In this document: one piece after another, positions 1 to 64,000 of the stretch | Position numbering within the stretch: position 1 is the stretch's first letter | Layout of the letters: every line of letters begins with the position of its first letter | NCBI GenBank assembly: GCA_020848435.1 | Contig: JADLAC010000029.1 | Coordinates: 38,062 to 102,061, forward strand | DNA length: 64,000 nt | From: Burkholderiales bacterium | GTDB lineage: Bacteria; Pseudomonadota; Gammaproteobacteria; Burkholderiales; WYBJ01 | Direction: 5' to 3' | Notes under the pieces: model-generated | What the model was told of the DNA's origin: nothing | What the model saw: only the letters and a program-made list of their open reading frames with translations | Databases searched by the model: none | Translations under genes and position numbers: made by a program

Positions 1-2
1 TG

Positions 3-872
3 ATCTCCTTGGTCACGTTCTTGCTGGCGGTGATCTCGCTTGCGACCAAGGGATTGCACTTCGGCGTGGACTTCACCGGCGGCACGGTGATGGAGGTGAG
101 CTACCAGGCCCCCGCCGATCTCGGCAGCATCCGCGATGCCGTGGCGAAGCTCGGCCTCACCGACGTGGCGGTGCAGAACTTCGGCAGCGCTCGCGACGTG
201 CTGATTCGCTTGCCGGTGAGGCAGGACGTCTCCGGCGCGAAGCTCTCGGAGACCGTGATGGAGTCGCTGCGCAAGCTCGATGCATCCGTGGAGCTGCGCC
301 GGGTCGAGTTCGTCGGGCCACAGGTCGGCAAGGAGCTGGTCGAAAACGGCGCGCTCGCATTGCTGTTCGTGTCGATCGGCATCGTGCTCTATCTCTGGTT
401 CCGTTTCGAGTGGAAGTTCGGCCTTGCCGCCATCATTGCCAACTTGCACGATGTCATCATCATCCTGGGATTCTTCTCGTTCTTCCAATGGGAGTTTTCG
501 TTGCCGGTGTTGGCGGCGGTGCTCGCCGTGCTTGGCTATTCGGTGAACGAATCGGTCGTGGTGTTCGACCGGATACGCGAGAATTTCCGCAAGATGCGCC
601 GCGCGTCGGTGCCGGAGATCATCGACAACGCGATCACGCGCACCATGTCGCGGACCATCATCACCCACGGCAGCACGCAGATGATGGTCACCTCCATGCT
701 CTTCTTCGGCGGCGAGACCTTGTTCTACTTCGCCCTCGCGCTCACCATCGGCATTCTTTTCGGTATCTACTCGTCGGTTCTGGTCGCAAGCCCCATCGTG
801 ATGTGGCTCGGCATCCGGCGCGAGGACCTGGTCAAGCCGGAAAAGAAACCGCAAGCCGATGCGGTCGTGTAG
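3..872 (+). CDS. secF: SecF, protein translocase subunit (5' end cut by window edge)
   Basis: C-terminal 289 residues of SecF, the inner-membrane partner of SecD that uses the proton motive force to help SecYEG complete protein export. The frame is open to the first base, so the start and first transmembrane helix lie upstream. Visible are the periplasmic loop opening with the family motif GVDFTGGTVMEV, a following membrane block (ALLFVSIGIVLYLWFRFEWK), and the conserved segment GYSVNESVVVFDRIRENFR with TMSRTIITHGST. SecF proteins are about 310-320 aa, so little is missing. A secD gene would be expected just upstream. Family assignment is firm. Confidence 0.95.
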   Translation: MSLVTFLLAVISLATKGLHFGVDFTGGTVMEVSYQAPADLGSIRDAVAKLGLTDVAVQNFGSARDVLIRLPVRQDVSGAKLSETVMESLRKLDASVELRRVEFVGPQVGKELVENGALALLFVSIGIVLYLWFRFEWKFGLAAIIANLHDVIIILGFFSFFQWEFSLPVLAAVLAVLGYSVNESVVVFDRIRENFRKMRRASVPEIIDNAITRTMSRTIITHGSTQMMVTSMLFFGGETLFYFALALTIGILFGIYSSVLVASPIVMWLGIRREDLVKPEKKPQADAVV

Positions 873-998
873 CGCGATGGGCGGTTTCGCGTCCGCGGCC
901 TTGCGCGCCCGGACGTTTCGTCAGGCCGGCCCGAGCATCATGCCGCCGCCCGATGAATCCCGATGAATCAACCCGGACAGTCATAGCAAGCACTCGAC

Positions 999-1640
999 GT
1001 GGACCTCATCGCCCAGTTCATCGATATCGTCCTGCACCTCGACAAGCACCTCGTCTGGGTGGTGCAGAACTACGGCGCCTATGTCTATGTCCTGCTGTTC
1101 GCCATCATCTTCTGCGAAACCGGATTGGTGATCACGCCGTTCTTGCCGGGCGATTCGCTGCTGTTCGTCGCCGGCACGCTCGCCGCGACCGGCCACATGG
1201 ATGTCCATGGGCTGTTCGCCGCGCTTTGCCTGGCCTCCTTCCTGGGCGACAACACCAATTATTGGGTTGGACGTTTCGTCGGGCCGCGGGTGTTTCGCAG
1301 TAGCAACTCGCGCTTGCTCAATCGAGCGCACTTGGCGAGGACGCACGCGTTCTACGAGCGTCATGGCGGCAAGACGATCGTGATCGCGCGTTTCATGCCG
1401 ATCGTGCGCACCTTCGCGCCCTTTGTGGCCGGAATCGGGCGCATGAGCTACGGCCATTTCCTGGCCTACAGCGCGGCCGGAAGCGTGTTCTGGATCAGCT
1501 TTTTCGTCTACGGCGGTTACCTGTTCGGCAACCTGCCCGTCATCAAGCAGAACCTGAGCTGGTTCATCATCGCGATCGTGCTGATCAGCGTCATGCCCGG
1601 TGCGATCGCCTGGATGCGCGCGCGCTTGGCAACGCGCTAA
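999..1640 (+). CDS. DedA-family membrane protein
   Basis: Integral membrane protein of 213 aa in the DedA (SNARE-associated/VTT) family. DedA proteins are linked to lipid-carrier (undecaprenyl phosphate) or phospholipid flipping and membrane homeostasis. Supporting motifs are FCETGLVITPFLPGDSLLF near residue 38, the GDNTNYWVGR segment around residue 83, and RFMPIVRTFAPFVAG around residue 130, followed by two C-terminal hydrophobic helices. The start is GTG. The stop lies only 24 bases from the convergent thioredoxin-like gene. The exact substrate cannot be read from sequence. Confidence 0.9.
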   Translation: MDLIAQFIDIVLHLDKHLVWVVQNYGAYVYVLLFAIIFCETGLVITPFLPGDSLLFVAGTLAATGHMDVHGLFAALCLASFLGDNTNYWVGRFVGPRVFRSSNSRLLNRAHLARTHAFYERHGGKTIVIARFMPIVRTFAPFVAGIGRMSYGHFLAYSAAGSVFWISFFVYGGYLFGNLPVIKQNLSWFIIAIVLISVMPGAIAWMRARLATR

Positions 1641-1664
1641 GGGGCGACGCCTGCCCGATCCCGA

Positions 1665-2516
1665 TCAGTACAGGGCCGCTGACAACAGGCGCCGATACCT
1701 GGACACCAGGTCGCCCTGGCCGCCGAGCAGGTTGAACACCTCGATCAGAGTCTTGCGGCCGATGTCGTCGCGGAACTTGCGGTCGGCGCGCACGATTGCC
1801 ATGAGCTGCTCCAGCGCGGGCTCGTACGCCTGGCCTTGGACATAGTGGCGAGCCAGCTCGAGGCGAGCGTCCAGATCGTTGGGGTTGGCGTCGATGCGCC
1901 GGGCGAGCGCGGCAGGGTCCTGAGCGGTGCCTTGGGCGAAGGCCAACTGGGCCTTCAGCGCCGCGACGCGCGGCTCATCCAGGCTGAGCGGGCTCAAGTC
2001 CTCCAAGGCGGCTTGTGCGCCCTCGATCCGGCCGAGGCGCGCCAGGACGTCGATGCGATCGATCTTCGCGGCCTCGTTGCGCGGGTCGAGCGCAAGCGCC
2101 GCGTCGAGTGCCTCGATAGCCTTGTCCGTCTGTCCGGCCGCCAGCAATGCGGCCGCCTCGGCGCGGGTGATTTCCGAAGGAGAAGGCAGGATGCGCTCGA
2201 TGAACGAGCGCACCTGGGACTCGGGCAACGCCCCCACGAACTCGTCGACCAGCTTGCCGCCGACCACCGCCTTGACGGCCGGTATGCCCCGCACGCCGAA
2301 GCTGGCCGCGAGGTCCTGGTTCTCATCCGAGTTGATCTTCGCCAGCGTGAAACGGCCCGCATACTCATCCGCCAGCTTTTCCAGGATGGGCGTGAGCGCC
2401 CGGCAAGGTGCGCACCACGGCGCCCAGAAGTCCACGACCACGGGTGCCCGCTGCGAGCCCTCGAGCACGACATCGCGGAAATTGTCGGACCCTACGTCTA
2501 TGGAATGAGCGGCCAT
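1665..2516 (-). CDS. cnoX: Thioredoxin-TPR protein of the CnoX/YbbN family
   Basis: 283-aa cytoplasmic protein with an N-terminal thioredoxin domain (about residues 8-110) and a C-terminal tetratricopeptide region. The active site is WCAPC with Cys35 and Cys38, so it is an intact CxxC. E. coli CnoX has lost the first cysteine, whereas forms retaining CxxC have been described as redox-active holdases. The cis-Pro motif RGIPAVKAV is present. The C-terminal part contains the leucine/alanine-rich repeat region typical of YbbN, including NPNDLDARLELARHYV. It faces the DedA gene tail to tail. Expected role: protection of clients from aggregation under oxidant stress and transfer to chaperones. Function is inferred from family. 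Confidence 0.88.
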   Translation of the reverse strand: MAAHSIDVGSDNFRDVVLEGSQRAPVVVDFWAPWCAPCRALTPILEKLADEYAGRFTLAKINSDENQDLAASFGVRGIPAVKAVVGGKLVDEFVGALPESQVRSFIERILPSPSEITRAEAAALLAAGQTDKAIEALDAALALDPRNEAAKIDRIDVLARLGRIEGAQAALEDLSPLSLDEPRVAALKAQLAFAQGTAQDPAALARRIDANPNDLDARLELARHYVQGQAYEPALEQLMAIVRADRKFRDDIGRKTLIEVFNLLGGQGDLVSRYRRLLSAALY

Positions 2517-2584
2517 GCCACTGTCCTCGCGATCTTCGAGTCTACAGGCTGCCGGGCGCGCCGATGAAGGAGCGCCTTGGGGGA

Positions 2585-3982
<1,398 letters not shown>

Positions 3983-3999
3983 TTATCACGCGAAGCGAT

Positions 4000-4015
4000 T
4001 GGCACATCGCTTGCT
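4000..4015 (+). promoter_or_regulatory. Sigma54-type (-24/-12) promoter candidate
   Basis: The bases TGGCAC at 4000-4005, then five bases, then TTGCT at 4011-4015 match the RpoN consensus TGGCAC-N5-TTGCW at every defined position. The predicted start of transcription is near 4025-4028. A GTG start codon preceded by GGGAG follows at 4051, so placement and direction fit the small gene downstream. An activator-binding site would be expected upstream, inside the purB leader; I did not identify one. Confidence 0.6.
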
Positions 4016-4050
4016 CGATACTTCGGAGCAAGCATCGTGGGAGTGAATCA

Positions 4051-4284
4051 GTGCGAACAATCGAAGTTTTCCGCGGCAGCTCGAACGAAAGCAATATGCC
4101 GGCGGCCTTCATGAACGGTTTTGCCGACGGGCAAACGGCCCGTGCCAACAATGACGCCTTGACAGCGTATCTGCGGGTCGGCATCGACGACTATGCCAAG
4201 GGGTTTCGCGCCGGATTCTTCGCCCGCGCCAATTCTTCCCGAGTCGCGGAGCGCCCGGTGCGGCGTAACGTGGTCAACCTGTAG
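4051..4284 (+). CDS. Small protein of unknown function (77 aa)
   Basis: Not recognised. The GTG at 4051 is chosen because GGGAG lies a few bases upstream. The frame is also open back to 3976, but that would run through the sigma54-like promoter. The product starts VRTIEVFRGSS and contains a central stretch MPAAFMNGFADGQTARANND followed by YLRVGIDDYAKGFRAGFF. The repeated 'GF-A-G' pattern (MNGFADGQ, AKGFRAGF) suggests two similar helical segments. No signal peptide, cysteines or membrane helix are visible. Coding status is supported by the promoter, the ribosome site and the lack of an alternative reading on the other strand, but not by recognised homology. Confidence 0.55.
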   Translation: MRTIEVFRGSSNESNMPAAFMNGFADGQTARANNDALTAYLRVGIDDYAKGFRAGFFARANSSRVAERPVRRNVVNL

Positions 4285-4413
4285 TCGAACCGGCGGCAGA
4301 TACGTTGGCGCTTCGACGTCCATCTCGTGCACCTGGTTAATCTGAACTTGTAACGGCACATGCCGCTCCCCGTGACAGAGCAGCACCCGGCATCGTAAGA
4401 CCAGCGCGTACGT

Positions 4414-4743
4414 TTACGGCGCGCGATCCGAGGGCTCGGCCGGCGCGAAGAAGGACGCGCCGCAATTCGTACAGGCCGGCGGTAGCTCGATTCGGGGCTG
4501 GAATCGTATCCGCTCACCACAGCTCGGACAGGCACCGCGGCGCATGTTGCACAGCGCCAGCCCGGTGATGGCCGCAAGCGCCGTACCCAACAATGCCTCG
4601 ACCGCTGCCGGCAGCGCCACGCCGGCGAGCAGTGCCAGGACACCCAGTGCGGCGAGCATGGTCACGATCCACAACCGGACGACGCTGCGCCGCCAGCGCT
4701 GAATCCCGGCGATCTGCGCCGATCGTTCGTCGTCGAGCTGCAT
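4414..4743 (-). CDS. Small membrane protein with C-terminal zinc ribbon
   Basis: 109-aa protein. After a charged N-terminus (residues 1-20) come two adjacent hydrophobic segments (LWIVTMLAALGVLALLAGVA and AAVEALLGTALAAITGLAL). These are followed by a cytosolic zinc-ribbon-like domain with paired cysteines CPSC and CTNC about 20 residues apart (four ligands). The ATG at 4743 is preferred over an in-frame GTG at 4758. The function is unknown; such ribbons are common in small membrane adaptors. The gene is downstream of the MmgE/PrpD gene on the same strand with a gap of about 195 bp, so linkage is uncertain. Confidence 0.6.
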   Translation of the reverse strand: MQLDDERSAQIAGIQRWRRSVVRLWIVTMLAALGVLALLAGVALPAAVEALLGTALAAITGLALCNMRRGACPSCGERIRFQPRIELPPACTNCGASFFAPAEPSDRAP

Positions 4744-4937
4744 CTCGGCGCCCCGCACGCGCTGCCGGTCAAGTCGTGCTCATGCGCTCGGGTGCGATCG
4801 CGGCAAGCAGGCGCCGATCTGTCGCCAACGCCACCGAGCCCTGCTCAGCGCCGATACGCCCCTCCGGCACGCCCGAGCGCTCGTAAGGGCGAAGCCGCGG
4901 ACAATCCATTACGTCGTTACTGATCGCTACCGGGCTA

Positions 4938-6335
4938 TCAACGGACAAGGAGGCGCGCGATGCCCGCGGCATCGTCGAGCTTGTCCAGACCGAGAACGGC
5001 GTCGCGCAACGCCTCCACCTGTTGATTCGGAAAGACATGGCGCGCGAGCTTCTCGAACTTCTCCACCACGTCGGCTTCGCTGGCGAACTTGTGCTCGGAG
5101 CCGCGTGGCGCTTCCACCGTGCGCGACATGCGCTTGCCGTTCTTCAAGTGGACCTCGACGCGGACCATGTGGCGATACGTGGAGCCCCGTGCGGTGATCT
5201 CAGGATCGTGCCGGACCTCGATCTTCTCGGCGAGCGCCATGCGGGCGGGATCGGCCACGCAGGATTCCGGGAACTGGTCGACGAACACATCGCCCTCGAG
5301 CAGCAGCGTCGCCACGCAGAACGGCAGATTGAGCTGAGCCGAGGTCAAACCCTGCGGCTGGTATTTCCAGCCGACATGATCCATCGTGACTTGCGAGCCA
5401 TGCACGACGATGCGCTCGATATCATCCGGCCCGTAGCGCTGCTCGGTCTGCATGTCGCGCAGCGCGTCGAGCGTCGTATGGTTGCTGCCCACGCAGGAGT
5501 AGAACTTCAGCGCCACCCCCATCGTCTCCCAGCGCTGGCCGAGCCCGGCCACCAGCTTGGCCCGATCGAATCGGTCCGTGGAGCGCGAGAAGGTCGTACA
5601 GAAGCCGCCGTACTCGGACTCGAACACGTTCACGATCCCGGTGAATCCGCCGGCCGCGAGCAGCGCGCCGTAGAGGCCGCTTTGCGAGGAGCGGCCCGCG
5701 TGCATGCGCTTGACCATCGCGCCGTATTGCGCCGCCATGAGCCCGGCCGATTGCGTGCCCGTAATGCCGAGGGCATGGACCGTGCGGTCGGCATCCAGAC
5801 GCAGCGCTCGGGCTGCCCCGGCAGCCGCGGAGAACACGCCGACGGTGGCGCCGGAGTGCCAGCCTTGGCCGATGTGCTCCTGGCCCATGCACATGCCGAC
5901 CCGAGGGCCCGTCTCGTAGCCCGCCACCGCGGCGGTCAGGAACTCCTTGCCGCTCATCCCGGGCTTCATTTCGGCGATCGCGATCAGCGCCGGCAGCGTC
6001 ACGGCGCCGACGTGCAGCACGCCGACCCGATGAACGTCGTCCAACTCGAAGCCCTGCACCAGCGAGCCGTTGGCGAGCGCCGCATGCGGCGCGGACAGCC
6101 GCACCGCTGTGCCCCATACCGCCGCGCCGGGCGAGGTATCGACCCCTTTCAGCGTGTCGATCAGGATCCGGCTCCACGGCAAATCGGCGCCGTAGACGGC
6201 GCAGCCGAGCGAATCCAGGATCAGCAGCTTGATACGCGCGAGCACCTGCTCCGGAATCGCGTCATAGCGCAGTCCGGAAATGAACTCGGCCAAGCCGCGG
6301 GTATAGCGATTGTCGCTGCCGCTATCGTGCGCCAT
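4938..6335 (-). CDS. MmgE/PrpD family protein
   Basis: 465-aa member of the MmgE/PrpD family, which includes 2-methylcitrate dehydratase, cis-aconitate decarboxylase and related enzymes. The N-terminal helical domain shows the family signature LILDSLGCAVYG (about residues 30-41), then ANGSLVQGFELDDVH, GYETGPRVGMCMG and HSGATVGVFSAAAGAARAL. The later segments VAGLGQRWE and LKFYSCVGSNHTTLDAL are also typical. The ATG at 6335 is preceded by GAGGAC at a good distance. The substrate cannot be deduced because no prp or citrate-cycle genes flank it. It lies just downstream of tRNA-Sec on the same strand. Confidence 0.88.
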   Translation of the reverse strand: MAHDSGSDNRYTRGLAEFISGLRYDAIPEQVLARIKLLILDSLGCAVYGADLPWSRILIDTLKGVDTSPGAAVWGTAVRLSAPHAALANGSLVQGFELDDVHRVGVLHVGAVTLPALIAIAEMKPGMSGKEFLTAAVAGYETGPRVGMCMGQEHIGQGWHSGATVGVFSAAAGAARALRLDADRTVHALGITGTQSAGLMAAQYGAMVKRMHAGRSSQSGLYGALLAAGGFTGIVNVFESEYGGFCTTFSRSTDRFDRAKLVAGLGQRWETMGVALKFYSCVGSNHTTLDALRDMQTEQRYGPDDIERIVVHGSQVTMDHVGWKYQPQGLTSAQLNLPFCVATLLLEGDVFVDQFPESCVADPARMALAEKIEVRHDPEITARGSTYRHMVRVEVHLKNGKRMSRTVEAPRGSEHKFASEADVVEKFEKLARHVFPNQQVEALRDAVLGLDKLDDAAGIARLLVR

Positions 6336-6423
6336 TGATGTCCTCGAGAGAACTGACGGGTCGTGGGAACAGAGTGCGGCTCGCGCGGCAGGACCGTGGG
6401 CCGCCGGCGCGCACCGGGAAAAT

Positions 6424-6518
6424 TGGCGGAAGAGAGTGGGAGTCGAACCCACAAAGGACCGTCAACGGCCCCCACCGGGTTTGAAGTCCGGCCACCCCAC
6501 CGGGGACGCTTCTCTTCC
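6424..6518 (-). tRNA. selC: tRNA-Sec, anticodon TCA
   Basis: 95-nt selenocysteine tRNA. The acceptor stem pairs eight bases (GGAAGAGA with TCTCTTCC), longer than the usual seven, followed by discriminator G and encoded CCA. The anticodon loop carries TCA (plus-strand bases 6482-6484) in the context GGACTTCAAACCC. There is a long variable arm (GGGCCGT/ACGGTCC-like stem) and a T arm GTGGG-TTCGACT-CCCAC. These traits separate tRNA-Sec from tRNA-Ser and from suppressors. It lies on the same strand as selA and selB, 102 bp downstream of the thioredoxin-reductase-like gene. Confidence 0.97.
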
Positions 6519-6620
6519 GTGTCGTTGCCCAGCGCGAGACCCCGGTCCCGAGGGCACGCGCGAAGCGACCATCGTATTGTAACCGGCCTCCGGCGCGTGC
6601 GGCGCGTTTCGTAGTCGCGA

Positions 6621-7523
6621 TCAGCCGGCCAGCGTTCGGGCCGCATTCTCGGCTGCCGAGCGCGCCTCGCGCACTGCGTCGACCAGCTTGCCGCTATAGC
6701 CGGCGCGCACCGCCCCGGCGGCGAATATCCGCGGTATCGCGGTTTGAAAGCTTGCGTCGGTCTCGATCGCACCTGCGGCGTCGCGCTTGATATCCGCGGG
6801 CGCGATTTCGGAGTTGGGCGTGAGGCCAACGAACACGAACACGCCGGCGCAATCGATCCGGCTCTTGGCGCCGTCGGCGGCGCGAATCGTCACGCCTTCG
6901 ACGGTAGTGCCGCCGAGTATCTCCTCGACCTGAACGCCGGCTCGGATCGACACGTTCGGCAGGGCACGCACCCGCTCCGCGAGAACACCGCTCGCCCGCG
7001 GCACTGCACCGCGCAGCAACACCGTGACGCTGCCGGCGTAATGCGCCAGCGCCGCGGCTTCCTGGAATGCGGCATCGCCGCCGCCGACTACCACCACGTG
7101 CTCTCCCTGGAACATCGGACCGTCGCAATCGGCGCACTGCGAAACGCCGCGGTGGTCGAACTCCTCTTCGCCCCGGACGCCGAGCTTCTTCATCCTGGCA
7201 CCCGTTGCGATCACGACCGCGCGTGCCCGGTACTCGCCGGAATCGGCCACTACCTTGACCTCGGTGGCGCCGGCTTCGATCGCGCTCACCGTGCCGCCGA
7301 GGTTTTCGACCCCGGCCGCGGCATTGGACTCCATCAATGCCGCCGCGATATCGACCCCCGAGGCTTGCTCGTCGTAGCCCTCCAGCTCGGCGATATTGAT
7401 GACCAGCCCGCCGAACAGGTTTCCTTCCGTGGTCGCGGTCTTCAGGCCCAGCGATGCCGCATGGCGCGCGCATGCGAGGCCGGTGATGCCTTCGCCCACC
7501 ACGATCAGATCGTATGTGCTCAC
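6621..7523 (-). CDS. Thioredoxin-reductase-like FAD/NAD(P) flavoprotein
   Basis: 300-aa pyridine-nucleotide-disulfide oxidoreductase of the low-molecular-weight thioredoxin reductase fold. It has an N-terminal FAD-binding GEGITG motif (residues 10-15, first Gly varied from GxGxxG), a central redox pair CADC (Cys130 and Cys133) in the NADPH domain, a second nucleotide motif VVVGGGDAAFQEA, and a C-terminal FAD segment RIFAAGAVRAGYSGKLVDAV. Length is slightly under typical TrxB (about 315 aa). It sits between selB and tRNA-Sec, 81 bp after selB and on the same strand, so co-transcription with selAB is likely. Whether it reduces thioredoxin, the selenoprotein at 12848-13600 or something else is not known. 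Confidence 0.85.
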   Translation of the reverse strand: MSTYDLIVVGEGITGLACARHAASLGLKTATTEGNLFGGLVINIAELEGYDEQASGVDIAAALMESNAAAGVENLGGTVSAIEAGATEVKVVADSGEYRARAVVIATGARMKKLGVRGEEEFDHRGVSQCADCDGPMFQGEHVVVVGGGDAAFQEAAALAHYAGSVTVLLRGAVPRASGVLAERVRALPNVSIRAGVQVEEILGGTTVEGVTIRAADGAKSRIDCAGVFVFVGLTPNSEIAPADIKRDAAGAIETDASFQTAIPRIFAAGAVRAGYSGKLVDAVREARSAAENAARTLAG

Positions 7524-7604
7524 GTCGTTCTCCTGTGATTCAGTGCCCTGAGCTGGGAATCTGCAGCGTTGGCCATGTCAGCGACGAACCTCGGACTCAG
7601 GACA

Positions 7605-9557
7605 CTACGGCTTGGCGCGGCCCGCGCCGGCCGCCGCGGCAGCCAGCGCCTGGTCGAGCGGGCGGCGTATCCTGCGCGCGTCGCCGAGCCTTTGGGTGTA
7701 ACCGATGCGGTCGAAGTATTCCAGGACTTCGATCGAAAGCTTGCGGCTGGCGCCGCAGCGATCGCGGTAATCGGCCGCCGTGAACTGGCCGTTGGGCTTG
7801 GCGCCGGCGGTATTCGCGGCAATCTGCGCCAGCCGCTCGATGGTGTTGCGAAGCATGAACCGATCGACCATGACCTTGATCGGTTCTCCGCCGCGGCTTT
7901 TGCGGTGCAGGAAGTCGCTTACCGCCTTTTCGGACAAACGCAACTGCTCGGCGATTTCCTTCACCGTGGGGGGCAGGGGCGTGTCCTTCTGCAAGCACGG
8001 CAGGACGCGCTGCCACAACTTTTCGTCCTCTGGATTCGAGGTCGCATCGTGCCCAGGCCGGCGGATGCGCGTGCCGGCCAATTCCACTTTGCCCGCCTGG
8101 GCCAGCTCGCGCACGATCTGGCTCAGCGCCCAATCCGGGACGCGCGTTTGGATGTGCTGCGGCAGGCCCGCCAGCTCGAGACCGAGCGACTTGGGATCGT
8201 CGCGATGCAAGCGCGTGACCGCCGCCACGATCGAATCCGCGAGCTGGTTCTTCCGGGCCGCGGCGAGGCCGATGCGCTCGCCCCGTCCGAGCACCGCCAG
8301 CTCGCATTTCAGGTACAACGCCGCCGCGCTCGACTGGTCGAGATTGAACGCGGCCTCGAATTTGCCCAGATCGATACCGTCAGCGCTGGCGGCGCTCAGC
8401 GCGCGCAATGCATCTTCCGCGGAATCGGCCGACAACGCCGCGACCACCTCCAGCCGCGCGCTGGAATTGCGACGCACCGCGGGTGCGAACGGATCGACCA
8501 CCGTGCCCCCGCCGATGGTGCGCGTCGCCGACTGGTCGCGCAGGATGAAGCGATCGCCGTGCAGACAGGCGATGGGACGCTCCAGGATGATCTGCGCCAC
8601 GCGGCTGGCCCCGGGTGCGATCGATTCGCCGCGGCGAACAGCGACGCGCGCGGTAACGGCTTCCGTTCCGAGGTGAAAATGCACCGGTGTCCAATGCGCG
8701 AGCGGCTCCTTTTCCGCCGCCAGGACCTTCACCTGGGCATCGATGCGACGGGTGGGCCGATGGATGGTCTCATCCAGCACCCAATCGCCGCGCCGAACCT
8801 GCTCCTTGTCGAGCTTCTCGCCCGTCAGATTGAGCGCGCAACGGCGGCCGGCGCTGACCTCGCCGGCCGCCTTGCCGTGGACCTGTATGCCGCGGACCCG
8901 CACCGGAATGCCCGCCGGCGAGATCATCAACCGGTCGCCGATCTTGACCTGGCCATTGAAGACGGTACCCGTGACCACCGTACCGCTGCCGGAGATGCTG
9001 AATACCCGATCGATGGCGTAACGGAAACGCCGCCCCTGCGTTTCGCGCGCCTGGATGTTGCGCGCTTCTTCGAACAATCGGGCGCGCAGCTCATCGATGC
9101 CGCTGCCGCTCAGTGCCGAAACGGGCAGCACGCTGGCGGCATGCAGCGTGGTGCCGGCCAGCAGGCGCTGCACCGACTCCGTGACCTCGCGCACCCGTGC
9201 CTCGCCCACGCGATCGACCTTGTTGACGACCGCGATGCCACGCGAGATGTTCAGCAGGTCGAGAATCTGCAGGTGTTCCACGGTTTGCGGCATGACGCCA
9301 TCATCGGCGGCGACGACCAGCAGCGCCAGGTCGATGCCGCACACTCCCGCCAGCATGTTGCGGACGAATCGCTCGTGACCGGGCACATCGACGAAGCCGA
9401 GTAGGCCGCCCTCGGGCGTGGGCACATAAGCGAAGCCGATGTCGATCGAGATGCCGCGGCTTTTCTCTTCCGGCAGGCGATCGGTGTCGACCCCGGAAAG
9501 CGCCTTGACGAGCAGCGTCTTGCCGTGATCGATGTGGCCGGCGGTCGCGACGATCAT
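7605..9557 (-). CDS. selB: Selenocysteine-specific translation elongation factor SelB
   Basis: 650-aa specialised GTPase that carries Sec-tRNA-Sec to UGA codons marked by a SECIS hairpin. The N-terminal EF-Tu-like domain has G1 GHIDHGKT at residues 7-14, the switch region EEKSRGISIDIGFA, DVPGHERFVRNMLAG and NKVD. Beta-barrel domains follow. The C-terminal third (about residues 400-650) contains the repeated winged-helix units that bind SECIS RNA. The start ATG overlaps the selA stop by 4 bp (ATGA), so the two genes are translationally coupled. Length is close to E. coli SelB (614 aa). Confidence 0.97.
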   Translation of the reverse strand: MIVATAGHIDHGKTLLVKALSGVDTDRLPEEKSRGISIDIGFAYVPTPEGGLLGFVDVPGHERFVRNMLAGVCGIDLALLVVAADDGVMPQTVEHLQILDLLNISRGIAVVNKVDRVGEARVREVTESVQRLLAGTTLHAASVLPVSALSGSGIDELRARLFEEARNIQARETQGRRFRYAIDRVFSISGSGTVVTGTVFNGQVKIGDRLMISPAGIPVRVRGIQVHGKAAGEVSAGRRCALNLTGEKLDKEQVRRGDWVLDETIHRPTRRIDAQVKVLAAEKEPLAHWTPVHFHLGTEAVTARVAVRRGESIAPGASRVAQIILERPIACLHGDRFILRDQSATRTIGGGTVVDPFAPAVRRNSSARLEVVAALSADSAEDALRALSAASADGIDLGKFEAAFNLDQSSAAALYLKCELAVLGRGERIGLAAARKNQLADSIVAAVTRLHRDDPKSLGLELAGLPQHIQTRVPDWALSQIVRELAQAGKVELAGTRIRRPGHDATSNPEDEKLWQRVLPCLQKDTPLPPTVKEIAEQLRLSEKAVSDFLHRKSRGGEPIKVMVDRFMLRNTIERLAQIAANTAGAKPNGQFTAADYRDRCGASRKLSIEVLEYFDRIGYTQRLGDARRIRRPLDQALAAAAAGAGRAKP

Positions 9558-11020
9558 GACGCAATCGCCGTCGCGCTCGATTGCGCTTGCATGCGCCCGG
9601 CGCCTGCGCCAGCGCCAAGATCGAGCGCAGCGAGCTGGCGCGTGAGCAGGCGCGGGTCGTCCAGCGTGCGCAGGTCGAAGACCAACGTGCCGTCCTGGAT
9701 TCGCCCGATCACCGGCAGCGGCAGTTTGCGAAAGGCGGCGGCCAGCCGCTCGACCTGACGGCCGCTCTTGCGCTTTCCCTCGAGCGGACGCAGCGCCACG
9801 CCCACGCTAGCGAGCAAGTCGACCGGCAGGGAGCCGCTGCCGATCTGGCTGCGGCATTCGACCTGGCGCACTTCGGCATGGCCGTCCAGCGCAGCCCGAA
9901 GCGCCGGTGTAACGGCATCGGCGACTCGCTCGATTTCGGCGCGCGAGCGCGTGAGCCAGGCAAGCGTCGGCAGGCGGGCGCACAATCGGTCCGGATCGGC
10001 GTAGAGCTTGAGAATCGCTTCCAGTGCGGCCAGCCGCATCTTGTCGACGCGCAACGCGCGCTTCAGCGGATTGCGATTGATGCGTGCGACCAGCTCGCGC
10101 CGGCCGGCGATCAGCCCGGCCTGGGGACCGCCGAGCAGCTTGTCGCCGCTGAACGTGACCAGATCGGCGCCGTGGCCCAGGGTCTCGCGCGCGGTCGGCT
10201 CGTGCGGCAGGCCCCAGCGTTCCAGATCGACCAAGGTGCCGCTGCCCAGATCGACCAGGAAGGGCAGATCCCGGGCGTGCGCCAGATCGGCGAGCTTGTC
10301 TTCGGCGACGTGCGCGGTGAAGCCCTGGATCGCGTAGTTGCTGGTGTGCACCTTCATGATCGCCGCCGTGCGCGGGCCGATGGCGTCGGCGTAGTCGCGC
10401 GGGTGCGTCCGGTTGGTGGTGCCGACTTCGACCAGCCGGCACCCGGCGCGGCTCATGATATCGGGAATACGGAAGGCGCCGCCGATTTCGACCAGCTCCC
10501 CGCGCGACACGATCACCTCCTTGCGGGGGGCTAGGGTGGCGAGAACGATCAGCACCGCGGCGGCGTTATTGTTCACGACGGTCGCGGCCTCGGCACCGGT
10601 CAGTCGCGTCAACCAGGCTGCGACATGGTCGTCGCGTTCGCCACGGCTTCCCTTGGCGAGGTCGTACTCGAGATTGGTGGCCGCGGTCATTGCATCGGCC
10701 ACGGTGGCCGCGGCTTCCGGGGGCAATACCGCGCGTCCCAGATTGGTGTGCAGGACCGTGCCCGTCAGATTGAGCACCTTGCGCTGGGACGGCGCACACG
10801 CGCCGTCAAGCTTCGTTCGCAAGATCGCGGTGAAAGCGGGCTCGTCGAAATCGTCGCCCGCAACGAGTTGCGGCTGCTCGCCCGCACGAACCTCGGCCAG
10901 CAGCCCGCGGATCAGCTCGGTGACCATGCTGCGGCCGAAGCGCTCGATCTCCGGTGAGCACACGGCGAGCAACCTGTCGACGGACGGGATGGAGCGGGGG
11001 ACCGATGCGTTGGGCGGCAT
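9554..11020 (-). CDS. selA: L-seryl-tRNA(Sec) selenium transferase
   Basis: 488-aa PLP enzyme that converts Ser-tRNA-Sec to Sec-tRNA-Sec using selenophosphate. The motif LNLTGTVLHTNLGRA (about residues 83-97), NNNAAAVLIVL, the SRGELVEIGGAFRIPDIM segment and the PLP lysine in SGDKLLGGPQAG (Lys294) are all characteristic. The ATG at 11020 is used; the frame also opens at a TTG two codons earlier. It is the first gene of a minus-strand run selA-selB-flavoprotein-selC. SelD, which supplies selenophosphate, is not found in this window. Confidence 0.97.
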   Translation of the reverse strand: MPPNASVPRSIPSVDRLLAVCSPEIERFGRSMVTELIRGLLAEVRAGEQPQLVAGDDFDEPAFTAILRTKLDGACAPSQRKVLNLTGTVLHTNLGRAVLPPEAAATVADAMTAATNLEYDLAKGSRGERDDHVAAWLTRLTGAEAATVVNNNAAAVLIVLATLAPRKEVIVSRGELVEIGGAFRIPDIMSRAGCRLVEVGTTNRTHPRDYADAIGPRTAAIMKVHTSNYAIQGFTAHVAEDKLADLAHARDLPFLVDLGSGTLVDLERWGLPHEPTARETLGHGADLVTFSGDKLLGGPQAGLIAGRRELVARINRNPLKRALRVDKMRLAALEAILKLYADPDRLCARLPTLAWLTRSRAEIERVADAVTPALRAALDGHAEVRQVECRSQIGSGSLPVDLLASVGVALRPLEGKRKSGRQVERLAAAFRKLPLPVIGRIQDGTLVFDLRTLDDPRLLTRQLAALDLGAGAGAGRMQAQSSATAIAS

Positions 11021-11254
11021 GCGCAAGGCGAGGGCGGCTGGAACGGCGAGCGGAGACTGCGGCGCTCACAAGTTTAGCATCGTCGCACGCTCGCGCCATC
11101 GCTGTGCGCCGGCGAGCCCGCCTCGAGCGGAACGTAACGCCGTATGCACCAGCGTGGTCCGCTGTCGCGCTTGGGGTTGCACACACCCCGGGGCGGACGA
11201 TCACGCCATACGCGAAAATCGCCCCGTCCCTTCGGGTCGCGCCCACAACGCAGC

Positions 11255-11283
11255 GCGCGAAATCAAGTCCGACAGGCTCCTAG
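11255..11283. repeat. Dispersed repeat, half copy
   Basis: 29 bases here (loop plus right arm) are identical to bases 21166-21194 of the hairpin at 21149-21194. The left arm is absent in this copy. It spans the stop of the Sel1-repeat protease (minus strand). The 250-bp space between this gene and selA otherwise shows no gene; it must hold the selA promoter if selA is not read from upstream. Confidence 0.7.
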
Positions 11284-12806
11284 CGCCAGCACTCGATCAG
11301 CAGGGTGAAGCGGCGGGCGCGCTCGGGCGCATCGAGAATCGCGCCTCGCGGAGGAAGCGCCTCGTCGTCGGGCAGGTCGACGCCATGCGCCTCGATGAAG
11401 TTGCGAGCCACCGCGCCGCTGATGGCGAAATTGACGTTCTGCGGCACATCGCCGGTGACCATGGCCACCTGCAAGGCATTGAGCTTGCTCACGACCACGC
11501 CGATGACTTCCCCCTGGGCATCGAGCACCGGACCGCCGCTGTTGCCGTGCTGTATCGGTGCGGTGATCTGGAACAGGGTATCGTTGTTCTTCGGTCCCGC
11601 CAGTGCGCTCACCGTCCCGGTGGTGACATTGAGCGATTGCGCCAGCAGGTCGCTCAGGGGAAAGCCGGCGACCATGATCTGCTCGCCCAGCCGAGGCGCG
11701 GTCTGGAGCCTGAAGCGGGCCGTTTCGGCTACGGCGAGCTCGCCTTCGAGCAGCGCCAGGTCGTTCTTGGCATCGCGCGCCAGTACTTTGAGCACCGCTT
11801 TGCGTGCCGGTGCGCGCACTTCCGTGCATTGCTCGACGACGTGGTTGTTAGTAAGGACGTAACCCGGCAGCCCAACGATGAATCCGCTGCCCGTGCCGGT
11901 ACGGCGCTTGCCGCTGGCGTCGGGCGTGCCGATCGCCTGGGCAACGCGGACGGGACGCCAACGGCTGGCCGCCTTCTGCGCTTCGGCAACTTGTTCGGGT
12001 GTCATCTTCGCCGCCAACTCGTCGCGCAGCTTGTGCGCACGCGCCGAGCCGCGGGCCGCGGCCAGGTTTGCCCACATATGGGCCTGCACGAAGTCCTGCG
12101 GCACGCCGGTTCCCAGGTGGTAGCTCACGGCCAGCGCCTCCATCGAGGGCCGGTTGCCCTGGCTCGCCGCCCGGCGCGTCCAGCGCAGAAACTCGTCGAG
12201 ACTGCGTGCCGCGCCGCCTTCGCCTTTCAGATGCGCCTGCGCGAGCACGGTTTGGGCCTGAACGTTGCCGCGGTCCGCTGCCTTGCGCGCCCACCGCACC
12301 GCCTCGTCGGCATCCTTGGCGACACCATCGCCCGTGAACAAGGCTTGCGCCAGTGCGCCCTGGGCTCGCACCGAGCCCGCTTCGGCGGCCGAGCGCCATT
12401 GCTGCACGGCTTGGTCGGCATCGCGCGCTACACTCTCGCCGAGCCGGTGCATGATACCGAGCCAGAACCGCGCATCGGCATGGCCCTGCTCGGCGGCGCG
12501 CGTAAACCAGCGAAATGCCTCTTCCGGTGCGCGCTGGGGATTGGCGGGCGCGCGCAGGATCTGGCCGAGGGCGACCTGGGCCGCCACGTCGCCTGATTCG
12601 GCGAGTGGCCGCAAATGGTCCGCCGCGCCGGCGAAATCGCCGCCGGCAAGCGCTTTGAGCGCGGAGGGAATGTCCGCGCCCGCGGGCATCGCGGCGAAGG
12701 TGCCGAGCCCGAGACAGACGAGCCAAAGCAGACCGATCGCCGCCCGCGCACATCGGCTGCCCCGTGCAAGCGCCCACGCGCCCGCCCGCGCATATGCACG
12801 CTGCAT
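11280..12806 (-). CDS. Sel1-repeat protein fused to trypsin-like serine protease
   Basis: 508-aa secreted or periplasmic protein. The ATG at 12806 gives an arginine-rich N-region and a hydrophobic signal helix (AAIGLLWLVCLGLGTFAAM) ending near residue 45. About residues 50-290 are Sel1-type TPR repeats (patterns such as GHADARFWLGIMH, GSVRAQGALAQAL, GNVQAQTVLAQAH). The C-terminal third is a chymotrypsin-fold domain with the triad in TNNHVVE (His), KNDLALLEG (Asp) and HGNSGGPVLD (Ser). There is no PDZ domain, unlike DegP. It starts 41 bp after the selenoprotein gene, so they may share a transcript. Function unknown. Confidence 0.85.
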   Translation of the reverse strand: MQRAYARAGAWALARGSRCARAAIGLLWLVCLGLGTFAAMPAGADIPSALKALAGGDFAGAADHLRPLAESGDVAAQVALGQILRAPANPQRAPEEAFRWFTRAAEQGHADARFWLGIMHRLGESVARDADQAVQQWRSAAEAGSVRAQGALAQALFTGDGVAKDADEAVRWARKAADRGNVQAQTVLAQAHLKGEGGAARSLDEFLRWTRRAASQGNRPSMEALAVSYHLGTGVPQDFVQAHMWANLAAARGSARAHKLRDELAAKMTPEQVAEAQKAASRWRPVRVAQAIGTPDASGKRRTGTGSGFIVGLPGYVLTNNHVVEQCTEVRAPARKAVLKVLARDAKNDLALLEGELAVAETARFRLQTAPRLGEQIMVAGFPLSDLLAQSLNVTTGTVSALAGPKNNDTLFQITAPIQHGNSGGPVLDAQGEVIGVVVSKLNALQVAMVTGDVPQNVNFAISGAVARNFIEAHGVDLPDDEALPPRGAILDAPERARRFTLLIECWR

Positions 12807-12847
12807 GCCGCGCGGCTTCGAGCGCTCCGATGGGGTGCGTTGCGTAG

Positions 12848-13600
12848 CTACTCCCAAAGCCCTTCGGGCATCGGCAAACCCTGCGCCTGCTCGGGTCGCA
12901 GGGGTTGGGCAGGCTTGATATCGAAGCGCTCGAGCACGACCGCGAGCTGGCGGCAATGCTGGGCCGAGTGCCACGTGCTGCGCTCGAACACGTCATGGGC
13001 GCTCTGGATGCCGTAGTACGTGTCGAGCTTCTTCTCCAGGGCAGGGTCAGGATTGGCCGCCCACCAGGTGCTCATGCGGTCGCGCACCTGCTGGCCGTAT
13101 TCCGCCACCTGGGCAGGCGTGCGCATGGTTTCGGGCGGCTCGGTATTGGCGAGGGTATTGGAATAGACTTGGCCCTCGTAAGCGAGCAGGAACGCCTCGC
13201 CGATGCGGAAAATGTGATAGACGAACGGACGAATGAGCCGCGGCCGATTCGGAATCACCTGCTCGCCCATGCGATCGAGCGGCAACTGGCGTACCAGCCC
13301 CTGCGCCGTGGCGAGTATGGAATCGTAGCGCGGCACCAGCAGCACGGGTGCGAGCTGGCTTCGATCGAGCGCGACGCCGATGAACTTGGCGACGTCTTTG
13401 AGGTTCTGCGCGAAGGTGTAGCGATCGCCGATCGCCACCACCGGCACGTTACGCAGGCCCAGCGCTTTCAACTGATCCATGCCGCCCGGCGTGTTGATCA
13501 CGTCGACGACATCGAAGTCCTTCACCGTCTGCGAAAGAAACTCTTTCGTCTTGAGGCAACTGCTTCATCCCGGCTGGGTGAATAGACGCACGCGTTCCAT
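12848..13600 (-). CDS. Selenoprotein: glutaredoxin-like domain (GUSSC) fused to a DinB-like domain
   Basis: Translated from the ATG at 13600, with AGGAG eight bases upstream, the product is 250 aa if the TGA at 13567-13565 (codon 12) is read as selenocysteine. The N-terminus is MERVRLFTQPG-Sec-SSCLKTK, a glutaredoxin/thioredoxin-fold beta strand followed by a UxxC redox motif (Sec12, Cys15). The matching cis-Pro region is LRNVPVVAIGD (Pro53). Residues from about 90 on resemble a DinB/YfiT four-helix bundle with a possible metal triad His129 (FVYHIFR), His211 and His215 (HSAQH). No frameshift is needed. A SECIS-like hairpin follows the TGA, and selA, selB and selC lie downstream on the same strand. 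Without Sec decoding, a caller would start at the GTG at 13525 and lose the active site. The redox substrate is unknown. Confidence 0.85.
13532..13548 (-). promoter_or_regulatory. SECIS-like hairpin after the in-frame UGA
   Basis: In the mRNA, CGAAAG (13548-13543) pairs perfectly with CUUUCG (13537-13532), closing a five-base loop AGUUU. The loop starts 22 nt after the UGA, and it carries G in its second position followed by U. This agrees with general features of bacterial SECIS elements: short upper stem, G in the first two loop bases, loop roughly 16-37 nt from the UGA. A weak lower stem (UGCC with GGUG) could extend it across an internal loop. The element lies inside the coding region, as is usual in bacteria. 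Confidence 0.65.
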
Positions 13601-13636
13601 CGTGCTCTCCTGTAGGCGCCGAATCTGCAAACAAGG

Positions 13637-14761
13637 CTACTCTGCGCAGGCGAAAGCCGTCAAGGACGCCGCCGCGGCTTGGGCGGTTTCGATGATGCCG
13701 CCGCCGAGACAGGTTTCACCTTGATAAAGCACGACCGACTGTCCCGGCGTGACCGCCCATTGCGGCGTGTCGAAGTCGATCACGCACAGGTTCGCGTCGA
13801 GGGCGGCGATGCGGCATGCGGCATCGGTTTGTCGATAGCGCGTCTTGGCGCTATAGCGCAAGGCCGGATCGGGCGGCGAACCGGCAATCCAATTGAGCCG
13901 CGTGGCGTGTAGCCTGCGCGCGAGCAGCAGAGGATGGTCGTGGCCTTGGACTACGATCAGGCGATTGTGTGCCATGTCCTTGCGAGCGACGTACCAGGGC
14001 AGGGCGGGGCTTGCCTTGCGCCCGCCGATCCCGAGGCCTTGGCGCTGGCCGATGGTGTAGTACATGAGGCCGGCGTGGCGCCCGACGAGGCGACCGTCCG
14101 GCGTACGAATGTCGCCCGGCTCCGGCGGCAGGTAGCGATTGAGGAAGCTGCGAAAGGGCCGCTCGCCGATGAAGCAGATCCCGGTGCTGTCGCGCTTGGC
14201 GTGGACCCCGAGCCCATGGGCTCGAGCGATCGCGCGCACGGCGGACTTGCGCAGGCCGCCGAGCGGAAACAATGCGCGCACCAGTTGATCCTGCCGCAGG
14301 CGATACAGAAAGTAGCTTTGATCCTTGGTTTCGTCCAGGGCGCGCAGCAGGTGCACGAGCGCGCCGTCTCGCCGCGTGCTCGCGTAATGCCCCGTGGCGA
14401 TATGTTCGGCGCCCATGCCGATTGCATGATCGAGAAAGCAGCGGAACTTGATCTCGGCGTTGCACAAGACATCGGGGTTGGGCGTGCGTCCGGCGCGGTA
14501 CTCGGCGAGAAATTCGCTGAACACGCGTTCCTTGTACTGCGCCGAGAAGTTGACGACCTCGATCTCGATGCCCAGGGCATCGGCCACGGCGACGGCATCA
14601 ATCAGATCCGAGCGCGACGAGCAATACGCGTCGGTGTCGTCATCCTCCCAGTTCTTCATGAACAGGCCGACCACCTCGTGGCCCTGCTGCTTGAGCAGCA
14701 GCGCCGCCACCGAAGAGTCGACACCGCCCGACATGCCGACCACGATGCGCTTGGAGGTCAT
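13637..14761 (-). CDS. mnmA: tRNA-specific 2-thiouridylase MnmA
   Basis: 374-aa ATP-dependent enzyme that makes 2-thiouridine at U34 of tRNA-Lys, -Glu and -Gln. The PP-loop is [16 protein letters not shown] (residues 8-23). The catalytic cysteines are in [13 protein letters not shown] and [12 protein letters not shown], and the family segments KNWEDDD, ATGHYA and DQSYFLYRL are present. The C-terminal beta domain ends with a [16 protein letters not shown] motif. Length matches E. coli MnmA (368 aa). The selenoprotein gene follows after a 36-bp gap on the same strand, suggesting a shared transcript. Confidence 0.96.
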
Positions 14762-14822
14762 GAGATGAGTTCGTGCGAAGGAGCTTGACCAGCGTCACGA
14801 GGGACAGCATTGCGGCCGGCCC

Positions 14823-14853
14823 AAAAAACAAAAAGGCAGGGTTCCCCCTGCCT
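14823..14853 (-). terminator. Intrinsic terminator of first lysine-rich peptide gene
   Basis: On the minus strand an 8-bp perfect stem (AGGCAGGG with CCCTGCCT, 14834-14853, loop GGAA) is followed by a T-rich run TTTTGTTTTTT. It sits 21 bases after the stop of the small gene at 14875-15048. Confidence 0.9.
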
Positions 14854-14874
14854 CTTGGTTCGCCCGAGCGAATG

Positions 14875-15048
14875 TTACTTCTTGTCCTTGGCCTTCTTGT
14901 CGTCCTTCTTGTCGTCTTTCTTCTCGTCCTTCTTATCCGCCTTCTTGTCCGCCTTCTCGGCGGCTTTGGCGACGGTGGGAACGAGGGTGATGCCGACGGT
15001 GGCGGTGGCGAAGAAGGCCGCAAGGGCGGCAGCCAACAGTTTCTTCAT
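14875..15048 (-). CDS. Small secreted lysine/aspartate-rich peptide (57 aa), copy 1
   Basis: 57-aa product beginning MKKLLAAALAAFFATATVGI, a clear Sec signal peptide. The probable mature part is a highly charged low-complexity tail made almost only of K, D, A and E (repeats of KKADKKD and KKDDKK). The ATG is preceded by TGAGGAG, and a strong intrinsic terminator follows, so this is a real monocistronic gene. The signal region resembles that of copy 2 (15237-15386), and both share the same terminator stem, pointing to duplication. Composition recalls acid-shock protein Asr-like disordered periplasmic peptides, but there is no sequence proof of that function. Confidence 0.8.
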   Translation of the reverse strand: MKKLLAAALAAFFATATVGITLVPTVAKAAEKADKKADKKDEKKDDKKDDKKAKDKK

Positions 15049-15182
15049 GACGTCTCCTCAACGTAGGGTGATGGGGGGAAGGCGCCCGGCCCGCGATGCG
15101 TTGCGACTGACTCGCCGCGGGCTTCGCAAGCCGGCGGCGGGACTATATAAGAGACTGTCGGGAAATGCAAATATGCTGCCGG

Positions 15183-15215
15183 AAAAACAAAGGCAGGGTC
15201 TCGAAAGCCCTGCCT
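15183..15215 (-). terminator. Intrinsic terminator of second lysine-rich peptide gene
   Basis: On the minus strand an 8-bp stem AGGCAGGG/CCCTGCCT (15191-15215) is followed by TTTGTTTTT. The stem sequence is the same as in the terminator at 14834-14853, which supports duplication of the whole gene unit. Confidence 0.88.
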
Positions 15216-15236
15216 CTGGTACGCTGAAATATGCTG

Positions 15237-15386
15237 TTACTTCTTGTCGGCCGCCTTTTCCTTCTTGGCGTCTTTCTTTGCGGCTTCCTTCTTTTCTTCC
15301 TTCTTCTGGTCCGCCGCGAAAGCGACCGGGGAGATCGTGGCGGTTGCAAACACAGCGGCCATCAACGCAGAGATCAGCTTGGTCAT
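15237..15386 (-). CDS. Small secreted lysine-rich peptide (49 aa), copy 2
   Basis: 49-aa product beginning MTKLISALMAAVFATATISP. A signal peptide with a likely cleavage after AFA (residues 22-24) is followed by a 25-residue tail of K, E, A and D (DQKKEEKKEAAKKDAKKEK). It has its own terminator and a leader of about 120 bp separating it from copy 3. It is similar to copy 1 in signal, composition and terminator. Function unknown. The mature part is predicted to be disordered and strongly basic. Confidence 0.8.
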   Translation of the reverse strand: MTKLISALMAAVFATATISPVAFAADQKKEEKKEAAKKDAKKEKAADKK

Positions 15387-15509
15387 GTCGGTTCCTAAGT
15401 GGGGTTGAATAACGTTATTGGATGCGACCGTACCGGTGCGGTCAGAACGGAATAACGCCCCGCCGCTCAGGCGGTTGACATACCCGGCGCCGAGCTCGGG
15501 GCTAGCGTT

Positions 15510-15734
15510 CTAGGAGGCACGCGCTTTCTTGGTCTTCGTGCTCGCCTTCTTGGTTTTGCTCTTGGTCTTCTTGGTCGCCTTCGCCGACTTGGCGGGCTTG
15601 CTGTCCTTGGCAGTGCGCACGTTGTCCTGGGCCGAGGCGCGTTCCGGTTTTCCGTCGGCTGGGGCTTGGGCGAGCGCGACACCGGGAACGGCGGTACCAA
15701 GCGCGAATAGACAAGCTGCGATCAGCCGCTTCAT
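15510..15734 (-). CDS. Secreted lysine-rich low-complexity protein (74 aa), copy 3
   Basis: 74-aa product beginning MKRLIAACLFALGTAVPGVA with a signal peptide probably cleaved after ALA (residues 20-22). The mature part is rich in K, A, S and T (KSAKATKKTKSKTKKASTK), resembling histone-H1-like or Asr-like tails. The ATG at 15734 has GAGGAG upstream. It is the third such gene in 900 bp on one strand, though its signal and tail differ more from copies 1 and 2. No clear intrinsic terminator follows; a GC-only palindrome is present near 15482-15500. Confidence 0.7.
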   Translation of the reverse strand: MKRLIAACLFALGTAVPGVALAQAPADGKPERASAQDNVRTAKDSKPAKSAKATKKTKSKTKKASTKTKKARAS

Positions 15735-16171
15735 GCCGGCTCCTCGAGGTTGGTCGATGAATGGGTCACAGGGTTGGCACGACGGGCGGGTGCGGGCCGT
15801 CTGATCGGTTGACGCGATCACGCCGACCGGGACGCGCGACTGGCGATGGCGCTGAGTCCCCGGTCTGGCCGCCCGATCGTGGCACCGTGTACGCCGCGCG
15901 CGGGTGCAGCCGATGGGCGCGCGCGGCGTGTGCAGTCTGGCGTTGACCGGGATTACCCGATCGCTCGCATCCCGGCGGTAAGGCTTGCGCTTCTCGCGGG
16001 ACGGCTAACGCGGTCGCAAGGGCAGGCTCGGTCACGCAGCCGCCTCGGCCGCGGCTAGGCGCGACCAAGAAAAAAGCTCGCGCACCTTGATGCCCGCACC
16101 GATGCGGCGTCGCAAGGCGCGCTGCCATGAGGGAGCCCGGGCGCGGCGGGAAACCGCGGCCAAAATCGACA
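15735..16171. other. Intergenic region, no convincing gene
   Basis: 437 bases between copy 3 of the lysine-rich peptides and the cold-shock gene terminator. Open frames exist on both strands (for example 15766-16182 minus) but their products are arginine/proline-rich, lack a ribosome site and resemble no family. The region must hold the promoter of the 15510-15734 gene. Confidence 0.5.
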
Positions 16172-16202
16172 ATGCCCAGCAAGGCGAGACCTCGCTGGGC
16201 AT
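16172..16202 (-). terminator. Intrinsic terminator of the cold-shock gene
   Basis: On the minus strand ATGCCCAGCGAGG pairs with CCTTGCTGGGCAT (one mismatch), with TGTCGATTTT downstream. It lies about 45 bases after the cold-shock protein stop. Confidence 0.8.
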
Positions 16203-16247
16203 CTGGTTTGCTTCGCTTTCCGGGGTACTGAGGCAGAGCGGGGCGTT

Positions 16248-16454
16248 TCAGCCTTGGGCCTGGATATTGGAAGCTTGCTTCCCCTTGGGGCCTTGGGTTA
16301 CCTCGAACGTCACTTTCTGACCCTCTTTGAGGGTCTTGAATCCACCCATCTGGATCGCAGAAAAATGCGCGAACAAATCCTCGCTGCCGTCGTCTGGAGT
16401 AATGAACCCGTACCCCTTGGCGTCGTTAAACCATTTCACAGTACCCGTGGCCAT
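16248..16454 (-). CDS. Cold-shock protein (CspA family)
   Basis: 68-aa single cold-shock domain that binds single-stranded nucleic acid and melts RNA structure. RNP1 (KGYGFITP, residues 13-20) and RNP2 (DLFAHFSAI, residues 27-35) are intact, and the N-terminus [14 protein letters not shown] is typical. A leader of roughly 100 nt precedes the ATG, as is common for csp mRNAs. It is divergent from clpS. Which paralogue (cold-induced or constitutive) cannot be said. Confidence 0.96.
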
Positions 16455-16569
16455 GCGCGTCTACCTCACGAAAGAATCGGGTGGGGAGCCCTTGCCATGT
16501 TTGAGTTTCAAGATCGCGCAGCAGCAGAACCGGTACGGCAGCCCACCTTGAAGCCAAACACCCTCGCGC

Positions 16570-16598
16570 GTTCTAGGACATTTGCGTGCCGAAGTCAA
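16570..16598 (-). promoter_or_regulatory. Sigma70 promoter candidate for the cold-shock gene
   Basis: On the minus strand TTGACT (16598-16593) and TAGAAC (16575-16570) are separated by 17 bases. Transcription would begin near 16563, giving a 5' leader of about 108 nt before the ATG at 16454. The -35 is near consensus and the -10 is moderate. Confidence 0.5.
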
Positions 16599-16701
16599 GT
16601 ACCGTCAAAGCGCCCTCACGCGGTTTTAGGCGGCCTTGAAAAAATCTCGTTAATGGTCAAAATAGCTCCTGACGGACCGCAATCCGATATAGCAGACGGT
16701 C

Positions 16702-17009
16702 ATGGCAACACGGCAGCGTGAAGGCACGATACTCGAACCGGCGAAGGCCAAGGTCAAGCCGCCGAAGATGTTCAAAGTGCTGCTGTTGAACGACGACTAC
16801 ACGCCCATGGATTTTGTCGTCGCCGTCCTTCAGACTTTTTTTTCCTATAGTAGAGAGCGGGCAACGCAGATCATGCTGAAGGTTCATCGCGAGGGCATGG
16901 GAGTTTGCGGGGTGTATTCGCGGGATGTGGCGGCCACCAAGGTCGAGCAGGTAACCGCGTTCGCGCGCCAGCACCAACATCCGCTGCGCTGCGTCATGGA
17001 GGAAGCGGA

Positions 17010-17013
<4 letters not shown>
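16702..17013 (+). CDS. clpS: ATP-dependent Clp protease adaptor ClpS
   Basis: 103-aa adaptor that delivers N-end-rule substrates to ClpA. The disordered N-terminus is followed by the core motif [16 protein letters not shown] (about residues 25-40), which forms the N-degron pocket, and then [17 protein letters not shown] and [15 protein letters not shown]. Length and motifs match the family. The last bases overlap the clpA start (ATGA), so the two are translationally coupled. Confidence 0.97.
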
Positions 17014-19295
<2,282 letters not shown>

Positions 19296-19313
19296 GCGGC
19301 CCAGCTCATCGAG

Positions 19314-19346
19314 ATGCGTACAGCCGGCATCGCCGGCTGTACGCAT
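19314..19346 (+). terminator. Terminator hairpin after clpA
   Basis: A perfect 15-bp inverted repeat (19314-19328 with 19332-19346) closes a 3-base loop and is followed by only a short T run (TTT). It is likely a strong transcriptional stop, possibly acting from both directions. Confidence 0.75.
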
Positions 19347-19520
19347 TTGGGCGTTCGTCGACACATGTCGATGCCGTCTCGGCACCGGGCGGCACAGGTT
19401 ATCGTGCGAATGAGACGCCGCTTCCCATGGCCCCGGATGAGCACGCCGTCAAGTTTGATTGAACGAAAAATACAGCCGGAGTAGCATGCGGTACCGGCGG
19501 CTATCGACAGGAGGGGGGGC

Positions 19521-19841
19521 ATGGCCAGGGCCAAGTATGCATGGGGAATCATCGCGGCAACGCTGGCGGGTATGGCGCTAGTCGCGCCGGCGGCTGCTCA
19601 GGACTACAAGGCGGCATCCTGGGCGGCGAGCTGTGCCAGTTGCCATGGCACTCGCGGCGTGGGCAACGACACCATGCCGCGGCTCGCGGGCCGCTCCAAG
19701 GACGACCTACTGGCCATGATGCTGGAATTCAAGGCGGACAAACGCAAGACCGCCACCATCATGCACCAGCATGCCAAGGGTTATACCGACGCCCAGCTCG
19801 AGCGCATCGCCGAGTATTTCGCGCGGCAGTCCTACCGCTGA
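19521..19841 (+). CDS. Small monohaem cytochrome c (flavocytochrome c sulfide dehydrogenase haem subunit type)
   Basis: 106-aa periplasmic c-type cytochrome. The signal peptide covers residues 1-26 (cleavage after AAA). The haem site is CASCH (residues 38-42) in the context ASCASCHGTRGVG, and a methionine in the MHQHAKGYTD region could be the sixth ligand. The ribosome site GGAGGGGGGG precedes the ATG. It is 30 bp upstream of the FAD subunit of a sulfide dehydrogenase, so it very probably receives electrons from it. It is shorter than the di-haem FccA of Allochromatium and resembles the mono-haem partners seen in many proteobacteria. Confidence 0.85.
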   Translation: MARAKYAWGIIAATLAGMALVAPAAAQDYKAASWAASCASCHGTRGVGNDTMPRLAGRSKDDLLAMMLEFKADKRKTATIMHQHAKGYTDAQLERIAEYFARQSYR

Positions 19842-19871
19842 TCCAGCCAAACAAGAGTCAGGGAGAGATCC

Positions 19872-21152
19872 ATGCGAGTTACTCGGCGTGAATTCGTGAA
19901 GCTTGCCGGCGCCGGCGTTGCCGTGGGCGCGGGCGCGTTGACGGGATGCGCGGGGACCGGGACCTCGGGCCGGGCCAAGGTCGTCGTGATCGGCGGGGGT
20001 TTCGGCGGCGCTACGGCCGCCAAGTATGTCCGGCTGTGGGCACCGCAGTTCGACGTAAGCTTGGTCGAGCCCAATGCCAACTTCATCTCCTGTCCGTTCA
20101 GCAATCGAGTGCTGGGCGGCAACCTCAAGCTCGAGGCCCTGACCGCAAGCTACGACAAGCTCCAGAGCGCTCGCGGCGTCACCCTGGTGCGCGACCGCGC
20201 GGTCGCGGTCGACCCACAAGCCCGCACGGTGAGGCTCGCCGGCGGCCAGACCTTGGCCTACGATCGCCTGGTCGTCGCCCCGGGCATCGACTTCATCTAC
20301 GACGAGTTGCCGTCGCTGAAGGACGCGGCCGCGCAGGAGCGCATCCTGCACTCGTGGAAGGCCGGCCCGCAAACACTCGCCCTGCGCCGCCAGTTGGAAT
20401 CGATGCGCGATGGCGGCGTCTACGCGCTTTGCGTGCCCAAGTCGCCGTATCGTTGTCCGCCGGGGCCCTACGAGCGCGCCTGCCAGGTCGCCTTCTACTT
20501 CAAGAATCACAAGCCGCGTTCGAAAGTGCTGATTCTGGATGCGAACGAGGACGTCCAATCGAAGAAGGGCCTGTTCATGGCGGCCTGGAACGGGCCCTCC
20601 AAGGGCCTGGTGGAGTATCGGCCGCAGAGCGAGCTGGTGGATGTCGATGTGCGCAACATGACCGCCAAGCTCCAGTTCGAGGACGTCAAGGCCGACGTGC
20701 TCAACGTCGTGCCGCCGCACCGCGCCGGCGACATCGCGCGCCAGGCTGGGCTCATTACCACGAACGCGCGCTGGTGCAACGTCAATTGGCAGACCATGGA
20801 GTCGACCGCGGTGCCGAACGTGCACGTCCTGGGCGACGCTACCCTATCGGCGCCGGCGATGCCGAAATCAGGACACATGGCCAATCAGCATGGCAAGCTC
20901 GCCGCCGATGCGATCGTCGCCGCGTTGACGGGGCGTGCGATCAACGACGAGCCCATCATTTCCAATACCTGCTATAGCTGGATCAGCGACAAGGAGGTCG
21001 TCCACGTCGCCTCGATCCATGCCTACGATCAGGCGCAGAAGACGCTGGTGCCCGTGAAAGGCTCGGGCGGGTTGTCTCCCGGCATCACCACGCGCGAGGC
21101 GGAATACGCGATGGGTTGGGTTGCGAGCATCTTCGCCGATGCGCTGACCTAG
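19872..21152 (+). CDS. fccB: Flavocytochrome c sulfide dehydrogenase, FAD subunit (FccB/SoxF type)
   Basis: 426-aa periplasmic flavoprotein that oxidises sulfide and passes electrons to a cytochrome c. It begins with a twin-arginine signal (RREFVKLAGAGVAVGAGAL) and a possible lipobox-like LTGCAG. The FAD motif is VVVIGGGFGGATAAKYV, followed by NFISCPFSNRVLGG, typical of FccB. Cysteines in CVPKSPYRCPPGPYERAC and SNTCYSWIS include the candidates for the redox disulfide. The C-terminal FCSD-type domain ends with the REAEYAMGWVASIF motif. It forms an operon with the small cytochrome c upstream. The stop codon lies inside the left arm of the hairpin at 21149. Confidence 0.9.
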   Translation: MRVTRREFVKLAGAGVAVGAGALTGCAGTGTSGRAKVVVIGGGFGGATAAKYVRLWAPQFDVSLVEPNANFISCPFSNRVLGGNLKLEALTASYDKLQSARGVTLVRDRAVAVDPQARTVRLAGGQTLAYDRLVVAPGIDFIYDELPSLKDAAAQERILHSWKAGPQTLALRRQLESMRDGGVYALCVPKSPYRCPPGPYERACQVAFYFKNHKPRSKVLILDANEDVQSKKGLFMAAWNGPSKGLVEYRPQSELVDVDVRNMTAKLQFEDVKADVLNVVPPHRAGDIARQAGLITTNARWCNVNWQTMESTAVPNVHVLGDATLSAPAMPKSGHMANQHGKLAADAIVAALTGRAINDEPIISNTCYSWISDKEVVHVASIHAYDQAQKTLVPVKGSGGLSPGITTREAEYAMGWVASIFADALT

Positions 21153-21194
21153 GAGCCTGTCGGACGCGCGAAATCAAGTCCGACAGGCTCCTAG
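21149..21194. repeat. Inverted repeat shared with 11255-11283; bidirectional terminator candidate
   Basis: Perfect 16-bp arms (21149-21164 and 21179-21194) flank a 14-base loop. The hairpin begins at the fccB stop codon and ends four bases before the stop of the convergent DUF2784 gene, a position suited to terminating both. The loop and right arm recur exactly at 11255-11283. It lacks a long T tract. Confidence 0.75.
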
Positions 21195-21197
21195 CTG

Positions 21198-21587
21198 CTA
21201 CCGGGGCTGCCCCGCGCGGGCGCGCCGGGGCGACACCAGCAGCCAAGTGATCGCCGTGGCGAGCGCCATGGCTGCGTACGCCAGCGCGAACACCCACTCG
21301 GGCAGGTCGTAGTAGAGCAGGCGCTGCACCCAGCGCGCGACGAAGCTCACTTCAGTGGCAGTGCCTCGCAGGCGGTCCTCCCACAGCGTCAGTGGGCAGG
21401 TCATGCCGAGCACGCCTTCGACCGCGACGAAGCCGATCGCGGCGAGATGGGCGGCGCGAAACCAGAAGTTACGCACCCATGACCAGGCGCGCGCCGCTCC
21501 CAGCCAGGTGAGCAGCAAACCGGCGACGATAAAGACGGCCAGCCCAAAATGGACCAGCAGCACCAAATCGGCGAGCAGCGCACGCAT
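21198..21587 (-). CDS. DUF2784 membrane protein
   Basis: 129-aa protein with four hydrophobic segments. The N-terminal LLADLVLLVHFGLAVFIVAG and the central AHLAAIGFVAVEGVLGMTCPLTLWEDRLR (with CPLT) match the DUF2784 family. The C-terminus is basic. Function is unknown in the family. It lies immediately downstream of the hybrid kinase gene on the same strand and convergent to fccB. Confidence 0.85.
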   Translation of the reverse strand: MRALLADLVLLVHFGLAVFIVAGLLLTWLGAARAWSWVRNFWFRAAHLAAIGFVAVEGVLGMTCPLTLWEDRLRGTATEVSFVARWVQRLLYYDLPEWVFALAYAAMALATAITWLLVSPRRARAGQPR

Positions 21588-21629
21588 GGGCGGTAGATTG
21601 CCGGGGGCGCGGCAAGTTCTCGCTGCGCG

Positions 21630-23438
21630 TCATCCGTGGGCGGAGCCCGTCACGGGATCGCGGCCGAGCAGCGCGGACAATTCCTGGAGCAGGCGCTCTG
21701 CTGTAACCGGCTTGGGCAGACAGCGCAGCCCGGAAGCTTGTATCACGCGCAAGCTCCGCGGCGCCGTGTCGCCGGTGACGATCATCGCGGGCACTGCCAG
21801 GCCTAGCTCGTGGCGGATGCGCGCGACCGCGTCGATCCCGTTCTCTTCCTGGCCCAGGCGGAAGTCCGATACGATGGCATCCGGATAGCGCTCGCATTCC
21901 GGCAGCCGTGCGAGCGCGCAGCCGAGCGAGCGCGCGGCCACCGCCCGCACCCCCCAGCCTCGCAGCAGCTCGCTCATGGCGTCCAGTACCGACGGGTCGT
22001 CGTCGATCACGAGCACGACGGCATCGGCGAGCGATCGCGCCGAAGCGTGCAGCATCGCCCCGGTCGGGTTCCGGGGCGCCGGCAAGCGCTCGCTCCTCGG
22101 GACACGAAAGCGGAACACCGAGCCCTTGCCCGGACTGGATTCGACGCTGGTCTGCGCGCCGAGCAGCCGGGTAACGCGCCGCACGATCGCCAAGCCGAGA
22201 CCGAGACCTTCGCGGCGATCGCGCTCCGCCGCCTGGTAGAACTCGTCGAAGATGCGCTCCTTCTTGTCGGCCGGTATGCCGATGCCGGTATCCCAAACCT
22301 CGACGCTGACCCAGCGCCCGCGCGGCCGGCATCCGAGCAGCACCGAGCCGCGATCGGTATAGCGGATGGCATTGGTGACCAGGTTGCGCACAACTTGCTC
22401 GACCAGGACCGGATCGCTGTAGGCCGCCAGACGCGTCGTCACCACTCGAAGCACGAGACCCTTGGCGGCGGCTTCGGCCGCGCAATCGCTCTGCACCCGG
22501 TCCAGAAGATCGCGCAGCCGGAACGCCGTCTTCTTGGGCTGCACGACGCCTGCGTCGAGCCGCGATATGTCGAGCAGAGTATCGAAAGTCTGCTCGATGG
22601 CCTCGACCGACTGGCAGATTCGATCGGCGAGCGCGTGCTGCTCGGGATCGGTGATGCGACGGCGCAGCGAGTCGCTGAACAAACCCAGGGCGTGCATGGG
22701 CTGGCGCAGGTCGTGGCTCGCCGCGGCGAGGAAGCGCGTCTTGGAGAGATTCGCCTGATCGGCCTCCCTGCGCGCGGCCTCGGCCTGTGCCTTCTGGTCG
22801 GTCAACTGATCGATCAGCTCGACGTTCTCATAGCGGCGCCGGACGGATTCGGTGATGGTGCGATTCAGCTCCGCGCCGAAGAGGAAAATGCCGTACATCA
22901 CCAGGGCGCTGATGATCGCCAGCAGCAGCCTCTCCGCGCCGCCCTCGATCGCCAAGCGAACGATGATGGGCAACAGCACGGCCAGCACGAACGCATAGAG
23001 GGAAGGCAGATGCCGGCCGATCAAGGGTACCGCGGCGGTGCTGATCGCGAACAGCGCCACCAGCAGCAATGCCTGGTACTCAGGCGACCCCGGCACATAC
23101 ATGAAGACCGCCGTGCTACCCCAGATCGTGCCGTGAACCGCGGTGCTCCAGGTCCACCTGCGCTGCCAGTACGCGACCTGCCCCGGGTCGCGCGCCCCGC
23201 GGTGAAACGCCCGGTGCAAATACAGACGGCATATCAGCACGGCACCGATACATCCAAGCCAACCCAACAGCGCTGAATGCGCCACTTGGCCCCACATTCC
23301 CCACGCCACGGTGACCGCACCGGCGAGCACCCCCAGCGAAGAGCGCGGAATGTGACTGTAGATCGACGCGATCAAGTCCGCGCGCACCTGGCGCTCGCGC
23401 AGCGCTGCGCTGGATTCCTGCTGGCCGGGGATGGACAT
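21630..23438 (-). CDS. Hybrid sensor histidine kinase with C-terminal receiver
   Basis: 602 aa from the ATG at 23438 (an in-frame ATG at 23459 is equally possible). Residues 30-190 hold about five or six hydrophobic segments forming a membrane sensor. A short coiled coil (residues 205-235) leads to the HisKA box AASHDLRQPMHALGLF with phospho-acceptor His242. The ATPase domain has the N box VRNLVTNAIRY and G1 VWDTGIGIP. A receiver domain follows (VLVIDDDPSVLDAM with phospho-Asp in IVSDFRLG). The DLRQPMHALGLF variant is typical of a proteobacterial class of kinases paired with LuxR-type regulators. The response regulator gene is 83 bp upstream on the same strand. The signal is unknown. Confidence 0.9.
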   Translation of the reverse strand: MSIPGQQESSAALRERQVRADLIASIYSHIPRSSLGVLAGAVTVAWGMWGQVAHSALLGWLGCIGAVLICRLYLHRAFHRGARDPGQVAYWQRRWTWSTAVHGTIWGSTAVFMYVPGSPEYQALLLVALFAISTAAVPLIGRHLPSLYAFVLAVLLPIIVRLAIEGGAERLLLAIISALVMYGIFLFGAELNRTITESVRRRYENVELIDQLTDQKAQAEAARREADQANLSKTRFLAAASHDLRQPMHALGLFSDSLRRRITDPEQHALADRICQSVEAIEQTFDTLLDISRLDAGVVQPKKTAFRLRDLLDRVQSDCAAEAAAKGLVLRVVTTRLAAYSDPVLVEQVVRNLVTNAIRYTDRGSVLLGCRPRGRWVSVEVWDTGIGIPADKKERIFDEFYQAAERDRREGLGLGLAIVRRVTRLLGAQTSVESSPGKGSVFRFRVPRSERLPAPRNPTGAMLHASARSLADAVVLVIDDDPSVLDAMSELLRGWGVRAVAARSLGCALARLPECERYPDAIVSDFRLGQEENGIDAVARIRHELGLAVPAMIVTGDTAPRSLRVIQASGLRCLPKPVTAERLLQELSALLGRDPVTGSAHG

Positions 23439-23521
23439 CCGGTGGGCAGCGCCGGGCATGGAGGTGTGGGGAGAGAGCACCGTTGAGGTCGACGGGAAAG
23501 GCCGCTCTCCGGCGTCCCGCC

Positions 23522-24205
23522 TCAGCGCGCCGGCGGCGCGGCCGGAAGCAGCGCGTCGAGCCGCAAGCCTAGGCGGCTTACCGCGACCAGCGCTTCGGTG
23601 CGGTTCGACACATTGAGCGCGCGCAGTATGGCCGTGACATGAATCTTCACCGTGCCTTCGGCGAGATCGAGTGCGCGGCAGATCAATTTGTTGGACTTCC
23701 CTTGCACGAGCAAGGCCAGGACCTGGGCCTGGCGATCGGTGAGGCCGGCATCTCGCGGCGAACGCACCGCGGGCGCCGGGGAACGAGGCTCGCACGCCTG
23801 GTCGGGCGGTGCGGCGAATGCCGAGGGCGGCAAGTACACTCCGCCCGAGAAGACGAGCCGCAAGGCCGCGATCAGCACTTCGGTCTTGGATGTCTTCGGA
23901 ATGAAGCCCATCGCGCCCCCGTTGATGGCACGCATCACCGTCTCTCGATCCTCGGAGGCCGACAGCACCACGATGGGCAGATCGGGCAAGCTCTGGCGCA
24001 GCTCCGTGAGCAGCTCGAAACCGTTCTTCTGCGGCAGCGTGAGGTCGAGCAATACGAGCGACAAGTCGTGATGGGACAGTGCCTGGTCCAGAGCCTGGCG
24101 CCCGTCGCGGGCCTCGAGGACTTCGATTTGCGGATGCAGATCACGCAGAACCTGCTTGAGCGCTTCCAGGATCAACGGATGGTCGTCGACTACCAGGATC
24201 TTCAT
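23522..24205 (-). CDS. NarL/FixJ-family response regulator
   Basis: 227-aa transcription regulator. The receiver domain (residues 1-120) has the acidic pair Asp7-Asp8, phospho-acceptor Asp54 in LVLLDLTLP, and Lys104 in FIPKTSK. The LuxR-type helix-turn-helix (about residues 150-215) shows LTDRQAQVLALLVQGKSNK and EGTVKIHVTAILRALNVSNR. It is the first gene of a pair with the hybrid kinase just downstream. Targets are unknown; the nearest candidates are the neighbouring sulfide dehydrogenase genes, but no binding sites were identified. Confidence 0.93.
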   Translation of the reverse strand: MKILVVDDHPLILEALKQVLRDLHPQIEVLEARDGRQALDQALSHHDLSLVLLDLTLPQKNGFELLTELRQSLPDLPIVVLSASEDRETVMRAINGGAMGFIPKTSKTEVLIAALRLVFSGGVYLPPSAFAAPPDQACEPRSPAPAVRSPRDAGLTDRQAQVLALLVQGKSNKLICRALDLAEGTVKIHVTAILRALNVSNRTEALVAVSRLGLRLDALLPAAPPAR

Positions 24206-24878
24206 GGAGCCCTCCCCGAGTCAGTTGCCGCCGCGGCTTAAGAGGATGTACTTGTCATTGTGCTGCCAGTATAGCGATCTCCAAGGCCGGGGGAATACGA
24301 CCTTGGTGCTAGGACAAATGCATGGCCGACGAAACGGCGGGCCCATCGGGTGGCTCGGACGCCGGCGCCGGCGGAAGTGGCCAGCGAGCTCGCGGCCGGC
24401 CTGGGAGGCTGACGGACTTGATTCCCGCACCCGCTTGCCGCGGAAATGGGCGCCGTTGCGGCTGGGGCCCGCAGCGGCCGATGCCGCCCGTGGGCGACAC
24501 CGGCACTTGTCGCCCAGGGGCTAGGCCGCTCGGCGTATTCCGCAAAGACGGTTGAGGCAGCGAGAATGCGATGCGGTGTGTCGAGCGCGAAGGAATACGC
24601 TATGCAGTCAAGACCGAAGCCAATCGTGACGCGAGCCGGTTGCGCGCAGCAGCTTCTGCTGTGCAGCGATGTGCTCGCCGTTGCCGGCGCGCAACTGGAA
24701 CTGCCGTCTCGACTTCAGGCAGCGGCTGGATCGAGCAGCCCGCTGCAGGGCGCCGTGAACGCGGCCCGAATGCGCAACGCCGCAGCCAAACGCCTCCCGG
24801 TGCAACGTCCCAGCTAGCCGGCGGGGATCGGACCCCTCCTTGGGTCGCGACGATCGCGCCCTTTTTTTGCCCGCGCCG
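24206..24878. other. 673-bp region without a convincing gene
   Basis: Between the response regulator start and the Rieske protein stop. Frames such as 24322-24555 and 24571-24996 (plus) or 24309-24545 (minus) are open, but they encode G/P/R/A-rich products with no recognisable domain. The region must contain the promoter of the two-component pair. A small gene cannot be excluded. Confidence 0.5.
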
Positions 24879-25994
24879 TCAGGGCTGGGCGCCGAGGTGG
24901 GGATCGAGGTGCCGGTGCAGGAACTCGTGGAAGTGGCGCATACCGTCTTCCATCGGACATTGGTACGGTCCGACATCGTCGCGCCCCTGCAGATAAAGCG
25001 CGCGCCTGCCCTCGGTCATACGATTGCAGATGACTTCGTCTTCCACCGCCGTTTCGATGTACGCCTGGCGTTCTGCCTCGACGAACTCGCGCTCGAACAA
25101 CGCGATATCTTCCGGAAAATAGAACTCGACGACGTTGCTGCAGGCTTCGGGACCGCGCGGCAGCACCGTGCTCACGACCAGCACCTGGGGATACCACTCG
25201 ATCATGACGTTCGGGTAGTAAACCATCCAGATGGCGCCATGGCGCGACATCTGCTCCCGAGCGTGCTTGAGCACCTGTTCCTGCCACTGAGCGTAGACTG
25301 GCGTTCCCGCCCGCTTCAGGGCGCGATTGACCGGCACGCTCTGAACGCTGTACCAATCGCCCATCTCCCAGCGCAGCTGCGCGCAGTCGACGAAATTGCT
25401 CAGCCCGGGATGAAACGGCTCGACGTGATAATCCTCGAGGTAGACCTCGATGAACGTCTTCCAGTTGAACTTGTACTCCGTCACTTCGACTCGGTCGAAA
25501 ACAAAACCCTCGAAGTCGAGGTCGGCCAGGTAACCGAGCTGGGCCAGGTCACGATTCGGGCTGCGGGGGCCGCGAAACAAGAGCCCGTTCCACGTTTCGA
25601 TGTCGATCCGCGCCAGGTCGAGACAGGGCCGGGCCGGAAAATGCGGGGCGCCGAGGAGCTTCCCATCCAAGCCGTAGGTCCAGCGATGCAGCGGACACAC
25701 CAGCGACTTGGCGTTCCCCCGCCCCTTCAGGATGGTCGATTGGCGGTGGCGGCAGACGTTGCTCAGCAGTTGGATGCCAGAGGCGTTGCGCACCAGCACG
25801 TGCGAATCGCCCGACCAGTCGAGGCTGTGGAAGTCGCCTGGTTCCGGGACCATGAGACTGTGTCCGACATAGCCCGCACCGGCATCGAACAGCAGGCGCT
25901 GCTCCAGGGCGGCGATTCGCTCGTCGAAATACCATTGCACGGGGAGCTGCGCGTCAGACGCCTGCAAGGCCTGGAGCGTGGCCAAGTCGGACAT
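24879..25994 (-). CDS. Rieske-type aromatic ring-hydroxylating oxygenase, alpha-subunit-like
   Basis: 371-aa protein with an N-terminal Rieske [2Fe-2S] domain, ligands in VCRHRQ (about residues 80-85) and CPLHRW (about residues 99-104), followed by YGLDGKLLGAPHF. The C-terminal catalytic domain carries the mononuclear iron histidines in EDYHVEPFHPGLSNFVD. This is the arrangement of ring-hydroxylating and N-demethylating oxygenases. No reductase or beta-subunit gene is nearby, so electrons must come from elsewhere. The substrate is not deducible. Confidence 0.88.
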   Translation of the reverse strand: MSDLATLQALQASDAQLPVQWYFDERIAALEQRLLFDAGAGYVGHSLMVPEPGDFHSLDWSGDSHVLVRNASGIQLLSNVCRHRQSTILKGRGNAKSLVCPLHRWTYGLDGKLLGAPHFPARPCLDLARIDIETWNGLLFRGPRSPNRDLAQLGYLADLDFEGFVFDRVEVTEYKFNWKTFIEVYLEDYHVEPFHPGLSNFVDCAQLRWEMGDWYSVQSVPVNRALKRAGTPVYAQWQEQVLKHAREQMSRHGAIWMVYYPNVMIEWYPQVLVVSTVLPRGPEACSNVVEFYFPEDIALFEREFVEAERQAYIETAVEDEVICNRMTEGRRALYLQGRDDVGPYQCPMEDGMRHFHEFLHRHLDPHLGAQP

Positions 25995-26188
25995 AAAGAA
26001 GAATCCTCGCCGGTGGGAAGACCGTGTATTGTGCCAAATGGACCTTAACGCGCAAGCTGGGAGAACGGTTGGCCGGCCTGATGTGTTTCCCGGTCGGTGC
26101 TTCCTGGCGCGATCGCCATCCGCAGCTTCCCAGTACGCTCATGCACACTCGGTGCAAGCGGGCGCACGCGCGATGCCCGCAAGCCGCT

Positions 26189-26839
26189 TCATACGGCAGG
26201 CAAGCCTTCCGCCAACCGCGGCAGCAGCCGGGTCAAGCGCCGGTAATCCTCGGGACGATCGACATCCCAGAGCGGCTCGCTGACGCGGCACGACAAGGCG
26301 AGCCCTCGGATGCGCTCCAGCGTCTGGGCCAGCACGCTAGCGGTGCCCCAATCGATTCCCTCGAATAGCGCCGGACACGGGCGGGATAATCCGAGCAGCA
26401 CGTAGCCGCCGTCTTCTGCCGGAACGATGTGCGCGTCGTGATGCAACAGCGATTCGCCCGCGGCACGAAGCTCGCGGCCACCCAGGGCGGGGCAATCCGT
26501 TCCGATCATCACGACGCGCTGATGGTCGCGGAACGCGACATCGTGCGCCTGGCGCAGCCGTTCGCCCAGGCTATCGCCGCGCTGGCTGTGCAGGCTAAGC
26601 GAAGCGTCGTTGCGATGGCATTGGAAAGCCTCGTGCTCGCGCGAGGGCGTGCACCAAAGCTGTACCTCGCCGGCGCCGCTAGCCTGGGCGGCAGCCAGTA
26701 CGCTGGCGGTCATTCGCGCCTGTAATCGCGCCGCCGCTTCGGCGCCGATCAGGGGAATCAGGCGCGTCTTCGCGCGGCCTGGCTCCGGGGCGCGGGCGAA
26801 GACGAGGATCGCGAGCCGTGATTCAGCGCACCTGATCAT
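26189..26839 (-). CDS. Transferase 1 of the rSAM/selenodomain-associated type (TIGR04282-like, DUF2064)
   Basis: 216-aa protein with a nucleotidyl/glycosyltransferase-like fold. The N-terminus LAILVFARAPEPGRAKTRLIP is characteristic (KTRL nucleotide-binding loop), followed by QRGDSLGERLRQAH, VVMIGTDCPALG and the acceptor region AEDGGYVLLGLSRPCPALFEGIDWGT. It overlaps the 3' end of transferase 2 by 17 bp, so it is in the same operon. Families of this type co-occur with ArsS-like radical SAM proteins and are now often annotated as arsenosugar biosynthesis glycosyltransferases. The activity is inferred only. Confidence 0.85.
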   Translation of the reverse strand: MIRCAESRLAILVFARAPEPGRAKTRLIPLIGAEAAARLQARMTASVLAAAQASGAGEVQLWCTPSREHEAFQCHRNDASLSLHSQRGDSLGERLRQAHDVAFRDHQRVVMIGTDCPALGGRELRAAGESLLHHDAHIVPAEDGGYVLLGLSRPCPALFEGIDWGTASVLAQTLERIRGLALSCRVSEPLWDVDRPEDYRRLTRLLPRLAEGLPAV

Positions 26840-27563
26840 AACGAGCCGACAGCGCGCGCGGGTCGGCGCCGAGGAAGTACGCCAGGCGCAGCCGCCACAT
26901 CAACAGCACCGTGCGCAATACCCCTTGTTGCTCCCAGCGCCGGCCGGAAGTGAGCATGACCTGGTGCAGGCAGATCGGCGCCGCGATGCGCTTGGCGGCA
27001 CGGCAAAACGCGATGTCCTCCATGAGCGGCTGCGGCGGAAAGCCGCCGATGCGCTCGAACAAGGCGCGGGTGGCGAATATGCCTTGGTCGCCGGTGGCGA
27101 TGCCGCTGGCGCGCGAGCGCACGTTCATCATCGCAGAGACCAGCCGCAACGACTTTCGCTCGCTTTCGATGCGCACGTCGAAACGGCCCCAGGCGAGCGC
27201 CTTGGCGCCGATCGCTTCCAGCACCACCCGATCGGCCTCGCACGGTGGGTGCGAATCGGCGTGCAGGAACAAGAGCACCTCGCCCGTGGCGGCCGCCGCG
27301 CCGGCGTTGAGCTGGCTGGCACGCCCGCGCGGCGCGACGACGACGCGCTCGGCGAAGGGTCGAGCGGCGTGCACCGTGCGGTCCTCGCTGCCGCCGTCGA
27401 CCACGATCAGCTCGGTGCCGCGCATTCTTGCCGCTACGAGCGTGCGCAGAGTAGCCGCGATCGTGCCGGCTTCGTTCAGCGCCGGGACGACGATCGATAC
27501 GCGGCGGCTGGGTGAAGACCGGGGATCGAGCCGCGCTTGCGCTTGCGCTACGCTCGGTTTCAT
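26823..27563 (-). CDS. Transferase 2 of the rSAM/selenodomain-associated type (TIGR04283-like GT2)
   Basis: Family-2 glycosyltransferase-like protein of 246 aa. The GT-A core begins RRVSIVVPALNEAGTIAATL. The acidic and metal-binding parts are ELIVVDGGSEDRT and EVLLFLHADSHPP, and further downstream are GDQGIFATRALFERIGGFP and PLMEDIAFCRAAKR. The ATG at 27563 overlaps the stop of the upstream TVP38-oxidoreductase gene by 4 bp, and the product's last codons overlap transferase 1. This dense packing places it in one operon with arsS. The sugar and acceptor are unknown. Confidence 0.87.
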   Translation of the reverse strand: MKPSVAQAQARLDPRSSPSRRVSIVVPALNEAGTIAATLRTLVAARMRGTELIVVDGGSEDRTVHAARPFAERVVVAPRGRASQLNAGAAAATGEVLLFLHADSHPPCEADRVVLEAIGAKALAWGRFDVRIESERKSLRLVSAMMNVRSRASGIATGDQGIFATRALFERIGGFPPQPLMEDIAFCRAAKRIAAPICLHQVMLTSGRRWEQQGVLRTVLLMWRLRLAYFLGADPRALSARYDQVR

Positions 27564-29704
27564 CCCCGCATCCAGCCATGGAAGCGTTCGGCCCATCGCA
27601 GCGCACCCGCCGGCGCATGTGCTTGCTTCCAGCGCCCCGCGGCGTGCTTGTTCGCCTCCGCCAGCGTCGGATAGACGTGGATCGTGCCCAGTATCCGATC
27701 GAGCCCGATGCGCTGCTTCATGGCTGCGACATACTCGGCGATGAGATCCCCGGCATGCTCGCCGACGATGGTTACGCCGAGGATGCTGTCTTTGCCGGGC
27801 GCCGTTAGCACTTTCACGAAGCCGTGGGCTTCACCGTCGGCGATCGCGCGGTCGAGATCGTCGAGCGGGTACAACGTGGTCTCGTGCGCGATCCCTCGCT
27901 GTGCCGCTTCGGTTTCGTTCAGGCCCACGCGGGCGACCTCGGGGTCCGTGAACGTACACCACGGGATCACGCGGTAGTCCACGCGGAACTTGCGTATCGC
28001 GCCGAACAAAGCGTTCACGGTGGCGTACCACGCCATGTGGGCGGCGGTGTGCGTGAACTGATAGGGTCCCGCCACGTCGCCGCAAGCGAAAATGTTCGGC
28101 AAGCGCGTGCGCAGGTAATCGTCGACGTCGATGGTGCCCGAGCGGTCCACGGCTATGCGCAGCGCCTCGAGCCCATAGCCCTGCGTGCGTGCGACGCGGC
28201 CCACCGCGCACAGCACCTCATCGAACTCGATCCGCAGCTCCGCCCCCTGGTGCTCGCAGTAGAGCACCTTGCTGCCTTGCTCGAGCGCGAAGCGCTTTGC
28301 CTCGTGGCCGGCGAGCACGCGTATGCCTTCGGCGCGAAAGCGCTCCGCGATGAGCTGGGACACGTCCGGATCCTCTCTCATCATGAGTCGAGGCATCATC
28401 TCGACCTGCGTCACCGTCGAGCCGAAGCGGGCGAAGCATTGCGCCAACTCGCAGCCGATCGGCCCGCCCCCGAGCACTACCAGGCGCCTCGGCAGAGCAC
28501 GCAGCTCCCACAGGTTCTCCGATGTGAGGCAACCGACCTGGTCGATTCCGGCGATCGGCGGGATGAAAGGCCGGGCGCCGGCGGCGATGACGATGGCCCG
28601 AGTCGCGATCGTCCTGGTACCGGAGGCGGTGCGCACCTCGACGCTGTACGGCGTCTTGATGGTCGCCTCGCCCATTACGCATTCGACGCCGAGCCCGCTG
28701 TATCGCTCGACCGAGTCGTGCGGCGCGACGCGGGCGATCACGCGCTGCGCGCGCTGCATGATCTCGGCGAAGTCGAACGTCGCCTGCGCGCCGCGAATGC
28801 CGAGCTCGGCCGCGCGCCGCATATGCGAAAGCAGCTTGGCGGAGCGGATGAGGGCTTTCGACGGGATGCAGCCGGTATTGAGGCAGTCGCCGCCCATGCG
28901 ATGTTTTTCGATCAGCACGACCTTGGCCTTGACGGCCGCGGCGATGTACGCGCATACCAGCCCTGCGGCGCCCGCGCCGATCACCACCAGGTTGCAATCG
29001 AAGCGTGCCGGCTTGGCGTAAGCCGACAGCGCACGGCGTGATCTAAGCGCATCGAGTGCTCGGCGCGCGATGAAAGGAAACGCGGCGAGCAGCGCGAACG
29101 ACGCGATCAGCGCCGGCGACAGGACGCCGCTCGGCGTCTCGATCCGGGCGAGCTGGGTGCCGGCATTCACGTACACGATCGTGCCGGCCAGCATGCCGAG
29201 TTGGCTCACCCAGTAGAACGTCCATGTGCGTAGCGCTGTGAGCGCCACGAGCAGATTGATGGCGAAAAACGGAATCGCCGGCACCAGGCGCAGCGCGAAC
29301 AGGTAGAACGCGCCGTCGCGCTCGATGCCTTCGTTGACCGCCCGCAGCCGCTCGCCGAAACGGCGCTGCACGGCCTCGCGCAGCACGAAGCGGGCGAGCA
29401 GGAATGCGAGCGTCGCACCGAGGCTGGAGGCGAATGACACCAGGACCGTCCCCCAGAACAGGCCGAATACCGCGCCGCCGGCGAGCGTGGCAACCGTGGC
29501 CGCGCCGGGGAGTGAGAGCGCGGTCACGACCACATAGATCGCCGCATAGACGAGCGCGGTCAGCAGCGGCGCCGAGTCGTAGTAGCTCTGGATGGCCGCC
29601 TGGCGCGAACGCAAGCTCTCGAGTGTGAATAGCTCGGCGAGATCGAATGCGATGAAGCCGGCGAACAAAGCGGTGGCCAGCACTGCGATAGCGGCTTTCT
29701 TCAT
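27560..29704 (-). CDS. Fusion of TVP38/TMEM64 membrane domain with a mercuric-reductase-like disulfide oxidoreductase
   Basis: 714-aa two-domain protein. Residues 1-225 are a TVP38/TMEM64 (DedA-superfamily) membrane domain with the signature GAVFGLFWGTVLVSFASSLG and FALRLVPAIPFFAINLLVAL. Residues 235-714 form a dihydrolipoamide-dehydrogenase/mercuric-reductase-type flavoprotein: FAD motif VVIGAGAAGLVCAYIAA, redox disulfide GGDCLNTGCIPSK (Cys274, Cys279), a second dinucleotide motif VVLGGGPIGCELAQCFARFG, and dimerisation segments PWCTFTDPEVARVGL and HVYPTLAEA. It is third from the end of the arsS operon. Its substrate is unknown; a membrane-attached disulfide or metal(loid) reductase is plausible. 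Confidence 0.9.
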   Translation of the reverse strand: MKKAAIAVLATALFAGFIAFDLAELFTLESLRSRQAAIQSYYDSAPLLTALVYAAIYVVVTALSLPGAATVATLAGGAVFGLFWGTVLVSFASSLGATLAFLLARFVLREAVQRRFGERLRAVNEGIERDGAFYLFALRLVPAIPFFAINLLVALTALRTWTFYWVSQLGMLAGTIVYVNAGTQLARIETPSGVLSPALIASFALLAAFPFIARRALDALRSRRALSAYAKPARFDCNLVVIGAGAAGLVCAYIAAAVKAKVVLIEKHRMGGDCLNTGCIPSKALIRSAKLLSHMRRAAELGIRGAQATFDFAEIMQRAQRVIARVAPHDSVERYSGLGVECVMGEATIKTPYSVEVRTASGTRTIATRAIVIAAGARPFIPPIAGIDQVGCLTSENLWELRALPRRLVVLGGGPIGCELAQCFARFGSTVTQVEMMPRLMMREDPDVSQLIAERFRAEGIRVLAGHEAKRFALEQGSKVLYCEHQGAELRIEFDEVLCAVGRVARTQGYGLEALRIAVDRSGTIDVDDYLRTRLPNIFACGDVAGPYQFTHTAAHMAWYATVNALFGAIRKFRVDYRVIPWCTFTDPEVARVGLNETEAAQRGIAHETTLYPLDDLDRAIADGEAHGFVKVLTAPGKDSILGVTIVGEHAGDLIAEYVAAMKQRIGLDRILGTIHVYPTLAEANKHAAGRWKQAHAPAGALRWAERFHGWMRG

Positions 29705-29717
29705 GGCCTGCCGCCGA

Positions 29718-30680
29718 TCATCCGAGCGCGCCGCCGCAGCTCGAGCCCTGGCCGGCGGTGCAGCCGTAGCAATGATCGAGCACCGCGATCGAATTGCCTT
29801 CGAGCTCGGCCGCGGCCAGCTCGGACACGTGCACTCGCGCGCGCCCTGGCAGCGAGAGCCGCAGGCCGAGCATCTGGTTGAAGTCGCAGTCGTATACCCA
29901 GCCCTGCCAGTCGACCGAGATCAGCGTGCGGCACATCACCGTGTCGAGGTTGTCGCGCTCGAAGCTGTCGCGCAGCAGCTTCATGTAAGGCACGAACTGG
30001 TTGTTGCTGATGAGCGTGCTGCCGAAGCGTTGTATCGGCATGTTGGTGAGGGTGAAGAGGCGGGTGAAGACGATGCCGAACCGATCCGCGAGCTGCTCGC
30101 GGTAGGCTTGCTCGAGCTGTGCTTGCGCCGGAGGCAGGACGGCTCCTTGCGGATTGAAGACGAGATTCAGCGCCAAGGCGCTGCCGGGCTGGCCATAGCC
30201 CAGTGCGTTCAAACGCCGCAGCGCTCGAACACTCGCTGCGAACACGCCGCGGCCGCGTTGACGGTCGACGTTCTTTTCCAGGTAGCACGGGAGAGACGCG
30301 GTGATCTCCACGCACTGCGCGGCAAGAAAGCCGGCCAGATCTTCCTGCCCGGGCTCTTCCAGCACCGTGAGATTGCAGCGATCGATGACTTTCAATCCCA
30401 GCGCCCGGGCTGCGCCCACCAGGTCGCGGAAGTTGCGATTGAGCTCCGGCGCACCCCCGGTGATGTCGAGCGTCTCGATGCGCGCGGCGGACATGAACGC
30501 GATGACGCTGCCTGCCGTCTGCGCGGTCATCATCTCGTCGCGGGTCGGACCGGCGTTGACATGGCAATGCAGGCACGCCTGATTACAGCGATAGCCCAGA
30601 TTGACCTGCAAGGTCTCGAGCCGGCGGCGCCGGATGGGTGGAAAATCGGTACGACGCAGCAGGGCCAAGGTCGAATGCAT
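29718..30680 (-). CDS. arsS: ArsS-like radical SAM/Cys-rich protein (rSAM_SeCys family)
   Basis: 320-aa radical SAM enzyme from the ATG at 30680 (the frame extends 24 codons further up, without motif support). The [4Fe-4S] site is CNQACLHCH (Cys32, Cys36, Cys39) within LETLQVNLGYRCNQACLHCH. DITGGAPELN follows as the SAM-binding GGE-like motif. The C-terminal Cys-rich domain ends HCYGCTAGQGSSCGG. Members of this family are linked to arsenosugar biosynthesis, and some related proteins carry selenocysteine in the C-terminal domain. Here all positions are TGC cysteine codons. It is the first gene of a four-gene minus-strand operon. Confidence 0.9.
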   Translation of the reverse strand: MHSTLALLRRTDFPPIRRRRLETLQVNLGYRCNQACLHCHVNAGPTRDEMMTAQTAGSVIAFMSAARIETLDITGGAPELNRNFRDLVGAARALGLKVIDRCNLTVLEEPGQEDLAGFLAAQCVEITASLPCYLEKNVDRQRGRGVFAASVRALRRLNALGYGQPGSALALNLVFNPQGAVLPPAQAQLEQAYREQLADRFGIVFTRLFTLTNMPIQRFGSTLISNNQFVPYMKLLRDSFERDNLDTVMCRTLISVDWQGWVYDCDFNQMLGLRLSLPGRARVHVSELAAAELEGNSIAVLDHCYGCTAGQGSSCGGALG

Positions 30681-31007
30681 CGGGCGCGCTTCGCGGAAGA
30701 CGCTGGGGGCGGCACAAGTTTGACTGCTGCGCGCGGCGGCGGCAACCATCACCGGCGCATGGCGATTGTCCTGAATCCGAGGTTAGCCGCGCAATTCGAA
30801 ATGCGGTCGTGGCCCCGGTTGATTCAGCGGCGAAGCTCCGACTCAGGACGCCAGCGTGGGACAAGCGATCCGGCCCAGGCGAGGCGACGCTTCGTGTAGT
30901 GCCTCTCGCCAGCGCCGTGGTTCCAGAATAGCCATGCTGGCCATGGGTTTGTTTGACCGCCGGGACCGGGGTGCGGTATTTTCCTTGTTTCCCTTGTTGC
31001 CTCGCGC

Positions 31008-31268
31008 ATGTCCAAGACGAGCCCGCTTCAGCCCCCCAAGTCGTTCGAGAGCGCCCTTGCGGAGCTGGAGAAGATCGTTGCCACGATGGAGGCCGGTCAG
31101 CTCCCGTTGGAGGAATCCATCGCGGCGTACCGCCGCGGCGCGCAGCTACTGGAGTATTGCCAGGGCGCGCTCAAGGAGGCCAGCCAGCAGGTCAAGATTC
31201 TGGAAGCCGGCGTACTGAAGGACTTCAGCGTGGATGGAGAGCCCGCCGTTGCAGACGGTACCGACTGA
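31008..31268 (+). CDS. xseB: Exodeoxyribonuclease VII small subunit
   Basis: 86-aa XseB. The helical hairpin sequence SFESALAELEKIVATMEAG (residues 12-30) and LPLEESIAAYRRGAQLLEYC are diagnostic. With XseA it forms the nuclease that degrades single-stranded DNA to oligonucleotides. It is the first gene of the plus-strand block xseB-ispA-dxs, the same order as in E. coli and many proteobacteria. ispA starts inside its 3' end (35-bp overlap). Confidence 0.95.
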   Translation: MSKTSPLQPPKSFESALAELEKIVATMEAGQLPLEESIAAYRRGAQLLEYCQGALKEASQQVKILEAGVLKDFSVDGEPAVADGTD

Positions 31269-32151
31269 TTTTCAGGACTGGTCACGCCAGCGGCAAAGTC
31301 TAGTCGAGGCAAGGTTGCAAGAGATCCTTCCGCCGGCCGATATCGCGCCCACCCGATTGCACGCGGCCATGCGCTACGCGGTACTGGGCGGCGGCAAGCG
31401 CATTCGTCCGCTGCTCGCATGCGCCGCCGGCGAGCTCGCGGACGCGCCGCTGGAACGCAGCCTGATAGCCGGCGCCGCGGTCGAGCTGGTGCATGCGTAT
31501 TCGCTCGTGCACGACGATCTGCCGTGCATGGATGACGACGTATTACGCCGCGGCAAACCGACCTGTCACGTCGAGTACGACGAGGCCACGGCGCTGCTGG
31601 TGGGCGATGCGCTGCAAAGTCTCGCGTTCCAGGTCTTGGCGGACTATCGGCTCAACGAAGATCCCACGGTCCAGCTTGAAATGACGCGCATCCTCGCGGC
31701 CGCGGCTGGCTCTCGCGGCATGGCGGGCGGCCAGGCGATCGATCTGGATGCGATCGGCAAGCAGCTCGGCGCACTGGAGCTCGAATTCATGCACATGCAC
31801 AAGACGGGCGCGGTGATCAGAGCGGCGCTGCAATTGGGCGTGCGTTGCGGGCGGCTCCTTGACCCAGCCGAATCGCAGCGTATCGATCACTTTGCCAAGT
31901 GTATCGGCCTTGCATTCCAGGTCGTCGACGATGTGCTCGACGCGGAATCCAACACCGCGACCCTGGGCAAGACTGCCGGCAAGGACGCTCGCAGCGACAA
32001 GCCCACCTACGTGAGCGCGCTCGGGGCGGCGGGGGCGAAGGATTTGGCGCGCGAGTTGCGCGCCGATGCGATGCAGGCGATCGCCGCGTTCGGCCGGCGC
32101 GGCGCCCGCTTGGGCCAGCTCGCCGATTTCATCGTCGTGCGCCAGTTCTGA
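31234..32151 (+). CDS. ispA: Farnesyl diphosphate synthase (polyprenyl synthetase)
   Basis: 305-aa prenyltransferase that condenses IPP with DMAPP and GPP to make farnesyl diphosphate. The first Asp-rich motif is [14 protein letters not shown] and the second is [23 protein letters not shown] lies upstream of the first. The large insert between the two Asp residues of FARM (DDLPCMDDD) is typical of bacterial FPP synthase. The ATG lies 35 bp inside xseB; an internal start is possible, but the N-terminus matches length expectations (about 300 aa). Confidence 0.94.
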
Positions 32152-32263
32152 GCGGCGAGCGTGCAGCCCGTCTCATCGATCGCCTGTTCGCTTGCGCGCC
32201 TCGGTCAGGTCGCGCCTGCACGTCTTCGCGCGCGGCACTAGCGGCCGGACGAGCCTTCAGTCC

Positions 32264-34114
32264 ATGCACGAGCTGCTCGAATCCATCAACTGGCCGCACG
32301 AGTTGCGCGGCCTCGACCGGCGCCAACTGCGGCAGCTCGCGCGCGAGTTGCGCGAGTTCCTGCTCGACTCCGTCAGCCAGACGGGCGGGCATCTCTCGTC
32401 CAATCTCGGCACGGTCGAGCTGACGCTGGCATTGCACCACGTCTATAACACGCCGCACGACCGGCTGGTGTGGGACGTGGGTCACCAGACCTACGGCCAC
32501 AAGGTGATCACCGGGCGCCGCGAGGGCATGAAGCGGCTGCGCATGCGCCATGGCGTCGCGGGCTTTCCGCGCCGCGACGAGAGCGAGTACGACACGTTCG
32601 GCACCGCGCATTCGAGCACATCGATCAGCGCCGCGCTCGGCATGGCCGTCGCGGCGGCGGCGCAAGGCGCCGACCGCAAGGTGGTTGCGATCATCGGCGA
32701 TGGCGCCATGTCGGCGGGGATGGCATTCGAAGCGCTCAACAATGCTGGCGCCATGGACGCGGATCTCCTTGTCATCCTGAACGACAACGAGATGTCGATC
32801 TCGCCCGCTGTCGGAGCGCTGAACAATTATCTCGCCCGTCTCATGTCGGGCCGCTTCTACAGCGCGGCGCGGCGCGCGGGCCGGAAAGTGCTGGGGGATC
32901 TCGCCGAGCGGGCCGAGGAACACGTCAAGGGCATGATGACGCCGGGGACGATGTTCGAGGAATTCGGTTTCAACTACATCGGTCCCATCGATGGCCACGA
33001 TCTCGACGTGCTGATACCGACGCTGCGCAACATTCGCGCCATGCGCGGGCCGCAGTTTCTTCATGTCATCACTCGCAAGGGACAGGGCTACAAGCTGGCG
33101 GAAGCCGATCCGGTGCTCTATCACGGCGTGTCGACCTTCAAGCCCGACGCCGGCATCACCGGCGCCAAGGGCGGCGGCAAGCCGAGCTATACCCAGGTCT
33201 TTGGCGACTGGCTCTGCGACATGGCGGCGCTCGACGAACGCCTGGTCGGCATTACGCCTGCAATGCGCGAAGGCTCGGGCCTGGTCCAGTTCGCGGAGCG
33301 TTATCCCGATCGCTATTTCGATGTCGGCATCGCGGAGCAACACGCGGTCACCTTCGCGGCCGGGCTCGCTTGCGAAGGCATGCGACCCGTGGTCGCGATC
33401 TACTCCACCTTCCTGCAGCGTGCCTACGATCAGCTCATCCACGACGTGGCCATTCAAAAGCTGCCGGTGCTGTTCGCGCTCGATCGAGGCGGCGTGGTAG
33501 GCGCGGACGGCCCGACCCATCATGGCGCCTTCGATCTATCGTACTTGCGGGCGATTCCGAACGTCGTGGTGATGACGCCGTCCGACGAGAACGAGTGCCG
33601 GCAAATGCTTTATACGGGGTTCACCCTCGGGGCTCCGGTCGCGGTGCGCTATCCGCGCGGAACGGGACCCGGTGCGGCGATCGCCAAGGAGATGACGGCC
33701 GTGCCGATCGGCAAGGGAGAGCTCCGGCGCCGCTGCAGCGAGCGTGTTGCGACCGGACGCCGAGTTGCTTTGCTCGCTTTCGGCTCGATGCTGCGCCCGG
33801 CCCTGCAAGCCGCCGACCGGATCGACGCGACGGTAGCGAACATGCGTTTCGTGAAGCCGCTCGACGCTGAGCTGGTCCGCGAGCTCGCCGGGTCGCACGA
33901 TTTCCTCGTGAGCATCGAGGAGAACGTCGTCATGGGCGGCGCCGGCAGTGCCGTGCTCGAATCGTTGCAGCATAGCCGCATCGCCATACCCGTGCTCCAG
34001 TTGGGGTTGCCCGATGCCTTCGTCGAGCACGGTGACCCCGCGGGCCTGCTGGCTGAATGCGGCTTGAGCACCGACGCGATCGTGCTGCGGGTGCAGGAGT
34101 TGCTCGCGGGTTAG
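32264..34114 (+). CDS. dxs: 1-deoxy-D-xylulose-5-phosphate synthase
   Basis: 616-aa thiamine-diphosphate enzyme that condenses pyruvate and glyceraldehyde 3-phosphate, the first step of the MEP isoprenoid pathway. The start ATG 32264 gives [17 protein letters not shown]. ThDP-binding and active-site segments include [35 protein letters not shown], the [18 protein letters not shown] motif, and [18 protein letters not shown] in the pyrimidine domain. Length is near E. coli Dxs (620 aa). It follows ispA after 112 bp and complements ispH (53024) in the same window. Confidence 0.97.
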
Positions 34115-34168
34115 AATAGCTCCGAGCGACTGCGCGCGCTTGCCGAGCCGTCCGTGGAGCTAGCGGTA

Positions 34169-34786
34169 ATGGATGATTTCGCACGAATCGACGACGATGC
34201 CTTCGGCTACCAGAAGGTCGACCAGTACAACCCGCAACTGGTCGCGCGCATAGCCTCGTCGTTTCGGAGCATCCTGGCGGAAATCGGCGAAGACCCGCAG
34301 CGCGAAGGCCTGGTCAAGACGCCGGAACGTTTCGCCAAGGCCTTGCAGTTCCTCACCCACGGCCATAACCTCGATCCGGCCGGGATTCTGCGCTCGGCGA
34401 TGTTCCGCGAGGACTACCGGCAAATGGTGATCGTGCGCGACATCGAGATCTATTCGTTGTGCGAGCACCATGTCCTGCCGTTCTTCGGCAAGGCTCATGT
34501 CGCGTACATTCCCAACGGCTACATCGTCGGCTTGTCGAAGATTCCGCGCGTGGTCGATGCGTTCGCCCGCCGCTTGCAGGTGCAGGAGCGATTGACCACC
34601 GAGATCCGCGACTGCATCCAGGAAACGCTTCAGCCGCTTGGCGTTGCGGTCGTCATCGAGGCGCAGCATTTGTGCATGATCATGCGAGGCGTGCAGAAGC
34701 AGCATTCGATCGCGACGACCTCGGCCTTCACCGGCGAGTTCGAGCACGAAAAGACGCGCGCGGAGTTCATGCGTCTGATCGGTTAG
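34169..34786 (+). CDS. folE: GTP cyclohydrolase I
   Basis: 205 aa from the ATG at 34169, which has GGAG 10 bases upstream (an in-frame GTG at 34154 is possible). The enzyme makes dihydroneopterin triphosphate from GTP, the first step of folate synthesis. Zinc ligands are visible in [20 protein letters not shown] (Cys, His) and [12 protein letters not shown] (Cys). The [14 protein letters not shown] segment is the family N-terminal motif. It lies 10 bp before ribBA, which uses the same substrate, GTP. Confidence 0.97.
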
Positions 34787-34795
34787 GGTATCGCG

Positions 34796-36082
34796 GTGGT
34801 AGCCGAACACACGACCGGGCGTACCAGCGAGCGCATCGTCGAAGGCATCCTGCCGGACGTGCGCAAAGGTCGCATGGTGATCCTCGTCGACGACGAGGAT
34901 CGGGAGAACGAGGGCGATCTTTTCGTCGCCGCGGAGCGCGCCACGCCGGATGCCATCAATTTCATGGCCCGGCAAGCTCGCGGCCTGATCTCGCTGGCGC
35001 TCACCGAGCAGCGCGTGCGCGAGTTGGGGCTGGAGCTGCTCGCCGACGACAGCGGCAACACCACCCGCTTCGGCACGGCCTTCGCCACGCCGATCGATGC
35101 GCGCCAGGGCGTGGCCTCGGGCATGTCGGCGCACGATCGAGCCCGCACCATCGCTGTCGCCATCGCCGATGAAACCCGGCCGGCGGATCTGATTCGGCCC
35201 GGGCGCTTGTTGACCTTGCGCGCGATCGACGGCGGCGTGCTCGCGCGCCACGGCCACACCGAGGCTGCGGTGGACCTGGCGCGCCTCGCGGGCTTGCGTC
35301 CCGCCGGTGTCATCTGCGAGATCATGAACGACGACGGCACGATGGCGCGCATGGCGCACCTCGAGCGCTTCGCGCAGCGTCACGGTATCCAGATCCTGCG
35401 CATCGCGGACCTGGTTGCGTACCGGCGTAATGAACGCCAGATCCGGCGCAAGTCCGAAACCATTCTGCCCACTCGCGGCGCGGGCGAGTTCCGGTTGGTC
35501 GTCTACAGCGACGAGCTCGAGACCACCCCCTATGTCGCCCTCATCAAGGGCGACGTCGATGGCGGTGAGCCCGTGCTCGCGCGCTTGCATTCGCAGTGTC
35601 TCACCGGGGACGTCTTCGGCTCCGAGCGCTGCGATTGCGGCGAGCAGCTCGAGCTGGCCATGGAGCTGATCGAGCGCGTCGGCCGCGGCGTGGTGGTCTA
35701 TACCTTCGATGAAGGCCGCGGCATCGGCCTGCTCAACAAGATCCGCGCCTATGCCTTGCAGGACCGCGGTCATGACACCGTCGAGGCGAATCATGAGCTG
35801 GGCTTCGCGGCCGATTTGCGCGACTACAGCGCTGGGGCGCATATCCTGTTCGATCTCGGCGTGCGCCGCGTTCGTCTCATGACGAACAACCCCGACAAGG
35901 TGCGCACGCTCGAGCAATACGGTTTGACGGTGGTCGAACGCGTCGCGCTGGAGGTTCCCGCGCGCGCGCCCAATCGCGCCTACCTCAAGACCAAGCGCTC
36001 GAAGTTTGGCCATCTGCTGTCGCTTCCCGACAGCGATGCCGCCGAAACCAAGCAGTCCGGCGAGGGCAGCGAATCGCGCTAG
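34796..36082 (+). CDS. ribBA: Bifunctional 3,4-dihydroxy-2-butanone 4-phosphate synthase / GTP cyclohydrolase II
   Basis: 428-aa fusion catalysing both entry reactions of riboflavin synthesis. The RibB half (about residues 1-205) has VDDEDRENEGDLFVAAE, DFMARQARGLI-like INFMARQARGLISLAL, and GHTEAAVDLARLAG. The RibA half retains the zinc cysteines in HSQCLTGDVFGSERCDCGEQL and the GTP motif FDEGRGIGLLNKIRAYALQD, so cyclohydrolase activity is expected to be intact. The start is GTG. No FMN riboswitch is apparent in the 9-bp gap behind folE, so it is likely co-transcribed with dxs-folE. Confidence 0.96.
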   Translation: MVAEHTTGRTSERIVEGILPDVRKGRMVILVDDEDRENEGDLFVAAERATPDAINFMARQARGLISLALTEQRVRELGLELLADDSGNTTRFGTAFATPIDARQGVASGMSAHDRARTIAVAIADETRPADLIRPGRLLTLRAIDGGVLARHGHTEAAVDLARLAGLRPAGVICEIMNDDGTMARMAHLERFAQRHGIQILRIADLVAYRRNERQIRRKSETILPTRGAGEFRLVVYSDELETTPYVALIKGDVDGGEPVLARLHSQCLTGDVFGSERCDCGEQLELAMELIERVGRGVVVYTFDEGRGIGLLNKIRAYALQDRGHDTVEANHELGFAADLRDYSAGAHILFDLGVRRVRLMTNNPDKVRTLEQYGLTVVERVALEVPARAPNRAYLKTKRSKFGHLLSLPDSDAAETKQSGEGSESR

Positions 36083-36169
36083 ACGCTTGGGCGGGTGTCG
36101 AAGGACCTGCCTGCGCACGTGCCCGCCTCCGGGCAGGCGCTCGCTGCGTCGAGCGAGCCCGATGAAGCG

Positions 36170-36859
36170 CTAGAAACGCCGCGTCAGCGTGAGCGCTCCG
36201 GCGTCGCGCTTCATCTCCATGCGGTTGAGGAAGCTCATTCCGAGCAGCCCGATGGGGAGGTGCCCGCTGGTGTGGACGGCCGCATCGACGTTATAGAGCG
36301 TGATATCGCCGATCTTCACCGTATCGAGCTTGACGCGGTATACGGGCGCGACGCCGCTCGCCGTCTGGGTCATGGCGCGCGTGCCGGCCAGGTAGTTGAT
36401 CCCGGCGCGCCTGGCATCGTCAGCGCTGATCGACACCACGGAGGCGCCCGTATCGACGAGAAAACGCACTGCGGCCGCGCCGTTGATCATTCCCGTCACC
36501 AGAAAGTGGCCTTGCGAGTCGGCGGCAATCACGACGCTGCGTCCGATCGCGCTTGTGCTCGATGACGCCGGCGCTTCGCGATAGCTGGTGCCCAGCGCCA
36601 TCGTGTGCCGCTTGCCGTCGATTTCTACCACGGCGGCTTCGGAATTGGCGCTGATCAGGCGCACGCCCTCGGGTGACACCTCGCCGGCCGCGAGCGTGCG
36701 CGGCTTGGCGGTGTCGATCACCAGCGTCGCCTTGCCGTTGGTCAGCGCGATGACCTGTACCTGGGCGGCATAGGCAGCCAATGGGCACAACAGCAGGGCT
36801 GCGCTAACATGCCTGAAAACGACGCGCAGCGGAGTACCGATGAAGCCGGTGGCGATCAT
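36170..36859 (-). CDS. Secreted retropepsin-like aspartic protease (clan AA)
   Basis: 229-aa protein with an N-terminal signal (VSAALLLCPLAAYA, about residues 18-31). The C-terminal retropepsin-like domain has the active-site motif FLVDTGASVVSIS (about residue 130) and the second motif IGLLGMSFLNRME, as in the TIGR02281 family of bacterial periplasmic proteases. Such proteins are thought to act as homodimers. The ATG at 36859 lies 20 bp inside the divergent glutamine amidotransferase gene; no later start would keep the signal peptide. Confidence 0.85.
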   Translation of the reverse strand: MIATGFIGTPLRVVFRHVSAALLLCPLAAYAAQVQVIALTNGKATLVIDTAKPRTLAAGEVSPEGVRLISANSEAAVVEIDGKRHTMALGTSYREAPASSSTSAIGRSVVIAADSQGHFLVTGMINGAAAVRFLVDTGASVVSISADDARRAGINYLAGTRAMTQTASGVAPVYRVKLDTVKIGDITLYNVDAAVHTSGHLPIGLLGMSFLNRMEMKRDAGALTLTRRF

Positions 36860-37547
36860 GCGTCACTACTGTACCGAGGGGCCGGGGTATTTTGCCACAT
36901 ACCTCGAGCGCTGCGGCCTGCGCTGGCAACTCGTTCGCATCGACGCCGGAGAATCGGTGCCGCCGGATGCGTTGCGCTTCAGCGGTGTTGCGTTCATGGG
37001 CGGTCCGATGAGCGTGAACGACCCGCTGCCGTGGATTGCGCAAGCGACCGCGCTGATCCGGCAGTGTGTCGCGGCCGATGTGCCCGTGATCGGCCATTGC
37101 CTCGGCGGCCAACTCATCGCACGAGCGCTCGGCGCAACGATCACGCCCAATGCGAGCAAGGAGATCGGTTGGGGCGAAGTCGAGGTCGAGGATGTCCCAC
37201 AAGTGTTGCGTTGGTTCGGTGCCGGCCTGCGGCGTTTCACGACTTTCCATTGGCATGGGGAGACCTTTTCACTGCCCGCGGGGGCTGTACGGCTGCTGTC
37301 GAGTCCCTTGTGCCGCAACCAGGCGTTCGCGATCGGCAAGCACTTGGCGCTGCAATGCCATGTCGAAATGACGGCCGAGCTGATCGAATCCTGGTGCCGG
37401 TCGGGCGCGCAGGAGATCGCGCACAGCGCCGGTCCCGGCGTGCAGCCGGCCGAAGTCATCGAACGCGATCTCGCCGAACGGCTCGCGCGCTTGCACGCAA
37501 TCGCGGACCGGGTCTATGCCCGCTGGGTGGAGGGATTGCGGCTTTGA
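36840..37547 (+). CDS. Class I glutamine amidotransferase-like protein
   Basis: 235-aa stand-alone amidotransferase domain. The nucleophile elbow is PVIGHCLGGQLIA with Cys87. The histidine of the triad is probably in ALQCHVEMTAEL with the following Glu. The THFHWHGETFSLP-like stretch (TTFHWHGETFSLP) is typical of the GMP-synthase-like GATase1_1 subgroup (for example YfeJ-type). The ATG at 36840 overlaps the divergent protease gene by 20 bp; a second ATG at 36858 would leave only a 2-bp overlap. Substrate unknown. Confidence 0.85.
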   Translation: MKPVAIMRHYCTEGPGYFATYLERCGLRWQLVRIDAGESVPPDALRFSGVAFMGGPMSVNDPLPWIAQATALIRQCVAADVPVIGHCLGGQLIARALGATITPNASKEIGWGEVEVEDVPQVLRWFGAGLRRFTTFHWHGETFSLPAGAVRLLSSPLCRNQAFAIGKHLALQCHVEMTAELIESWCRSGAQEIAHSAGPGVQPAEVIERDLAERLARLHAIADRVYARWVEGLRL

Positions 37548-37568
37548 TCAGTCGTTCGCCGGCGCCGG

Positions 37569-38498
37569 CTAGACGTGCCGGTGGCGGCGCACGCGCCGCC
37601 CGGGCGCCGGCGGCGCGAAATGCTGCCGCGCCTCAGGATGCTGCTGCGGCGGGTTGCCGCTCTGGCGGCTCAGCAGGCTCCAGAGCAGGATGTAGCCGCC
37701 GATGATGCAGTACACGAGCATGCTGAGCGGATGACTCGCGACTTCGGTGACGAGCTCGATCGCTTCCTGCAGAGGCGAGCCGCCTTGGGGGGCCGCGGCG
37801 CTGGCGCCGCCCCATCTGTACGAGGACGCGCCGTAATCGCCGCCATAGCCCGCGGCTGCGCCGCCCACGCGCTGCGCCGTGAGCAGCACGTTGTCGCCCG
37901 CGGTCAGCGCGATTTGCGAGCGGTCGCCGGATAGCGATACGCTGAAATCGCCGAGGCCGAGCACGGAAAACGAGGTGCGCCCGCGGGCGTCCACGTCGAG
38001 CTGCAGGACCGAGCTCATCACGCCCTTGACCGCTTCCTGCATCCATTCTCTCGATTCGGGGCCGAAATCGAACTCTGCCGTCGGGTTCACCGGGGGTACG
38101 CCGCCCTCGCGCATCGCCCCTGCGCCTCGATCGCCACTGAGGGGTTGAACATTGACCAAGTTGCGAAGGCTATCGAACAAGGCGTTGCCGGCGCCGCCGC
38201 TGGTCAGGTCGTACGTCCGTGCATCCCAGGAGAGCGCGGGCGAAAGAACGCCGCCGCCGTGTGGGCCGGGGGAGCGCAGCGCATGGCTCGAGGAACCGCT
38301 CGACGCGCCGGGTTCCGCCGCGATGTCGAGGCGCGTATCGGCGCTGAGCAGATCGGTCTCGCTGGCGCGTTGCCAGCGCGCAGGGCCATGGCTTTCGGGC
38401 ACGGCGTCCTGCACCGACAGCGGCGAGGCGAGCGCGACGCCGGTTGCCAGCATCAAGCCGGCAGCCCGCCCGCCCGCGCAGATCGCGATAGAGCGCAT
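37569..38498 (-). CDS. Exported membrane-anchored protein of unknown function (309 aa)
   Basis: Not recognised. From the ATG at 38498 there is a signal peptide (RSIAICAGGRAAGLMLATGV, likely cleaved after ALA). Next comes a low-complexity Ser/Gly/Pro/Ala region (residues 45-110). A central domain (about residues 140-230) includes EWMQEAVKGVMSSVLQLDVD and SFSVLGLGDFSVSLSGD. A transmembrane helix near residue 270 (MLVYCIIGGYILLWSLL) precedes a basic tail rich in R and H ending RRVRRHRHV. The signal at one end and the helix plus basic tail at the other suggest a surface or periplasmic protein anchored by its C-terminus, as in exosortase substrates, but no sorting motif is visible. Confidence 0.6.
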   Translation of the reverse strand: MRSIAICAGGRAAGLMLATGVALASPLSVQDAVPESHGPARWQRASETDLLSADTRLDIAAEPGASSGSSSHALRSPGPHGGGVLSPALSWDARTYDLTSGGAGNALFDSLRNLVNVQPLSGDRGAGAMREGGVPPVNPTAEFDFGPESREWMQEAVKGVMSSVLQLDVDARGRTSFSVLGLGDFSVSLSGDRSQIALTAGDNVLLTAQRVGGAAAGYGGDYGASSYRWGGASAAAPQGGSPLQEAIELVTEVASHPLSMLVYCIIGGYILLWSLLSRQSGNPPQQHPEARQHFAPPAPGRRVRRHRHV

Positions 38499-38723
38499 CG
38501 ACACGCTCGCAATACCCTTCGTGGTCAACTCCAAAACGCCCAAGCAGGAACGATGCCGGTGAAGTTTGGGATTAAGAATCAAAGCGCAGTGTGACGCAAT
38601 CGACGCCGCTGCGGCACCCTGTAAAGTGCGCCGACACCGCCCGCTGTACCCCGCCCCTGGTGCGCTTGTCTCAGGCCAAGCCGAAGCGTTGCGCAGCGCA
38701 GCCTCGTGCCGGCGGGCGGCTCG

Positions 38724-39209
38724 TCAATCACGAAAATTCTTGAACTGCAGCGGGAAATCGGTGACCGCTTTTCGCACGAGTTGTAGCACTTCCTGCAGCA
38801 CGTCCTTCTTCGCGCCCGATACGCGCACGGTATCGGCCTGGATGCTGGCTTGAGCCTTCAACTTGCTGTCCTTCACCATGCGTACGATCTTCTTCGCCAG
38901 CTCCTGGTCGATGCCGGCCCGTACGGTGACGGGCTGCTTCATCTTGTTGCCGGAGATCTTTTCGGGCTCGCCCGGCTCCAGGCAACGCACGTCGACGCCG
39001 CGCTTGCTCAGTTTCCCCGTCAATACTTCGCGCACCTGGCCGAGCTTGAATTCATCGTCGGCGAACACGGTGAGCGTCTTGTCGTTGATTTCGACCCGCG
39101 CATCCGAGCCCTTGAAGTCGAAGCGATTCGTGACTTCCTTGTTGCATTGATCGAGCGCGTTGCGCACCTCGACCTGGTTTACTTCCGAGACGATATCGAA
39201 CGAAGGCAT
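38724..39209 (-). CDS. yajQ: YajQ-family nucleotide-binding protein
   Basis: 161-aa cytoplasmic protein that opens with [20 protein letters not shown] and contains [12 protein letters not shown], both diagnostic for YajQ. Family members bind RNA/nucleotides, and in Xanthomonas bind cyclic di-GMP and act with a transcription factor. Length matches (about 160 aa). Two repeated alpha-beta ferredoxin-like halves are visible. It is a single gene with a 75-bp gap to the proteasome homologue upstream. Confidence 0.95.
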
Positions 39210-39284
39210 GGTTCTCTCCTGCTGAGCAGCCGGGACGAGGACCCGGCGATGACTCGATTCCGATCGACGACACGCCGCTTCGCG

Positions 39285-39863
39285 CTAGGTTCGAACAAGC
39301 TTGACCTTGTGCGCCATGACGGGCAACCCGGTCGCGTCGTCGAATTCGGCGGCCGCCTCGACCGCCAGGCGAGCGCAAGACAAGGCATCGTAGCCCGGAT
39401 TGCCGTATACGGCATACAGTGCTCCCAATGCCAGGTCGGTGCCGCTGCCGATCGCGTAGAACTTGGAATACTCCTGCACGCTGCGCTGAGCGCCGATGCC
39501 GAAGATCCCGCGCGCATTGGCGATCAGGACGTCGAACCGGCTGGACTCGAGCGAATCGTCCTTGTCCGTGGTCGCGTTCAAGAAATACTCCCGCTTGAGG
39601 GCCACGTGGAAGCGCTGCCAGGTGCGAAAGATCGCCATGGGATCGTCGAAGCGCGCCGCGACGCGCGGGCGAGCGAAATGATCGCGCATGATGATCTTGA
39701 AAGTCGCCGACCCGGACGCGGCGAGAAAGGTCGTGCCGACCTGAACGATCTTGTCGTTGTTGGCCACGTAGGCTGCAGACTCCTTGCCCGAGCCCCACTT
39801 GGTCAGCGTGTCCGCCGCGATCGCGGCATAGCCGTTCTTCTTGACGACGACGATGGTGGTCAT
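39285..39863 (-). CDS. Proteasome-fold Ntn hydrolase, BPH (betaproteobacterial proteasome homologue) type
   Basis: 192-aa protein of the 20S proteasome/HslV superfamily. The start ATG at 39863 gives MTTIVVVKKNGYAAIAADTL. After removal of Met1, Thr1 would be the catalytic nucleophile, with Asp17 in IAADT and a Lys in NNDKIVQVG, matching the Thr-Asp-Lys triad of active beta subunits. There is no propeptide and no hslU next to it, unlike HslV. The motif FYAIGSGTDLALGALYA is the expected helix region. Its location upstream of yajQ and downstream of argG is not informative. BPH assemblies are known, but their substrates are not. Confidence 0.8.
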   Translation of the reverse strand: MTTIVVVKKNGYAAIAADTLTKWGSGKESAAYVANNDKIVQVGTTFLAASGSATFKIIMRDHFARPRVAARFDDPMAIFRTWQRFHVALKREYFLNATTDKDDSLESSRFDVLIANARGIFGIGAQRSVQEYSKFYAIGSGTDLALGALYAVYGNPGYDALSCARLAVEAAAEFDDATGLPVMAHKVKLVRT

Positions 39864-39900
39864 GGATCGGCCGCCCTGGGTGCGTTGGCTCGGCGCCGGG

Positions 39901-41133
39901 CTAGCGCCGGCGCCTCTTGTGTAGATTGGCCTCGATGCGCATGCGCAGCGCGTTGAGGCGGATGAATCCTTCCGCGTCCGCCTGGTTGTAGGCGCCCTTG
40001 TCGTCATCGAAGGTCGCGATGCGCGGATCGAATAGCGAATCGGTCGCGGAGCGCCGTCCGGTAACGAGCACCGTGCCCTTGTACAGCTTGATGCGCACGC
40101 TGCCGTTGACCGGCTTTTGCGACTCGTCGATCAAGCTCTGCAGCAGGCGGCGCTCGGGACTGAACCAGTAGCCGTTATAGACCAGCCGGGCATAGCGCGG
40201 CATCAAGTCGTCCTTCAGCGCCAGTACCTCGCGGTCGAGCGTTATGGATTCCATCGCGCGATGGGCGCGCAGCATGATGGTTCCGCCGGGGGTCTCGTAG
40301 CAGCCGCGCGACTTCATGCCGACATAGCGATTTTCCACCATGTCCAGCCGGCCGACGCCGTGCTTACCACCGATGCGGTTCAAGGTTTCCAGCACCTTGG
40401 CCGCGCTCATCTTCTTGCCGTTCACGGCGACGATATCGCCGTGCCGGTAGTCCAGCTCGAGATGCTCGGCACGGTTGGGCGCCTTCTCCGGCGAGACGGT
40501 GATGCGCCACATGCTCTCCTCGGGCTCGAAATCGGGATCCTCGAGCACGCCCCCTTCGTAGGAAATGTGCAACAGGTTCGCATCCATCGAATACGGGGCG
40601 CCGCCCTTGCGCTTCTTGAAGTCCACCGGGATGCCGTGCGTGTCAGCGTACGCCAGCAGCTTTTCCCGCGACAGCAGGTCCCACTCGCGCCAGGGCGCGA
40701 TGATGCGCACGTCCGGCATCAAGGCGTACGCGCCGAGCTCGAAGCGTACCTGGTCGTTGCCCTTGCCGGTCGCGCCATGGGAGATCGCGTCGGCGCCGGT
40801 GGCGCGCGCGATCTCGACCAGGCGTTTGGCGATGAGGGGGCGGGCGATCGAGGTGCCGAGCAGGTACTCGCCTTCGTATTGCGCGTTGGCGCGAAACATC
40901 GGGAAAACGAAGTCGCGCACGAACTCTTCGCGCAGATCCTCGATGAAAATCTGCTTCACCCCGAACTGCTTGGCCTTGCGCCGCGCCGGCGCCAGCTCTT
41001 CGCCCTGGCCGATGTCCGCCGTGAAGGTCACCACCTCGCAACCGTACTCGTCCTGCAGCCATTTCAGGATCACCGACGTGTCCAGCCCGCCCGAGTACGC
41101 GAGCACTACCTTCCTCACCTTCTTTTGCCTCAT
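39901..41133 (-). CDS. argG: Argininosuccinate synthase
   Basis: 410-aa ATP-dependent ligase joining citrulline and aspartate in arginine biosynthesis. From ATG 41133 the protein begins [20 protein letters not shown] with the PP-loop [15 protein letters not shown]. Citrulline- and aspartate-binding segments [15 protein letters not shown] and [14 protein letters not shown] follow. Length is normal for the bacterial type (about 400 aa). It is the last of a minus-strand cluster argD-argF-(lipoprotein)-argG. Confidence 0.97.
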
Positions 41134-41155
41134 ATCCTGTCCCTGTCGAGAAGCG

Positions 41156-41746
41156 CTACCGCGCGAGCAGCCAAAGCGGCGTGAGGGCGCGTGCGGCCGG
41201 CGCATTGCCACCGGTCACGCCGGCGAAAATCACATCGGCGCGCCGGCCCAGTTCCGTTCGCCCCCCGGCACGGCGCAAGATCGGATAGGCCTCGCGCAGC
41301 GCGGCCAGCATGGGCTCGGTCAGCGCCGCAATCGCCCGTGCTGGATCGGCGCTTGCGGGCGCAAGCTTGCCGGCGCTCTTCGGATCCTTGTGCCATTGTG
41401 CCTGCAACCCCTCGTGAACCAGCCTCGCCGCATCGAATTGCGCCTGCAAGAACTCCTGGATCACCTCGGGCGGCAACGCGTAGGCCGCGGCGCGGTTCAC
41501 CGCGGCTCGAATCAGTTCAGTTTCGTAGCCGCCATCGTCGTCGGCGTCGCGGCGCGCGTGCCAGCGCTCCAGCGCGAGCGCCGCGGACAGCTCCAGGCGC
41601 TCCTTCACGAGCTGCAACAAATCGTCGAGCTTTACGGCTTCGTCCTGCGTTAGCGGCGGCGCAGGCGCGCAACCGCCGAGCAGGCATAGCGCCAGCAGCA
41701 AGCCCAGCGCTGGCAACCGCGATCGTGTTCGAAGCCGGCAAGCCAC
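41156..41746 (-). CDS. Chorismate-mutase-like (AroQ-gamma) lipoprotein, possibly inactive
   Basis: 196-aa lipoprotein with signal [20 protein letters not shown] and lipobox LLGGC. The mature part is helical: [60 protein letters not shown]. This order and spacing resemble the secreted gamma-class chorismate mutases (CM_mono2), including the E-LxAQFDAAR helix. Several usual catalytic Lys/Arg positions do not look conserved (for example the pI-D-REx segment reads DDDGGYETE). It lies between argF and argG, same strand. Fold assignment is moderate; activity doubtful. Confidence 0.6.
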
Positions 41747-41826
41747 GCGCGATCATCCAGGCTGCAAGCATGCGCGTGCGGGCGAATCGATGCCGGCGAT
41801 GCGCAAGCGGTCCCGATCGGTTGGCG

Positions 41827-42753
41827 TCACTGCGCCTCGACGCGGCCGATCAGCAGGTACTCGAGCAAGGCCTTCTGGGTATGCAAACGGTTTTCGGCCT
41901 CGTCCCAGACCACGCTCCTCGGGCCGTCGATGACATCGGCCGTCACTTCCTCGCCGCGGTGCGCCGGCAGACAGTGCATGAACAAGGCATCCGGCTGCGC
42001 CAGCGCCATCATGTCGGCATCGACCCGGAAGTCGACGAAGTCGTGCTTGCGCTCCTCCGTTTCGGCCTCGAAACCCATGCTGGTCCACACGTCCGTGGTC
42101 ACGAGATCCGCGCCGCGCACGGCCTCGTGCGGATCGACGAAACGCTCCAGATGCGAGCCCGCGCGCTGCGCGCGCTCGTCTTCGATCTCGTAGCCGGGGG
42201 GCGAGGCGACATGCAGCTTGAAATCGAGCAGCATCGCCGCCTGCAACCAGGTATTGCAGACGTTGTTGGAATCCCCGACCCAGGCCACGGTGCGCCCGCG
42301 GATCGAGCCGCGGTGCTCGAGATACGTGAACAGATCGCCCAGGATCTGGCATGGATGGAACTCGTCGGTCAGCCCGTTGATCACCGGCACGCGCGAGTGC
42401 GCGGCGAAGCGCTCGATGATCGACTGCTCGAAGGTCCGTATCATGACGATGTCGACCATGCGCGTAATGACGCGGGCCACGTCTTCGATCGGCTCGCCGC
42501 GCCCGAGCTGGGTGTCGCGTGTCGCCAGGTTGATCGCATGTCCGCCGAGCTGCATCATGCCGGCCTCGAACGACACGCGCGTGCGCGTCGAGTGCTTCTC
42601 GAACACCATCGCGAGCGTTCGATCGGCGAGCGGCCGGTAGGGCTCGTAGCGCTTGAAGCGTTGCTTGATCCAGGCCGCGCGCTCGAACAGGTATTCGATC
42701 TCGGCGCAAGAGAAGTCGCTGAAGCGCAGGAAATGCCGAACGGCCACGATCAT
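41827..42753 (-). CDS. argF: Ornithine carbamoyltransferase
   Basis: 308-aa enzyme forming citrulline from ornithine and carbamoyl phosphate. The carbamoyl-phosphate motif is STRTRVSFE (about residue 55), with HPCQILGDL (about residue 133) and ornithine-loop HCLPAHRGEE near residue 265. The start ATG overlaps the argD stop by 4 bp, so the two are coupled. Length is typical for anabolic OTCases. Confidence 0.97.
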   Translation of the reverse strand: MIVAVRHFLRFSDFSCAEIEYLFERAAWIKQRFKRYEPYRPLADRTLAMVFEKHSTRTRVSFEAGMMQLGGHAINLATRDTQLGRGEPIEDVARVITRMVDIVMIRTFEQSIIERFAAHSRVPVINGLTDEFHPCQILGDLFTYLEHRGSIRGRTVAWVGDSNNVCNTWLQAAMLLDFKLHVASPPGYEIEDERAQRAGSHLERFVDPHEAVRGADLVTTDVWTSMGFEAETEERKHDFVDFRVDADMMALAQPDALFMHCLPAHRGEEVTADVIDGPRSVVWDEAENRLHTQKALLEYLLIGRVEAQ

Positions 42754-43940
42754 GCCGCCGTGCGCGCCGGCGTCTCAAGAAACGTGCGGATGAGGGGCAC
42801 CAGCGTCGAGGCGAGCAGATCGGCGTGCTCGGTAGTGAACGCGAGCGGGGGCACCAGTCGTACGACGTTGTCGGCAGTGACGTTGATGATCAGGCCGCGC
42901 TCCAAGGCGAGACCGACCAGCTCGCCGCAGTTGCGGTCGAGCTCGATCCCGATCATGAGACCTCGGCCTCGGATCTGACTGACGCCTGCCACCGCTGCCA
43001 GCTCGTCGCGCAGCCGAGCGAGCAGATATGCGCCTGCTTTGGCGACATTGTCCAGCAAGCGCTCCTCCTCGATGATGTCGAGGACGGCGAGCGCCGCGGC
43101 GCAGGCGAGGGGATTACCGCCGAAGGTCGAGCCGTGCTTGCCCGGCTGGAACAGGCTTGCCGCCGGCCCGGCGGCCAGGCAGGCGCCGATCGGTACACCG
43201 CCGCCGAGACCCTTCGCCAACGGCATTACGTCGGGCCGTATGCCGCTGTGCTGATGGCCGAACCACTTGCCGGTTCGCCCGATCCCCGTCTGCACTTCGT
43301 CGAGCATGAACAGCCACCCGTGCTGGTCGCAGATGGCGCGCAACTCGCGCAGGTAGTCGTCGCCCGGAATATGAATCCCGCCTTCGCCGGTGATCGGCTC
43401 GACCAGCATCGCAACCACGCTCTGGTTGTTCGCCGCCACCTGGCGGATCGCCGCGACATCGTCGTAGGGCACGCGCGCGAAGCCGGCGAGCAGGGGCTCG
43501 AATCCCGCCTGCACCTTGCGGCTGCCGGTGGCGGTCAAGGTCGCCATCGTGCGGCCGTGAAAGCTCTTTTCAGTGACGATGATGGTCGGGACCTCGATGC
43601 CCTTCTTGTGGCCGTACAGCCGAGCGAGCTTGATCGCGGCTTCATTGGCTTCGCAACCGGAGTTGCAGAAGAACACGTTGTCCATGCCGGAGATCGCGCA
43701 CAGCCGTTCGGCGAGCTTCTCCTGCAAGGTGATGTTGAAGATATTCGACGTATGGATGAGGTTCGCGGCCTGGTCGGCGATTGCCCTGGAGAGCTTCGGG
43801 TGACAGTGTCCCACGCTCACTACGGCGACACCGGCGAGCGCATCGAGATAGCGCTTGCCGGCGGCGTCGATCAAGAAGACGCCTTCGCCGCGCGTGAAGG
43901 CGAGCGGTTGCCGCGCATAGGTGCTCATGACGTGGGACAT
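42750..43940 (-). CDS. argD: Acetylornithine aminotransferase
   Basis: 396-aa class-III PLP aminotransferase that makes N-acetylornithine in arginine synthesis (and often acts on succinyldiaminopimelate). The N-terminus MSTYARQPLAFTRGEGVFL is typical of ArgD. FFCNSGCEANEAAIKLARLYG, FMLDEVQTGIGRTGKWF and the PLP lysine in MPLAKGLGGGVPIGA are all present. An in-frame ATG at 43928 (MSTYARQ) may be the real start, four codons in. First gene of argD-argF. Confidence 0.96.
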   Translation of the reverse strand: MSHVMSTYARQPLAFTRGEGVFLIDAAGKRYLDALAGVAVVSVGHCHPKLSRAIADQAANLIHTSNIFNITLQEKLAERLCAISGMDNVFFCNSGCEANEAAIKLARLYGHKKGIEVPTIIVTEKSFHGRTMATLTATGSRKVQAGFEPLLAGFARVPYDDVAAIRQVAANNQSVVAMLVEPITGEGGIHIPGDDYLRELRAICDQHGWLFMLDEVQTGIGRTGKWFGHQHSGIRPDVMPLAKGLGGGVPIGACLAAGPAASLFQPGKHGSTFGGNPLACAAALAVLDIIEEERLLDNVAKAGAYLLARLRDELAAVAGVSQIRGRGLMIGIELDRNCGELVGLALERGLIINVTADNVVRLVPPLAFTTEHADLLASTLVPLIRTFLETPARTAA

Positions 43941-44031
43941 GGCGTTATCCGTCGGTCGGTGGATGGAAAACCGCTACATTTAGCCGAATCGACCGCTGTG
44001 TGCAAGGCCGCACCCGAATCCGCCAGGCGCC

Positions 44032-46011
44032 TCAGCGCCGCAATCGGTTCAGATCCTGCTCTTCGGCGGCCTTCAGCACCCGCACGCAAGGCAAATAGCC
44101 GTCGTAGACGATGCCGTGCAGCTCGGTGCGGCGCTGCGCCCGCAGCAAGCCGAGCAGGTATTGCATGATCTCGGCCGTGATGACCTGGCCCGGCACGAGC
44201 ACCGGGATCCCCGGGGGGTAAGGCACGATCTGGTCGGCCGAGACGCGGCCGTTGAGCGCACGGTTGACGTGATCGCGCTCGTCGACCAGGGGCAAGGGCT
44301 CGCCGCCGCAGTAGAAGGCGTCGCGCGGCAGATAGCGCAGGCGCGAGAACGCGGGCAGGTCGGGGGTCTGGTAGAGCCGGCGCGGGGCCCGGCCTTCGCG
44401 GGCGATACGCATCAGCGCATCGTAGAGCCGCGACACCTTGCTTCGCGTCGTGCCCACGGTGAGCAGCAAGGTCAAGGTGTTGAAGGTGGACTTCTCGACC
44501 TGGATGTTGTAGCGGTCGAACAGCTCTTGTTGCAGCTCTTCGACGGTGTAACCGCAGCGCGAGATGTCGACCGTCACCTTGGTCGGGTCGAGCTGGATCT
44601 TGTCCTGGCTCACTTCGGCGGGCAGCAGGTCGTCGAGCTCGAGCACGCGGAAGGCTTCGGTCGCGTTGATCTGGGTGCGCACTTCCTTCGCCAATTGCAG
44701 GGTGCGCGCCAAGAGCTTGTAGCCCTCCATCACCGCCTGCTTGCGGGCGACGTCCAGGCTCGCGATCATGGTGTACTGCGGGCTGGTGGAGGTGTGCATG
44801 TTGAAGTTTTCGCGGAACAGGTGCTCGTTGAACGTCGGATCGTTGACGTGAATCATGGACGCCTGGGAGAAGGCCGACAGCACCTTGTGCGTGCTCTGCG
44901 TCGCATAGTCCGCACCGGCGTCGAGCGCGGTCGGCCGGAACGCAGGGTGAAAGCGGGCGAAGCCGTACCAGGCTTCATCGATGATCACCTTGATGCCCTT
45001 GGCATGGGCAGCGGCGATGATGGGCGGCAGGTCGTAGCGCAAGCCGTCGTAGGTACACGACGTGAGAATCAGCGCCTGCGCGTCCGGGTGCTTGGCGATC
45101 GCGGCCAGGAGCGTTGCTTTCGACACCGGTCCGTAGACGCCGTACTTGCGGTTGACCGAGGCATCGAGATAGATCGGGTGCGCGCCCGAAAGCACCACGC
45201 CGTGGTGCACCGACTTGTGGCAGTTGCGATCGAGCAGGAGCTTTTCGCCCGGTGCGAGCAGCGTCTGGAAGATGACCTTGTTCGCGGTCGAGGTGCCGTT
45301 GGTGGCGAAGAACGTTCTGCGCGCACCGAAAGCCTTGGCCGCGATGGTCTGGGCTTCGGCGATGACTCCCTTGGGCTCCATGAGCGAATCGAGCATCGGG
45401 ACGGAAACCGACAGATCGGCATCGAAGACGTGCTCGCCGATGAATTCGTGAAAGTCGCTCACCCAGGGGCTGCCGCGCAAGGAATCACCCGAGGAATGAC
45501 CGGGCGTGTGCCATGCGTCCTTCGCCATCAGCACGTAAGTCTTGAGCTGATCGTAGAACGGGGTGCGTGCCTTCTCTTGAATCTGGGCGTTGAGGATCCG
45601 GTACATGCCGCGGTAATCGCGCTCTTCCCGGTAGAAGTAGCCGTCGACGGCTTCGGTGAACAACGCGTCGACGACTTGATCTTCCTGCTCTTGGGCGATC
45701 AGGATGTAGACGTTGAGCTCGGGCCGAAAACGGGTGATGTTCTGCACCAGGTTGAGCGCGCTCATCTGCAGCGTGCGCGAGCCATTGCGGTCGGAGTTGA
45801 GCGTATAGAGCGTATCGTCGACCACGACCGCCTGGATGTCGCCGTCATTGTCGATGGCGCGCAGCGCCTCCTGGGCGGTGGTGACGCCGCTGAAGACGAT
45901 GCCGCACGGGTTGTCGAGGTTGCGGGCGGCCGAATTGAGGCCCTTGATGAGCTCCCGCAGAACGAGCCGCTCGTCGTTGATGACGAGTATCTTGCTGACC
46001 GGCGGATGCAT
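44032..46011 (-). CDS. Orn/Lys/Arg decarboxylase (biodegradative type)
   Basis: 659-aa fold-type-I PLP decarboxylase. The N-terminal wing (residues 1-130) is response-regulator-like (SKILVINDERLVLRELIKG, IQAVVVDDTLY). The core has DAWHTPGHSSGDSLRGSPW, ATNGTSTANKVIFQ, the DEAWYGFARFHPAF motif and the PLP lysine in YATQSTHKVLSAFSQASM. The C-terminal region includes PYPPGIPVLVPGQ. It is shorter than E. coli AdiA/CadA (about 715-755 aa). Position next to argD suggests arginine or ornithine as substrate, but that is inference; no antiporter gene is adjacent. Confidence 0.9.
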   Translation of the reverse strand: MHPPVSKILVINDERLVLRELIKGLNSAARNLDNPCGIVFSGVTTAQEALRAIDNDGDIQAVVVDDTLYTLNSDRNGSRTLQMSALNLVQNITRFRPELNVYILIAQEQEDQVVDALFTEAVDGYFYREERDYRGMYRILNAQIQEKARTPFYDQLKTYVLMAKDAWHTPGHSSGDSLRGSPWVSDFHEFIGEHVFDADLSVSVPMLDSLMEPKGVIAEAQTIAAKAFGARRTFFATNGTSTANKVIFQTLLAPGEKLLLDRNCHKSVHHGVVLSGAHPIYLDASVNRKYGVYGPVSKATLLAAIAKHPDAQALILTSCTYDGLRYDLPPIIAAAHAKGIKVIIDEAWYGFARFHPAFRPTALDAGADYATQSTHKVLSAFSQASMIHVNDPTFNEHLFRENFNMHTSTSPQYTMIASLDVARKQAVMEGYKLLARTLQLAKEVRTQINATEAFRVLELDDLLPAEVSQDKIQLDPTKVTVDISRCGYTVEELQQELFDRYNIQVEKSTFNTLTLLLTVGTTRSKVSRLYDALMRIAREGRAPRRLYQTPDLPAFSRLRYLPRDAFYCGGEPLPLVDERDHVNRALNGRVSADQIVPYPPGIPVLVPGQVITAEIMQYLLGLLRAQRRTELHGIVYDGYLPCVRVLKAAEEQDLNRLRR

Positions 46012-46101
46012 CCCGAAGCGGCCGGCTCAGTGCGCCGCCGAGCCGGCGCCCGGGCAGCATTCGCGGCGGGTCGCTACGCCCCCGTCTGCTAGAATCGGCG
46101 C

Positions 46102-46491
46102 ATGGATTCGCACGCTCGAGCGAGCGCTCCGCCGGAGGGCTTGGATAGTCGGGGCGAAATCGTCATCCAGGGAATGACGAGCGCCGGCCGCAAGTTCCGC
46201 CCCAGCGACTGGGCCGAAAGGCTGTGCGGCATGATGTCCGTGTTCGGCGAGGATCGGCATCTGTCCTACTCGCCTTACCTCAAGCCCGTGGTCGCCGGCG
46301 GTCTCACGTGCGTGGTCGTCGATCGGCGGCTCGAGCAACTGGACCCGGCAGCATTCAAGTTCTTGTTGGGCTTCGCCCATGACAACGAGCTATGCATGCG
46401 GCCCGGCCGGGATCCCAAGTCCGACGCAACGAGCAGCGGTGCGCAGGAGCGCCGGGCGCCCGAGCCGCTGCCCGAAAACTCGTCGTCTTGA
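46102..46491 (+). CDS. DUF3579 family protein
   Basis: 129-aa cytoplasmic protein with the DUF3579 core (about residues 20-100): IVIQGMTSAGRKFRPSDWAERLCGMMS, then LSYSPYLKPVVAGGLTCVVVDRRLE and FKFLLGFAHDNEL. The family is found mainly in betaproteobacteria, often near rpsT and murJ as here; its function is unknown. The C-terminal 30 residues are polar and probably disordered. Convergent with rpsT, 16-bp gap. Confidence 0.85.
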   Translation: MDSHARASAPPEGLDSRGEIVIQGMTSAGRKFRPSDWAERLCGMMSVFGEDRHLSYSPYLKPVVAGGLTCVVVDRRLEQLDPAAFKFLLGFAHDNELCMRPGRDPKSDATSSGAQERRAPEPLPENSSS

Positions 46492-46507
46492 CTGAAGCGC
46501 GCGAGCG

Positions 46508-46771
46508 TCAGGCCATCGCCTTGATCGCGGCTGCGAGGCGGCTCTTGTTTCGCGCCACCATGTTCTTGTGCACGATGCCCTTGCCCGCGGTCGAGTCGAG
46601 CACGCTGCCAGCGGCCCTCAGGGCGTTCTGTGCCGCGCTCTTGTCGCCGTCGGCGATCGCCTTGCGCACGCGCTTTACCGCGGTGCGCATGCGCGAACGC
46701 AAGCTCGCGTTGTGTTCCCGGCGGATCTCGCTCTGACGTGCACGCTTCTGGGCTGACTTGATGTTTGCCAT
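46508..46771 (-). CDS. rpsT: 30S ribosomal protein S20
   Basis: 87-aa S20 beginning [20 protein letters not shown], which is diagnostic, followed by [17 protein letters not shown] and the C-terminal [20 protein letters not shown]. It is highly basic and all-helical, and length matches E. coli S20 (87 aa). The ATG at 46771 is set by homology although the frame extends further upstream. Divergent from murJ, as in many betaproteobacteria. Confidence 0.97.
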
Positions 46772-46942
46772 TGACCCCTCGGAGGACGCGGAAAAAAGGG
46801 TGAAATCATACGGTTGTTGGGCCGCTTTGACAAGCCGCGGGGTGCGCGCCGGGGCCGGCGGCGCGCCACGGTGGGGCCGTTGCCGGGGCGCTGAGCTCTT
46901 TCTTGCCGGGGCGCCGGCGGAACGATTCCGGACGGGGCGCGC

Positions 46943-48481
46943 GTGAACCTGCTGCGGGTGCTTTTCACCGTGAGCGGCATGACCCTGCTCTCGCGCATTC
47001 TCGGCTTCGTTCGCGATGCCGTGATTGCGCGGGTGTTCGGCGCCGGCGCCGTTACCGATGCATTTTTCGTCGCCTTCAAGATTCCGAATCTGCTGCGGCG
47101 GCTGTTCGCCGAGGGGGCGTTTTCCCAGGCGTTCGTGCCGGTACTGGCCGAATACAAGAACCAGCGCGGCGACGCCGCCACGCGGGTGCTGATCGATCAT
47201 GTCGCGACGTTCCTGTTGTTGAGCCTCGTCGCCGTCACCATCGCTGGCGTGGTGGCGGCGCCGTTCATCGCCCGCGTGACGGCGCCCGGATTCGGATCCA
47301 GCCCCGACAAGCTCGCGCTCACGATCGATCTGCTGCGGATCGTCTTTCCGTACATCCTGTTCATTTCGCTCACCTCGCTCGCCGGGAGCATCCTCAATAC
47401 CTACAACCGCTTCAGCGTGCCGGCATTCACGCCGGTGCTGCTCAACGTGAGCTTCATCGTCTTCGGATTGGCGCTGGCGCCGTACTTTTCACCGCCGATC
47501 GAGGCGCTGGCCTGGGCGGTATTCTGCGGCGGGGGGGCACAGCTCGCGTTCCAGTTGCCGTTCCTCGCGCGCCTGAGGTTGCTGCCGCGGTTTCGGCTCG
47601 AGCTTCGCGACCAAGGCGTCTGGCGGATCTTGCGGCTGATGGCCCCGGCCGCATTCGGTGTCTCGATCGCTCAGGTGAGCTTGCTCATCAACGTCGTGTT
47701 CGCGTCCTTCCTGGTCTCGGGCAGCGTGTCGTGGCTGTACTACGCGGACCGGCTGATGGAGTTCCCCAGCGGCATGCTGGGTGCGGCGCTCGGCACGATT
47801 CTGCTGCCTAGCCTCGCCAAGCACCACGCCGACGAGGCGAGCGTCGAATACGCTCGCCTGCTCGACTGGGGGTTGCGGCTCACCTTTCTGCTCGCCCTGC
47901 CGGCGGCGATCGCCCTGGCATTGCTGGCGGTGCCGCTGATCGCGACCTTGTTCATGTACGGCGAATTCCAGTCGCACGACGTGCTGATGACCCGCCAAGC
48001 CGTGGTCGCCTACAGCGTCGGCCTGGTGGGCATCATCCTGGTGAAGATACTGGCGCCGGGCTTCTACGCGCGCCAGGATATCCGCACCCCGGTCAAGATC
48101 GCGCTGTTCACGCTCGCGGCGACCCAGCTCATGAACCTCGCCTTCGTATGGCATCTGCGGCACGGCGGCCTGGCGCTTGCCATCGGCTTGGGCGCTTGCA
48201 TGAACGCGGCCTTGCTCTACCGCGGACTGCGGCGCCGCGGCGTGTATCGCCCGGAACCGGGTTGGGGACGATTCTTCCTGCGGGTGTCGCTCGCGGTCGC
48301 GGTCATGGGCCTGCTGTTGTGGCTCGCGGCCGACGGCACGCACTGGTGGCTCGAAGCGGGCTCGGCCGCTCGGGTCACGCGGCTCGCGCTCGTCGTGACG
48401 CTCGGGGCCGCGGGCTACTTCGCGACCTTGTGGCTGCTCGGCTTTCGCTTGCAAGACTTCAGCCGGCGCGCCGCGCAGTAG
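46943..48481 (+). CDS. murJ: Lipid II flippase MurJ
   Basis: 512-aa integral membrane protein of the MOP superfamily that flips lipid II across the inner membrane for peptidoglycan synthesis. The start GTG gives [21 protein letters not shown], and [47 protein letters not shown] is the hallmark N-terminal region. About 14 hydrophobic segments are visible over the length, and [19 protein letters not shown] marks TM 8. Normal family length. Confidence 0.97.
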
Positions 48482-48565
48482 CCGTCCGCTGTCGCGCAAG
48501 ACCCGCGCGCGGCTACCGCCCCAGGGGAAAAGCGCGGTAACATTCAAGCTTTTGCCGGCGGATTC

Positions 48566-49525
48566 ATGCGCGTTTTCCGAACCATCCCGGCGCGCGCCGA
48601 CACCCCTCTTGCGCTCACCATAGGCAACTTCGACGGGGTCCATCTCGGTCATCGGGCGATGCTAGAGCGCTTGCAGCGCGAGGCGCGCGTGCGCGGCTTG
48701 CCGGCGGCGGTCATGACATTCGAGCCGCATCCGCGCGAATTCTTCGCGCCGGATCAGGCCCCCACTCGCTTGTCGTCGTTGCGCGAGAAAATCGAGGTGT
48801 TGGCGAGCTTGGGGGTGGAGCGGGCTTATGTATGTCGGTTCACCTACGATCTCGCGCGCACGCCACCCGATGAATTCGTCGCGCGGATGCTGGTCCAGGG
48901 ACTGGGGGTGCGCTGGCTGCTGGTCGGTGACGATTTCCGCTTCGGCGCCCGGCGGGCCGGCGATTTCCGCCTGCTCGCCGAGTGGGCGCCGCGCTACGGT
49001 TACGAGGTGCATGCCATGCCCTCGGTGACGATCGCGGGCCGTCGAGTGTCGAGCACAGCGGTGCGCGAAGCGCTCGCGGCGGGGCAGCTCGATATTGCGG
49101 CGCAGCTCCTGGGGCGGCCGTATTCCATCAGCGGGCGCGTGGTCGCCGGCGATCGGATCGGCCGCAAGCTCGGCTTTCCCACCGCGAACGTGCGCATGCG
49201 CCACAATCGAGCGCCTTTGCAGGGCATTTTCGCGGTGCGTGTGCATGGGCTCGGTGCTCGCCCGATCAACGGCGCGGCGAGCCTCGGCGTGCGTCCCACG
49301 ATCGATAGCCGCGGGATCGCGGTGCTCGAAGTGCACTTGCTGGACTTCGATCGGGACATCTACGGCCGGCACGTGCGGGTCGAATTCCTATGCAAGCTGC
49401 GCGACGAGCAGAAGTACGCCGACCTGGAGAGCTTGACGAAGCAGATCGCGCTCGATGTCGAGCAGACGCGGCGATTCTTTTCCGGCGGACAGATGTCGTT
49501 GCAGGTGGGCAATGCGGCGAGCTGA
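48566..49525 (+). CDS. ribF: Bifunctional riboflavin kinase / FAD synthetase
   Basis: 319-aa enzyme converting riboflavin to FMN and FAD. The adenylyltransferase half has ALTIGNFDGVHLGHRAML (residues 12-29) and VGDDFRFGARRAGDF. RRVSSTAVREALAAGQ follows. The kinase half has GRKLGFPTANVRM (about residue 207) and the NGAASLGVRPTI segment. C-terminal LRDEQKYADLESLTKQIALD is standard. It sits between murJ and ileS in the usual proteobacterial order. Complements ribBA at 34796. Confidence 0.97.
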   Translation: MRVFRTIPARADTPLALTIGNFDGVHLGHRAMLERLQREARVRGLPAAVMTFEPHPREFFAPDQAPTRLSSLREKIEVLASLGVERAYVCRFTYDLARTPPDEFVARMLVQGLGVRWLLVGDDFRFGARRAGDFRLLAEWAPRYGYEVHAMPSVTIAGRRVSSTAVREALAAGQLDIAAQLLGRPYSISGRVVAGDRIGRKLGFPTANVRMRHNRAPLQGIFAVRVHGLGARPINGAASLGVRPTIDSRGIAVLEVHLLDFDRDIYGRHVRVEFLCKLRDEQKYADLESLTKQIALDVEQTRRFFSGGQMSLQVGNAAS

Positions 49526-49669
49526 GCTTTCGCCACGCCATCTGCGCGCGCGATCCGGCGTGTCACGCTATCTATTCGATGGCCGGCTGATTCAACGCAG
49601 CCGCCGATCGTCGTCCTCGATCCGCGCCGTGGTCGGCGGCGCGAACGCGGCCTGCCGGCCGGTACAGCC

Positions 49670-52522
49670 ATGACCGACTACAAGAAGACACTCAACTTGC
49701 CGGACACGGCGTTTCCGATGCGCGGCGACCTCGCCCGGCGCGAGCCCGCGACGCTCGAACGCTGGCAGCGCGAGGGGCTGTATGCGCGTATCCGGGAAGC
49801 GCGCCGCGGCTGCCCGCGTTTCATCCTGCACGACGGGCCGCCCTACGCGAACGGCGACATACATATCGGCCACGCGGTCAACAAGATCTTGAAGGACATC
49901 ATCGTCAAGAGCCGCACCCTGATGGGGTTCGACGCGCCTTACGTGCCGGGCTGGGATTGCCACGGCATGCCGATCGAAGTGCAGATCGAGAAGGACCACG
50001 GCAAGAACCTGCCGGCGGGTGAAACGCAGCGCTTGGCGCGTGCCTATGCCACGGAGCAAATCGCGCGTCAGAAAGCGGATTTCATCCGCCTCGGGGTCCT
50101 GGGGGATTGGGAACGTCCCTACCGAACGATGGACTTCGCCAACGAGGCGAACGAAATTCGCACGCTGGGCCGAGTGCTCGCCAAGGGTTACTTGTATCGC
50201 GGGCTCAAGCCGGTCAACTGGTGCTTCGATTGCGGATCGGCGTTGGCCGAAGCCGAGGTCGAGTACGCGGACAGGAAAGACATCGCGATCGATGTCGGTT
50301 TTCCCGTGGCGGAGCCCGAGCGGCTGGCGCGCGCGTTCTCGCTCGAGCGCCTGCCCGAGTCGCGTTGTTTCGCGCTCATCTGGACGACGACACCGTGGAC
50401 CTTGCCCGCCAACCAGGCGCTCAACGCCCATCCGGAATTCGTCTACAGCCTGGTCGCCACTGCGAAAGGACTGTTGGTCCTCGCGGACGAGCTGGTCGAA
50501 GCGTGCCTAAAGCGCTATGGTCTGAGCGGCGAAATCGTCGCCCGCTGCCAGGGCGCGGCACTGGAGCGGATCGCTTTTCGCCACCCGTTGTACGAGCGCG
50601 CGTCCGCCATTTTTCTCGGCGACTACGTGACTGCCGAGCAGGGCACCGGCATCGTCCACAGCGCGCCGGCGTACGGTGTGGAGGATTTCGTCTCGTGCCG
50701 GCATTACGGCATGAAGGACGACGAGATCCTGAACCCCGTGCGCTCGGACGGCCGCTACGCCGACGCCTTGCCGTTGTTCGGCGGCATGCTGATCTGGGAT
50801 GCGAACCCGGAGATCGTCGCGGCGCTCGCGCAAGCCGGCGTGCTGTTCGCCGCCGAAGACAACGTCCACAGCTATATGCATTGCTGGCGTCACAAGACGC
50901 CGGTGATCTATCGCGCGACCACGCAATGGTTCGCCGGCATGGACGAGGTGCCGGGCTACGACGGTGCGCGCCCCGCGGAGCCCTTACGCGTCACTGCGCT
51001 GCGCGGGGTCGAGGCGACCCGCTTCTTCCCCGATTGGGGCAAGGCGCGGCTGCACGCCATGATCGCGGGCCGGCCGGATTGGACGCTTTCGCGCCAGCGC
51101 CAATGGGGCGTGCCCATGCCTTTCTTCGTGCATCGCGACAGCGGCGCGCTGCACCCGCGCACCCTGGAGATCCTCGAAACCGTCGCGCAGCGGGTCGAGC
51201 AGGCGGGTATCGAGGCGTGGCAGAGCGTCGACGCCGGCGACGTTCTGCGCGAAGACGCATCACAGTACGAAAAAGTGCGCGACACCCTCGATGTCTGGTT
51301 CGATTCCGGCGCGACCCACGAGACCGTCATGGGCGGGCTCGAGCAGCGCAACGGTTCGCACGCCGACGCGCTGAGCTTTCCGGCCGATCTTTATCTCGAA
51401 GGCTCGGATCAGCATCGCGGCTGGTTCCATTCGTCGCTGCTGGTGTCGTGCATGTTGAACGGCGTGCCGCCGTACCGGGCGCTGCTCACGCACGGTTTCG
51501 TCGTCGATGGCGACGGCCGCAAGATGAGCAAATCGCTCGGCAACGTGATCGCGCCGCAGAAAGTGGTCGGCACGCTCGGCGCGGACACCCTGCGGCTGTG
51601 GGTCGCCTCGACCGACTATTCCGGCGAGCTTTCCATCTCCGACGAGATCCTGAAACGCGTCGTCGAGAGCTACCGGCGCATCCGCAACACCTTGCGTTTT
51701 CTGCTCGCTAACCTGTCCGATTACGATCCGGCGCGTCACGCCTTGGCACCCGCCGATTGGGCGGAAATCGACCGCTATGCGCTCGCGCGCCTCGATCGAT
51801 TGCAAGAGGAGGTGGTGCGCGAGTACGAGCAGTATCGCTTCCATGTCATCGCGCATCGCCTGCACGAGTACTGTTCGGAGCACCTGGGTGCGTTCTACCT
51901 CGACATCCTCAAGGATCGGCTGTACACCGCCGGCACCGATTCGCGCGCCCGCCGCGGGGCGCAGAACGCGCTTTACCACATCGCGCACACCATCATCCGC
52001 TTGTTCTCGCCGATACTGAGCTTCACGGCCGAAGAAGCCTGGTCCCACCTTCCCGAGAAGCCGGCGCAGAGTGTGTTCTTGCAGCTGCGGCATTCGTTGC
52101 CTTCACTGGAGGAACGGGAAGCACTCGAAACGCGCTGGGAGAAGCTGCTGGGATTGCGCGCCGACGTGAGCAAGGAGCTCGAGCGCTTGCGCGTCGCGGG
52201 CAAGATCGGCTCGGCGCTGGCCGCGGAAGTCGAACTGTACGTCGCGTCGGAAGACGAAGCGGGTCTGCTGGAGCACTTCGGCGCGGACTTGCGCTTCGTC
52301 TTCATCACCTCGGCGGCGCGCATCGTGCGCGGCACCCATGCCGAGGCCGTGCCGACCCGGCTAAAGGGCCTGAACGTGCGTGTGGTGCCGAGCGCTGCCG
52401 TCAAGTGCGACCGATGCTGGCATTACCGCCACGACGTGGGCAGCGATACGCGGCATCCGTCGCTGTGCGGTCGCTGCGTCAGCAATCTCTACGGCAGCGG
52501 CGAGCCCCGACCCTATGCTTGA
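49670..52522 (+). CDS. ileS: Isoleucyl-tRNA synthetase
   Basis: 950-aa class I synthetase. The HIGH motif is in [16 protein letters not shown] (about residue 65), the KMSKS motif in [13 protein letters not shown] (about residue 615), and [21 protein letters not shown] and the editing domain CP1 lie between. The C-terminal zinc site is visible as CDRCWHY and CGRCV. Length agrees with E. coli IleS (938 aa). The stop overlaps the lspA start by 8 bp. Confidence 0.98.
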
Positions 52523-53027
52523 TAGCGCACGCGCTTGGCTGTGGTTCGCGATCGCGGCGACCGTCGTCGGCGCCGACCAGTTGACCAAGTGGATCGTCGA
52601 GGGCGTGCTGCCCTTCGGCTCGAGCACCTACGTCTTGCCCGTGCTCGACCTGGTGCACGTGCGCAACACGGGCGCGGCGTTCAGCTTTCTCGCCGGCGCC
52701 TCGGGCTGGCAGCGGGAGTTTTTCGTCGGAATCGGCCTCGCCGCATCGGCCTGGATCGTATGGATGATCCGGCGCGCCGGGCGGGACCAGGCGCTGTTCT
52801 GCCTGGGCTTGAGCCTCATCCTCGGCGGCGCCCTGGGTAACGTGGTCGATCGGCTGCGGCTCGGCGCGGTGGTGGATTTCCTGCACTTCCACTGGGGACC
52901 GCACTACTGGCCCGCGTTCAACGTTGCCGATAGCGCCATCAGTTGCGGCGCGGCGCTGCTCATCATCGACGCGTTTCGCCAGGGCAAGAAACGCGGCCCC
53001 GGGGAAACGCGTACGGCGCTGGAATGA
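52515..53027 (+). CDS. lspA: Lipoprotein signal peptidase
   Basis: 170-aa aspartic membrane peptidase that cleaves prolipoprotein signal peptides. ATG 52515 gives [26 protein letters not shown]. The catalytic aspartates are in [15 protein letters not shown] and [12 protein letters not shown], and [13 protein letters not shown] is present. Four membrane segments. It overlaps both ileS (8 bp) and ispH (4 bp), so the three form a tight translational unit. Confidence 0.97.
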
Positions 53028-53995
53028 GCCGAGAGCCTACGCACAAACGAAAGGACGACGCCGTGGAAGTGCTACTCGCCAACCCCAGGGGTTTTTGTGC
53101 CGGGGTCGATCGCGCCATCGAAATCGTCGAGCGCGCGCTCGCGTTGCACGGCGCGCCGATCTACGTGCGTCACGAGGTGGTCCACAACCGTTTCGTCGTG
53201 GCGGACCTGCGTTCGAAAGGCGCCGTGTTCGTCGAGGAGTTGGCCGAAGTCCCGGCGGGAGCGACGGTCGTTTTCAGCGCGCATGGCGTGTCGCAATCGG
53301 TGCGGCGGGAAGCGCAAGCACGGCGGTTGCGCGTGTTCGATGCGACCTGTCCGCTGGTGACCAAGGTGCATGCCGAGGTGAGCAAGACCGCCGATGCGGG
53401 CCGCGAGATCGTCATGATCGGTCATGCCGGCCATCCCGAAGTGGAAGGCACCATGGGCCAGGTAGCGGCAGGCATCTACCTGGTGGAAACCGTGGCCGAC
53501 GTCGCGCGCTTGCAAGTGCGCGATCCGGACAATCTCGCCTATGTCACCCAGACCACCTTGTCCGTGGACGATGCGAAAACCATCATCGACGCGCTGCGCG
53601 AACGCTTTCCGGCGATCGTCGCGCCGAAGAAGGACGACATCTGCTATGCGACTCAAAATCGGCAGGACGCCGTCAAGCGGCTCGCGCAACAATGCGACGT
53701 CGTGATCGTCGTGGGCTCGCCCAATAGCTCGAATTCGAATCGGTTGCGAGAGGTCGCACGCAACCACGGCATACCCGCTTACATGGTGGATCATGCCGAA
53801 GAGTTGGATCCCCGGTGGGTATCCGGCGCCCGGCGCGTGGGGCTGACCGCGGGCGCCTCCGCGCCGGAGAACCTCGTTCAGGCCGTGGTGGAGCGGCTCA
53901 AGTCCCTGGGTGCCAAGCGCGTCGTCGAATCCGACGGGATCGCGGAGACCGTCACCTTCCAGTTGCCCAAGGCGCTGTCGGCCGGGGTTCGCTGA
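53024..53995 (+). CDS. ispH: 4-hydroxy-3-methylbut-2-enyl diphosphate reductase
   Basis: 323-aa [4Fe-4S] enzyme that makes IPP and DMAPP, last step of the MEP pathway. The cluster cysteines are in [13 protein letters not shown] (Cys25), [11 protein letters not shown] and [29 protein letters not shown] and [10 protein letters not shown] are further active-site segments. It begins with an extra polar stretch of about 12 residues before [12 protein letters not shown], so the true start could be a few codons later. Start overlaps lspA by 4 bp. Confidence 0.97.
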
Positions 53996-54048
53996 GCCTT
54001 ACCGCACCGGTTCGGACCGCGCGAGTCCGAACCGATGCAATGCCGCGG

Positions 54049-57000
54049 TTACTGCTCGGGCTCCATGTACCAGTAGGTGCGCTGGGCGATGCCGATGCGC
54101 TGTTCGCGGCAATACCAGAATTGCGATCCCGCCCGGCAGGGCGACCCGCCCGGGGGCTCGGTCGTCGTCGTGGTGGTGGTGACATTGCCCCCGGCCAACG
54201 CGATCGTGTAGACGGTGCTGCCGATGATGACGGTTTGCAGCGGCGAGAAGTAGCCGCGGCTCACCCCGGCGTAGTAGCGATCGCGCGCGGAGACCGAGCC
54301 GTCGCCGTTCAGATCCATGAGATTGCCGTAGAGCGCATTGATCTCGTTCAGGCGGCCTTCGCCGGGCGGCAGACATTCGCTCGATACCGCGCTCGGATTG
54401 TAGGTGCTGAAACGCAGCTTCTGATTGAACACGAACGGCGACCCGGTCACCTTTTCGCCGGGATCGAGATCGCGAGACCAGCCGCGCTTGGTGACGAGCA
54501 GGTTTGGCACTACGCCCCCGGTGTCGCTAGCCGCCAAGGCGAGGAAGTCGCCATTGGCGAAGCTTGCGGCCGTGCCCGCCGTGGCCGTCAAGTGCACATC
54601 GAAGTCGGCCACCATGAACATCTTGTCCGAGGTCGGCGTGACCAGCGGATGCTCGCGATCCCCCGTGCCGACATAGACGGCGTCCCACTCGACCGGGAAG
54701 GGCGCGAGCTGCGGCACCACGACCGGCGGGAACAGGATCTTGCGGTTCGGCACGCCGGGGTCGGACAGGATGGCGAGGCGCTTGCCCCGCCAGAGCGTCG
54801 CATTGGTGTCGCTGATATCGAAGCGCCATAGATCGCCGCCGACATCGCCTACGACGATGCGATCCATCAGGTTCTGCGCGTCGAGATCGGTGTTGATCAC
54901 GGTCAGATCGGACGGAATGCTCCAGTCGATGGCGCTCGCATTGAGGAAGTCGCCCGCGTTGTTGCTGAAGCGCTTGACCAGAGCGCCGTTGGAGCCTTCG
55001 GCGATGAAGACCGCGCGCCCGATATTGTCCGAGGTCGTGCCCGCCGGCAACGGGTAGGTATCCTGCTGCGGATCGTAGCCGCCGCCGAATATGACGACGG
55101 GGTCGGTGTTGCCGGCCGGCCGCGCGCCGGATGTCCCCGTCGTCGCCGCGACTCGCGCCACTACCGGCGTCGACCAGCTCTGGCCGAGCAGCGCGTAGTC
55201 GGTGCTGGCGGTGCACGCCGCGCCGACACAGCGTTCGGTCGGCGTGATCCGCCACATGAATCTCGGCGCATTGATGTTGGTGATATCGAGCGCATAGTAG
55301 GCGCGGCCGCCGCGACGCAAACCGAAATACAACCAGACACGCTCGGCGCCGTCCACGATGCCGTCGCCGTCGCCGCGGTCGACCCAGGCGACGGGGCTTC
55401 CGTCCGCCAGATCGAGCGAGGGGCCGTTGGCATTGGTCAATGCGGCGTTGAGCTGCGGCAATGCCTCTTCCACCAGGAAGGCCCATTGCTCCTGGCCGGT
55501 GGCCGCATCGATGGCATGCAGCAGCCCGTCGTTGGTGAGGAAGAAGAGGTATTGCGTGGTCGACCGATCGGAGCCCGGCACTTCCGCATCCGCCACCGGG
55601 GTGCTGTTGTAGGTCACGATCACGGGGCGTGAGTGCTGCACGTCGGCGTGCGCCCAGGTGCGCCAGTTGACGCACGGGGTCGGGTTCAGCGGATCGTGCG
55701 CATCGCTGCAGGCCGCATCGCCCGGGTTGCCGCCGCGCACATAGTTGATGAGCGTGCTGCGCGCGGCATCCGACATGCCGGCGTTGCCGAGCATGGTCTT
55801 CGTGATCCGTGTATTCGTCTCGCTCACCAGGTTGGACGCGTCGGTGAGCAAGGCGGTGGTGGGCGGCGAGAGCGCATTGGAGCTAAGGAACGTATACACA
55901 TTGCGCCCCGCGGGTGTGTACGCCCCACCCTGGCTGATGAGCTGGTGGCCCGTGCCGCCGATGTTGGGCTCGCTGCCGTCCTTCACCGTGACCGGGTTCC
56001 AGTAGCTCACCGACTCCGGATCGACGACGACCTGCTCGAAATTGGTCAGCGGATCGATTTCGAGCTTTTCCACGTCCTTGAAGCCGCTCGCCAGAACGGT
56101 CTTGCCAATCAGGCACAAGTCCTTGGTCGGACCGCAGTCCGACGGGCCGACGCCGATGCGGAAGCGCTTCACCGTGCCCTTCCAGGTCTGGCTCGGCGAA
56201 GGCGCGAAAAACGCGAGATACACATCGAGCGCGTTTTGGGCGCGATTGAGCGCGGATAGCGGCACCGTGGGTGCCGCGACCGTGGGCGTGAAGTTCCGGA
56301 TCTTGATCAGCGTGTCGGTGAGCGCGGCGCTCAACTGCGCGCTGTCTTCGGCGACGTAATAGGCGCCGCCGGCGCGCTCCGCGGCGTTCTGAACCACCGG
56401 CGAGTTCGCTCCCGCGAAGCCGATGGTGTAGGTCGTCACCGACTGGGTGCCGAGGAGCTGATCGTTGGTCGTCTCCGCCGCGCTGTGGCGGGCGCCGGGG
56501 CTCATGTCCGCCTTGCTCATGAAATACGCGAGCTCGTCGAGCCAGACATAGCCGCCGTCGGGCCGCGTTTCGTTGAAACGGCTTTGCTGCCCATACGGCA
56601 GCGTCGCGGGGGTCTCGAAATGGCCGGAAGCGGTGTCGTTTTGCGAGCTGTCGACGCGCGTATCCGCCGATACCACCCCGGCCAGCGTCGTATAGCGCAG
56701 TCCGGGGACGAAATCGCTCGCGTCGACGTCGTGCTCCGGGCCGCCGTCGGTGATCATGATGACGAAGTTCTTCTGGCACGAGGACGGCGTGGCGGTAGTG
56801 GGGTTGCGCATGATCGGCGACACGTAGTTCGCGCCGCTCACCGCGCTCGCATCGGCGCCGTCGGTGACATTGCCGATACCGCCCACCGCCGGCAAGGCGC
56901 CGGCGCCGAAATTGGCCGTGATCGCGGTCGACGTGCCGTAGCGGGGCGCGCGTCCGTTGTAATAGAGATAGGCTTCGTACAGCACTTCGGTGAGTGGCGA

Positions 57001-59601
57001 TGCGGCTTTCGCGGTCTGGTTGTTGATCGCCGCGATCAGCGCGGCGCGATTGGCGTAATCGGGATCAGCCGCGTTGCTGCCCATGCGCTTGACCGGGAAG
57101 ATGACACGCCCGCCCTGGCTGCCCTGCGAGGAGCGCGCGGTGGTGTCGTGCGGCAGCGAGTTGAACGTCATCACGCCGAAGCGCACCCCGTCGGTGGCCG
57201 TCACCAGGTCGGCGAGCGCGTCCTTGGCGATCTGCAGGCGCGTCTTGCGGCCGATCGGATGGCCGTTCGGTCCCCTCGGCCCGAAGCGCCAGTTGAGATA
57301 GTTGACCGAGTAGAGATCGATCGCCGGCGAGGAGGCGGCATCGCCCGCATTGGTCGTATACGCCGCGGTCGTGTTGAGGGCGTTGATCGCAGTGTTGTAA
57401 GGCTGGTTGAAGTTGCGCTTGAGCGCGGTCATGAAGACATTCGCGCCGCCGTTGTTGGCGGCTTCGTCGGCGCGACAATCGTGAACGAGGTTGTTCTCGT
57501 TGTCGTTGCGGTTGTACGCAGGAAAGCGCGTGCTTGCCCCGCCGGGGCTCGTCGAGCGGGTTTGATTGGGGCAGAAGGCCGCGACGCTCGCCGGGCCGTA
57601 AACGCAGGCGAAGGGCTTGCGGGCCGCACACGACTGCGAGGTGTCGGGGATGTCGCTGCATTGGCCGATCACGTTCTTGGTGACGTTGGTGTAGCTCGTG
57701 CCGTCGATGGTGTAGGTGCCGAGCCAGTCGCTGGCGGCGGTGTTGGCCGCGGTTGCCGGATTGCAGTAGTTGGTGCTGGTCCCGCCGCTGGGGCAGTTGG
57801 CCGCGCCGAGCACGAAGTTCGCGCCGAAGCAACTGCCCGAGCAGGTACCGCCGTAGTACACCGTGCCCACACCCTCCACGTACTTGGAGCTGCGGCCCGT
57901 CCAAGTACAGCCGGTGTGATTGCGATCGAAGTAGTTGGTGGTATTGGCGGGGGCGCACGCCGGAGGATCGGACGGATGCAGCGGGTTCCCGGTGATACTT
58001 TGGCAGTCACCCGAGAGGACGCCGGTAGGGTTGCAGTATTGACCGGTGCCGGGATCGGGCTGGAAAAACTGGCGTAGCTGGTTGGCGCCGTCGCGGCCGT
58101 CGGCTTGCGGGCCGCTCGCGGCGCCTAGGAGCTGTCCACAGGTCCGGGTGCAGGTATAGTTTATCGCCCCGACGGTGTTGACGATGATGTCCTGCCCGCC
58201 GGTCGTCGGGCGGATGTCGTAGTAGGCGGGGGTGCCGGTGACCTCGCCGAAAGGAACTGCGGCGTTGTCGCGATTGCCTTTCCAGGCGCTGAATCGTTCG
58301 ACCTCGGTCGCCGTCGCGTTCGGCACGGCGAGCGAGGGGTAGCCGTAGAGCGTGCGCATCGCCTGCAACGTTGCGAGGCTCATCCCGGCCACTGTCGCTT
58401 GGTGGGTGAATCCGCCGAGGTCGGACTTGAGCGTCGTCCAGCCGCCATGCGAATCGGTCGCGTCATCGGCAAAGCCGCTTACGCCGGAATCGTCCTGCAC
58501 CCGGATCGGCAGGCCCTGCGAGCCGTTGGTGCCGGTGTTGTCGCGAAACGCGGTGATGTTCGGCACAGGCGGGGCGGCGACGCCGTGAGGCGTGCTCGCC
58601 GGCGCATTCACGATGGGATCGATCGGGCCGGGATAGGGCGTCACGGTCGGGTCGTAGCCCGCGCCGACATAACCGATGCGGTAGGTGCCGCTCGTATAAG
58701 CGACCGTAGCGTGATCGCCCGGATACGACGCAGCGCGGGAATTCTCCAGATTGAGCCAACGTTCCCAACGCAGCCATTGCTGATTGAGCCACTTGCCGGA
58801 ATTGCGCGGATACTCGGTGGGTGCATATACCGTCGAGGGCAGCAGCTCGGCCATCGAGGCCGTGCATCGATTGAGCGCACCGCTGGAAGCGCGCAATGTC
58901 GAACCGAGGGTGAAATCCGCGATGTTGCCGTAGTTGAAGCCGCCCCGAACCACCGGACTGGCGCCGCCGTTGCTGCTGCTGAAGTTGGAAACGCGGATGC
59001 CGCCGATGAATCGATTGAAGGCGTTGGACCATAACCGGCTGTCGGTTTCGTCCCTGCCCGCGGGCAACCAGTAGATCCACTGGGCCTGGAAGTAGTTGCG
59101 GTAGGTGTTGCGCGCGCCGGGATCGCCGGGCTCGGTGCCATTGGCGTAGGTCACCGCGGCGGTTTGCAACGCGATGCGATCGGCATCGGTCGCACCGGCG
59201 AAGAAACCGGAGTCCTTCGGGCAATCGGGATTCGCCAGATTGGGGCACGCGCCCGAGTAGTTGTAGAAATAACCGTCGGGCGACGAGCCGGCATTGCTGA
59301 AAAGATTGTCCGCGGGCGCCTGGGTGCTGATCCGGTTGATATACGACGGGTCGTTCCACAGGTATTCCACGTGGGAATCGTAATTGCCCGCGTATTCCCG
59401 CCACGGCTCGGGGATGTTCATGGTGTCCGAGGTATCCATGATGATCAGGATATTGGGCTCGGCCGTGGCGACCGATGTCGCCAGTCCCATGAAGATGTCG
59501 GTATCGCGCCCGTAAGCCCAGGGCACCATGAGCGCCGGATTGGCGAGTGCCGCGATCAACGCCCAGATCGTGGCGTTTCTGGCGAAGCGTTTACGAGCCA
59601 T
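54049..59601 (-). CDS. pilY1: PilY1-type pilus tip adhesin/assembly protein
   Basis: 1850-aa secreted protein. A signal peptide (residues 1-30, ATIWALIAALANPALMVPWA) precedes a von Willebrand A-like region with a MIDAS-type NILIIMDTSDTMN near residue 50. A second vWA-like section contains NFVIMITDGGPEHDVD in the middle. The C-terminal third is the PilY1 beta-propeller with calcium-site motifs DRGDGDGIVDGAERVW and, near the end, DLNGDGSVSARDRYY. Numerous Cys residues between residues 450 and 750 suggest disulfides. It is the last gene of the minor-pilin operon. Unusually long for PilY1 (often 1000-1200 aa) because of the large N-terminal half. Confidence 0.92.
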   Translation of the reverse strand: MARKRFARNATIWALIAALANPALMVPWAYGRDTDIFMGLATSVATAEPNILIIMDTSDTMNIPEPWREYAGNYDSHVEYLWNDPSYINRISTQAPADNLFSNAGSSPDGYFYNYSGACPNLANPDCPKDSGFFAGATDADRIALQTAAVTYANGTEPGDPGARNTYRNYFQAQWIYWLPAGRDETDSRLWSNAFNRFIGGIRVSNFSSSNGGASPVVRGGFNYGNIADFTLGSTLRASSGALNRCTASMAELLPSTVYAPTEYPRNSGKWLNQQWLRWERWLNLENSRAASYPGDHATVAYTSGTYRIGYVGAGYDPTVTPYPGPIDPIVNAPASTPHGVAAPPVPNITAFRDNTGTNGSQGLPIRVQDDSGVSGFADDATDSHGGWTTLKSDLGGFTHQATVAGMSLATLQAMRTLYGYPSLAVPNATATEVERFSAWKGNRDNAAVPFGEVTGTPAYYDIRPTTGGQDIIVNTVGAINYTCTRTCGQLLGAASGPQADGRDGANQLRQFFQPDPGTGQYCNPTGVLSGDCQSITGNPLHPSDPPACAPANTTNYFDRNHTGCTWTGRSSKYVEGVGTVYYGGTCSGSCFGANFVLGAANCPSGGTSTNYCNPATAANTAASDWLGTYTIDGTSYTNVTKNVIGQCSDIPDTSQSCAARKPFACVYGPASVAAFCPNQTRSTSPGGASTRFPAYNRNDNENNLVHDCRADEAANNGGANVFMTALKRNFNQPYNTAINALNTTAAYTTNAGDAASSPAIDLYSVNYLNWRFGPRGPNGHPIGRKTRLQIAKDALADLVTATDGVRFGVMTFNSLPHDTTARSSQGSQGGRVIFPVKRMGSNAADPDYANRAALIAAINNQTAKAASPLTEVLYEAYLYYNGRAPRYGTSTAITANFGAGALPAVGGIGNVTDGADASAVSGANYVSPIMRNPTTATPSSCQKNFVIMITDGGPEHDVDASDFVPGLRYTTLAGVVSADTRVDSSQNDTASGHFETPATLPYGQQSRFNETRPDGGYVWLDELAYFMSKADMSPGARHSAAETTNDQLLGTQSVTTYTIGFAGANSPVVQNAAERAGGAYYVAEDSAQLSAALTDTLIKIRNFTPTVAAPTVPLSALNRAQNALDVYLAFFAPSPSQTWKGTVKRFRIGVGPSDCGPTKDLCLIGKTVLASGFKDVEKLEIDPLTNFEQVVVDPESVSYWNPVTVKDGSEPNIGGTGHQLISQGGAYTPAGRNVYTFLSSNALSPPTTALLTDASNLVSETNTRITKTMLGNAGMSDAARSTLINYVRGGNPGDAACSDAHDPLNPTPCVNWRTWAHADVQHSRPVIVTYNSTPVADAEVPGSDRSTTQYLFFLTNDGLLHAIDAATGQEQWAFLVEEALPQLNAALTNANGPSLDLADGSPVAWVDRGDGDGIVDGAERVWLYFGLRRGGRAYYALDITNINAPRFMWRITPTERCVGAACTASTDYALLGQSWSTPVVARVAATTGTSGARPAGNTDPVVIFGGGYDPQQDTYPLPAGTTSDNIGRAVFIAEGSNGALVKRFSNNAGDFLNASAIDWSIPSDLTVINTDLDAQNLMDRIVVGDVGGDLWRFDISDTNATLWRGKRLAILSDPGVPNRKILFPPVVVPQLAPFPVEWDAVYVGTGDREHPLVTPTSDKMFMVADFDVHLTATAGTAASFANGDFLALAASDTGGVVPNLLVTKRGWSRDLDPGEKVTGSPFVFNQKLRFSTYNPSAVSSECLPPGEGRLNEINALYGNLMDLNGDGSVSARDRYYAGVSRGYFSPLQTVIIGSTVYTIALAGGNVTTTTTTTEPPGGSPCRAGSQFWYCREQRIGIAQRTYWYMEPEQ

Positions 59602-59642
59602 GTCGAACCTCGTGAGATGCGTCAGGCGCCGACTCCGCGGCG

Positions 59643-60197
59643 TCAACACGAACCCGCCGGCACCATGGAGCGAATGCCCTGGTGCACGGTGGTCGAGCCG
59701 CCCAGGCTGCCCGCGGCGGTCGAACGGACATCGAAAAACACATGCTCGACCGTGCCCCCGAGCTGCATCCCGACCCTACGGATACCCGAGCACTGGATCT
59801 GGCGCACTTGCAGCCCGGCGGTGCCGCCGTGGACGTTGACCGGAGTCACGGTATAGGTGCCGGTGGTGGGGCTGTAGCTCGGCGTCCCCGTGGGCGGTGC
59901 GACCGGGCCGCCCGAGCCCAGCGGCAGCGGCAGGTAGTTGGAGGCGAAGCGGCCGTTGTTCACGTCGACGAAGTTGTTGATCATGAGCTCGGCATTGGTG
60001 AGGTTCTGCTGCGCGATCTGGTTGGCGCCGCCGATCTTCAGCTCCACCACCGAGGTCTTGATCATCGACACCACCAGCAGCGTCATCACGGCCAGCATGA
60101 CGAGCCCGACGATCAACACGGCGCCATATTGAGCACGGCGCGCCGCGATGGCCTGCCCGGCCGAGACGGCCGCGGTGCGATGCAAGGGCTGGCGCAT
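59643..60197 (-). CDS. pilX: Minor pilin PilX
   Basis: 184-aa pilin-like protein. The N-terminal hydrophobic helix QYGAVLIVGLVMLAVMTLLVVSMI with a Glu-lacking pilin start is typical of PilX (GxxLI(V/I)GL). SVVELKIGGANQIAQQNLTNAELM continues the alpha helix. The globular part is short. Located between pilW and pilY1, as in Pseudomonas and Neisseria-like clusters; it primes pilus assembly and helps present PilY1 at the tip. Confidence 0.85.
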   Translation of the reverse strand: MRQPLHRTAAVSAGQAIAARRAQYGAVLIVGLVMLAVMTLLVVSMIKTSVVELKIGGANQIAQQNLTNAELMINNFVDVNNGRFASNYLPLPLGSGGPVAPPTGTPSYSPTTGTYTVTPVNVHGGTAGLQVRQIQCSGIRRVGMQLGGTVEHVFFDVRSTAAGSLGGSTTVHQGIRSMVPAGSC

Positions 60198-60198
60198 G

Positions 60199-61314
60199 TC
60201 AGGCTCCCCTACGAAAAGCGATGTTGCGCACCTGGATGACCTGGCTGAACAAGGCGCGCTTGAAGGCGCACGCGGTCGGCTCGGTGCCGAGCTCCGTGGT
60301 GCAGGTGAAATCGGCCGCGCCGCTGCCGTCCAGGTCGTAGCTCTTGCTGCTATCGTCGTACCCGGAAATCACGGTAGGCGAGCGCACCAGCAAGGTGACA
60401 CGCACCGATACGACGCGGGCCCAGCCGTCGCCGGAAATGCTGAGCGGATCGGCCACGAAGCGATCCGCGATGCCGTCTCCGTCGGGGGCGGGCAAGGTAT
60501 CGACGCCGTAGCGGAAGCTCACGCGCTCGACACCCTCGGCGAGCGGCCGCTCGACCATCGTCGTTCCGTCCAGCTCTTGTCGCACCAGGGTCGGGACCGG
60601 ACGTCCCGAATCGTCGGAAGCCTGGCAGGTTGCATTCGCCCCCGTGGGCCGGCTGCACGGGCGCACATAGTAGACATGGACCTGGTAGGGGAACACGGGG
60701 AATTGTCTGTTCGTGACAAAACGCTTGACGAGATTGGAGGTCACCAGGTTGCCGAAATCGCCGCCGCGGAACACATAGCCGAAGTTGGCATCGGTCTGGA
60801 CGTACAGCGTGTTGGTATAGCCCGCTTGCGCGACCATGCCGTCGGTGAAGTTGCCGTCGTTGTTCGGGTCGGGCACGGCGAGCCCCGTCGCCAGCCGGGT
60901 GACCAAGATCGGGCCGGGCTTGAAATTCTGCGTTCGGATGCAGGGCAATGCGGCATTGGCGGTCGCCGGCGTCATCGCGTCGTAACCGAACACCGGCACG
61001 CCGCTCGTCAAGGTGTTGCCGCAATCGTTGCCGATGGCGCCGATGGTGCCGTAGGGTTCGAGCGTTATGGTCTCTGCAACCAGGCCGTAGAAGCCCGCGT
61101 GCCGCAGGGACTCGGACACGTAGCGCAAGCTCGCGACGGCGTTCTCCTGCATGCGCGCATAGTCGTCCTGGATTTTGAAGGTGCGCGACGAGTCGCTCAT
61201 CATGAGCATGAGCCCGAGCGTGAGAAACAGCCCCAGCGTCAAGGCGACCATCAGCTCGACCAGTGTCAGGCCGGCTTGCCGCATGGCGAGTCGATGCGTG
61301 CGAACAGGATTCAT
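60199..61314 (-). CDS. pilW: Minor pilin PilW
   Basis: 371-aa type IV minor pilin. The prepilin peptidase site is QAGLTLVELMVALTLGL (G-LTLVE: cleavage after Gly, mature residue Leu1, Glu5), following a short basic leader. A segment SRTFKIQDDYARMQENAVASLRYVSESLRHAGFYG is the PilW hallmark. Large globular C-terminus with several Cys. ATG 61314 chosen (an ATG at 61326 is also in frame). It ends 1 bp before pilX and begins 5 bp after pilV. Confidence 0.9.
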   Translation of the reverse strand: MNPVRTHRLAMRQAGLTLVELMVALTLGLFLTLGLMLMMSDSSRTFKIQDDYARMQENAVASLRYVSESLRHAGFYGLVAETITLEPYGTIGAIGNDCGNTLTSGVPVFGYDAMTPATANAALPCIRTQNFKPGPILVTRLATGLAVPDPNNDGNFTDGMVAQAGYTNTLYVQTDANFGYVFRGGDFGNLVTSNLVKRFVTNRQFPVFPYQVHVYYVRPCSRPTGANATCQASDDSGRPVPTLVRQELDGTTMVERPLAEGVERVSFRYGVDTLPAPDGDGIADRFVADPLSISGDGWARVVSVRVTLLVRSPTVISGYDDSSKSYDLDGSGAADFTCTTELGTEPTACAFKRALFSQVIQVRNIAFRRGA

Positions 61315-61319
61315 GGCGC

Positions 61320-62000
61320 TTAGCATGGGCAGGGGATGACTGTGTAGACGTCGACGCTTACCAGCCGCCGGAAGGTATCGTCGGGCTGGTAGACCCCATT
61401 GCCGCACGCCGAAGCCGTGGGCGCGGCGGTGGAATAGTTGCCTTGCCAGGCGACGCTCACCCGATAGCTGACCTGGCGGCTCGTGGGCGGGCCGCCGCAA
61501 GCGGGACACGCGGTCGCGCCCGGAAGGGTTTCGATACAGCCTCGAGGCCGCAGCAATGGTCCGATTGCCGTGCCGGTCGCGGTATCGGTTTCCGCCGCGC
61601 CGCCGGACAACAAGCCGTCCCAGACCGCCGCGTCGTATTGCACGGCGTCCGTGGTGGTGCAGTTTCCCGTCGCGCAATTGGCGATCGCGCCGGTGGTTAG
61701 CGCGGTGAATCGCGTCCCGTTGCCGGCCGGCGTCCCTACCGGCACCGCCGCCGTGTAGGTCGTCGCGACTGCCGTATTGTCCACACCCGGCCGATTCGCC
61801 TTGATGCGCTCGGCCATGTCGTTCGCGAGCGCCAGCGCCTGCTGGCGCTGATACGCTTCGAACGAGGCGCGTTGCCCCTGGGCCATCAAGCCGGCGATAC
61901 CAAGCAGGCCGATCATGAGAATGACCAGCGTGACCAGGATTTCGATCATCGTGAAACCGATCGCCCGGCCGGGATTCGTCCTCGTGGGGCTCACGGACAT
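61320..62000 (-). CDS. pilV: Minor pilin PilV
   Basis: 226-aa minor pilin. The prepilin site is RAIGFTMIEILVTLVILMIGLLG (cleavage before F, Glu at position 5), followed by AGLMAQGQRASFEAYQRQQALALANDMAERIKANR, the classic PilV helix. The globular part contains a CPACGG motif. The ATG at 62000 overlaps the 3' end of fimT by 10 bp. Confidence 0.9.
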   Translation of the reverse strand: MSVSPTRTNPGRAIGFTMIEILVTLVILMIGLLGIAGLMAQGQRASFEAYQRQQALALANDMAERIKANRPGVDNTAVATTYTAAVPVGTPAGNGTRFTALTTGAIANCATGNCTTTDAVQYDAAVWDGLLSGGAAETDTATGTAIGPLLRPRGCIETLPGATACPACGGPPTSRQVSYRVSVAWQGNYSTAAPTASACGNGVYQPDDTFRRLVSVDVYTVIPCPC

Positions 62001-62587
62001 AGCGTCCCTCCGGATGTGTGAGCGTCCTGCTTTATGACCAGCGGCCGGCCCGAAATGCCGATCACGATCGAGCGGATGAAATCGTTGCCCGCCACCCCGT
62101 CGCCGAGATCGTCGCTCACCTTCAAGCCGTCGTTGGCGCCCGGTGCGTTCGGCCTCGACACGCGGCCGTCGGGGCGGAAGATGATGCGGTTGTCGAAGTC
62201 GGTGGCGGTCGAGCAGACCCGCACCCGCCCGCCGAATGCCTCGGTACGCTTGCGGTCCTCGGCGGCGGTACAGGTGTTGCTGTTGTCGATGTCGACGCAC
62301 ACCCGCCAGCCGTCTTTCCAGGTGCCCGTCGCCCCGGCAAGGCGTTCCATGATCGCAGGCCGGCTTTCCTTGATGGCCTCGGCGCGGGCGAAGGCGATAT
62401 CGGCCATGGTGTCGGAGACGGCGGTACGCACGCGTTGCATGGCGACGAATTCCGTCAAGGAAGGGACGCCGACGGTGATGATCACCGCCACGATCGCGAC
62501 CGTGATCATGAGCTCGATCAGCGTGAAGCCGGCATCGCCCGGTCCCGCCGGCACCGCGCTGGCGCGATAGGGCGGTTGATGGGACAT
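61991..62587 (-). CDS. fimT: Minor pseudopilin GspH/FimT type
   Basis: 198-aa protein with a longer leader (about 25 residues) ending at [20 protein letters not shown] (prepilin cleavage before F, Glu5). GVPSLTEFVAMQRVRTAVSDTMADIAFARAEAIKES and the GspH domain with GWRVCVDID follow. It may be FimU or FimT; the family does not decide which. It begins at the pilE stop with a TGATG overlap. Confidence 0.85.
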   Translation of the reverse strand: MSHQPPYRASAVPAGPGDAGFTLIELMITVAIVAVIITVGVPSLTEFVAMQRVRTAVSDTMADIAFARAEAIKESRPAIMERLAGATGTWKDGWRVCVDIDNSNTCTAAEDRKRTEAFGGRVRVCSTATDFDNRIIFRPDGRVSRPNAPGANDGLKVSDDLGDGVAGNDFIRSIVIGISGRPLVIKQDAHTSGGTLCP

Positions 62588-63066
62588 CAGCTTTCGCCCG
62601 CGACGCGGCATGAGCGGTCTTCCCAGGGACAGTCGCTGCCCGCGTCGAAGGCGCCGTTGCCCGGCAATGCTTCCCGCCAGCGCTGCCCCAGGTTGTTGAT
62701 GCAGAGGCGGCCGTCGCCGCGGGCAGCGAGGTTGGAACCCGCCGAGGGGCCCATGCAGATCGTGTAGCTCGGCGGGGTGGTGGCGTTGTCGACGCCGGTT
62801 AAAGGCGGCTGGTCGTACTTGATGCCGGCAGGCATGGTGAGACCGAGTCCGCCGGCGCCCGCGCCGAAGACGGTCGCGTACTGGCGCCGGTCGAGCAGCA
62901 TCTGCTCCTGGCGCTGTGCGATGTCCGAAAGCAGCTGCTGGCCTTGGGAGCGCTGGCCACGCGCGACATGATCGCGATACGAGGGAAAGGCGACGGCGGC
63001 GAGCAATGCGACCACTGCGACTACGATCATCAATTCGATCAGCGTAAAACCCCGCCCGCATCGCAT
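62587..63066 (-). CDS. pilE: Type IV pilin (PilE-like), first gene of the minor-pilin operon
   Basis: 159-aa type IV pilin. The N-terminus [33 protein letters not shown] has a 6-residue leader, prepilin cleavage before F, and Glu5. The C-terminal part holds the Cys pair CPWEDRSC that would form the D-region disulfide. It leads the minus-strand run pilE-fimT-pilV-pilW-pilX-pilY1. In many betaproteobacteria the PilE-type gene lies at the other end of this cluster. Whether this is a major or minor pilin is open. Confidence 0.88.
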
Positions 63067-63457
63067 GGATCGGTACCTCCGCTTTTTCGACGCAGGGATG
63101 TTACGGCCGCCCTCTCGAGCCGATCCAGGCAGAACCGATAAGCGGTCAGATGGTCGGAACGAACGGGATCGGCGCCCGGGCGGGCCGGGGCGCTCGTGTG
63201 CGGCAATCGGTATCGACTAGCCAGAACGTACGCGATGCGTGCTGGCCGCTCGGTAGCCCGGCGTCAAATGGGCGGAACGGACGGGATCGGTGGTTGCCGC
63301 CCCGCGCGGGTCGATGGCGCGCGCGAGGTCATTGGCGCACCCTGCCGGCCCGCGCATAGGGAATATGGGCCGGACCGGACCATCACCCTCCGCGAGGGCA
63401 GATCGGCGGCCCCTCGCGTTGGACGGGCCGCGGTTGTTCCACTTATACTTCAAAGGT
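63067..63457. other. Divergent promoter region with an imperfect direct repeat
   Basis: 391 bases between pilE (minus) and the Fur-family gene (plus), with no supported gene. A 26-base sequence at 63147-63172 recurs at 63265-63290 with 3 mismatches, in direct orientation, 118 bp apart. Promoters for both neighbours must lie here; the sequence ACTTATACTTCAAAGGT immediately precedes the regulator start. Confidence 0.6.
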
Positions 63458-63880
63458 ATGCGAGCTCCACTAACGAACGAAGCGATCGTCGGCCTGCTGC
63501 GCGAGCACGGCATCAACCCGACGCGCCAGCGGGTGCAGATCGCGCGCGCGCTGTTCGCACATACCGGCCATCTGGCGGCCGACCGCGTGCTCGCGCTCGT
63601 CAACGCGGAGCGCCCCGCGACTTCGAAAGCGACGGTCTACAACACGCTCAATCTGTTTCAGCAACGCGGGCTGGTGCGCGAGGTCATCGCCCACCCGAAT
63701 AAAATCTTCTACGACGCGAACGTCACGCCCCACCATCACTTCTACGACCTGGACACGGGCGAGCTCACCGACATCGCGGCCCACGACATCGCGATCACGC
63801 GATTACCCGATCTGCCCGCCGGTACGGTGACCGCGGGAGTCGATATCGTGGTCCGCGTTCGCTCGAAGCCGATCCGCTGA
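63458..63880 (+). CDS. Fur-family transcriptional regulator (PerR/Irr-like)
   Basis: 140-aa metalloregulator. The winged helix begins LREHGINPTRQRVQIARALF (residues 12-31) with recognition segment TSKATVYNTLNLFQQRGLVRE. The dimer domain has the metal site VTPHHHFYDLDTG. The C-terminal CxxC zinc sites of Fur are absent, as is a Cys-rich tail, which fits PerR-like or Irr-like members rather than classic Fur. The ATG 63458 follows AAAGGT. Target genes and metal cannot be deduced. Confidence 0.88.
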   Translation: MRAPLTNEAIVGLLREHGINPTRQRVQIARALFAHTGHLAADRVLALVNAERPATSKATVYNTLNLFQQRGLVREVIAHPNKIFYDANVTPHHHFYDLDTGELTDIAAHDIAITRLPDLPAGTVTAGVDIVVRVRSKPIR

Positions 63881-63924
63881 GCGTTTGCTGCCGCAAAGGG
63901 CGGCGAATATAATCCCGTCCCACT

Positions 63925-64000
<76 letters not shown>

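What the first reader, a model, noticed from the sequence alone, without database searches (positions are those of the whole stretch)
12848..13600. Unannotated selenoprotein: glutaredoxin-like Gly-Sec-Ser-Ser-Cys domain fused to a DinB-like domain
The gene at 12848-13600 (minus) has an in-frame TGA at 13567-13565, codon 12, exactly at the place of the first catalytic residue of a thioredoxin-fold redox motif (TQPG-TGA-SSCLKTK). The frame is unbroken from an ATG with a good Shine-Dalgarno site (AGGAG) to a stop 250 codons later. The C-terminal half looks like a DinB/YfiT bundle with a His129/His211/His215 metal triad. selA, selB and tRNA-Sec are on the same strand within 7 kb. I know of Sec-containing glutaredoxins and thioredoxins, but I do not recognise this fusion. 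DinB-fold proteins include thiol-dependent S-transferases and isomerases, so a selenol-based thiol transferase or reductase is a reasonable guess.
Basis: partly seen in the sequence, partly recalled or inferred. Interest (0 to 1): 0.95.

Follow-up and report, generated by a model that had tools for sequence, protein, structure and literature searches.

The report
New selenoprotein: glutaredoxin fused to DinB
This bacterial gene carries an internal TGA codon that, together with a hairpin-forming sequence just after it, is kept in most of the relatives compared (the others have a cysteine codon there), so it is predicted to make a selenocysteine-containing two-domain redox enzyme of a family we found in no list that we read; its task is still a guess, likely selenium-based reduction of sulfur bonds.

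Summary
The gene at 12848-13600 (-) has an in-frame TGA at codon 12 in a glutaredoxin UxxC motif, followed by a DinB-fold domain with three conserved histidines. Of 58 distinct homologues read from DNA, 49 have TGA there and 9 Cys. All 49 TGA genes carry CGAA[A/G]GAGUUUCUUUCG 16 nt after the UGA; none of the 9 Cys genes does. Four codons of this hairpin are invariant in 49 of 49, unlike other conserved degenerate codons. The 17-mer occurs in the 5.7-Mb genome only at the two copies of this gene. A 59th gene, from another class, has TGA but a different hairpin. Of 27 order-level genomes with a TGA copy, 25 have selB and tRNA-Sec. Of 120 listed database hits, 118 lack the N terminus. NCBIfam 20.0 gives no match over a cut-off; a 119-family 2026 inventory has no such entry. 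Function is inferred: a UxxC reductase with a metal-site thiol domain, perhaps fed by a thioredoxin-reductase-like neighbour. All 27 genomes also have UGSC selenoprotein genes. Selenium incorporation is not shown.

The parts
12848..13600 (-). Grx-DinB selenoprotein gene, 250 residues with predicted Sec at 12
13565..13567 (-). TGA codon 12, predicted Sec, first residue of the UxxC motif (G-U-S-S-C)
   Evidence: TGA in 49 of 58 distinct homologues, Cys in 9
13532..13548 (-). predicted SECIS hairpin CGAAAGAGUUUCUUUCG, stem starting 16 nt after the UGA
   Evidence: 49 of 49 TGA genes, 0 of 9 Cys genes; invariant codons 20-23; only two places in the genome at up to 2 mismatches
13607..13611 (-). 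Shine-Dalgarno-like AGGAG
   Evidence: read
13367..13600 (-). glutaredoxin/NrdH-like thioredoxin-fold domain, residues 1-78
12887..13360 (-). DinB/YfiT-fold helical domain, residues 81-238
13214..13216 (-). His129 codon, predicted metal ligand
   Evidence: 58 of 58
12968..12970 (-). His211 codon, predicted metal ligand
   Evidence: 57 of 58
12956..12958 (-). His215 codon, predicted metal ligand
   Evidence: 57 of 58
13556..13558 (-). Cys15 codon, predicted resolving residue of the UxxC motif
   Evidence: 58 of 58
13637..14761 (-). mnmA, directly upstream
   Evidence: TIGR00420 418 bits; neighbour cluster 3, in 14 of 58 loci
9554..11026 (-). selA, selenocysteine synthase
   Evidence: TIGR00474 566 bits
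7605..9557 (-). selB, Sec-specific elongation factor
   Evidence: TIGR00475 439 bits
6621..7523 (-). thioredoxin-reductase-like flavoprotein with a CADC motif, candidate electron donor
   Evidence: TIGR01292 214 bits, under the cut-off of 343; sequence; recurs after selB
6424..6518 (-). tRNA-Sec (anticodon TCA)
   Evidence: ARAGORN; RF01852 75 bits at 6428-6518

Best explanation
The gene is predicted to encode a selenoprotein in which UGA codon 12 would be read as selenocysteine, joining a glutaredoxin/NrdH-like domain with a G-U-S-S-C motif to a DinB-fold domain that likely binds a metal through three conserved histidines. The UGA, the hairpin sequence after it, the Cys homologues and the sel genes downstream are shown by sequence; Sec insertion itself is inferred from them. 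Proposed mechanism (inferred, untested): the Sec12 selenolate attacks a disulfide, a selenenylsulfide or a mixed disulfide; Cys15 resolves the intermediate as a Se-S bond; the thioredoxin-reductase-like flavoprotein encoded after selB reduces that bond with NAD(P)H. The DinB half has no conserved Cys, so it would hold the substrate or a low-molecular-weight thiol at its metal site. Possible clients are the UGSC selenoproteins that all 27 order-level genomes with the Sec form also encode. My estimates by step: selenoprotein 0.98; UxxC thiol-disulfide reductase chemistry 0.8; metal-bound thiol site 0.6; TrxR-like donor 0.45; UGSC clients 0.3.
For: TGA in 49 and Cys in 9 of 58 distinct homologues. 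Hairpin sequence in 49 of 49 TGA and 0 of 9 Cys genes. Codons 20-23 invariant (entropy 0) where other degenerate codons of residues conserved in at least 90% show 0.6-2.0 bits (Lys19, in the stem, 0.33). Three genes change a stem A-U pair to G-U and keep it. 17-mer (up to 2 mismatches) at two places only in 5.7 Mb, both copies of the gene. selB over its cut-off in 25 of 27 genomes with a TGA copy and in 3 of 8 with only Cys copies. selA or selB downstream on the same strand in 21 of 49 TGA loci and 0 of 9 Cys loci (several TGA loci are too short to show them). Model pLDDT 95.4, pTM 0.91, both folds recovered. C15, P53 and H129 in 58 of 58. UGSC family in 27 of 27 genomes with a TGA copy, 3 of 8 with Cys copies only, and 10 of the other 364. 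TrxR-like gene in 11 sel clusters with the Sec form (the window's, plus 10 fetched clusters, L003 and L072 being one) and in 0 of 8 selB loci from genomes with neither Grx-DinB nor UGSC (L131-L138).
Against: No direct evidence of selenium. Predicted fold energy after the UGA is no lower than shuffles (z -0.30 and -0.38). A 59th gene, L151, has TGA with a different predicted hairpin. DinB_2 is under its Pfam cut-off. Two of 27 genomes with a TGA copy, G054 and G356, showed no selB over the cut-off and no clear tRNA-Sec; they are 84% and 83% complete. UGSC genes lie within about 8 kb in only 5 of 58 loci, about what I would expect by chance, and 10 of 40 UGSC genomes have no full-length Grx-DinB. 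The TrxR-like gene was not found in the f12 sel stretches with the Sec form (L083, L087, L088, L090, L104), nor in 8 of 12 further sel stretches from UGSC genomes (L139-L141, L143, L145, L147, L148, L150); it is present in two UGSC genomes without Grx-DinB, G328 and G266 (L144, L142). A paralogue, L069, keeps the UGA and hairpin but lacks both C-terminal histidines. The co-occurrence counts are not corrected for relatedness.
Confidence: 0.75

Rival explanations
1. The TGA is an ordinary stop (sequencing error, pseudogene, or a start at the GTG at 13525), and the real product is a 225-residue DinB-family protein.
For: Database entries start late: 118 of the 120 listed hits cover at most 93% of the query, one named 'DinB family protein'. 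The predicted fold energy after the UGA is unremarkable.
Against: TGA in 49 distinct genes from many assemblies, and in a single-contig genome of another class (L151). Only synonymous change in codons 1-11 among the four closest orthologues. The next start codon lies 14 to 54 codons after the TGA in the TGA loci, so no conserved restart. A product without codons 1-25 would lack strand 1 and helix 1 of the modelled glutaredoxin fold.
Confidence: 0.02
2. It is a selenoprotein, but the DinB domain is the catalyst: a metal-bound glutathione (or other thiol) is transferred to an electrophile, as in bacillithiol and mycothiol S-transferases, and the Sec-glutaredoxin half only keeps the thiol or the product reduced. 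Non-operon copies would serve catabolic pathways.
For: The three histidines fit the metal ligands described for BstA/YfiT (H67, H160, H164; same spacing of the last two; PMC5815605, passages). The same passages note two-domain members of that superfamily whose second domain likely drives specificity. Non-operon copies sit near genes that look like CoA-transferase III, thiolase, cupin and alpha/beta hydrolase (names given by eye from the sequences); an alpha/beta hydrolase recurs near the copy in another class.
Against: The Sec/Cys motif is kept more strictly than the metal site: L069 lost two histidines and keeps the UGA. No substrate is known.
Confidence: 0.3
3. It works in selenium supply or Sec-synthesis control (reduced selenium delivery, or a gauge of Sec availability), hence its place ahead of selA-selB-tRNA-Sec.
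For: selA or selB downstream on the same strand in 21 of 49 Sec loci.
Against: Five of the eight genomes with only Cys copies have no selB over the cut-off, so the family works without Sec synthesis. Sec copies in long stretches without sel genes exist, e.g. L009, L065, L067, L068, L080, L084, L091, L100. Of 105 genomes with selB only 28 have a full-length Grx-DinB.
Confidence: 0.12

Closest known systems
Sec-containing glutaredoxin (review entry: Grx, PF00462, UxxC, experimentally verified; Kim et al. 2011 seen only as a reference title)
   Same: PF00462 domain and UxxC motif
   Different: fused to a DinB-fold domain; found here in Burkholderiales-type genomes, often beside selA/selB
NrdH-redoxin (TIGR02194; 1h75, 4fiw, 4hs1)
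   Same: best NCBIfam match and a structural match to the first domain
   Different: under the family cut-off (37.2 vs 85.75 bits); fusion; Sec
DinB/YfiT or S-transferase-like (STL) superfamily: BstA/YfiT, mycothiol S-transferase, maleylpyruvate isomerase
   Different: sequence match weak; N-terminal Sec-glutaredoxin domain; no thiol transfer shown
UGSC family selenoproteins (NF041046) and the GOS UGSC/Unknown_1 fusion (PMC2398784, passages)
   Same: same genomes, TGA-encoded UxxC; the 6 own-genome UGSC genes that I could read have an AGUNU apical sequence after the UGA (by eye)
   Different: another family: P0001 does not match NF041046
UXX-star glutaredoxin-like selenoproteins (NF041212, NF041211)
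   Same: glutaredoxin-like (seleno)proteins
   Different: 28.3 and 20.5 bits against cut-offs of 66 and 100

Membership tests
Bacterial selenoprotein | in-frame UGA flanked by conserved coding sequence | tested here: met
Bacterial selenoprotein | Cys homologues aligned at the UGA | tested here: met
   9 of 58 genes; P0120, P0121
Bacterial selenoprotein | SECIS-like hairpin just downstream of the UGA | tested here: met
   same hairpin sequence in 49 of 49; codon invariance; energy not significant; L151 has a different predicted hairpin
Bacterial selenoprotein | Sec machinery in the genome | tested here: met
   selA, selB, tRNA-Sec in the window; selB in 25 of 27 genomes with a TGA copy; selD not searched
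Bacterial selenoprotein | selenium in the protein | not testable with these tools
   needs 75Se or mass spectrometry
Glutaredoxin (PF00462) | score over the Pfam cut-off | tested here: met
   38.1 vs 22.9 bits
Glutaredoxin (PF00462) | C/UxxC motif and the conserved Pro (cis-Pro) | tested here: met
   U/C12, C15 and P53 in 58 of 58; that P53 is cis is assumed from the fold
Glutaredoxin (PF00462) | glutathione-dependent disulfide reduction | not testable with these tools
   bench assay
NrdH-redoxin (TIGR02194) | score over the NCBIfam cut-off | tested here: not met
   37.2 vs 85.75 bits
UXX-star (NF041212, NF041211) | score over the NCBIfam cut-offs | tested here: not met
   28.3 vs 66 and 20.5 vs 100 bits
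UGSC family (NF041046) | match to the NCBIfam model | tested here: not met
   not among the families at E up to 1e-3
DinB/YfiT (STL) superfamily | DinB four-helix fold | tested here: met
DinB/YfiT (STL) superfamily | three metal-binding His, the last two four residues apart | tested here: met
   H129, H211, H215 in 58, 57 and 57 of 58; geometry and metal not measured
DinB/YfiT (STL) superfamily | Pfam DinB_2 over the cut-off | tested here: not met
   21.1 vs 24.8 bits for this protein; many listed relatives are labelled PF12867
DinB/YfiT (STL) superfamily | metal-dependent thiol transfer | not testable with these tools
   bench assay
Glutathione S-transferase | GST fold over the whole chain | tested here: inconclusive
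   Foldseek rows such as 4glt_A span both domains but at rmsd 11.6 A and TM 0.32

The most novel reading that the evidence does not exclude
A DinB-fold metal thiol enzyme that works with selenocysteine, serving as the dedicated reductase of a strongly expanded UGSC selenoproteome: NAD(P)H, a TrxR-like flavoprotein encoded in the sel operon, Sec-glutaredoxin-DinB, then dozens of UGSC selenoproteins. A self-contained selenol electron chain built into the Sec-decoding operon.
Probability: 0.22. Interest if true: 0.88.

Novelty: new variant of a known kind. Interest (0 to 1): 0.72.

Why it matters
It adds a selenoprotein family whose architecture is not in the inventory I could read, and whose database entries, among the 120 hits listed, are nearly all truncated DinB proteins because the TGA is taken as a stop. 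It sits in the Sec gene cluster of Burkholderiales-type genomes that also hold many UGSC genes of unknown function (24 TGA-containing places in this genome), and so gives a testable handle on what those proteins do and how they are kept reduced. It also links Sec chemistry to the DinB thiol-transferase fold.

Tried and rejected
UGSC adjacency: a first scan found 0 of 58 because my filter was too narrow; a profile found UGSC genes in 5 of 58 loci (6 genes, all TGA). By a hand estimate (24 copies in 5.7 Mb, 16 kb per locus) chance gives up to about 4, so adjacency was dropped as evidence.

Hairpin free energy: not below shuffles, so not used as support. GST-like whole-chain architecture: only poor superpositions. 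A Sec formate dehydrogenase as the reason for the Sec system: none of the 9 Molybdopterin-family places in the genome contains a stop; other selenoprotein families and selD were not searched. Distances between Sec12 and the histidines were not measured: no model coordinates in the Python box. A PDB profile search gave 6iz2_A only at E 0.014. Whether G533 (L151) has selB and tRNA-Sec was not tested genome-wide; within about 19 kb there is no tRNA-Sec, and of the selA, selB, mnmA and TrxR-like profiles only selB hit, weakly (1.8e-27; perhaps a related GTPase).

The tree puts 48 Sec genes in one clade (94/92, short of the tool's star) with L069 apart on a long branch; the Sec/Cys label needs 2 changes. 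L151 was found later and is not in it. Its tryptophan-type motif resembles the Cys forms, which suggests a separate Sec/Cys exchange, untested.

Full report

2. Evidence that the TGA is a Sec codon. I gathered homologous DNA from the genome collection (20 loci) and from whole-genome searches. Dropping fragments that do not span codon 12 and most of the chain, 58 distinct genes remained; they cover 48 of the 50 full-length places listed (two TGA places, G241:C320 and G329:C11, were not fetched). Codon 12 is TGA in 49, TGC in 8, TGT in 1. All 49 TGA genes have CGAA[A/G]GAGTTTCTTTCG starting 16 nt after the TGA; none of the 9 Cys genes does. Within the 49, Glu20-Phe21-Leu22-Ser23 are always GAG-TTT-CTT-TCG, while other degenerate codons of residues conserved in at least 90% of rows have 0.6-2.0 bits of codon entropy (Lys19, also in the stem, has 0.33). 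From the family's own codon use this string has probability 0.0023 per gene. Three genes have AAG for AAA, turning a stem A-U pair into G-U. The 17-mer, allowing two mismatches, occurs in the 5.7-Mb genome only at the two Grx-DinB genes. In the four closest orthologues codons 1-11 differ by synonymous changes only. Of 8 UGSC loci fetched from the same genome, 6 could be read, and these have an AGUNU apical sequence in a hairpin after their UGA (loops read by eye). Against: fold energies are not below shuffles, and a 59th gene, L151 from a single-contig genome of another class, has TGA but a different predicted hairpin.

3. Sec machinery. The window has selA, selB and tRNA-Sec on the same strand downstream. 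Of 399 genomes of the order, 35 have a full-length Grx-DinB, 27 with a TGA copy and 8 with Cys only; selB is over its cut-off in 105 of 399, in 25 of the 27 and 3 of the 8. tRNA-Sec at 68 bits or more was found in the same 25 of 27 and 3 of 8, and in 4 of 11 genomes without the gene that I chose. The two exceptions, G054 and G356, are 84% and 83% complete. selA or selB lies downstream on the same strand in 21 of 49 TGA loci and 0 of 9 Cys loci; several loci are too short to show it. In a phylum-wide sample of 398 genomes only the window's genome and G533 have full-length hits.

4. Anatomy and conservation. Sec/Cys12, Cys15, Pro53 and His129 are kept in 58 of 58, His211 and His215 in 57 of 58; the exception, L069 (28% identity), keeps UGA and hairpin. 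The three histidines fit the metal ligands reported for BstA/YfiT (PMC5815605, passages); a review says that other DinB members hold the metal by three His (PMC10950700, passages). No Cys of the DinB half is conserved (Cys216 in 18 of 49 Sec rows).

5. Neighbours. Over 58 loci of differing length, mnmA occurs in 14, selA in 19, selB in 17, a TrxR-like flavoprotein in 10, a GST-like gene in 7 (GST and several other names were given by eye). A profile of the TrxR-like protein found it in 10 fetched sel clusters with the Sec form (L070 added to those), beside the window's own copy. In the 20 further sel stretches it hit L149 (second sel locus of G002), L144 and L142 at 320 bits or more and L146 weakly (209 bits), none of the 8 from genomes with neither Grx-DinB nor UGSC (L131-L138), and not the other 8 (L139-L141, L143, L145, L147, L148, L150). 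It was not found in the f12 stretches. The protein scores 214 bits against thioredoxin reductase, under the equivalog cut-off of 343. The window's ORF 11280-12974 (Sel1 repeats and trypsin-like domain) lies between the gene and selA.

6. The UGSC link. The genome has 24 places matching UGSC (NF041046), each with one TGA, 3 over the curated cut-off. Order-wide, 40 of 399 genomes have UGSC: all 27 with a TGA Grx-DinB, 3 of 8 with only Cys, 10 others. Within the 105 selB genomes UGSC occurs in 25 of 25 with the Sec form and 11 of 80 without (counted by hand; Fisher p 6e-16, relatedness ignored). But UGSC genes lie near Grx-DinB in only 5 of 58 loci, roughly chance. UGSC is thus a candidate client, not a shown one.

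7. Mechanism. I commit to a UxxC reductase: Sec12 attacks, Cys15 resolves, a TrxR-like flavoprotein re-reduces, and the metal site of the DinB half holds the substrate or a thiol cofactor. The UxxC chemistry follows from established knowledge of glutaredoxins and Sec enzymes (recalled); the donor and the clients are inference from gene neighbourhood and co-occurrence.

8. Known or new. The 2026 inventory of 119 prokaryotic selenoprotein families/subfamilies (PMC13188914, Table 1 read; passages) has Grx, UXX-star and UGSC entries but none with DinB; term counts in the main texts of PMC9312934 and PMC2398784 show no mention of DinB (only passages of both were read). NCBIfam 20.0 gives no match over a cut-off. 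Paper searches for selenoprotein or selenocysteine with DinB returned two papers, seen only as listings and on other subjects by title. A search for glutaredoxin, DinB and domain fusion (any two; 49 papers, 12 listed) showed no title on this fusion; none was read for it. Only open-licence papers are held. JGI already names a Cys form 'glutaredoxin/uncharacterized damage-inducible protein DinB', so the fusion itself has been seen by automatic annotation; I found no record of the Sec form.

Noticed in passing
genome G000 (window's assembly), 24 places listed: The window's genome has 24 UGSC-family places, each with one in-frame TGA; with the two Grx-DinB genes that makes about 26 candidate selenoprotein genes. 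A relative, G292, has 56 UGSC matches.
   Followed up: partly
L069 (G001:C122), 4531-5280: A divergent Grx-DinB copy (28% identity) keeps the UGA and hairpin but has lost His211 and His215.
   Followed up: partly
L151 (G533:C1:3614076-3614810): A TGA form in another class, in a single-contig genome, with the tryptophan-type motif of the Cys forms and a different predicted hairpin: perhaps a separate Sec/Cys exchange.
   Followed up: partly
G002:C331 (L149) and G002:C103; G266:C19 and C22: G002 and G266 carry two selB genes each; in G002 both loci also have a tRNA-Sec.
   Followed up: no
L010, L011, L015 and L170 16334-17105: An alpha/beta-hydrolase-like gene (about 36% identity) lies near non-operon Grx-DinB copies in two classes.
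   Followed up: partly
window 11280-12974 (-): An ORF with Sel1 repeats and a trypsin-like domain sits between the selenoprotein gene and selA; its GTG start at 12974 overlaps the selenoprotein gene and is probably too far upstream.
   Followed up: no
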